In this document: one piece after another, positions 1 to 37,230 of the stretch
How positions within the stretch are numbered: the first letter of the stretch is position 1
How the letters are laid out: each line of letters starts with the position of its first letter
NCBI GenBank assembly: GCA_028282645.1
Contig: JANQHM010000036.1
Span: 1 to 37,230 of the forward strand
Reading direction: 5' to 3'
Source of the DNA: Candidatus Gastranaerophilales bacterium
GTDB lineage: Bacteria; Cyanobacteriota; Vampirovibrionia; Gastranaerophilales; JANQFW01
DNA length: 37,230 bases
Made by a program: the position numbers and the translations under genes
The notes under the pieces: generated by a model
Told to the model about the DNA's origin: nothing
What the model saw: only the letters and a program-made list of their open reading frames with translations
Databases searched by the model: none

Positions 1-368
1 TTTGAAATTAAGTTTTGCGTGGCTCGCGCATCCTTTAATTTCAAATAAGATAATAGTTTTGAAAGTTTTAATGCTTTATTTAGCATTTGATTATTAGTAT
101 TAAGTATGTTTAATATTTGTTTTTTGTTTTTATTAGTAGTTTGTGCTGATGCAGCATCAGCTTTATTATTTTTATTTATTATTATTTTCTTTTTTAATTC
201 TTTTAAAGATAAAAATATATTATAAAAATAAGTATCAATACGTGCAAAAACGAAAAAAGAAAGCTTTTTTCCGTTGATTGGACTTTGTGGGGCAATCATT
301 GGGTCTAAAAGTGCTATGATGTTCCACAAAATACAAAATATTATTTTAACGTATTGAATAATGTTCAT
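1..368 (-). CDS. Hypothetical protein, N-terminal part only; runs off the left edge of the window (MNIIQYVKIIFCILWNIIALLDPMIAPQSPINGKKLSFFVFARIDTYF...)
   Basis: Manual reverse-strand translation: ATG at 368-366, open to position 1; hydrophobic N-terminus then Lys/Asn-rich. Not in the supplied ORF track because it is truncated. Confidence 0.55.
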   Translation of the reverse strand, partial: MNIIQYVKIIFCILWNIIALLDPMIAPQSPINGKKLSFFVFARIDTYFYNIFLSLKELKKKIIINKNNKADAASAQTTNKNKKQILNILNTNNQMLNKALKLSKLLSYLKLKDARATQNLIS

Positions 369-424
369 TTTTTAGCCTTTGGATTATCTTCTTTATAAAA
401 TTAAAAACCAAATATATTTATATT

Positions 425-578
425 TTATATCTTTAATATATATCATAGCATGTTTTTGAATTTTTCGCAGGCTCTTTGAATGTAAAAATGCTAATTTTGT
501 AACATTACTTAATGAAAAAAATCTACTGGCTCTTTATACTCTTGTAATTTTATGCTTCTCATAATAAAATACCCATTT
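425..578 (-). repeat. 154-bp repeat, copy B; inverted relative to 37077-37230
   Basis: Reverse complement of 37077-37230 aligns without gaps with 12 mismatches by eye (~92% identity). Confidence 0.93.
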
Positions 579-677
579 ATTAAAGTTACGTAGCAGTCTT
601 ATTTTGTTTAACAACTCTTTATAAAATAGCGTTTTTAATGTATATTAATGATTAAGAGTAATTGGGAGGGATAATAA

Positions 678-1649
678 ATGACAGAATGTAATCAAAACTC
701 AAAAAAATCTGAAGCAGAGCTAAACACCCAAGCCGGCTATGTTTTTATGGACGGAGAATATATTCCATATGAAAATGCAAAACTAAGCGTAAGAACCCAC
801 GCGTTTTTGTACGGCACATCGGTATTTGAAGGGATAAGAGCATACTGGAACGAAGAAAAACAACAAATGTTTATCTTCAGGATGAAAGAACATTATGAAA
901 GAATCCTAAGAAGCGCAAAAATAATGCACATGAGCGTAGATTACACAGTAGAAGAAATGTGTGAGATAACTGTCAACCTCCTGAAAAGGAACAATCCCAA
1001 AACAGATACCTATGTAAGGCCAACAGTCTACAAGTCAGCTGAATCTATAGGTCCTAAACTAATAGGAACTGATGATTCCTTATTGATATTCATCGCACCG
1101 CTAGGCCAATACGTTGATATAACAAAAGGCTTATCAGTTTGTGTCTCCAGCTGGAGAAGATCAGACGACAATGCTATCCCCCCAAGAGCTAAAATAGGCG
1201 GATGTTATGCAAATACGGCATTAATTGTCACTGATGCAGTAAAGGCCGGATTTGACGAAGCTATTGTACTTTCACACGAAGGCACCGTAACAGAAGGCAG
1301 TGCAATGAACTTGTATCTGGTTGAAGACGGTAAACTTGTTACCCCTACAACTACTGATAATATTTTAGTAGGTGTAACAAGAAATACAGTTAAAGAGATA
1401 GCAGAAAAAGAATTTGGTATTGAAGTAATAGAAAAAGAAGTAGACAGAACAGAATTATATATTGCGGAAGAAGCTTTTTTCTGCGGTACCGGTGCACAGG
1501 TAAGTCCAATTATCGGTATAGACCATAGACCGGTAGGCAACGGTGAAGTAGGACCAATCACCAAAAAAATCCAAGACCTATACTTTGATATAGTTAGAGG
1601 CAACGTAGAAAAATACAGCAAGTGGTGCGTACCCGTTTATGATAATTAA
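678..1649 (+). CDS. ilvE: Branched-chain amino acid aminotransferase
   Basis: Class IV aminotransferase features: HAFLYGTSVFEGIRAY, RPTVYKSAESIG, EAIVLSHEGTVTEGSAMNLYLV; RBS gggaggg upstream. Confidence 0.93.
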   Translation: MTECNQNSKKSEAELNTQAGYVFMDGEYIPYENAKLSVRTHAFLYGTSVFEGIRAYWNEEKQQMFIFRMKEHYERILRSAKIMHMSVDYTVEEMCEITVNLLKRNNPKTDTYVRPTVYKSAESIGPKLIGTDDSLLIFIAPLGQYVDITKGLSVCVSSWRRSDDNAIPPRAKIGGCYANTALIVTDAVKAGFDEAIVLSHEGTVTEGSAMNLYLVEDGKLVTPTTTDNILVGVTRNTVKEIAEKEFGIEVIEKEVDRTELYIAEEAFFCGTGAQVSPIIGIDHRPVGNGEVGPITKKIQDLYFDIVRGNVEKYSKWCVPVYDN

Positions 1650-2373
1650 ATTTATAGGCGAGTGCTCAATAAATTTTTTTAAAGCACTAAAATATATATT
1701 TTCAGGACGAGTCAGCATTAAAAATTTGCTAAATCAGTCATCTGTTATAGGTTTTGACTCTTTAGGCATTGCACTTGTAATTGCAACGGTAAGTGGTAGT
1801 ATATTAGCATTACAGGTCTCTAAACAATTTGCCCTGTCTGGAGCCGAAAGATATGTTGGCGGCCTACTATCACTTGCTTTGGTCAGAGAAATGGCTCCAA
1901 TTTTTGCGGCACTATCTATAGGAGCAAGAGCCGGTACCGGAATTGCCGCTGAAATAGCAAATATGAGGGTTACTGAACAAATTGATGCAATGAATACCCT
2001 TAAAGTTGATCCTATTGCCTATTTACTTGTACCTCGATTACTGGCGGGTACTATCATGGTACCACTTGTTACATTATTGGCGGAACTGCTTGGTATTCTT
2101 GGAGGGATGGTAGTAGCTCAGGGAACTATTGATTTGCACCCTGCGAGATATTTAACATCGGTGTGGCTGTTTTTAGAACCTTTTGATATTTATGTAAGCC
2201 TTATAAAAGCTTTAGTATTTGGCATATTAATTACATTAATATGCTCTACTCATGGTTTATTAACTCGCGGTGGTGCCAAGGAAGTAGGAATGGCAACAAC
2301 TAAAGCTGCTATTTGGACATCATTGAGTATTTTAATATTCGACTATCTAATTACTTGGGCTTTTTATAGTTAA
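1639..2373 (+). CDS. mlaE: MlaE-family ABC transporter permease
   Basis: LALVREMAPIFAALSIGARAGTGIAAEIANMRVTEQIDAMNTLKVDPIAYLLVPRLLAG is the MlaE permease signature. Confidence 0.92.
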   Translation: MIIKFIGECSINFFKALKYIFSGRVSIKNLLNQSSVIGFDSLGIALVIATVSGSILALQVSKQFALSGAERYVGGLLSLALVREMAPIFAALSIGARAGTGIAAEIANMRVTEQIDAMNTLKVDPIAYLLVPRLLAGTIMVPLVTLLAELLGILGGMVVAQGTIDLHPARYLTSVWLFLEPFDIYVSLIKALVFGILITLICSTHGLLTRGGAKEVGMATTKAAIWTSLSILIFDYLITWAFYS

Positions 2374-2442
2374 TATAATTATACTGGTTCTCATTTTTAA
2401 ATATTATTAATTTTTAAAAATAAAAAAATCGGATAAAAAACT

Positions 2443-3522
2443 ATGGCAAAAGTAGAGTTTAAAAATGTAAAAAAATACTACGGCAAGGTAAAAACAATAG
2501 AAGACCTTAATCTTTTTATTGAAGATAAAGAGTTTTTAGTACTGGTAGGACCGTCAGGTTGCGGTAAGTCTACTATTTTAAGGATGATAGCCGGACTTGA
2601 AGAGATAACGGCCGGTGATGTGACAATCGGCGATAAAGTTGTTAATGATGTGCACCCGAAGGACAGAGACATTGCGATGGTTTTTCAGAACTACGCGCTT
2701 TACCCGCATATGAGCGTATACGATAATATGGCATTTGGGTTGAAGATGAGAAAAACACCCAAATCTGAAATAGAGGAAAAAGTTAATCAGGCCGCAAAAA
2801 TTTTAGATTTAGACAAACTATTAAAGAGAAAACCCAAGGAGCTATCCGGCGGACAAAGACAAAGAGTCGCACTGGGCAGGGCAATTGTAAGAGAACCGTC
2901 AGTATTTCTGATGGATGAACCTTTATCAAACCTTGACGCTAAATTAAGAGTCCATATGCGATCAGAAATAAAAAGGCTCCACAATCAACTGCAAACAACT
3001 GTTGTTTATGTAACCCACGACCAGGTTGAAGCAATGACAATGGGCAGTCGCATTGTAGTCTTGCACGAAGGTATAATCCAGCAGATTGATAAGCCTGAGA
3101 TAGTTTATAAATATCCTGAGAATATGTTCGTGGCCAGCTTTATTGGTTCACCGGCCATTAATTTTATTAATGGTATGGTTAAAAATAATTATTTTATTAT
3201 AAAAGATTTAAAATTCGAGCTGAATAATGAGCAAGCAGAAGCAATAAAGCAAAATAACCTGAATGATAAAGAGGTTGTACTTGCGATACGGCCGGAATTT
3301 TTTACGCTTGATGAATCGTCTTACCGTATTGAGATAGTGCCCAACTTTATAGAAATCTTGGGTAGTGAGTTGCTTGTGCACTTTGAAGTTGATCATAAGC
3401 AATTAACGGCTAAGCTGCCTTATGGTGCTAATATTCTGCAGGGAGAAAAGTGTACAATCAATTTTAATATTGATAATTGCTTATTATTTAATCCTGAGAC
3501 TCAAAAGAGGATAAAGGAATAA
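2443..3522 (+). CDS. ABC transporter ATP-binding protein, MalK/UgpC/MsmX type
   Basis: Walker [10 protein letters not shown], signature [37 protein letters not shown]-terminal regulatory extension. Confidence 0.92.
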
Positions 3523-3552
3523 ACAAAATTTTTTTTGTACAGACAGATAGTT

Positions 3553-4035
3553 TTATCTCATTATAATAAAGTCTTTGGTCTTTTTGCCAGATTGATATTG
3601 CTTATTAATTTTATTAAGAACCTTGTCAAAAGATTCTATGGGTATAAATTCAAACCCACAGTCATCAGAAACAAAACCGCCCATCATAAATATTTCTTCC
3701 TGGGGGTATTGGCGGCAAATAACTGCCCTGCGGCTATAGGCGGTACAGATGCCTTTTTCTTTATCAAGCTTTGTGCATTCAAAGACTAGTCCTGTTTCGT
3801 TTTTACCTGTAACTTTTAAGTAGGAATAAAAAAAATGAAGTTTTTTGAGTTTATTAAAGAGTTCTTCATCTTTTATTATTGCTTTACTGTGCCTTACGTA
3901 AATTTCTCGACAACAACGACCGCAGGCATTACATTTGCCTTTTCTTACATACTTTTTTCCCAGAATTCTTAAAGCGAAGAACTTTTTGAATTCTAAATGA
4001 AAGTTTATTAATAAATTTTTTAATTTATTGAGCAT
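3553..4035 (-). CDS. YkgJ-type CxxCxxCC zinc/iron-chelating cluster protein
   Basis: CNACGRCCREIYV ... CTKLDKEKGICTAYSRRAVICRQYP. The ORF-track start at 4182 lies inside the TPR gene; the internal Met at 4035 is the more plausible start. Confidence 0.75.
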   Translation of the reverse strand: MLNKLKNLLINFHLEFKKFFALRILGKKYVRKGKCNACGRCCREIYVRHSKAIIKDEELFNKLKKLHFFYSYLKVTGKNETGLVFECTKLDKEKGICTAYSRRAVICRQYPQEEIFMMGGFVSDDCGFEFIPIESFDKVLNKINKQYQSGKKTKDFIIMR

Positions 4036-5287
4036 CTTTTTCTTTTTGAGATTTATCGCTACATAACATTCTAGCACATCTGTTAACTCTTTTTTGTATT
4101 TTATCAGAGACTTCTCCTTCGGGACAAATTTCAAATGCTCTTTTATAGGCATAAAATGCTTTTTCCAGGTCATTGGCATCATAGCATTTATTTGCGATTT
4201 CTAGTATAGTATTTACTGCGCTAAATATTGGGTTTAAATAACCTTTTATTTCCTCGATTCTCTTTTTAAAGTCCGGTTCCCGCTCGGGCCTGAGTATTAA
4301 GTAATTTTCGTATTCCCATAGGGCTTTATCATATTTTTTATTGCTATATAGTTTATCGGCGTTTTTCAGTATATTATCTGACAGGGAGGGATTAGAGGAT
4401 ACTTTTTCATTTAAGAATTCGGCTCTTAAGTTTACGTCATCGTATTCATCATTCTCCGGGGTGATTAGTTTAAGGTAGCGCTTATACATGCAGTAGGCTT
4501 TTTCTATTTTTCCCAGTTTTTCGTAGGCTACTGCTAAATTACAATAGGTATTAGAGTGATCTGAGTCTAGCCTGGCTGCTTTTAGCCAATAAGAAATTGC
4601 CTTATCATATTTTTTGGCTTTATAGCAAATGCTACCCATATTTAAAAATACTTTAGGCAAGTTGGGATAATATTCCAATGCTTTTAAATAAGCTTTGGCG
4701 GCGTGGTTAAACAGGCCTTGCTTTTGATATTTCACTCCTAGCTTGGCATTTAGTTCGGCAATTTTTTTTGAATAGGCTATTTTTTTATGAAGACGTACGT
4801 ACTCAAGTTGAGAGGCACCTTTTTTACAATATTTTAAGTATGTTTCATAGTAATTGAAAGCCTGAGCAAGCTCTCCCATATTTTCGTAGGCTACACCAAG
4901 ATTTAATATAGAATTCAGGTGGTCGGGAGAGAGTGAGATAACCTTTTGCCAACAATCAATAGCTCTTTTTAGATCACCTTCATGATAGTATGCGTTTCCT
5001 AAGTTTATATAACACCTTATATGTGTTGGATCTTGTTCTATTGCTTTTTGCCAGCAGTCAATAGCCTTATCTATTTCCAGTAGTTTAAAATGAGCATTGC
5101 CCTTATTTATAAGGGCTTCCAGTAAATCCGGGTGTTCGGCCAATATGCTGTCAAATATAAATAATGACTCGTGTATGTCACCATGTCTGTATGCAGAAAC
5201 CCCGGAGTTGAAAATCTTTTGTACTTCTTCAAAGTCTAGTTCTCCAGCGTCATCCAGATTGGTATTAAGAAACTCTTCCAGCGTCAT
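4025..5287 (-). CDS. Tetratricopeptide repeat protein
   Basis: Multiple TPR units, e.g. LEALINKGNAHFKLLEIDKAIDCWQKAIEQDP, IRCYINLGNAYYHEGDLKRAIDCWQKVISLSP. Confidence 0.92.
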   Translation of the reverse strand: MTLEEFLNTNLDDAGELDFEEVQKIFNSGVSAYRHGDIHESLFIFDSILAEHPDLLEALINKGNAHFKLLEIDKAIDCWQKAIEQDPTHIRCYINLGNAYYHEGDLKRAIDCWQKVISLSPDHLNSILNLGVAYENMGELAQAFNYYETYLKYCKKGASQLEYVRLHKKIAYSKKIAELNAKLGVKYQKQGLFNHAAKAYLKALEYYPNLPKVFLNMGSICYKAKKYDKAISYWLKAARLDSDHSNTYCNLAVAYEKLGKIEKAYCMYKRYLKLITPENDEYDDVNLRAEFLNEKVSSNPSLSDNILKNADKLYSNKKYDKALWEYENYLILRPEREPDFKKRIEEIKGYLNPIFSAVNTILEIANKCYDANDLEKAFYAYKRAFEICPEGEVSDKIQKRVNRCARMLCSDKSQKEKDAQ

Positions 5288-5307
5288 TATTCATTAGTTC
5301 ATATTAC

Positions 5308-5688
5308 TTATTGTTCTTCCGGCTCCGGTGCGAATATGTCACTTAAAAAATTATCGTTCCCTGCAAGCATATCAGCTAATTTATCGGATGGAATTTCGTA
5401 TTTCCCCTGATTTATAAGACTTACCAATTCACTGGTGCTTAAGTCATTGGAAAAGGAGTCGAGTAAAAAGCCTCTTAGCTTTTTATACTCCTGTTCTTGC
5501 TCATACATTTCTAGAGCTTTGGCTGATACGTCTGTTTCATCTATCAGCTCTTTTGCTTGCTGAGCGTAGGGATTTTTCTTATTATTGCTTTCTATCCCCA
5601 GTAATTCTTGATTTTGCTTTATGGCGTTATTCCCAATTATTTCGCCACTGCTACTGGAAATGTAGTCAACCATGTAACCAACCTCCAT
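5308..5688 (-). CDS. Hypothetical protein, 126 aa
   Basis: Continuous ORF directly upstream of the TPR gene; likely start is the internal Met (MVDYISSSSGE) with ggagg upstream. Confidence 0.7.
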   Translation of the reverse strand: MEVGYMVDYISSSSGEIIGNNAIKQNQELLGIESNNKKNPYAQQAKELIDETDVSAKALEMYEQEQEYKKLRGFLLDSFSNDLSTSELVSLINQGKYEIPSDKLADMLAGNDNFLSDIFAPEPEEQ

Positions 5689-5901
5689 ATCTCTTCGTCC
5701 ATCTATAGTATGGACCTAAATTCAAATACATAAAACAATCCATGGATTAATCTTTCTAGTCCGGGTGGTTAATATAGAAATAATTATATTACTTGAAAAT
5801 AAAAATACTTATATATAATAAAAAAAAATAATGATACCTTTTGCCAAGGCTAAATATATTACTAATTTATATTTTTTTATATATCGAACAAATCCTAATT
5901 T

Positions 5902-7263
5902 TTATAAAGAAGAATAATTTATTAATCTACTAATATCCCTGCTCCAGCTGCCGTTCCAATTCTTAATCAGAATATCAGCAGGTGATTTGCCTTGGCCAAC
6001 AAGTTCACTTAACTCTTCTAAATATATGGATTCATCAAGACCATTACTATTTTGCTGCTCTTTTAAAGATAAAATAGCAATATTAACAAGCTCTTTTGCT
6101 ACATCCGCAACTTTAAAATACCTGCATTTAGCTTCTAAGCCAAGCTTAGGTACTGAAAGTCTCAGACCGGCATAATCTTTCCAGTCCAAATTTTTAATTA
6201 AATCCCAAGCTGCCTCTAAAGCATTTTGATTGTATAACAGACCTTTCCATAAAGCAGGAACCGCAGGTATTAAATTCTCTCTCTGGCAATCAGTACATCT
6301 TACTTCTATGTAATTTTTCAGCCGAACATCAGGGAAAAATGAGCTTAAGTGTAAGTGCCAGTCTTCTATAGTCGCATGATAGTCTTTATATCCGTTTTTT
6401 AAGTACTCTCTAAAAGGCATTCCTTTCATGTTAAACCATTTTCCTTCTTTATTAAGAAATATCATAGGTAAGTTAAGCATTATATCCGTATAAGCCTCAA
6501 AAGAAAAATCGTTTTTAAATAACTCAGGAGAAATTAAGCCGCATCTGTCTTCGTCTGTATCCAACCATCCGTAAGCCCTATAAGATTTAAAGCCTGAAAA
6601 TTTGCCTTCTCTAATTGGAGAATTTGCAAACATAGCCGTGATTATAGGGGATAATCCGACTGACAATCGCAGCTTATTCATTGCATCTTTTTCTGAATTA
6701 AAGTCAAAAGCTGCTTGAATGCCTGCTGTTTCTCTCATCATAACAAAAGGTCTGCTGCCTTTAGCGGGCAGATACTCTGTCATTATTTTATAACGATCTT
6801 TTGGAATTATAATAATATCTTTATATGTAGATACGGGTTGATTACCAAGCCCAATCCATTTTATACCCATATCTTCAGCTAATTGATTTGTAACTTTATT
6901 ATAGTTTATAACTATTTTATTTAATTCTTTTATTGTTTTACGGGGATTAATACTATATTCAACTTGACTTCCAGGTTCAATGGTTATTATACCGTCTTTA
7001 TAATTGATATTATTTACATATTCACCTGAGTTTTGTGAGGATAAGCTTTGTTCTTTTTTAAATTTATTAAGAAATTCAAAAATTCCATTTTCTCCTAAAA
7101 ACGGTTTTGCTATAAATTTTTTATTATCAATTCCAAGTTTTTCAAATTCTAAGCCAATTTTAAAATCTGTTTTCTTTTTTATACCGCTGAAAAATATTTG
7201 CATCAGCTGACTTTTATTAGTTATCATACGGTTTTCTTTGTTTTTTTCTAATAGTTGCTGCAT
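5902..7263 (-). CDS. gshA: Glutamate-cysteine ligase, plant/EgtA-like (GCS2 family)
   Basis: FKIGLEFEKLGID, EPGSQVEYSINPRKTIKEL, FVMMRETAGIQAAFDFNSEKDAMNKLR, YIEVRCTDCQ typical of the GCS2 family. Confidence 0.85.
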   Translation of the reverse strand: MQQLLEKNKENRMITNKSQLMQIFFSGIKKKTDFKIGLEFEKLGIDNKKFIAKPFLGENGIFEFLNKFKKEQSLSSQNSGEYVNNINYKDGIITIEPGSQVEYSINPRKTIKELNKIVINYNKVTNQLAEDMGIKWIGLGNQPVSTYKDIIIIPKDRYKIMTEYLPAKGSRPFVMMRETAGIQAAFDFNSEKDAMNKLRLSVGLSPIITAMFANSPIREGKFSGFKSYRAYGWLDTDEDRCGLISPELFKNDFSFEAYTDIMLNLPMIFLNKEGKWFNMKGMPFREYLKNGYKDYHATIEDWHLHLSSFFPDVRLKNYIEVRCTDCQRENLIPAVPALWKGLLYNQNALEAAWDLIKNLDWKDYAGLRLSVPKLGLEAKCRYFKVADVAKELVNIAILSLKEQQNSNGLDESIYLEELSELVGQGKSPADILIKNWNGSWSRDISRLINYSSL

Positions 7264-7293
7264 TTTAATTTTCCATTTTTTTATATTAATTTA

Positions 7294-7411
7294 TATATTG
7301 GTACTAAATTAAATTTCAGAATTCTCTTTGGAATGAGCTTATAAAAAATAAAATTGACCATTTCACTTTTTAACGCTCCCGCTTCGCAATTCAGAGAATA
7401 GTTTATTTTAT
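7294..7411 (+). repeat. Dispersed repeat family A, partial (left-end) copy
   Basis: TATATTGGTACTAAATTAAATTTCAGAATTCTCTTTGGAATGAGCTTATAAAAAATAAAATTGACCATTTCACTTTTTAACGCTCCCGCTTCGCAATTCAGAGAATAG... closely matches 14238 onward. Confidence 0.85.
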
Positions 7412-7529
7412 TGTATTATCAACTTATTCACAAATAAAGTAAAATAATAATTAACGTTGTTTGAAAGCTTAGCATAATTTCTTTTTATTTAGTATTATTA
7501 TTTTAGATAATAGCCTAAGAGGATTAGAA

Positions 7530-8399
7530 TTGAATTATTTACAAAAGGCAAAAAAATTTAAAACTAAAAAACGACTGGGACAAAATTTTTTAGTAGATCC
7601 AAATATAATTGAAAAAATTATTGAGGAATCCTCATTAAGCAAAGACGATGTAGTATTAGAAGTAGGTCCCGGGATTGGTTTTGTAACAGAAAAAATAGCC
7701 CAAGTGGCGACAAAAATTCTTGCTGTAGAAATTGATGAAGATGCAATAGAAGAGCTGAAAAAGCTAAGTTATTCAAACATTAAAATCATAAATAAAGACA
7801 TTCTTAAGATTGATATAAGCGAATTAACCGATAATCCAATAAAAATAATTGCAAATATACCTTATTATATTACTAGTCCTATTATTGTCCATTTGCTTGG
7901 AGAAATTGATGAGATTGAACACACTAACAGAAAAATGGTTAAAGAAGTAATATTAATGGTTCAATACGAAGTGGCACAAAGAATTATTGCTAATGAAATG
8001 TCTGCTTCCAAGGAGTATGGACTGTTATCTATTCTTGTAAATTACTGGACCAAGCCGGAATTAATCGCAAAAGTTCCTGCCAAGTCTTTTTATCCGGTAC
8101 CAAAGGTTGACTCTGCCTTGGTTAAGTTGAAAGTTAGAGAAAAACCCGCAATTGAGCTTAAGAATCCTAAGCTGTTCAGACGAGTAATCCAAGCTAGCTT
8201 TAGAATGAGAAGAAAAACAATTAAAAATGCACTTGTTAATTCTGGTTTTGATAATAGCGTAATTAATGAATCACTGTCACAGGCAGGTATTTCTTCATCA
8301 ATCAGAGGAGAAAAATTATCTATGCACGATTTTGAAAGGATTGCCTGTGCTATAGAGGAGATTATGGATGGAAAAAGTAAAGGTAAAAACCCCGGCTAA
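7530..8399 (+). CDS. rsmA: 16S rRNA (adenine1518-N6/adenine1519-N6)-dimethyltransferase
   Basis: KKRLGQNFLVDPNIIEKI, VLEVGPGIGFVTEKI, IANIPYYITSPI; C-terminal RMRRKTIKNAL. Confidence 0.95.
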   Translation: MNYLQKAKKFKTKKRLGQNFLVDPNIIEKIIEESSLSKDDVVLEVGPGIGFVTEKIAQVATKILAVEIDEDAIEELKKLSYSNIKIINKDILKIDISELTDNPIKIIANIPYYITSPIIVHLLGEIDEIEHTNRKMVKEVILMVQYEVAQRIIANEMSASKEYGLLSILVNYWTKPELIAKVPAKSFYPVPKVDSALVKLKVREKPAIELKNPKLFRRVIQASFRMRRKTIKNALVNSGFDNSVINESLSQAGISSSIRGEKLSMHDFERIACAIEEIMDGKSKGKNPG

Positions 8400-9270
8400 A
8401 ATAAATTTAACACTTGAAGTATTGAATAAAAGACCTGATGGATATCATGAGATTAAAAGCTTGATGCAGTCAGTTAGCTTGTATGATTTTTTAACAATAA
8501 CAAAGCAGGAAGGTACTAATGATATAACTCTTAATGGTAATAAACCTGATATACCTTATGATGAAAATAATTTATGTTATAAAAGTGCAAAAATATTTTT
8601 TGAAGAAACAAATTTAAAGAATCAAGGAATAAATATAAATATAGAGAAAAGAATTCCCGTTGCTGCGGGGCTTGCCGGAGGGAGTACAAACGCAGCCGGT
8701 GTTTTAACAGGCTTGAATGAATTATATGACAAACCTTTATCAATAAATGATATGTCACAACTAGCCGCAAAAATAGGATCTGATGTTAATTTTTGTTTAC
8801 ACGGCGGTACTAAGCTTGCTACTTCCAGGGGTGAAAGCTTACAATCTGTTTCTACTCCCGAAATGAACGTAATAATTATTAAGCCTAAGGATTTATCCTT
8901 ATCAACTAAAGATATTTATACCAAGTATTCAGAGCTGTTTTTTCCTCATAATGCGCAAGAGGAGTTTGTTGTCGGCGGGCCTAAGTTTCAAAATACCGAC
9001 CTTATTATTAATGCTATTAACGACAATAATATAGAAAATATTGCTTTGTTTTTAAGTAATGACCTGGAAAAGGTAGCTCTTGGCATGTATGAGCAAATAC
9101 AGGAAATTAAAAATAAATTAATAAGTATCGGGTGTTTAAATGCTATAATGTCTGGGAGTGGGCCCAGTGTGTTTGGTATTTATAATACAGAGATAGATTT
9201 TTATGAATACTTTGCCGGGTATGAAATGTTTGAAACCTTTACAATTGATAAAGGTGTAAGTATATATTAA
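8368..9270 (+). CDS. ispE: 4-diphosphocytidyl-2-C-methyl-D-erythritol kinase
   Basis: VKTPAKINLTLEVLNKRPDGYHEIKSLMQSV and PVAAGLAGGSTNAAGVLTGLN, GHMP kinase motifs. Confidence 0.95.
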   Translation: MEKVKVKTPAKINLTLEVLNKRPDGYHEIKSLMQSVSLYDFLTITKQEGTNDITLNGNKPDIPYDENNLCYKSAKIFFEETNLKNQGININIEKRIPVAAGLAGGSTNAAGVLTGLNELYDKPLSINDMSQLAAKIGSDVNFCLHGGTKLATSRGESLQSVSTPEMNVIIIKPKDLSLSTKDIYTKYSELFFPHNAQEEFVVGGPKFQNTDLIINAINDNNIENIALFLSNDLEKVALGMYEQIQEIKNKLISIGCLNAIMSGSGPSVFGIYNTEIDFYEYFAGYEMFETFTIDKGVSIY

Positions 9271-9285
9271 AAAGAGGAACGATAA

Positions 9286-10641
9286 ATGCTGGATATGTAT
9301 TATAAAGAATGGGCAGAAAAAGATATAAAGTACGTTTGGCATCCTTTTACCCAGATGAAAGATTATGGAAAAGATGATCCTTTAATTATTGATAGGGGAA
9401 AAGGAATATATATTTGGGACTTAAAAGGAAATAAATACATAGACGGCATATCTTCCTGGTGGGTCAATACACTCGGGCATTCTAATGAAAGATTAAATGA
9501 TGCAATAAAACTTCAACTGGATAAAATAGAACACGTATTGCTCGCGGGTTGCTCTCATATCCCGGCTATTGAACTTGCAGAGCGATTAATTAAGATGATG
9601 AATACATCTTTTACAAGGGTTTTTTATTCTGATAACGGTTCTACTGCCGTTGAAGTTGCACTAAAAATGGCTTATCAATACTGGGTACATAAAGATTATC
9701 CGGATAAAAACAAGTTTATAGCCCTTAAAAATTCATATCACGGAGATACATTAGGTGCGGTTTCTGTTGGTGGTGTGGATTTATATCATAAAATTTATAA
9801 GCCTTTGCTGTTTGATATTTTTCAGGCGGATTCGCCTTATTGCTACAGATGCCCTTGTGATAAGCAAAAAGACAGCTGTAACTTTGAATGCTTAAATTCT
9901 GTTGAGAAAATACTTGAAGAAAATGCGGATAAAGTTGCAGGAATAATTATAGAACCCCTTGTTCAAGGTGCGGGAGGTATGATTATTTATGATAAGGAAT
10001 ATATTATTAGGCTCAAAAAAATCTGTGAAAAACATAATATATTGCTTATTGATGACGAAGTTGCAATGGGCTTTGGCAGGACCGGTAAAATGTTTGCTTA
10101 TGAGCATACCGGAATAACCCCTGATATTATTTGTCTTGCTAAAGGCATAACAGCAGGTTATCTGCCATTAGCGGTTACAGTTGTAGGCGAAGAGATTTAT
10201 CAAGCATTTTATGATGATTATGAAACATTAAAAACTTTTTTCCATGGCCATAGTTTTACTGGAAATCCTTTAGCCGCAAGCGTTGCTGTTGAGAATTTTA
10301 AAATACTTGAAGAAGAAAATATTATTGATTCTATTCAACCTAAAATTAAAAAATTAAAATCAGAATTACAGAAATTTGAAGAATTAAAAAATGTTGGTGA
10401 TATAAGGCATATTGGAATGATAGGAGCTATTGAGCTTGTGAAAGACAGGCATACAAAAGAGGGATTTCCTTTTGAGAGAAAATTAAGCTTGCAAATCCAT
10501 AAAGAAGGATTAAAAAGAGGTGCACTTATCAGGCCACTGGGCAATATGTTGTATTTTATGCCGCCTTATGTCATTACAGAAGAAGAAATAACAAAGTTAA
10601 CAGACATTGCTTTTGAGTCTGTCAAGGCTGTGTTGGGATAG
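9286..10641 (+). CDS. bioA: Adenosylmethionine-8-amino-7-oxononanoate aminotransferase
   Basis: YVWHPFTQMKDY, GISSWWVNTLGHSNERLN, YSDNGSTAVEVALKMAYQYW, LIDDEVAMGFGRTG. Confidence 0.93.
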   Translation: MLDMYYKEWAEKDIKYVWHPFTQMKDYGKDDPLIIDRGKGIYIWDLKGNKYIDGISSWWVNTLGHSNERLNDAIKLQLDKIEHVLLAGCSHIPAIELAERLIKMMNTSFTRVFYSDNGSTAVEVALKMAYQYWVHKDYPDKNKFIALKNSYHGDTLGAVSVGGVDLYHKIYKPLLFDIFQADSPYCYRCPCDKQKDSCNFECLNSVEKILEENADKVAGIIIEPLVQGAGGMIIYDKEYIIRLKKICEKHNILLIDDEVAMGFGRTGKMFAYEHTGITPDIICLAKGITAGYLPLAVTVVGEEIYQAFYDDYETLKTFFHGHSFTGNPLAASVAVENFKILEEENIIDSIQPKIKKLKSELQKFEELKNVGDIRHIGMIGAIELVKDRHTKEGFPFERKLSLQIHKEGLKRGALIRPLGNMLYFMPPYVITEEEITKLTDIAFESVKAVLG

Positions 10642-10647
10642 TTTTTG

Positions 10648-12099
10648 TTACGTCCGTCCGTAAATATCTTCAAACCTTACGATATCATCTTCTTCAAGGT
10701 ACTGGCCTTTTTGTATCTCGATAATCTGTAAGTCGATTTTTCCTGGATTTTCAAGACAATGCTTAACATTACAAGGAATATCTATGCTATCTCCCGGGTT
10801 TAGTAAAAAAATTTCGTCATCTTTTCTAACATTAGCCACACCGGATAATACAACCCAATGCTCACTTCTGTGATAATGCAGTTGTAAGCTTAGCTTTGCA
10901 CCTTTATTTACTTGTATTAGTTTTGTTAAAAAGCCATCCCCCCTGTTTAAAACAGTGTAATAGCCCCAGGGCCTGTAAACTGTCTTATGGACTAAATAAG
11001 TATTATCATTATTTTGTTTTAATTTTTCATAAACTTTTTTAACATCCTGAGTTTTATTCTTATCACAGACCAAAACAGCGTCTTCAGTTTCTATAACCAC
11101 TGTATCTTTAAGTCCGATTGTAGAAACCAATCTGGAGGTGCTATATATCAAAGAATCTTGGCTATCTACATCAATAACATTACCGGAGATATTATTATTC
11201 TTGGTATCTTTCGGAGAAGTTTCATATATTGCCTGCCAGGAACCAAGGTCATTCCAGTCGCACATCAATGGCAATAATGTTATTAAATCAGACCTTTCCA
11301 TTACAGCATAATCAATGGAAATATTTGTCATTTTCTCATAGTCTTCAAAATTCATAGTAGGCCCGGACTCATTAAGCTTTGATTCTTCAAGATTTTTAAT
11401 AATTTCGGGGCAATATTTTTTAATTTCTTTCATTATAGTGGAAGCTTTAAACATAAACATACCGCTGTTCCAAAAATAAGTACCTAGCCTGCAATATTCT
11501 TTTGCAGTTTCAAGATCAGGCTTTTCTTTAAACTCTTTCACTTTTACCGCAGAATCAGAGATAGAAGAGACTTCATCTTTCTTGCAAGTGCTAATATAAC
11601 CATAGCCGGTATCAGGCTTATCCGGGATTACGCCGAAAGTAGCAATATATCCTTTTTCTGCTAACTTAACAGCTTCGAGAAAATTTTCTTCAAATTTAGC
11701 TCTGTCTTTAATTAAGTGATCAGAAGGGGCAATAAATATTACAGAATCGTCGTCTTGTTCCGTCATTAATTTTTGAATATAGTATGCAGATAAAGCAATT
11801 GCAGGAGCAGTATTTCTTCCTAGCGGCTCAATTAGAACTTTTATATCTTTAGAAACCTTTAAATCATTTTTCAATTCATCAATTTGTATTTTTATTTCCG
11901 GAGAATGTTTAACATTAGTAATAGTTAAAATATTTTCAGGCTTAACAACGTTTGATAATCTGTTAAATGTAGATTGAAACAATGTATATTCATTATTTAA
12001 TCTTAATAATTGCTTAGGGTGCATTTCTCTGCTTAATGGCCAAAGTCTGCTACCGCTTCCGCCTGCTAATATAACACCAAATATATTTTTATTACTCAT
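10648..12099 (-). CDS. manC: Mannose-1-phosphate guanylyltransferase/mannose-6-phosphate isomerase
   Basis: GVILAGGSGSRLWPLSREMHPKQLL; C-terminal cupin VHKTVYRPWGYYTVLNRGDGFLTKLIQVNKGAKLSLQLHYHRSEHWVVLSG. Confidence 0.94.
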   Translation of the reverse strand: MSNKNIFGVILAGGSGSRLWPLSREMHPKQLLRLNNEYTLFQSTFNRLSNVVKPENILTITNVKHSPEIKIQIDELKNDLKVSKDIKVLIEPLGRNTAPAIALSAYYIQKLMTEQDDDSVIFIAPSDHLIKDRAKFEENFLEAVKLAEKGYIATFGVIPDKPDTGYGYISTCKKDEVSSISDSAVKVKEFKEKPDLETAKEYCRLGTYFWNSGMFMFKASTIMKEIKKYCPEIIKNLEESKLNESGPTMNFEDYEKMTNISIDYAVMERSDLITLLPLMCDWNDLGSWQAIYETSPKDTKNNNISGNVIDVDSQDSLIYSTSRLVSTIGLKDTVVIETEDAVLVCDKNKTQDVKKVYEKLKQNNDNTYLVHKTVYRPWGYYTVLNRGDGFLTKLIQVNKGAKLSLQLHYHRSEHWVVLSGVANVRKDDEIFLLNPGDSIDIPCNVKHCLENPGKIDLQIIEIQKGQYLEEDDIVRFEDIYGRT

Positions 12100-12116
12100 T
12101 TGTACCTCTTCCGATT

Positions 12117-12231
12117 TATACTATCTTTAAAATACTTTTCAGATTATTCATCAGAATAATTATTATTTTATTAAGAAATTAAATAATATACAAATTTTTT
12201 TACTTTTCAAAAGTATTTTTAAGTTAGTATA
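12117..12231. repeat. Dispersed repeat family A, short form (115 bp) bounded by 23-bp terminal inverted repeats
   Basis: Left end TATACTATCTTTAAAATACTTTT (12117-12139); right end AAAAGTATTTTTAAGTTAGTATA (12209-12231), reverse complement TATACTAACTTAAAAATACTTTT: 21/23 identical. Confidence 0.87.
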
Positions 12232-12233
12232 GC

Positions 12234-14204
12234 TTAGTTCACAATATCCCTTAAAATCTTTAATTGCTCGGTTGATCCAAGTGCAATTAATATATCACCT
12301 CTTTCTATAACTGTTTCGGGTGACGGGTTAGGGATATTTTTATTTTTCTTTATTATAGAAACTATAGAAGCCCCGGTAAGAGTTCTAAGATTGGTTTCTT
12401 TTATTTGTTTACCTATAAATTGGCTTTTGGCAAGTACTTTTACCCACTCAATCTCATTATTTAAAAATATACTCATTCTGCCGGACGCAAAATCTTGTTT
12501 ACGATAGCCTTCCTGCAATAATTGACACTTATTAGCACGTATCAATTGAGAAACAGACTCAATCTCCTCGCAGTTATAATCCAAGTGGAATAAAACATTG
12601 TCAATAAAAGAAATACTTGTCTCGTATTCTTCATATATAACAATATTTGCACCTGCCTGATAAAGCTTATCGATCTCGTTTTGGTACCTTGCCCTTACAA
12701 TTATATATAGATCTTCACTTTGTTTTCTGGCATTGCTTATTGTTATTTCAGCGCTTTTATTATCAGGCAGGGTAATAACAAGAACCCTTGCTGTTTCAAC
12801 GCCGGCATGTTTCAATATGGATTTATGCGTAGCGTCACCATATATTACAGGGATCTTTTTTGCTTTTAATTCTTTTACGGTTTTATTATTAAGCTCTATA
12901 ACAAGAAATTTTTCACAGTTAAGCTTAAGTATCTTGGCAATATTCCTGCCAATGGGACCGTATCCGCATATAATCACGTGACCTTTTATAGCAGAATCTT
13001 CGGTTAAGACCTTGACCTTGCCTCTAAAATATTTATTCCATAATTTAATGGAATTAAGCTTATAAACTATATCAGGAATGCTTCTGATCACAAAAGGAGT
13101 CAGCAACATAGTTATTAGGGAAGAAATTATTATCAAAGAGTATAAATCAGAAGAAATAATATCTTCGTCTCTACCCATTTGCGCCAAAATAAAAGAAAAT
13201 TCTCCTATTTGAAACATTGATAAAGCTGTCCATAAAGATGTCTGTCCCGGGTATCTTGCAAAGTACACAACCATAAAACAAATTATGGATTTTATAAAAA
13301 TAATCCCGGCTACAATAAGCATTACTGATATAATATTAGCCATAAAGTACTGAAGATCCATCAACATGCCGATAGATACAAAAAATACCATTGCAAAAAC
13401 ATCTCTAAACGGTATAATCTCGGCAATAACCTGCTTACTGTGTGCTGTAATACTTAATGATAATCCTGCGATAAATGCTCCCAGCGCCAAAGATACTCCA
13501 AATTTACTGGCTACTATTGCAGTTGATAAGGCTATACCGACAGAAGAAAGAATTAAGGCTTCCTTGCTGGTTGAAGCAATAAAATTCATCACAAACGGAA
13601 TAAATTTTATACTTGCCAAAATTGCCAATAACAAAAATACACCCGCTTTTAAAAGAGCAAAAAGCAAGGGGATAAATATATCTCCTGATGAATTAATTTG
13701 AGGAAGTATAATCATAATAGGTATTAAGCTTAAATCCTGTATGATAAGCATACCCAGTATTATTCTTCCGTGTATTGATTCAAGCTGGGCACAGTCTGTT
13801 AAACTTTTCAGAACTATAATTGTACTGCTTAATGCCACTATACAGCCTAATAAAAAACATTGTGCCGTATTAAAACTGCATAGTTTAGCAACTACAAATA
13901 CTGTTAAAATTGTTAAAAGAATTTGAGATATGCCACTAAGTATTGCTATATCTTTAACCTTGTTAAATTTATCAAAGCTAAATTCAAGGCCTAAAGTAAA
14001 AAGCAAAGCTATTACGCCTATTTCCGAGAGTTGGTGTATTGCTTTCATGTTATTAACCAATCCCAGAACGTGCGGTCCGAGTATTATACCCGTTAAAATA
14101 TGAGCTGCTATCAATGGTTGCTTAAACTTGCTTAATATTGCACTTGCTACTGTAGCTAAGATAAAAATTAATGATATTTCCAGTAAAAATGTTGTTTCCG
14201 GCAT
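12234..14204 (-). CDS. CPA2 cation/proton antiporter (KefB-like) with TrkA-N and TrkA-C domains
   Basis: Many TM helices, GLELSFDKF, ALGAFIAGLSLS; HVIICGYGPIGRNIAKIL Rossmann; C-terminal TrkA-C. Confidence 0.92.
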   Translation of the reverse strand: MPETTFLLEISLIFILATVASAILSKFKQPLIAAHILTGIILGPHVLGLVNNMKAIHQLSEIGVIALLFTLGLEFSFDKFNKVKDIAILSGISQILLTILTVFVVAKLCSFNTAQCFLLGCIVALSSTIIVLKSLTDCAQLESIHGRIILGMLIIQDLSLIPIMIILPQINSSGDIFIPLLFALLKAGVFLLLAILASIKFIPFVMNFIASTSKEALILSSVGIALSTAIVASKFGVSLALGAFIAGLSLSITAHSKQVIAEIIPFRDVFAMVFFVSIGMLMDLQYFMANIISVMLIVAGIIFIKSIICFMVVYFARYPGQTSLWTALSMFQIGEFSFILAQMGRDEDIISSDLYSLIIISSLITMLLTPFVIRSIPDIVYKLNSIKLWNKYFRGKVKVLTEDSAIKGHVIICGYGPIGRNIAKILKLNCEKFLVIELNNKTVKELKAKKIPVIYGDATHKSILKHAGVETARVLVITLPDNKSAEITISNARKQSEDLYIIVRARYQNEIDKLYQAGANIVIYEEYETSISFIDNVLFHLDYNCEEIESVSQLIRANKCQLLQEGYRKQDFASGRMSIFLNNEIEWVKVLAKSQFIGKQIKETNLRTLTGASIVSIIKKNKNIPNPSPETVIERGDILIALGSTEQLKILRDIVN

Positions 14205-14237
14205 AAAAAATTCTCTATAAGCTTATAAACGTATAAA

Positions 14238-14405
14238 TATACTGGTACTCAACTAAGTTTCAGATTTCTCTTTTAAAATGAGCTTATAAAAAGTAAAATT
14301 GACAATTTCACTTTTTAACGCTCCCGCTGCGTAATTCAGATAATAGCTTATTTTATCAGCTTTAACACGCTTAAATAATCTGAAAAGTATTTTTGAGTTA
14401 GTATA
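14238..14405 (+). repeat. Dispersed repeat family A, full-length copy (168 bp) with imperfect terminal inverted repeats
   Basis: Left end TATACTGGTACTCAACTAAGTTTCAGATT; right end AATAATCTGAAAAGTATTTTTGAGTTAGTATA (reverse complement TATACTAACTCAAAAATACTTTTCAGATTATT). Confidence 0.86.
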
Positions 14406-14509
14406 AATCTAGTCTAGCAAAAATATTCTCTGTTTACTAATTCAGAGCTAAGCCACCTTAATATGATATGATAAAAGTAAAGAAGTATAATTTCGGAGGA
14501 GGAAATGTA

Positions 14510-15379
14510 TTGAAGATATTTAAACTTTTAGTTGGTCTGTCAGCATTTTCAATATTGCTATGCGGCTATACAACAAACATAAATAAAAATATTAATATAG
14601 AAATATTACCTTCCTTAGAAGTAAACCAGGGTGAAACACTTGTTATAAATATAAAATCAGATACTCCTTTAACAAATCCTATATATTTTTTTAAAGGTAA
14701 AAAATATAAAATTTATAAAAAAGGAAAAAATAGCTATAAAGCACTATTAGGTATAAGCGCAATCGAAAAAACCGGTGTTCATTATCTGTTGATAAGAGAT
14801 AAGGACAGCAAACTGGAGAAACAATTTAATCTGACAGTGGCAAAGTCAAACTTTCCTATACAAAATATAAGAATATCAGGTAAAAAAAGTTCCCTTTCTG
14901 CGGATAATAAAGAGTTAAAACTTATAGCAAATGCTAAAAAAGTAATAAGCAATATAGCATATTGGAATGATATACCTTTTAATTCTCCCACAAAAGGTTG
15001 CCTGGCATCAAAATACGGACTTTTAAGATACCATAACGGTAAGCCTACGGGTAATTACCATAAGGGTATTGATATAAAGGCTCCTTCAGGACAAATTATT
15101 AATACTATAACCAAAGGACAAGTTATTTTGGCGCAAAGATTTCGTTTACACGGCAATACCGTTGTAATTGATCATGGCCAGGGACTTGTTTCTCTTTATA
15201 TACATATGAAAAAAATATATGTAAAACAGGGTGATATTGTAACTGCTGATCAAGAAATAGGTGAAGTAGGTACTACCGGGTTTTCAACAGGACCGCATTT
15301 GCATTTTGGCTTGTATATAAATGGTACTCCGATAAATCCCGTTAAATATTGGCTGAAATATATACCAAAGTGCAAGTAA
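14510..15379 (+). CDS. M23-family (LytM-type) metallopeptidase with N-terminal signal sequence
   Basis: YHKGIDIKAPSGQIINTITKGQVI ... GNTVVIDHGQGLVSLYIHM ... TGFSTGPHLHFGLYINGTPINP. TTG start at 14510 preceded by GGAGGAGG; track start 14468 is less likely. Confidence 0.88.
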   Translation: MKIFKLLVGLSAFSILLCGYTTNINKNINIEILPSLEVNQGETLVINIKSDTPLTNPIYFFKGKKYKIYKKGKNSYKALLGISAIEKTGVHYLLIRDKDSKLEKQFNLTVAKSNFPIQNIRISGKKSSLSADNKELKLIANAKKVISNIAYWNDIPFNSPTKGCLASKYGLLRYHNGKPTGNYHKGIDIKAPSGQIINTITKGQVILAQRFRLHGNTVVIDHGQGLVSLYIHMKKIYVKQGDIVTADQEIGEVGTTGFSTGPHLHFGLYINGTPINPVKYWLKYIPKCK

Positions 15380-15497
15380 ACTTGTGGTAAAAAATACTTC
15401 TTTAAACTTTTTTTTATTTTTGGTAGTGATCAGTTGAGTACTGATGCTTACAAGTAAACTCAAGCTATATCAAAACTTACAGCGATGACATAAGAAA

Positions 15498-15521
15498 GGT
15501 GATGACCATCACCTTATTTTT
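15498..15521 (+). terminator. Probable bidirectional terminator hairpin between the M23 gene and trpC
   Basis: GGTGATG-AC-CATCACC palindrome followed by TTATTTTTT, in the convergent intergenic region. Confidence 0.7.
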
Positions 15522-15524
15522 TAA

Positions 15525-16316
15525 TTAGTATGACATTAAATCTCGGACAGCTTTAGCTATATCATCTTTGCGCATAAGACTTTCACCCACGAGAACACCG
15601 GAAACTTTATTGCTTTGTAAATAACTAACGTCATTATCAGTAAAGATACCCGATTCACTTATAATATACCTATCGCTGATGTCTCTATTTTTTATCAAAT
15701 TAACCGTATTATCTATTGAAACCTCAAAAGTCTTTAAGTTTCTATTGTTAATACCAATAATAGGTGCGCCCAGCTCCACTGTAAAGTCAAATTCCTGCTG
15801 ATCATGGACTTCTACCATTACATCTAGTCCTATATGCCTAGATAGATTATAAAACTCTGTTGTTGTTTCCTTTCCAAGTGCAGAAACTATTAACAAGATA
15901 ATATCAGCTTTCATAAGTCTTGTTTGATATATTTGAAAAGGGTCTATAATAAAATCTTTACGAAGCAGAGGTATATTAACAGCTTCTCGGACTTGTTTCA
16001 AATATTCGATACTGCCTTGAAAAAATTTTTCATCAGTTAACACAGAAATAGCACACGCGCCGTTATTTTCATAATCTTTAGCTATTTGAACAGGATTAAA
16101 ATTTTGGCGTATTAAGCCTTTAGAAGGCGAGGCCTTTTTTACTTCGGCTATTAAAGCTATAGAATTATTTTTTTTGTAACTTTCCAGTTTTTTTTCAAAA
16201 CTGATAACAGGTTCGCACGCCAAACAGTTTTCTTTTAGTTTATCTAAAACTAGACCTGCTTTTAGTTTTTCAACTTCTTGTTTTTTATGATCAATAATTT
16301 TATTTAGAATACTCAT
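15525..16316 (-). CDS. trpC: Indole-3-glycerol phosphate synthase
   Basis: IALIAEVKKASPSKGLIRQNFNPVQIAKDYENNGACAISVLTDEKFFQGS; INNRNLKTFEVSIDNT; ISESGI. Confidence 0.95.
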   Translation of the reverse strand: MSILNKIIDHKKQEVEKLKAGLVLDKLKENCLACEPVISFEKKLESYKKNNSIALIAEVKKASPSKGLIRQNFNPVQIAKDYENNGACAISVLTDEKFFQGSIEYLKQVREAVNIPLLRKDFIIDPFQIYQTRLMKADIILLIVSALGKETTTEFYNLSRHIGLDVMVEVHDQQEFDFTVELGAPIIGINNRNLKTFEVSIDNTVNLIKNRDISDRYIISESGIFTDNDVSYLQSNKVSGVLVGESLMRKDDIAKAVRDLMSY

Positions 16317-16325
16317 TTATTCTGA

Positions 16326-16352
16326 TTTTCAAAAAGTATTTTTTAGTTAGTG
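16326..16352 (+). repeat. Family A right-end fragment (solo terminal repeat)
   Basis: TTTTCAAAAAGTATTTTTTAGTTAGTG matches right ends at 12209-12231 and 14382-14405. Confidence 0.6.
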
Positions 16353-16763
16353 TAAACGACTTAATTTAATATTATCGTCTATAATTTTTATTTGGCTGGG
16401 AGACTCAATCACTATTTCCGGTTTGCCATTAATCATTCTGACAAAGCCTTCCAGCTTAACGGTTTTATTTTTATAGTAGCCTGCCGGATCATTAACACCT
16501 GCCATTGCAAAAGCAGGAAGTTTATTTTCGTAAATAACAGCACTAAATGAAGTATTATAGTTATTACCAAAGTTTAAAAATATAACTTTTGATCGCTCTG
16601 AGACGTCAACGTCTGAAACTATGCCTTTAATCACTGCATATTTACTTACTTTTGACATTATTCCGATTGGATTTTTTGCGTCTAATACATTAAGATTATT
16701 AGCATTTGATATAAGCAAGAACTGCGCCATGAAAAAAAATATAAATAAAAGAGATCTTTTCAT
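16347..16763 (-). CDS. Secreted OB-fold-like hypothetical protein
   Basis: Signal peptide (MKRSLLFIFFFMAQFLLISNAN), then OB-like AVIKGIVSDVDVSERSKVIFLNFGNNYNTSFSAVI...KTVKLEGFVRMINGKPEIVIESPSQIKII. Confidence 0.7.
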   Translation of the reverse strand: MKRSLLFIFFFMAQFLLISNANNLNVLDAKNPIGIMSKVSKYAVIKGIVSDVDVSERSKVIFLNFGNNYNTSFSAVIYENKLPAFAMAGVNDPAGYYKNKTVKLEGFVRMINGKPEIVIESPSQIKIIDDNIKLSRLH

Positions 16764-16967
16764 AATTAAAGACTACTCCGTTTAAAGTAAACCGTTTAAT
16801 AAAATTTATTATATATATTATTATACTTAATAATAAATAAAAGTCTGCGTTTATCTATATGATTATTTATTTCTTTACAAAGCGAAAAATAGTTAAGTTA
16901 TATTAAAAAAAGAAAAAGATTACATTAAGCAATCCATTTCTTTCTTTTTCTAATTTTTTGAACTCAA

Positions 16968-17249
16968 CTATTTTTTGTTAACTATCTCTTTGAATTTTTT
17001 ACCTGCTGAGAATACAGGTACGGTTTTTTCCGGTATTTTAATTTCTTCACCGGTTTGAGGATTTCTTCCTGTTCTTGCTGCACGCTTACGAGATTCAAAT
17101 GTACCAAAACCTACTAATGTAACTTTTTTACCTTTAGATACTGTCTTTTCAATAGTTTCTAAAGTGATAGTTAAAATCTCGGAAGCTTGTTTTTGAGATA
17201 CTCTAGCTTTTTTTGAAATTTCTTTTACTAATTCCTCTTTATTCATCAA
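16968..17249 (-). CDS. hup: HU-family DNA-binding protein
   Basis: MNKEELVKEISKKARVSQKQASEIL ... GKKVTLVGFGTFESRKRAARTGRNPQTGEEIKIPEKTVPVFSAGKKFKEIVN. Confidence 0.97.
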   Translation of the reverse strand: MMNKEELVKEISKKARVSQKQASEILTITLETIEKTVSKGKKVTLVGFGTFESRKRAARTGRNPQTGEEIKIPEKTVPVFSAGKKFKEIVNKK

Positions 17250-17632
17250 AAACCTCCTTTGCTAATCTATTTAGATTATAATGATTTTCTAAGTTTTAGC
17301 AATAGCCTTTTAGCTAAAATAAATCAAAATAAGTAAAATTAAATATTAGTCAGGCAAAGCTCAACAAAATCAGTACCACTATATATAGTGTGTTATAGCT
17401 TTTCTAATTTATTAATAATTTTAACCTTAAAATTCATTTTTTTCTTTTATTTATTGCTTTTTTAAAAAAATAGAAACCACAAAGCTCTTTAAATTATAAA
17501 AAAAATCACTAAGCAAAAACGTTATTAGTCCACATGTATATTCAATGGCAACTACTATATATGGAAAGAGCTTTATTAAATAAAATTGATAAATAATTTA
17601 TTTTTCTTCTTAGCAAAACTTCATAAAAAATT

Positions 17633-17748
17633 AGAAGCTGTCTTGTTAAAGCTTGTATCGCCTTGCCAGGCAAGCCGCTTCAGCTTTACCGTAAATGAGC
17701 CTTTATTATTGATATAACCAGCTTTTATTTTTTAACCAGACAGGCTCT
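17633..17748 (+). repeat. Dispersed repeat family B, copy 1 (~116 bp, imperfect TIRs)
   Basis: AGAAGCTGTCTTGTTAAAGCTTGTATCGCCTTGCCAGGCAAGCCGCTTCAGCTTTAC...GATATAACCAGCTTTTATTTTTTAACCAGACAGGCTCT. Confidence 0.9.
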
Positions 17749-17772
17749 TACATTTATTGCATCTTTAACAAC

Positions 17773-17859
17773 TTACGTCTCTATAGTTATTAAAGTGTTA
17801 TTTTTTTTAATTCCATCTCTTCTTCCACTAAAACCGACCATAGAAGGGTTAATTTTCAT
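17773..17859 (-). CDS. Short ORF (28 aa, MKINPSMVGFSGRRDGIKKNNTLITIET), possibly a truncated gene remnant
   Basis: ATG preceded by aggagaaaaa; N-terminal FSGRRD resembles the FTGKK motif of other proteins in the window. Confidence 0.4.
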   Translation of the reverse strand: MKINPSMVGFSGRRDGIKKNNTLITIET

Positions 17860-18106
17860 TTTTTCTCCTATACTATAAACTACATAAAACCAGCTACAAA
17901 ATACCAAATTATATTAAAATGCTGCAATAGCAAACTTATTGGTACATAAAATAAATACCAATTATTATTTATTTTTGAACTGAAAATAGGCTATTTTGAA
18001 ATTTTAAAGCTTATACCTACCTGTTCAATACTATAATAGTAGCTTTACAGGCATCTGAAAGATGCTTTCTATAAAATGCTGTACCTTCCGGCATTTTTTT
18101 TATTTA

Positions 18107-18772
18107 TTAAGGTCCTCCAATAGCAGATCTATAACGTTCAGAAACTACATTCCAATCAATATTTTCAATAAAAGCCTCAATATAAGAATTTTTATTAATC
18201 CCATAATCAATCATATAGGCATGCTCCCACAAGTCCAAAACAAGAATAGGCTTTATTCCAATTGGAATATGCAAATCATGCTCATCAACTGTAAAATTTT
18301 GTAACTTACCGTTTATAGTATTATATGCACTTATAGCCCACCCGGAGCGAGCTGATTTACCGCTTGCTATTAAGTCACCCAAATAATTTTCATAAGAGCC
18401 AAAGTCTTTATTTATTTTGCTCAGTAATTCTTTAGACGGTTTTGTATTTTTAGAACTCAAATTAGAAAAATATAATTCGTGTAATACCGCGCCATTATGA
18501 GCAAAAGCCATTGCGCTATTTATTGCTCTATATTCGGAGAAGGTTGGATTTGCATTTTGCTTCACAGCTTTTTTAAGCTTTTTATTTAGTTCATTGATTT
18601 TTTGAACGTATCTCCGATAAAGCTGCAAGTGTTGCTTAATCTGATTTTTACTTATACCTTTTAGAGAATCATTAAGGTGTTCAAAGTTTTTTTCTTTATA
18701 TTCATATGCCGATGAAGTATTTGTCAAAATAAATATAATTAGTATACTTGTTAAAAGTATTTTTTTAATCAT
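18107..18772 (-). CDS. Secreted Fe/Mn-family superoxide dismutase
   Basis: Signal peptide; HLQLYRRYV, HNGAVLHELYFSNL, SARSGWAISAYN, LVLDLWEHAYMIDYG. Confidence 0.87.
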   Translation of the reverse strand: MIKKILLTSILIIFILTNTSSAYEYKEKNFEHLNDSLKGISKNQIKQHLQLYRRYVQKINELNKKLKKAVKQNANPTFSEYRAINSAMAFAHNGAVLHELYFSNLSSKNTKPSKELLSKINKDFGSYENYLGDLIASGKSARSGWAISAYNTINGKLQNFTVDEHDLHIPIGIKPILVLDLWEHAYMIDYGINKNSYIEAFIENIDWNVVSERYRSAIGGP

Positions 18773-18804
18773 TATTTTTTTTCTTTCTATGTTAAGCTTA
18801 ATGC

Positions 18805-18830
18805 TATACTATCTCTAAAATATTTTTTTC
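18805..18830 (+). repeat. Family A left-end fragment (solo terminal repeat)
   Basis: TATACTATCTCTAAAATATTTTTTTC resembles TATACTATCTTTAAAATACTTTTCAG at 12117. Confidence 0.55.
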
Positions 18831-19182
18831 ATATCCATCCTGCTTAATCCTATCAACTTCACCTGTTTTAAGATAAATGTAAACCTTATAAAAAGCTATC
18901 GTAAAAATGGATATTTTTTAATTGTTATGATGACATAAGTGTGCCTATTTATAACCTTTATAAGCAAAAATTATTATTGTCAATTGTCTTTAATTTTTAC
19001 TTAATATAAAAAAAGCGGAATTTATAGAGTTTTTTTCTATTAAATAATAGAAATATATGTCATATTTGATTTTTTCTTTTCAAATTCACAAATAACCTAC
19101 GAAAATGATTTGTTTTATACAATATTATGCTTGAATTAAACATATAAATAATATTGAAATAAAAGAAAGGAATTATCTAACT

Positions 19183-19989
19183 ATGACTACTGTAGAAAAT
19201 TTTGTTGAAAGCACAAAAAAGCCTATCAGTCTTAGTGATCTTGTTACGACAAAAGAAAAAGTTTATTTTGCAATTATTCTGGCTCTTAATATTGCAGTAA
19301 TTTTGCTGTCAATTATTAGCATTGTATTTATATTCTATATAATTCTTTTTGCTTTATTCGGCTTGATAATGCAAGGATTTTTCTTAGGCTATATTCAGGG
19401 AAATGCGGTTAAATTATCCCAAAAACAATACCCTGAAGTATTTGAAATGGCTCAAGAATTAACGCTAAAGCTTGGAATGAATAAAATGCCGGATTTTTAT
19501 TTGTTAGAATCGGGTGGATTGTTAAACGCTGCTGCTTCTAAGTTTATAAGCAGAGATTTTGTTATAATATACTCTGATGTGCTAGAGATTGCATACCAAG
19601 ATAAAGATGGCATGGATGCATTAAAGTTTATAATAGCCCATGAGCTAGTTCATGTAAAGCGCGATCACGTATTCAAACATATGGCATTATCACCTACCAT
19701 TCTTACTCCATTATTAGGGGTTGCCTATTCAAGAGCTTGTGAGCGGACTTGTGATATAATAAGTACTCATCTTGTACCGGAAGGTGCTGTTAAAGGCTTA
19801 TCTTTGCTTTGTGCGGGCAAAGGCATTTATAAAAGGCTTAACCTTGATGAATATCTTGAAAATGCTAAGGACGATAACGGCATTTGGAGCGAATTATCTG
19901 AATATTTTGCAACTCATCCGCATCTTTTTAAGAGAATCGCATGTGCAAGAAATATAGTAGAAAGTAATAATAATGTTGTAAATGTTTAA
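19183..19989 (+). CDS. M48-family membrane metallopeptidase (HtpX-like)
   Basis: Two N-terminal TM helices; zinc motif HELVHVKRDH; RACERTCD; ATHPHLFKRI. Confidence 0.9.
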   Translation: MTTVENFVESTKKPISLSDLVTTKEKVYFAIILALNIAVILLSIISIVFIFYIILFALFGLIMQGFFLGYIQGNAVKLSQKQYPEVFEMAQELTLKLGMNKMPDFYLLESGGLLNAAASKFISRDFVIIYSDVLEIAYQDKDGMDALKFIIAHELVHVKRDHVFKHMALSPTILTPLLGVAYSRACERTCDIISTHLVPEGAVKGLSLLCAGKGIYKRLNLDEYLENAKDDNGIWSELSEYFATHPHLFKRIACARNIVESNNNVVNV

Positions 19990-20017
19990 TAGTTTGTAAA
20001 AAAAGACTATTAAACAT
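19982..20017 (+). terminator. Stem-loop overlapping the stop codon of the M48 gene; terminator or 3' stabiliser
   Basis: Perfect 12-bp stem ATGTTTAATAGT/ACTATTAAACAT with a 12-nt loop; no clear U-tract. Confidence 0.4.
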
Positions 20018-20073
20018 ATTTATAAAGTAGTAGTATAATAAAAGTTATAATAAACATTTATGGGAGAGAAAAA

Positions 20074-20469
20074 ATGAATGAATACTGTAATATGGTAGAG
20101 AATTACATTTACGAATTAGGTTATGAAATAACTGAAAAAGACACTGAAGAGAGCCTTTTTATAATCAATGATGAGTCAAAGGGCATTAAAAACCTTATTA
20201 TTGACTGCGAAGACTCTATTTTGGTTATAGAGCAATTTATTTTTAAATTAAAAGATAAAAATGATTCAAAAGTTCTCCTAAGATTACTACAGATGAATCG
20301 TGACCTGGTTCATGGCGCTTTTGTCATTGATGAAGAGGGTGACAAAATAATATTCAGAGATACTCTAAGACTGGAAAACTTAGACTTAAATGAATTAGAA
20401 GGATCAATTGATTCATTAACCATAGCAATGGCTGAATTTTCTTCTGAATTTTTAGCATTTGCAAGATAA
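20074..20469 (+). CDS. YbjN / CesT-Tir-chaperone-like small protein
   Basis: KVLLRLLQMNRDLVHGAFVIDEEGDKIIFRDTLRLENLDLNELEGSIDSLTIAMAEFSSEFL resembles YbjN-type folds often near pspA. Confidence 0.65.
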   Translation: MNEYCNMVENYIYELGYEITEKDTEESLFIINDESKGIKNLIIDCEDSILVIEQFIFKLKDKNDSKVLLRLLQMNRDLVHGAFVIDEEGDKIIFRDTLRLENLDLNELEGSIDSLTIAMAEFSSEFLAFAR

Positions 20470-20487
20470 ATATGTAATAAAAATTTT

Positions 20488-20511
20488 GGTGATGGTCATC
20501 ACCTTTCTTAT
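20488..20511 (+). terminator. Terminator-like hairpin after the YbjN-like gene
   Basis: GGTGATGGTCATCACC palindrome followed by TTTCTTATC; shares 24 nt (inverted) with 15490-15513. Confidence 0.6.
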
Positions 20512-20560
20512 CTTAGCTTAAGTAAATTAAAAAATAATTAATAAGGAGAGGTAACATAAT

Positions 20561-21271
20561 ATGTTTGATTCATTAAAAAGATTGTTTAAAACCGCACAAG
20601 CAGAAACTAATGCGGCTATTGATAAATTTCAGGATCCTATTAAAATGGCGGAACAAGGTATAAGAGATTTAAAAAGTGATTTAAGTTCAAGCTTACAAGC
20701 ACTTGCCGAAGTTAAAGCTACATTAATAGGTAATCAAAAAAGATTAAAAGAAGCAAAAGACCAAGCAGCAGATTATGAAAAAAAAGCTATGCTTTTACTT
20801 CAAAAAGCACAGCAAGGTAATATGGAACTTGTGGAGGCAGAAAGGCTTGCAACAGAAGCCCTAAATAAAAAAGAAGAATCTATGCAGCAAGCTACAAGAC
20901 TAGCAGCAGATATTCAAAATCAAGAACAGTTAATTTCAAATCTTGAATCTAAAATTAAAAAATTAAAAGCCCAAATAAACTCGTGGGAAGGTGAAATGAC
21001 AATCCTAAAAGCAAGAGCTAAAACAGCAAAAGCTTCTAAAAAGATTAACAAGCACCTTGCAAAAATTGACTCAAACGGAACAATAACTATGCTTGAAAGA
21101 ATGAAAGAAAGAGTTGATGAAGATGAATCATTATCACAAGCTTACGAGGATGTTGGAAGTATAGACACCAGTATTGATAATGAAATAGATAAAGCTCTTT
21201 CATCAGGTGCTCATCCTAATGCATCCGCTTCTTTAGAAGAAATGAAAAAGAAATTAGGTATGACTCAATAA
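20561..21271 (+). CDS. pspA: PspA/IM30 family membrane-stress protein
   Basis: MFDSLKRLFKTAQAETNAAIDKFQDPIKMAEQGIRDLKSDLSSSLQALAEVKA..., long coiled coil. Confidence 0.93.
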   Translation: MFDSLKRLFKTAQAETNAAIDKFQDPIKMAEQGIRDLKSDLSSSLQALAEVKATLIGNQKRLKEAKDQAADYEKKAMLLLQKAQQGNMELVEAERLATEALNKKEESMQQATRLAADIQNQEQLISNLESKIKKLKAQINSWEGEMTILKARAKTAKASKKINKHLAKIDSNGTITMLERMKERVDEDESLSQAYEDVGSIDTSIDNEIDKALSSGAHPNASASLEEMKKKLGMTQ

Positions 21272-21299
21272 GTTAATGGATAAAAAGAAAAAATTTTTT

Positions 21300-21376
21300 A
21301 TCCACCCCAACCCCTCATAGGTAAAAATTCTTTTTCGGTCTGGCTTTCCGTCAGCATTGCCGACTCGTTCGACCTT
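21300..21376 (-). repeat. Dispersed repeat family C, copy 1 (inverted relative to copy 2)
   Basis: Reverse strand AAGGTCGAACGAGTCGGCAATGCTGACGGAAAGCCAGACC...CCTATGAGGGGTTGGGGTGGAT aligns to 22117-22196. Confidence 0.7.
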
Positions 21377-21401
21377 AAGTACCAAAGGAGTTTTATAAAA
21401 A

Positions 21402-22022
21402 ATGATTTCAGCCTTAATTTTACTAATAATCCTCGGTGTTATACTATATTTTATCTGGAAACCCAAGTATTCAGAGCAAAGACAAGAGCTTGATATGTCC
21501 GCTTACAGCAGCAAGGAACAAGAAATACTAAAAATAATGCCGGGTGCTGTGATTAAAATTAATCACGTAGGACCTGATATGAAGGATTTTGATCTTAAAA
21601 TTCTTGCTAAACACAAATACTATCAGGGTAATTATGAGTGGTATGAGCTTGAATGCGATGCCGGCGATAAAAAAGTATGGCTCACCGTAGAGCAGGATGA
21701 CGAGCTTGAACTGACTTTGAGCCTTGAAAAATTAAAGCTTTCCGACCTAGGCATAACAAAATCTGATCTTAGAAGAATAGATGATGACGAAGAAGGTTTT
21801 ATTTTCTACAATAACCAAAAATATAACTACGATGATTCAGATGATGCTGTATATGCAAAAAATTGCGATGAGTCAAGAGCGGAAGAATTCTACTACTGGG
21901 AATTTGAAGATGAAGAAGAAGAATATTTTATAAGCGTTGAGGACTGGGATGGCTCTATAGAGGTAAGCTGGGGACAATACATCAGCCCATCCAGAGTTAC
22001 AATATATTCATTAGACAGCTGA
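21402..22022 (+). CDS. DUF4178-domain protein with N-terminal TM helix
   Basis: GAVIKINHVGPDMKDFDLKILAKHKYYQGNYEWYELECDAGDKKVWLTVEQDDELELTLS...; located between PspA and DUF350. Confidence 0.8.
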   Translation: MISALILLIILGVILYFIWKPKYSEQRQELDMSAYSSKEQEILKIMPGAVIKINHVGPDMKDFDLKILAKHKYYQGNYEWYELECDAGDKKVWLTVEQDDELELTLSLEKLKLSDLGITKSDLRRIDDDEEGFIFYNNQKYNYDDSDDAVYAKNCDESRAEEFYYWEFEDEEEEYFISVEDWDGSIEVSWGQYISPSRVTIYSLDS

Positions 22023-22036
22023 TAATATAAATTATT

Positions 22037-22069
22037 ATATAGGGGGATTAATTGCAAATCCCCCTATAT
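22037..22069 (+). other. Strong intergenic hairpin (13-bp perfect stem)
   Basis: ATATAGGGGGATT-aattgca-AATCCCCCTATAT. Confidence 0.75.
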
Positions 22070-22116
22070 GCAAACTCATTTTAAGGATATTATAAAAATT
22101 CTTACTTAAAAAATAA

Positions 22117-22196
22117 AAGGCAAGCGAATCGGCAAAGCCGACAGGAAAGCGAGCCCAAAACATGAAATCACCCTTGATAGGGAACAGGGGGTAGAT
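22117..22196 (+). repeat. Dispersed repeat family C, copy 2
   Basis: AAGGCAAGCGAATCGGCAAAGCCGACAGGAAAGCGAGCCC...CTTGATAGGGAACAGGGGGTAGAT. Confidence 0.7.
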
Positions 22197-22272
22197 ACAA
22201 AAGAAATTTTTGTTACTTCCTTAGTTTTGAACCAGAATAAATATAGAAAGACGAAGTAGAAAAGGATAAAAA

Positions 22273-23124
22273 ATGCAAAACATAGGATTAATTAGTTCAA
22301 GTTTAATTTTTCTTGTACTATCTTTCATAATAATTTTATTGGCACAAGTAATATACTACTTAATTGTTCCTTATAATCCCAGAGATCAGATAAAAAATAA
22401 TAATCTGGCGGTAGGGGTAAGCGTAGCAGGATATTTTATAGCAATTGTTGCAATTATTGCAGGTGCCAGCATAGGTTCAGCAGGTGATTTTATAAAAGAC
22501 CTTGTTGACTTTGGATACTATTCAGTCCTGGGTATTGTACTTCTTAATATTTCCAAATTCATTAATGACAAGCTTATATTACCCAAATTCTGTATAACAA
22601 AAGAAATTGTAGAAGATAAAAACGTAGGAACCGCAGCTGTTGTATTTGGTTCATTTTTAGCATCCGGTTTAATCATCGGCGGATCAATTTCAGGCCAAGG
22701 CGGCGGTATTATTTCAGCAATAGCATTCTTTGCACTGGGTCAGCTTGCGTTGATTCTTTTTTCAAAAATCTACAATCTTCTTTTGCCATGCTGCATTCAT
22801 GATGAAATAGAAAAAGACAATGTAGCTGTAGGTGTTGCTTTTGGCGGAACCCTGATCGCATTGAGTATAATATTATTAAAAGGAGTTTCCGGTGATTTTA
22901 CAAAATGGGTTGCTGACTTAAGTAACTTTGGTATAGAGGTTTTAGCCGGAATTATCCTGTTACCGACTGCAAGGGTTATGTTTGACAAAATATTAATTCC
23001 TAAAATCAAACTAAACGATGCTTTAAAGCAAGGTAATATTACAGTAGGCGTGTTAGAGGCTGTAACAGTAATTTCAATTGCGATTGTTTACTTGTTTATA
23101 GTTGATTTTAGCGTTATAGGGTAA
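22273..23124 (+). CDS. DUF350-family (YjfL-like) membrane protein, duplicated domain
   Basis: Two tandem halves: YYLIVPYNPRDQIKNNNLAVGVSVAGYFIAI and YNLLLPCCIHDEIEKDNVAVGVAFGGTLIAL. Confidence 0.9.
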   Translation: MQNIGLISSSLIFLVLSFIIILLAQVIYYLIVPYNPRDQIKNNNLAVGVSVAGYFIAIVAIIAGASIGSAGDFIKDLVDFGYYSVLGIVLLNISKFINDKLILPKFCITKEIVEDKNVGTAAVVFGSFLASGLIIGGSISGQGGGIISAIAFFALGQLALILFSKIYNLLLPCCIHDEIEKDNVAVGVAFGGTLIALSIILLKGVSGDFTKWVADLSNFGIEVLAGIILLPTARVMFDKILIPKIKLNDALKQGNITVGVLEAVTVISIAIVYLFIVDFSVIG

Positions 23125-23129
23125 AACTA

Positions 23130-23426
23130 ATGGAAGATAACAAAAAAAAGATAATATTAACCGTAATTGTCGTAGTTATCTTTTTACTTTTGATAATGGG
23201 TTCTTGCAGCCCCCGAAGAGGATATTACGACAGCCACGGTCACTATCACAGATCACATGGAGGCCATAGTACTTTCTTTTTCTGGGGTGGTTCACCATTT
23301 GGAGGTCGAAGATATTATGATGACTATGACAGAGGTTATTCCAGAGACTATCCCAGAAGCAACAGAACAGGCAGTATAAACGGAAACCGCAGGGTAAGGA
23401 GCGGTGGATATCGTGGTGGCAAGTAA
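23130..23426 (+). CDS. Small single-TM protein with His/Gly/Arg/Tyr-rich tail
   Basis: MEDNKKKIILTVIVVVIFLLLIMGSCSPRRGYYDSHGHYHRSHGGHSTFFFWGGSPFGGRRYYDDYDRGY...RSGGYRGGK; in operon with DUF350. Confidence 0.75.
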   Translation: MEDNKKKIILTVIVVVIFLLLIMGSCSPRRGYYDSHGHYHRSHGGHSTFFFWGGSPFGGRRYYDDYDRGYSRDYPRSNRTGSINGNRRVRSGGYRGGK

Positions 23427-24006
23427 GAAAAAAACTTCTCGTTTAAAAAATAATAAAAAGCTCAATAAGTACGCAGTTACCCTAATTGTTTTTGCTGCAA
23501 TTTGTTTTTTTATGGGTATTTTTGCCGGTAAATCTATATTTACGATAGATTCCGATACTTTTACCAATGATGAAATCACAATAGTCGGTCCGATTGAGAC
23601 AACTACAACTAATTCTCTTTTTAAAATTAAAGCAAGTCAAAAAATCTATAATTATGGAAATTGGTGCTATTTAAGCGGAGAAGTGCTTGATAAAAACAAA
23701 GAATACTTGTTTGGCTTCGGTAAAGAGTTATACAGAGAGACAGGTCGTGATTCAGATGGTACTTGGTATGAGAATAAGACAAGTTATAGTACTGTTATAA
23801 ACCTAAAAAAGCCGGGTACTTATTATATTAAGCTGTATAATGAGTCAGAATCCAATCCCAGACAGGTAGGGAACATTACTTATTCCATATCTGCCCAGAA
23901 GGCTAGTAATGTTCCTTATGTTATGCTTAGTATTTTTTCTATTATTGCAGGTGTAATTTTATTAATAATGGCAAACAGAGCAGTAATAGCAGAAAACATT
24001 GATTAA
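23404..24006 (+). CDS. Hypothetical membrane protein: TM, beta-rich extracytoplasmic domain, TM
   Basis: Two hydrophobic segments flanking ETTTTNSLFKIKASQKIYNYGNWCYLSGEVLDKNKEYLFGFGKELY...; GTG-initiated, overlaps the end of the preceding gene. Confidence 0.75.
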   Translation: MDIVVASKKKTSRLKNNKKLNKYAVTLIVFAAICFFMGIFAGKSIFTIDSDTFTNDEITIVGPIETTTTNSLFKIKASQKIYNYGNWCYLSGEVLDKNKEYLFGFGKELYRETGRDSDGTWYENKTSYSTVINLKKPGTYYIKLYNESESNPRQVGNITYSISAQKASNVPYVMLSIFSIIAGVILLIMANRAVIAENID

Positions 24007-24023
24007 AGAGTGGAATAAACAAA

Positions 24024-24242
24024 ATGATTTTTTTTACTAAAGAGTATGCAATATTTCTTATGGTACTTGGTGGACTATTCTTTTGGGCTATGGTTGAGAG
24101 TCAAAACGGCTGGGGCTACCCGGCTTATGGCAATCGCTATCATAGTGCTTCATTTTTTTATTTTGGTTCACCTGATTTTTATCATGAGCGAGATGTAAGA
24201 AGCCTTAACAGGCGTGGTGGTGGTATTCATAGTGGGAAATAA
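24024..24242 (+). CDS. Small single-TM protein with Gly/Arg-rich tail, similar to the 23130 product
   Basis: MIFFTKEYAIFLMVLGGLFFWAMVESQNGWGYPAYGNRYHSASFFYFGSPDFYHERDVRSLNRRGGGIHSGK; shared HSxxFFxxGSP block. Confidence 0.7.
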   Translation: MIFFTKEYAIFLMVLGGLFFWAMVESQNGWGYPAYGNRYHSASFFYFGSPDFYHERDVRSLNRRGGGIHSGK

Positions 24243-24261
24243 GGTGGAGACAGGTACATAA

Positions 24262-25788
24262 ATGATCAAAAACAAAAACTTTGAAATATTAATCCTTCTA
24301 ATATCAGTAATGGTAGTAGGGCTATGCACTATAATATACGAACTGCTAATAGGCAGTATATCTTCATACTTTTTAGGCGACAGCATAAGACAGTTTTCCT
24401 TAACTATAGGCCTTGCAATGACAGCAATGGGCTTTGGTACTTATTTGTCAAGGCTAATAAAAAACAATCTGATAAAAAACTTTATCATTGTAGAGATCTG
24501 GCTGGGGCTAATAGGCGGACTATGCGTCCCGATTTTGTATGCCGCTTTTGCTTTCACAGATATTTACTACCCAATAATGATAACCCTGGTTTTTGCAATA
24601 GGTATTCTTATAGGACTGGAAGTCCCGCTTTTAACTAGAATAATGGAAAAACACTATCCCCTCCAAATAAATATATCTAATGTTTTATCAGTTGACTACT
24701 TTGGTGCATTAATAGCAACCGTGCTTTTTCCTTTTTTCTTACTGCCATTTTTCGGTATATTTAACACCTCGCTTATCGCCGGATTGATCAATCTTGTGAT
24801 AGCTGGCCTTAACATTTGGTGGTTCAAAGACAAACTGGAAATCAAAACAACTAAAACTCTTTCATACAAAATCTCATCAATGGCTGTAGTCTTGTTAATA
24901 GGCATAATTTTTTCGCAAAAGATCATTTTCGGCTGGGAAAGTGCAATCTACGCGGACAGAATAATACTTTCCAAACAAAGCAAGTACCAAAAAGTCATTC
25001 TAACCAAGTACAAAGACGATGTAAGGCTCTTCTTGGACGGAAACCTACAGTTTTCATCCGTAGACGAGCACAGATATCACGAGTCCCTTGTGCATATTCC
25101 TTTAAATATTATTCCGCACAAGGAAAAAGTTCTTATCCTGGGCGGTGGTGACGGTCTGGTAGCGAGAGAATTGTTAAAATATCCTGAAATAAAAGAAATA
25201 GTACTGGTTGACCTGGACCCTTTTATAACAAATCTAGCCTTAAACAATAACTTACTAAAAAAACTAAACAATAATAGTTTTAATAATCCAAAAGTAAAAA
25301 TCATAAATACAGATGCATTCAAATTCTTAGAGAGCAATAACTCCTTGTTTGATGTAATAATAGCGGATTTACCCGACCCAAACAATACATCAATAGCCAG
25401 AATCTACAGCAAAGAATTTTATAAACTGGTAAATAAAAAGCTAGGTAAAACAGGAATTTTTGTAACCCAGTCAACAAGCCCGTTTTTTGCACCCAAAGCC
25501 TTTTGGTGCATCAACCAAACAATAAAAAGCAGCGGATTTAAATATATATATCCTTATCACGCTTATATTCCCTCGTTTGGAGACTGGGGCTTTAACATTG
25601 CGCTAAACTGGAAACCCGATTTAAATAAAATAAACCTGAGCAAAGAAACAAAATATCTCACCAACGAGATTTTAAAAACTTTATTTGTTTTCCCAAAAGA
25701 TTCAAAAGTCAAAGATATCAAGCCAAGTTCATTGAACAATCCCGTAGTGCTTGATTATTATCTTGAAGGCTGGAAAAACTGGCATTAA
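24262..25788 (+). CDS. Membrane-anchored polyamine aminopropyltransferase (spermidine synthase-like)
   Basis: N-terminal multi-TM region; RLFLDGNLQFSSVDEHRYHESLVHIPL, VLILGGGDGLVARELLKYPEIKEIVLVDLDP, IADLPDPNN, VTQSTSP. Confidence 0.92.
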   Translation: MIKNKNFEILILLISVMVVGLCTIIYELLIGSISSYFLGDSIRQFSLTIGLAMTAMGFGTYLSRLIKNNLIKNFIIVEIWLGLIGGLCVPILYAAFAFTDIYYPIMITLVFAIGILIGLEVPLLTRIMEKHYPLQINISNVLSVDYFGALIATVLFPFFLLPFFGIFNTSLIAGLINLVIAGLNIWWFKDKLEIKTTKTLSYKISSMAVVLLIGIIFSQKIIFGWESAIYADRIILSKQSKYQKVILTKYKDDVRLFLDGNLQFSSVDEHRYHESLVHIPLNIIPHKEKVLILGGGDGLVARELLKYPEIKEIVLVDLDPFITNLALNNNLLKKLNNNSFNNPKVKIINTDAFKFLESNNSLFDVIIADLPDPNNTSIARIYSKEFYKLVNKKLGKTGIFVTQSTSPFFAPKAFWCINQTIKSSGFKYIYPYHAYIPSFGDWGFNIALNWKPDLNKINLSKETKYLTNEILKTLFVFPKDSKVKDIKPSSLNNPVVLDYYLEGWKNWH

Positions 25789-25803
25789 GAACCCGCTTTA
25801 GAT

Positions 25804-26523
25804 TTATAAATTACTGTTTTTTTGCTTATTTCTTTCAATTTCATCTAAAAATGCGGAGCCTAATATGCTTGTTAATATGCCGTACAATGCAATACCAAGA
25901 ATAGCAACAACAGCTGCCAGTATTTTACCTAAAGGCGTAACAGGATAAGTATCGCCGTAACCAACCGTAGTAAATGTTACAACACACCACCACATTGCAT
26001 TTGGAATGCTTGAAAATGCTTCTTGTTGCTTTCCTTCAACCAGATACATCAAGGAAGAAGCTACAACAACAGATATAATCAAAAACAAACACGTAATAAG
26101 TAACTCTTCTTTTTTAGAAGCAAATATTTTATATAATCTTCTTACGGAAGTCACGTATCGCGCAATTTTTAGGATTCTAAAAACTCTAATTATTCTAAAT
26201 GCCCTTAAAAATCTTAAATCTGTAGTCATAAAAGACAAATAGAACGGCAAAATTACAATCAAGTCAAGTAGTAAAAGCGGCCTGAAAAAACTGACCCACT
26301 TCCTTATGGTAAACAACCTAAGCAGATATTCAATGGTAAATATTGATATAGAAAATATTTCAAAATAAAAAAAGTAGCTATTAGCAACTTTAAACAGGTA
26401 CTTATCGGATTCCAGAATAAAAGCCAAGATATTTAACAATATGAGAGTTAAAAGAAAACTTTCAACAATCCGATTACTAAGAAACCTGCTAACACTTCGT
26501 TTTACTTTAGAAATATTAAACAT
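25804..26523 (-). CDS. Voltage-gated potassium channel, KvAP-like
   Basis: S4-like RFLRAFRIIRVFRILKIARY and selectivity filter TFTTVGYGDTYPVTPLGK. Confidence 0.92.
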   Translation of the reverse strand: MFNISKVKRSVSRFLSNRIVESFLLTLILLNILAFILESDKYLFKVANSYFFYFEIFSISIFTIEYLLRLFTIRKWVSFFRPLLLLDLIVILPFYLSFMTTDLRFLRAFRIIRVFRILKIARYVTSVRRLYKIFASKKEELLITCLFLIISVVVASSLMYLVEGKQQEAFSSIPNAMWWCVVTFTTVGYGDTYPVTPLGKILAAVVAILGIALYGILTSILGSAFLDEIERNKQKNSNL

Positions 26524-26684
26524 AACCCTTTTCAGTTAGTATATATGAATATATTAACACAGGACATTTTAAAAATCGGGGTTGGTTCAAAATAGATTTT
26601 TGTAAAATTTAATTAAGGATTGCATTCTCCGTATATACGATACTCAAAATTTAGCCAGTTTCTATATCCAAAGCCTCTTCTTTT

Positions 26685-26804
26685 AGAAGCTATCTTGTTA
26701 AAGCTTGCATCGCCTTGCCAGGCAAGTCGCTTCAGCTTTAACATCGCAGTCCGTAAATGAGCCTGATATAACCAGCTTTTATTTTTTTTAACCAGACAGG
26801 CTCT
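26685..26804 (+). repeat. Dispersed repeat family B, copy 2 (~120 bp)
   Basis: AGAAGCTATCTTGTTAAAGCTTGCATCGCCTTGCCAGGCAAGTCGCTTCAGCTTTAACATCGCAGTCCGTAAATGAGCCTGATATAACCAGCTTTTATTTTTTTTAACCAGACAGGCTCT. Confidence 0.92.
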
Positions 26805-26875
26805 TAGTTTCATTAAATAAGGAGCTTTAATAATTTGGCCATAGCCTGTTGATTACTCTTTGGAATGAGATTAAC

Positions 26876-28078
26876 TTACCATTGCAACTCTGCCAGACTG
26901 GTAGACGGATCAACTTTATCTAGCGAAAAATCTTCGTGCTCACTTTGTTTTTCTATAGGAATTATAAAATTAAAGCTTGAGCCTTTACCCGGTTCGCTTT
27001 CTACCCAAATAACTCCATTGAGCTTTTCTGCCAGTTTTCTGGATATTGACAAGCTTAAACCTGTACCGCCGTATTTTTTGTTCAGATAATTTTTTTCAAA
27101 ATTAGCATACTCATCAAAAATAATATTAAGGTTATTTTCTTCAATTCCTATGCCGGTATCAACTATTGAAAACATTAAAAATGAATTATCAGAAAAGCCT
27201 TTAGGTATTCTAACACATTGATACTTTAAAAATTCTGTGTCAGGGTGAAAAGCCTTGATTGCGATAGTGCCGGAATCCGTAAATTTTATGGCATTTGATA
27301 ATAAATTTATTATTAGCTTTCTAAAAATATTTTCATCCGTATAAATATTTCTTTTTATAATATCTACAAATTCTACTTCCAATTCCAGATTTTTTTCCGT
27401 TATTTTATCATTAAACACTTCTAAAAGAGAATTTAGCATCTCTATAACATCAAAATGCTTTTCATCTATATTAAATTTATCTACATCAATTGCAGATAAA
27501 TCAATAATATTTGTCATTAAATCCAGTAAATTATTAGAGTTTTTAGATATTATAGAAAGGTATTTGTATTGTTTTTCTGAGAGTTCGCCACCTATACCAT
27601 CCAAGAGTGCTTGAGAAAAACCAATAATAGACTGTAACGGAGATTTTATATCGTTAGAGGCATTTGTGAAAAACAGGTTTTTATTTTTATCTATTTTAGA
27701 TAAACGCTTGTATTCTTGTATAAAGTTGTCGAATATTTCCTGCCTTTGCGATACATTTCTTAGGCATAGAATAATATTATCATTACCTTCTTCATTTAAT
27801 ACAGATATTTCCAAGTATATTTTATCTTTATCGCTTACCGGCAACGAGATAATTTGATTGTAATTTTTTTGAGTATTTGTAATAATTTCTACAATCTCGG
27901 AAGTCAAAATTAAAGAAACATCCTTGCCTACAATATTTTTATTAATAAAACCCAGGTATTCTTTAGCTTTTTTATTCCAGTATGTTATTTTAAAGTTGCT
28001 TTTATCAACTATAACAACTGCATCCGGAATCTGATCAAATAAGTTATAATTTTTTGTTTTAAAAAAGTTGATATCCAT
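26876..28078 (-). CDS. PAS-domain sensor histidine kinase-like protein with non-canonical H-box
   Basis: PAS (DQIPDAVVIVDKSNFKITYWNKKAKEYLGF), N-box LIINLLSNAIKFTDSG, G boxes VDTGIGIEE and KKYGGTGLSLSISRKL; H-box reads SNDIKSPL. Confidence 0.88.
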   Translation of the reverse strand: MDINFFKTKNYNLFDQIPDAVVIVDKSNFKITYWNKKAKEYLGFINKNIVGKDVSLILTSEIVEIITNTQKNYNQIISLPVSDKDKIYLEISVLNEEGNDNIILCLRNVSQRQEIFDNFIQEYKRLSKIDKNKNLFFTNASNDIKSPLQSIIGFSQALLDGIGGELSEKQYKYLSIISKNSNNLLDLMTNIIDLSAIDVDKFNIDEKHFDVIEMLNSLLEVFNDKITEKNLELEVEFVDIIKRNIYTDENIFRKLIINLLSNAIKFTDSGTIAIKAFHPDTEFLKYQCVRIPKGFSDNSFLMFSIVDTGIGIEENNLNIIFDEYANFEKNYLNKKYGGTGLSLSISRKLAEKLNGVIWVESEPGKGSSFNFIIPIEKQSEHEDFSLDKVDPSTSLAELQW

Positions 28079-28133
28079 AGCTCACCCAAATCTTTTCCCT
28101 ACTTAAACTTTATCATAACATAATTATTAAAGT

Positions 28134-28976
28134 TTAGTCTTTTTTTAAAGATAATGTAATATTATATATGTCTTTTTTTGATAGAGGCTTTAAGGTTGAT
28201 AAGATTTTACTTATTTCTTTTGTGGAAAATCCTTGTTTTTGCAAGGATTTTATGTCTTTTATAGTTTGGATGTTCAAAATATTATCATTATTATTACTAA
28301 TTGCGTGAATAATAACAGTGATTTCTCCTTTGGGTGGTTTATTTTTATAATAGTCAATTAGTTCTTGAACTTTACCTGTTTTGAACTCTTCATAAATCTT
28401 AGTTAATTCTCTTGTAACAGTAACTTTACAATTACCTATAAAATTGTGAATATCTTCTAAAGATTTGACCAAGCGGTTAGGTGATTCATAAAAAATAATA
28501 TTTATATCTTTATATTTATTTAATATATTCTCTTTTTCTGTATTTGATTTAGGTAAAAAACCTATAAAAATAAATAATAAAGAATTATCTAAATAAGTAG
28601 CTGATAAAGCTGTAATTAAAGCACAAGCACCGGGCAGCGGAACTACCTTGATATTATCTTGATATGTTTGTTTTAACAGTTCGGCTCCGGGATCACTAAT
28701 TAAAGGGGTACCTGCATCAGAGACTAAAGCTATATCACTTCCTTGATTGAGCAATTCAATTATTTTATTGGATTTTTGTCTTTCATTAAATTTATGATAA
28801 CTAAATAATTTGGTTGATATATTGTAATGATTTAGCAGTTTTTGTGTAACTCTTGTATCTTCGCAGGCTATATAATCAACTTGCTTTAAAGTATTTAGTA
28901 CTCTGAGAGTTATATCTTCCAGATTGCCCAGAGGAGTTGGGCAAATATATAATATGCCTTTTTCCTTATTTGTTTT
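28134..28976 (-). CDS. rsmI: 16S rRNA (cytidine1402-2'-O)-methyltransferase
   Basis: GILYICPTPLGNLEDITLRVLNTLKQVDYIACEDTRVTQKLLNHY, ALVSDAGTPLISDPGAELL, VPLPGACALITALS. Start chosen at MKTNKEK. Confidence 0.94.
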   Translation of the reverse strand, partial: KTNKEKGILYICPTPLGNLEDITLRVLNTLKQVDYIACEDTRVTQKLLNHYNISTKLFSYHKFNERQKSNKIIELLNQGSDIALVSDAGTPLISDPGAELLKQTYQDNIKVVPLPGACALITALSATYLDNSLLFIFIGFLPKSNTEKENILNKYKDINIIFYESPNRLVKSLEDIHNFIGNCKVTVTRELTKIYEEFKTGKVQELIDYYKNKPPKGEITVIIHAISNNNDNILNIQTIKDIKSLQKQGFSTKEISKILSTLKPLSKKDIYNITLSLKKD

Positions 28977-29358
28977 CATTGCAGTCCTTACAAATTCCGA
29001 AAAGCTCAAAAATGTGATAATTTACAATGTAGCCATCGCCAAGCTCTTTTCTTACCAGTTCATAGGGGCAAAAGTCTATTACTTTTTTTGTATTACATAC
29101 CTTGCAAACAAAGTGGTGATGATGTTTTTCTTCTGTGTTTAAACGATATCTGCTGATACCATCATTAAATACAACTGGCACCAACAGAAAATTTTCTTCC
29201 AATAGCTTTAAAGCCCTATAAATACTTGTTAAACCAACTTTTTTATCAGCATTTTTATTTATATGTTCATAAATTTCTTCTGCGGATGCATTGGTTAAGT
29301 CTTTTAATATACCAAGAACCTTTTCAGCTGATTTTGTTAATTTTTTTGTTTTTTCCAT
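28966..29358 (-). CDS. Fur-family metal-responsive transcriptional regulator (Fur/Zur/PerR type)
   Basis: VGLTSIYRALKLLEENFLL, HHHHFVCKVCNTKKVIDFCP, C-terminal CKDC. Confidence 0.92.
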   Translation of the reverse strand: MEKTKKLTKSAEKVLGILKDLTNASAEEIYEHINKNADKKVGLTSIYRALKLLEENFLLVPVVFNDGISRYRLNTEEKHHHHFVCKVCNTKKVIDFCPYELVRKELGDGYIVNYHIFELFGICKDCNENK

Positions 29359-29460
29359 ATTCTATTAAATTCTAAAATATTCTTTACATTTAATTTAGAT
29401 TTTTATTTAATTATTATACAAAAAAAATTAAATATAATTTACTCGGATTAAGAGGAGTAT

Positions 29461-29983
29461 ATACAAAAAATTAAAAAAAATATTTCAAAGCTGTTAACAG
29501 TAGGCTTTGCCTGTAGCTGTTTTATGTTTTTTAGTACATCAGGTTCAGCATTTGCAGAGAATGTTGAAATATCAAAAGATCAGTTAAATAGCCTGATAAA
29601 TACTATAAATACTTTGCAAAGCCAATTAAATAAAATGCAAAACAAAATTGATAAAATTGAAAGCCGTTATGAAAAAAAAGTAAATCAGCTGCAAGGAAAT
29701 ATTAGGTCCTTTATATCTTTAGGCGTTATTATACCTTTATTCGATAAAAATAGCCGGTATTTTGGTGATTTTTTCTTACCTGATAATACCGGCTATCTCA
29801 TCACTTATTGTTAGTAGAAATTATTTTTATTTAATTTCTATAGCAACTGCTATTTCTATCTTTGCAAGCTGTGGCGGACTTTTTATTTCTTATAATTATG
29901 ACCTGCCAGTGGGTGCATCTATTATAGTCAGTTTGGGCATGATTTTTTTAGTATTATTAATTATAAGAAGTTTTAAAAGGTAA
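29461..29983 (+). pseudogene. Composite remnant: signal peptide/coiled-coil N-terminus joined out of frame to the C-terminal end of a ZnuB/TroC-type (ABC-3) metal permease
   Basis: In-frame from ATA 29461: QKIKKNISKLLTVGFACSCFMFFSTSGSAFAENVEIS... coiled coil; second frame from ~29723: ALLYLYSIKIAGILVIFSYLIIPAISSLIVSRNYFYLISIATAISIFASCGGLFISYNYDLPVGASIIVSLGMIFLVLLIIRSFKR, with a TAG just upstream. Confidence 0.72.
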
Positions 29984-30130
29984 CTGCTATTTAAAAACAT
30001 TAACTTTTGTGTTAAAATTCTTAAATAAATATCAATTTTTTGAATTTAGTGCTTTAATACATATATTAAGAAGTGTTATTTGTAAGTAAGTGATAATATC
30101 TCACTTAACAAGAAGAATATCCAGGAGGGA

Positions 30131-30631
30131 ATGATGGTATCAGTGATATCCAATAAAATTGTAGGTGCAAAAAGTCAAACAGTATTTAATCAAAAACAAA
30201 ATAGCCAACCTTTAAGATTTACCGGAAAAAAAGACAGTGAATATATAAATCCTGTGAGTAGAAAAACTGAAAAAACATTGGCTGCCGCAGGCGCTGCTGT
30301 ATTTAGTACTGTTGTTGGTACTATTTCCGGTTTTGTAGCCAACCATGTGGCTAAAGAACAAGGTTCCAAACATTCAGGAAAATGGGGTGCCGCAGTCGGT
30401 ATTGGCGTAGGTCTGTCATCTGCTGCTATTACAATGGCTTCTGCTATTTATAATGCAGGTGTTAACAGTTTTGTCAGGCAGAAAGGTATGGATGTTTTCT
30501 CCAGAGAGAAATCAGTTGAAACCGGTATATCTGAACAAATTGATAAAGAGCCTGACTTTGATACCAAACTTGATGGCTATGTTAAATATAAGATTGGTAA
30601 AAATGGCAAGGCTCTTATGATTACCTCTTAA
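30131..30631 (+). CDS. Hypothetical protein with FTGKK N-terminal motif and glycine-rich TM hairpin (tandem paralogue 1)
   Basis: RFTGKKDSEYINPV ... GAAVFSTVVGTISGFVANHV ... GMDVFSREKSVETGISEQIDK; upstream ggaggg. Confidence 0.75.
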   Translation: MMVSVISNKIVGAKSQTVFNQKQNSQPLRFTGKKDSEYINPVSRKTEKTLAAAGAAVFSTVVGTISGFVANHVAKEQGSKHSGKWGAAVGIGVGLSSAAITMASAIYNAGVNSFVRQKGMDVFSREKSVETGISEQIDKEPDFDTKLDGYVKYKIGKNGKALMITS

Positions 30632-30675
30632 ATTATTGCTAATGTTAATATATACAAGGATGATGTTGGATTTTT

Positions 30676-31230
30676 ATGTCTATAATCTGTGCTCAAAAAC
30701 CATATATTAGTAAAGCTTATCCTAAACAAACTGTTCAACGTTCTTTTACGGGTAAAAAAGAAAATACGTCTACTAAATCAAAAGAAAAAGAATATCAAAA
30801 TCCTGTAAATAAGGTTGGAGAGTATTTTAATGCGATATCTAAAAGTATTTACAGAGCTGCGGGCATAAGTTTTAAAACTTTTATATACGCATTGGCCAGT
30901 GGAGCTGGTAAAGATGATGATAATCCTGTATTACAGGCTGCAACGATTGGTTTGGTCGTTGGTGCCGCTACTTTTGTGTTTACACTACCTTACAATATTT
31001 ATAAGGCTAATATTGATTTCTTTAGGCGCAAAAAGGAAATGGATGTTTTTGTAAGAGAAAACGCAGCTGAACAGGAATTATATGAGCAAATAGATAAAAA
31101 AGTTAAGAATGGTGACAAGAATCAGCAAGAAAATTATATGAAGGTTCGTATGGCCAGATCTGAGCCAGCAGCCAGCTTAAAACAAAACACAGCTCTCGAC
31201 CAATTTACAAGAGGCTTTTTCCTAACTTGA
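30676..31230 (+). CDS. Hypothetical protein with FTGKK N-terminal motif (tandem paralogue 2)
   Basis: RSFTGKKEN...KEYQNPVNK ... IYKANIDFFRRKKEMDVFVRENAAEQELYEQIDKK parallels the 30131 product. Confidence 0.75.
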   Translation: MSIICAQKPYISKAYPKQTVQRSFTGKKENTSTKSKEKEYQNPVNKVGEYFNAISKSIYRAAGISFKTFIYALASGAGKDDDNPVLQAATIGLVVGAATFVFTLPYNIYKANIDFFRRKKEMDVFVRENAAEQELYEQIDKKVKNGDKNQQENYMKVRMARSEPAASLKQNTALDQFTRGFFLT

Positions 31231-31292
31231 TAATATAAAAAAGATATTAAGATATTATCCCATGATTTTGTCGCAGGTTTGACAAAAAAATA

Positions 31293-31363
31293 AGAAGCTG
31301 TCTTGTTAAAGCTTGCATCACCTTGCCAAGCAAGCCGCTTCAGCTTTAACAGCGCAGTCCGTA
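31293..31363 (+). repeat. Dispersed repeat family B, copy 3 (left half only)
   Basis: AGAAGCTGTCTTGTTAAAGCTTGCATCACCTTGCCAAGCAAGCCGCTTCAGCTTTAACAGCGCAGTCCGTA; right end absent. Confidence 0.9.
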
Positions 31364-31376
31364 TAAGAAAAAATCG

Positions 31377-31411
31377 CTAAAACCATGATGAACACATGGT
31401 TTTAGTTTTTT
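31377..31411 (+). terminator. Rho-independent terminator
   Basis: CTAAAACCATG-atgaaca-CATGGTTTTAG perfect 11-bp stem followed by TTTTTT. Confidence 0.85.
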
Positions 31412-31889
31412 AGACGTTTTTAATGAGTGCTACGTTTAATAATAAACCCAATAGTTCGAGGATGGGCAAACTATTTTCTAGTACCGCATAGCAGAAATTT
31501 TGTATCAAAAAAAATAGTATCAGATAACAATAATTCTTTTAATTCAGTATATAATACCAAAAGAAAAAGTTAGCATTGATAAATTTTCTAAATTATTTCT
31601 AAAAATTTATCAATTCTTTTTTTTAGGTAGCTTTATTAACATGTAATTTTATTTTTTATATTATATAAAGAAATTTTATCTTTTAACAAAAATCATTTAT
31701 ACTAGCTACAGAAAGGATTAATCTTAAATTAAAATAAAGATTAGTATATAATTTTTAAACGAATATCCTTATTGAGGATAATTGAAAAATACTGTACTTG
31801 AAGTAATTTTAAGAATAAAATATTCTAAAACATATTATTACTTCATTTATTGGTGATATAATAAAACAATTTAGTTAGGTTGCTAAGGA

Positions 31890-33596
31890 ATGAATAAGAA
31901 TAAAAAATATCTTACACTTTTATTATATATCTTTTTAGCAGCAGGTGTAACTTCAGCACCTGTAAATTCTGTTACGGTTAAACCTGTAAATACTCAGTAT
32001 TCCAATAATTTATTAGGAATAAAACTGCAAAAGTCAAAATACGGCAACATAAATGTAAATGTTATAACAACAAAGCCTTATAAAATAAAGCTATTACCCA
32101 TACAACGCGGTATCAATGAATATTTGATATTTTTGCCGGAAACATTTCACTCAATCACTTCTAGGCCTGATTTCAGCAGATTTAAAAATATTAAAGATAT
32201 AGAAGTAAAACTGGTTCCTAATTTGGATACCAATTCAAATACCGGTTATACTAAAATAAGTATAAAAACAACTTCCTCAGATCAATTAGTTAATGTTATT
32301 AACACCGTTGCAGAACCAACTAACACTATTGACCTTGACTTAGAAAGACTTTTGGCATCTCAAAAAAAAGTTGTTAAACCTGATAAAAAAATATCAATAA
32401 AAAGTAGACCAACCTCAAGAAAAATAAAAAAACAAGCTAAAAAATACATAAAACCAACTATCAAAAGAAAAACACCTATAACAAGCAAGCCAAAAACTTT
32501 AAAGAAAATAACAAAAAATGATTTACCACCGCAAAAATCAGTTAAAGCGGTTAATAAACCGGTTAAAACAAGCAAAGTTTATAATAAAAAATTGTCTAAG
32601 CGTAAATTAACAACGGTTTCTAATAAAGAGCCGCTAGTAAGACTTGCCAAAATTGATGAAAACAAATTAAAGACTAAAAAAGACAAAAAAAAGTTTAGTG
32701 TAGATAATTTAGTAAAGGTAAACCACATAAACATAGACTTTGCTTCCATTCAAAATAAAGTATCTAAGTATTTAAATTTTAAGAAAATAAGTGAACACTT
32801 CAAGATGAAATATTTATTCTTAATTATTGCAATTTTAGCTCTGTTTGAAGTAATTAAATACATCATAAGGCAACTTAAAATAGATGCAGACAAAGAATTT
32901 GACAAAACAAAACAAGCTAATAAAATTATTAATAAATCTAAAAACATTTATAACAATCAAAATAATCAACAATTAACAAGCAACAAAAAACAATCAAAAT
33001 CTACTAATATTAATAACGATATTCAAATTGACGATTTTATAGATACGGTTTCTAATAAAAAATCAGGATATTTCACCAGCCCAATAACTTCTACTCAATC
33101 GGAAGCTCAGGATAAAGAATTTAAAATATTAAATAAATTCAATAAAGAAACACCTGAAATATCATTTAAGTCTGTATCAGAAAAACTTTTTGCAGATAGT
33201 TTTAATCAATTAGGATTAAATAATCCTTCAGCAAGAAGACCCTCCAGATCTGCAATGACAATGCAGAATAATAGGATAAGGCCAACGCTTAGTATTCCTA
33301 AACCTAAAAGAATAATTAATCCGTTAGATAAGCTAATAGTATTAGATGGCATTAAAATAACAGAACAAAGAGGTCTTTACGTAGTTAAACTGGAAGATAA
33401 AAAAGCTTTGGTAGGAACCATTAACGATCAAGTATTTATACTAAAGACATTTAAACAATCAAATAATCCATTTATAAGCATTAAAAAAACAGCAGGAAAG
33501 CCTTTAAATCAAGATGTTTTCTATATTCAAGTCGGAGATTGGAAAGGTGTTGTTACCTCTAATGCTCAAAAATTTGATTTAGAAATGTCCTTCTAA
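31890..33596 (+). CDS. Hypothetical: signal/AMIN-like extracytoplasmic N-terminus, Lys-rich linker, one internal TM, cytoplasmic tail
   Basis: Signal-like N-terminus; TM MKYLFLIIAILALFEVIKYII; C-terminal beta-rich GLYVVKLEDKKALVGTINDQVFILKTF. Confidence 0.75.
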   Translation: MNKNKKYLTLLLYIFLAAGVTSAPVNSVTVKPVNTQYSNNLLGIKLQKSKYGNINVNVITTKPYKIKLLPIQRGINEYLIFLPETFHSITSRPDFSRFKNIKDIEVKLVPNLDTNSNTGYTKISIKTTSSDQLVNVINTVAEPTNTIDLDLERLLASQKKVVKPDKKISIKSRPTSRKIKKQAKKYIKPTIKRKTPITSKPKTLKKITKNDLPPQKSVKAVNKPVKTSKVYNKKLSKRKLTTVSNKEPLVRLAKIDENKLKTKKDKKKFSVDNLVKVNHINIDFASIQNKVSKYLNFKKISEHFKMKYLFLIIAILALFEVIKYIIRQLKIDADKEFDKTKQANKIINKSKNIYNNQNNQQLTSNKKQSKSTNINNDIQIDDFIDTVSNKKSGYFTSPITSTQSEAQDKEFKILNKFNKETPEISFKSVSEKLFADSFNQLGLNNPSARRPSRSAMTMQNNRIRPTLSIPKPKRIINPLDKLIVLDGIKITEQRGLYVVKLEDKKALVGTINDQVFILKTFKQSNNPFISIKKTAGKPLNQDVFYIQVGDWKGVVTSNAQKFDLEMSF

Positions 33597-33800
33597 AATA
33601 CTTTTTAGATTATTAAATCGTGTAAAAACTAATAGAATAAGCTCTATTTTGAAAAGAGAAATCTGAAATTTAATTAAGTGTCAGTATAACTATTTTCTGA
33701 ATTGTGAAGTGGTAGCGTTAAAAAATGAAATGGTTAATTTTACTTTTTGTAAGCTCATTCTAAAGAATAATTTAAATTTAATTGAGAACCAGAATAAATA
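33596..33800 (-). repeat. Dispersed repeat family A, composite/tandem copy in inverted orientation
   Basis: Reverse complement contains TATTTATTCTGGTTCTCAATTAA...GAATGAGCTTACAAAAAGTAAAATTAACCATTTCATTTTTTAACGCTACCACTTCACAATTCAGAAAATAG then TATACTGACACTTAATTAAATTTCAGATTTCTC...AATAATCTAAAAAGTATTTT. Confidence 0.8.
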
Positions 33801-33822
33801 ATAAAAAAAATATAATTGGAGA

Positions 33823-34836
33823 TTGTATCAGTTGTATAAAATTTTAGGCTTAATTCCGATCAGCATAGCAGGGTCTTTGATTATTAAAGGCCTTGTAAAA
33901 GGCTTAGAACAAAATGGCTGCAATGTTAGAGAATGCCATATAAATAATTTTAATAAGGATACTTTGGCTGAATTTAAGCCTGATTTTGTTATTGGATATG
34001 ATTATGCGCATTTTATGGTGCCATCTGTTGAAAATATTATATATGAGCTTAATATTCCTGTAGTACATTATTTTGCCGATGCACCTCTGTCGAAATTTTC
34101 CCACGGCGGTGATACAAGTCTTTTTAATAAACTTTCAAATTCTAACGGGATTGTGTTTTGCTGGGATAAACATTATTTAAATGATTTTAATAATAATTCT
34201 TTTTATTTGCCTATTGGGATAGATACGGATGCCTATAACTGTGATAGCTTATTATTAGATGATCATGACCTATCAGACAAAATAGTATTTGTTGGCAGAC
34301 CCTTAACTGAAAAAAGGATTAGTTTGTTATGTGAAGTTATTAAAAAATTTTCTGAAAATCTGCTGATTTATAGCTATAAAAGACACTTTGAGAGCAGTTT
34401 GGACTATATCAAGCAAAATAAATTATTAGACTATAAATACTTGAATCATTATGAAAATTGTTATAGAGGCTTTTTAAATAACGAAAAAGAACTTGCAAGT
34501 GTTTACTCTAACGTTGCTATTATACTTAATATAACCGTGGAACAAGGGGTTAGCAGTATAAATTATAGGGTTTTTGAAGCACTTGCCTGCGACGGTTTTT
34601 TAATTAGCGACTATACAAACGATATCGCAGAATATTTTAACAATGGCGAAGATCTAATTTTTTACAGTGATAAAGATGATTTGTTAAATAAGATTTCTTT
34701 TTATCTGAGAAATGAATCGATAAGAAAAAATATATCCCCAAATGCTCAAAATAAATTAATTAAGCATCATACAGTAAGGGAAAGGGCAAAATATTTGATT
34801 GCGACATTGAAAAAATATATTGAATATGATCTTTAA
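33823..34836 (+). CDS. CgeB-like glycosyltransferase family protein
   Basis: VFVGRPLTEKRISLLCEVI; SINYRVFEALACDGFLISDYTNDIAEYFNNGEDLIFYSDKDDLLNKISFYL. True start may be TTG 33832. Confidence 0.75.
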   Translation: MYQLYKILGLIPISIAGSLIIKGLVKGLEQNGCNVRECHINNFNKDTLAEFKPDFVIGYDYAHFMVPSVENIIYELNIPVVHYFADAPLSKFSHGGDTSLFNKLSNSNGIVFCWDKHYLNDFNNNSFYLPIGIDTDAYNCDSLLLDDHDLSDKIVFVGRPLTEKRISLLCEVIKKFSENLLIYSYKRHFESSLDYIKQNKLLDYKYLNHYENCYRGFLNNEKELASVYSNVAIILNITVEQGVSSINYRVFEALACDGFLISDYTNDIAEYFNNGEDLIFYSDKDDLLNKISFYLRNESIRKNISPNAQNKLIKHHTVRERAKYLIATLKKYIEYDL

Positions 34837-34897
34837 TTTATTTAAGATACTAACAGTAGTTGGATTTATTTGGTGAAATTGCCCCAAAAAAATTTAA

Positions 34898-36100
34898 ATG
34901 GAGAAATTTATGCAAACTAAAGTAAATATTGTACCGTCTAAAAAATTACAGGATATGCCTACATATATATTTGCAGAACTAGATGAATGGAAAGATGAGG
35001 CAAGAAAACAGGGTGTTAATCTTATTGATTTAGGCATGGGGAATCCTGACGGGGCAACTCCTCAACCGATAGTTGACGCGGCTATAGAAAGTATTCAAAA
35101 ACCACAAAATCATGGCTATCCTTGCTTTAAAGGAAAAAAACAGTTTAGAGAAGCTATAGCTGAATTCTTAAAAGAAAAGTTTCATATTGATATTAATCCT
35201 GAAAATGAAATACAAACTCTATTAGGTGCCAAAGAAGGCTTGGCCCACCTGGCTATGGCATATACAAATCCCGGTGATATCAACATTGTACCGGATCCTT
35301 ATTATCCCGTTCACTCAAGAGGAACATGGATATCCAGTGCGGATGTTTATCATTTGCCTTTAAAGCTGGAAAACGATTTTTTACCGGACTTAAATGCTAT
35401 ACCTGAAGAAGTAGCTAAAAAGGCAAAAATTTTTTTTGTAAATTATCCTAATAATCCTACTGCTGCAGTTGCAACAAGAGAATTTTATGAAGAGCTTGTT
35501 GATTATTGTATTAAATATAATATTTTGCTTTGTAGTGACCTGGCGTACTCTGAAATTTGTTTTGACGGTTACAAGCCTTTAAGTATTTTTGAAATATCCA
35601 GGGCAAAAGAAGTTGCTATAGAATTTCATACATTTTCCAAAACTTACAACATGGCAGGCTGGAGAATCGGCTATGCCGTGGGCAATAAGGAATTTATCAG
35701 AACGCTTTGTGCGATGAAGACTAATATTGATTACGGCACCTGCTCTATTATGCAAGATGCGGGAATTGTTGCAATTAAAGAGGGTAAGCCTTATGTAAAG
35801 CAAATTGTCAATAACTACCAGCAACGACGCGATTTTATGATAGAAGGCCTGAACAAGCTGAGTTGGAATCTTGATAAAACCAGGGCCACTATGTATCTTT
35901 GGATACCGGTTCCGGGCGATTATGATTCTAAGGCTTTCTGTAAGATGGTTTTGGATAAGACAGGCGTTGTTTTGACTCCCGGTATTGCTTTTGGTAAGTA
36001 TAGCGACAAGTACTTCAGGTTATCTTTAGTTGCGCCTGATGAAAAACTGAAAGAAGCTCTTGAGCGCTTTGAGAAAGCAGGCATTAGATACTATAAATAA
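34898..36100 (+). CDS. Class I/II PLP aminotransferase (LL-diaminopimelate/alanine-type)
   Basis: LIDLGMGNPDGATPQPIVDAAIE, FFVNYPNNPTAAVATREFYEELVDYC, HTFSKTYNMAGWRIGYAVGN, RLSLVAPDEKLKEALERF. Confidence 0.92.
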   Translation: MEKFMQTKVNIVPSKKLQDMPTYIFAELDEWKDEARKQGVNLIDLGMGNPDGATPQPIVDAAIESIQKPQNHGYPCFKGKKQFREAIAEFLKEKFHIDINPENEIQTLLGAKEGLAHLAMAYTNPGDINIVPDPYYPVHSRGTWISSADVYHLPLKLENDFLPDLNAIPEEVAKKAKIFFVNYPNNPTAAVATREFYEELVDYCIKYNILLCSDLAYSEICFDGYKPLSIFEISRAKEVAIEFHTFSKTYNMAGWRIGYAVGNKEFIRTLCAMKTNIDYGTCSIMQDAGIVAIKEGKPYVKQIVNNYQQRRDFMIEGLNKLSWNLDKTRATMYLWIPVPGDYDSKAFCKMVLDKTGVVLTPGIAFGKYSDKYFRLSLVAPDEKLKEALERFEKAGIRYYK

Positions 36101-36234
36101 TTTTTTTTAAATTATATTATTTTTTATACGTTGAACTATATATTTGCTATTTTTGTCAATTTATTTATTATTTTGTTTTTATTATATAGGGGTAGATAAA
36201 TATAAGTAAGTTAAGTAAGTTGGTTGATTGTTAG

Positions 36235-37023
36235 ATGATAATTTCAAGTTTAAAAAATGATAATATAAGCAAAAAAGTATCTGATAAAAACTATAATAAT
36301 TACTTTACAGCATTTACGGGTAATAATGATAATACTTTTCAAGCTTTTAGCACTATCTATAGTAAGGGAATTAAAAATTATGCCGTTCAACAAATAATTA
36401 AAACCCCGACATTAACCGGCAATACATTAAATGATGCAATGAATGAACTGGAAAAAATTCACTTCTCGCAGAATGACATAAAATACATGCAAAGTCTTGG
36501 AGTAGATGTAAAATTCAATAATGGAAAAGAAATAGCAGACTTTATAAAAAAGAATAAAATCAAAGTAGAATTTGACAAAATGGGCAGCAAAGCCGCACAT
36601 GCCCAGTGGGTCAAGGCCAATAACAAAATAACAATTAACCATAAATATAAAAATACAACAAATCCGCTGCTAATTGTAGCCATAAGTGAGGCAATATGCC
36701 ACGAAGGAGGCCATGCCAAAGATGGTGATGATATATCATCAATAAAAGAGGAATTTGACTGCCTTGCACTTAATACACTGGCAAACAGATATCACCAGCG
36801 TGCTTATCCAAATTTATTCAAAGAAAACAGCGAAGCAGATATCTTAAAGAACGGTGTAAATTTATACACAGAATTATTTTTTGCCCCGGATCAAAACAAA
36901 GAAAGATTGGTTAATAGAATTATAAACAAATACGGTGATCTCCCGTTAACAAGCCCAAATCATGATCAAATAACAGACTCTGCTGTTCTTTATAGGTTAA
37001 TAAGAAAGAAGCGGTCTAATTAA
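36235..37023 (+). CDS. Putative metalloprotease-like protein (HEGGH motif) with N-terminal FTGN motif
   Basis: AFTGNNDN near N-terminus; LLIVAISEAICHEGGHAKDGDDISSIKEEFDCLALNTLANRYHQ contains HExxH. Confidence 0.65.
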   Translation: MIISSLKNDNISKKVSDKNYNNYFTAFTGNNDNTFQAFSTIYSKGIKNYAVQQIIKTPTLTGNTLNDAMNELEKIHFSQNDIKYMQSLGVDVKFNNGKEIADFIKKNKIKVEFDKMGSKAAHAQWVKANNKITINHKYKNTTNPLLIVAISEAICHEGGHAKDGDDISSIKEEFDCLALNTLANRYHQRAYPNLFKENSEADILKNGVNLYTELFFAPDQNKERLVNRIINKYGDLPLTSPNHDQITDSAVLYRLIRKKRSN

Positions 37024-37076
37024 AAAAATAAGTAACAAAGATAAAATATTTACTCCTAAAATATTCAGTTAATAAA

Positions 37077-37230
37077 AAATGGGTATTTTATTATGAGGGA
37101 CATAAAATTACAGGAATATAAAGATCCGGTGGACTTTTTTCATTAAGCAATGTTACAAAATTAGCATTTTTACATTCAAAGAGCCTGCGAAAAATTTAAA
37201 AACATGTTATGATATATATTAAAGATATAA
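37077..37230 (+). repeat. 154-bp repeat, copy A; inverted relative to 425-578, may continue past the window end
   Basis: Ungapped alignment to the reverse complement of 425-578, 12 mismatches. Confidence 0.93.

Follow-up and report, generated by a model that had tools for sequence, protein, structure and literature searches.

The two ends of contig G000:C254, analyzed here over its whole length of 37,230 bp (the window; GC content, 31.7%), carry closely similar sequences in opposite orientation, which raises the question of what this repeat is and whether the pair delimits the DNA between its arms.

The repeat pair and its genomic family

The first-pass annotation had described an inverted repeat of ~154 bp, present in two copies that bound the window. 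Repeat finding confirmed the pair itself, with arms of 158 nt at positions 425 to 582 and 37073 to 37230 that are 92% complementary, oppositely oriented, and separated by 36,490 nt. The two arms are identical at 145 of 158 positions in an ungapped comparison, and a search of the source genome returned the partner arm with an E value of 1.8e-59, which excludes a chance match. That same draft genome (G000; 3.11 Mb in 307 contigs) holds far more than two copies: the repeat has 40 matches there, the best partners being 90 to 94% identical, and the copy number is to be read as at least 40. Nearly all of the 40 matches lie ~0.5 kb or less from a contig end, the behavior expected of short-read assembly at dispersed repeats. 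The repeat thus bounds nothing; each contig end simply falls within one member of a dispersed family of at least 40 copies. Since the arms are family members at which the assembly broke, their spacing and orientation carry no meaning, and they are paired at these two positions because the contig breaks there. Like any repeat, the pair could act as a substrate for inversion.

Beyond the arms, the right copy extends outward as far as a TA at 37029, and the left copy runs the opposite way through a partial ORF (368..1) up to the contig end. The features of the two copies are as follows.

3..368, minus strand: 5' part of the passenger ORF, 122 amino acids, cut by the contig end; starts MNIIQYVKIIFCILWNIIALLDPMIAPQSP
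369..441, minus strand: 5' untranslated stretch from the promoter-like motif to the start codon, conserved in the copy alignment
442..450, minus strand: extended -10-like motif TGCTATGAT of the left copy, from column conservation over 40 copies in two genomes
425..521, minus strand: core-cassette leader of the left copy (TTTTTTCATTAAGYAATGTTAC...TATGATATATATTAAAGATATAA)
487..506, minus strand: weak conserved leader hairpin, AATGTTA/TAGCATT, with 98.9% of cells paired
522..582, minus strand: 5'-truncated IS630 left end of the left copy with the transposase start (MRSIKLQEYKEPVDFFH, then a stop)
37029..37030, no strand: TA target dinucleotide bordering the right copy on its outer side, from 5'-junction comparison; 6 bp past the stop codon of the ORF at 36235..37023
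37031..37124, plus strand: IS630 left end of the right copy, 90% identical to the IS630 element of genome G001 over 96 nt including the TA
37093..37146, plus strand: remnant of the IS630 transposase start (MRDIKLQEYKDPVDFFH, then a stop)
37125..37133, plus strand: IS-internal scrap and junction to the core, GATCYGGCA of IS nt 288 to 299
37134..37230, plus strand: core-cassette leader of the right copy, running off the contig end (ORF unassembled)
37205..37213, plus strand: extended -10-like motif TGTTATGAT of the right copy, from the same 40-copy column conservation

Both extended -10-like motifs are predicted to act as promoters on the basis of their consensus.

The outer third of the repeat is an IS630 left end

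The repeat is composite. Its outer third derives from an IS630-family element, whose left end it carries as far as the first codons of the transposase (MR-IKLQEY); its inner two-thirds hold the leader of an orphan gene together with its extended -10-like promoter. The first-pass annotation had named, as grounds for rejecting its own reading, a finding that the repeat is a trivial tail of a known insertion sequence; this holds for about one-third of its length and fails for the remainder. The IS630-family element used for comparison lies on contig C34 of a congener (G001:C34), where it reads CATT-TA-[AGTAAC...GACT]-TA-ATATTG, i.e., with a TA duplication, and interrupts a transposase gene that is IS256-like by our reading of the translation. 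Both halves of the element match NCBIfam transpos_IS630 (E values of 3.5e-10 and 9.3e-34), and it also matches HTH_29 and Pfam DDE_3 (1e-28 for DDE_3). The transposase start MRGIKLQEYEE falls within the first 101 nt of the element, a stretch that aligns to both window copies, with 86 of 96 positions identical at 37029 to 37124 (90%) and 46 of 52 at 531 to 582 (88%).

In ~12 G000 copies, the IS homology stops exactly at nt 101 in the numbering of this query, equivalent to nt 96 if counting starts at the terminal TA. Behind this point, several copies contain a 12-bp exact match to IS nt 288 to 299 (AAAGATCTGGCA). Other IS segments stand directly ahead of the same core at L019 (nt 261 to 299) and L030 (nt 70 to 136). 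An IS630 left end stands in front of the cassette, in keeping with a mobile insertion cassette, whose left end is homologous to that of an IS. No DDE transposase of its own is present in the cassette, which keeps just the first codons of the gene; the partner IS in G001 has DDE_3. Transposase sequences of the IS630 type are present in G000 in fragmentary or frameshifted form, and the G000 IS630 copy, which is 67% identical across most of its length, may be inactive.

In both genomes, the core is closed by a hairpin resembling an intrinsic terminator. Many 3' sides in G000 run on from there to an IS630-like end, GGAATAAAAGGTGAAAACTTTTTACCACCTACT/TA (the slash marks the junction). G000 has 32 occurrences of the last 26 nt of this right end and G001 has none, and the right end found on the 3' sides, GGTGAAAACTTTTTACCACCTACT/TA, bears only a moderate resemblance to that of the G001 IS630 element (~22/32 by manual count on the alignment). 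The two sides of one copy are joined solely at L022 and L124, where the left end is internally deleted. Among the fetched copies, none combines an intact IS left end with the matching right end, because the contigs break inside the unit.

Two sequences related to the right end deserve mention. L306 (G000:C257:13314-13348), one of these 32 occurrences, is a 35-bp near-perfect palindrome forming a miniature element, TA-AGTAGGTGGCAAAAACTTTTTACCACCTACT-TA, that consists of little beyond the cassette right end and its mirror image. At G000:C305:12759-12819, ~60 bp of the cassette terminator region lies near the position orthologous to that of the G001 copy on C57 (35 kb); this stretch could be either the remnant of a lost copy or an older terminator common to both genomes.

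The inner part leads into an orphan gene

In copies with enough sequence, the layout in gene orientation is leader, ORF, and terminator, and all such copies lead into one protein family. The earlier proposal that the repeat is a duplicated 5' leader or promoter region of paralogous genes was thus borne out. Full-length relatives (on C73, C13, C11, C21, C201, and other contigs) encode proteins of 136 to 189 amino acids with a hydrophobic N terminus and an otherwise basic sequence. The window ORF is 77% identical to the full-length C73 member, and its hydropathy peaks at 2.16 over residues 3 to 21. A profile search gave 62 matches in G000 and 19 in the congener G001, some of which are pieces of one gene, and zero members in 144 other genomes of the class. 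With a DNA query against an order-level sample, only short, weak matches were found outside the genus. Pfam, NCBIfam, and PHROGs returned scattered weak matches to the protein, none of them convincing, and no transposase-, integrase-, or reverse transcriptase (RT)-like domain was found in it.

Across 31 recent copies, 2,233 codons contained 0 stops, compared to 37.1 expected when the same substitutions were placed at random; the formal P value of ~1e-16 is overstated because the copies share ancestry, but the deficit of stops itself is evident. Three of the four indels in these copies are multiples of three, and dN/dS is ~0.7. These patterns indicate that the ORF is a real protein gene, fast evolving yet maintained. 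By the searches above, the gene is confined to this bacterial genus, in which it has dozens of scattered copies.

Within the orphan ORF of many copies, we observed a ~90-bp palindrome-ended repeat (TTAGTGACTTATC...AAGAAAGGTGATGACTATCACC) that keeps the reading frame (L032 at 4175 to 4265, L102, L084, L086, L088, L093, and other copies). It is flanked by a short duplication (..GCATAAG / ..GGATAAG), has relatives between genes at window positions 15490 to 15523 and 20478 to 20511, and is much like the Rickettsia palindromic elements. The window contains other dispersed repeats as well. One (AGAAGCTGTCTTGTTAAAGCTTG...GCTTCAGC) has three copies, at 17633 to 17708, 26685 to 26760, and 31293 to 31368, and also adjoins cassette copies, e.g., at L019 and L103. 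A further family occurs in both orientations at 7327 to 7411, 14272 to 14356, and 33690 to 33764. Neighboring repeats at 12113 to 12148 and 14374 to 14409 (AATAATCTGAAAAGTATTTTT...TAGTATAA) look like the ends of a second miniature element.

Insertion sites in the congener

We mapped the flanks of G000 copies onto ~1.56 Mb of the congener G001, where they align at 68 to 95% identity. At all 24 sites that could be mapped, no unit was present within 2.5 kb in G001, and this uniform vacancy shows that the units are mobile. The 5' junctions are nearly uniform, with 12 of the 13 listed reading T/AAGTAAC or a variant (AAATAAC or AAGTAAA); right-hand ends read CTACT/TA, and TA is found at most of them. 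The boundary is abrupt at several sites. Relative to G001, L003 breaks exactly at AATA/AGTAAC (...TTGACAAAATA/AGTAACAAAG against ...TTGACATAATA/TCTTATT). L022 and L124 are the two sides of one insertion, for which the G001 counterpart is uninterrupted (GAGTGTTAGTTTTTTATTT; unoccupied, GAGTGTTA-GTTTTTT). Copies without IS sequence, in both genomes, are also found at nonorthologous, lineage-specific sites, and therefore IS630 cannot account for all of the spread. In a separate case, L021 and L024, whose 5' ends face outward, fall on opposite flanks of a single G001 intergenic region (compared with L168, on G001:C11), as would arise from a pair of copies converging at one site.

A probable mobile insertion cassette with IS630 ends

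We consider it likely, with a probability of about 0.8, that the repeat forms the 5' portion of a nonautonomous mobile insertion cassette that has IS630 ends, is moved in trans, and carries an orphan gene. This reading is built on the composite structure, the common junction, the TA junctions, the unoccupied congener sites, and the open reading frames, all of which were shown here. A lineage-specific cassette consisting of a leader with its own promoter, an ORF of ~150 to 190 amino acids, and an intrinsic terminator would have joined an IS630 element within the transposase gene, near IS nt 299. Later internal deletions would have removed the transposase, the main lineage keeping IS nt 1 to 101 and the 12-bp scrap before the leader. 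This unit would have AGTAAC at its left end and, in copies that show the other side, ...CCACCTACT at its right end; it would lie at TA sites, and an IS630 transposase provided in trans would have spread copies of it around the chromosome. We infer the mobilization in trans, the promoter activity, and the order of events from these patterns; a single joining near nt 299 followed by differing internal deletions would be the simplest history. Of the earlier suggestion of a dispersed functional element, mobility is the part that stood.

Several observations weigh against this reading: the two intact ends are not joined in any one fetched copy, the right ends of cassette and IS630 element are only moderately alike, the G000 IS630 copy may be inactive, and IS-less copies also occupy nonorthologous sites. 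In addition, a weakly resolved tree of the copies shows IS-fused and nonfused members intermingled, and a grouping of the IS-fused copies as one clade was not supported. Copying by target-primed reverse transcription, for which the variable 5' ends had made the units a candidate, was rejected, as these 5' ends are IS630 sequence at TA sites. The nonfused copies could be either truncated cassettes or a core with mobility of its own.

Two variant copies were also noted. L113 (G000:C307:2016-2299) is an internal deletion derivative in which the IS630 left end and leader are fused straight to the 3' part and the ORF is missing. At L108 (G001:C39:7.98-8.95 kb), a toxin-antitoxin pair, RelB/ParE type by our reading of the translation, takes the place of the orphan ORF between two copies of ATTAAGYAATGTTACAAA, possibly representing a swap of passenger.

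Alternative explanations

It is possible, though we think it unlikely, that the core itself is mobile, with its own ends (a T-run and ATTAAGYAATGTTAC on the left and the terminator on the right), and that fusion to IS630 came late and added a secondary vehicle; the ORF product may then take part in propagation. The IS-less copies begin at nearly the same point in both genomes (unit positions 143 to 149), the mapped sites of nonfused copies are among those also empty in the congener, and the ORFs are open in nearly every copy, as would be expected if intact copies alone propagate. However, the protein is devoid of the enzymatic domains sought in it, the nonfused copies show no target duplication or recognizable ends, and the fuzzy 5' edge could come from secondary truncation or ectopic recombination. 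A still less likely version is that the core is an undescribed genus-specific mobile element, made up of a small membrane-anchored-type protein and short noncoding ends, that spread by its own route and later hitchhiked on IS630. If that were true, the element's own need for the protein would explain why dozens of copies keep it intact.

An ordinary gene family that grew through tandem or segmental duplication and gene conversion, without any mobile element, is improbable. Such a family would be consistent with the conservation of leader, ORF, and terminator across copies and with the dN/dS of a gene whose frames stay open, but for the IS-fused copies it is contradicted by the IS630 left end at TA junctions. 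Moreover, the 24 mapped sites are empty in the congener, yet their neighboring genes are common to both genomes, and the copies are bounded at the unit rather than within common flanks.

The notion of a regulatory RNA, or a riboswitch-like leader duplicated ahead of paralogous genes, draws on the strong conservation of the leader and the almost invariably paired small hairpin. We regard it as highly improbable: the repeat had no match in Rfam at gathering and E-value thresholds, single-strand folding was no better than that of shuffled sequences (z of +1.3 and +1.1), covariation in the one leader hairpin tested was not beyond shuffles (65 to 76 of 500), and IS630 coding sequence makes up part of the repeat. 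The regulatory RNA raised as an example of a dispersed element was accordingly the part of that suggestion that fell away.

That the assembler put one repeat sequence on both contig ends is scarcely credible: contigs do end in the repeat, and some contig pairs carry identical ends, like de Bruijn overlaps, but the two copies have 13 mismatches in 158 sites and are unlike in 5' structure (full versus truncated IS end) and in their unique flanks, and a few copies sit inside contigs.

Comparison with known systems and implications

MIC231 of Bacillus cereus is an example of a mobile insertion cassette (MIC). Like MICs and MICEs, the units described here have IS-type ends, a passenger coding sequence that replaces the transposase, and a related IS in the genome. 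They differ in their IS630-type ends and TA target, in carrying an orphan gene that has a promoter and terminator of its own, and in the dozens of copies per genome, which include truncated and variously deleted derivatives and cores without IS ends. MICEs are distinguished from MITEs by their coding sequence, the qnrS2 MICE being one example (PMC5444012), and the conserved ORF likewise sets our units apart from MITEs, which have terminal inverted repeats without coding capacity. With the IS630 family (NF033545; Pfam DDE_3), the units share the left end, the transposase start, and the TA site, as seen in the G001:C34 element; unlike that family, they lack a transposase and hold a foreign gene cassette inside. 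Among IS630-related MITEs, one comparison is with RUP of Streptococcus pneumoniae, which is ~107 bp long, has terminal repeats like those of IS630-Spn1, and is proposed to be mobilized in trans by IS630 (PMC3049150). RUP is similarly nonautonomous and of high copy number; in contrast, our unit carries a conserved ORF, a promoter, and a terminator.

The finding also bears on how such assemblies are read. Dispersed units of this kind help account for the fragmentation of such assemblies into hundreds of contigs, and they counsel caution: an inverted repeat found at the ends of a contig will usually be a dispersed mobile element. For the biology of the family, the IS630 end here carries an orphan gene rather than a resistance or metabolic gene, and every tested copy of that gene is in frame, which raises the question of whether it is the host or the element that is under selection.
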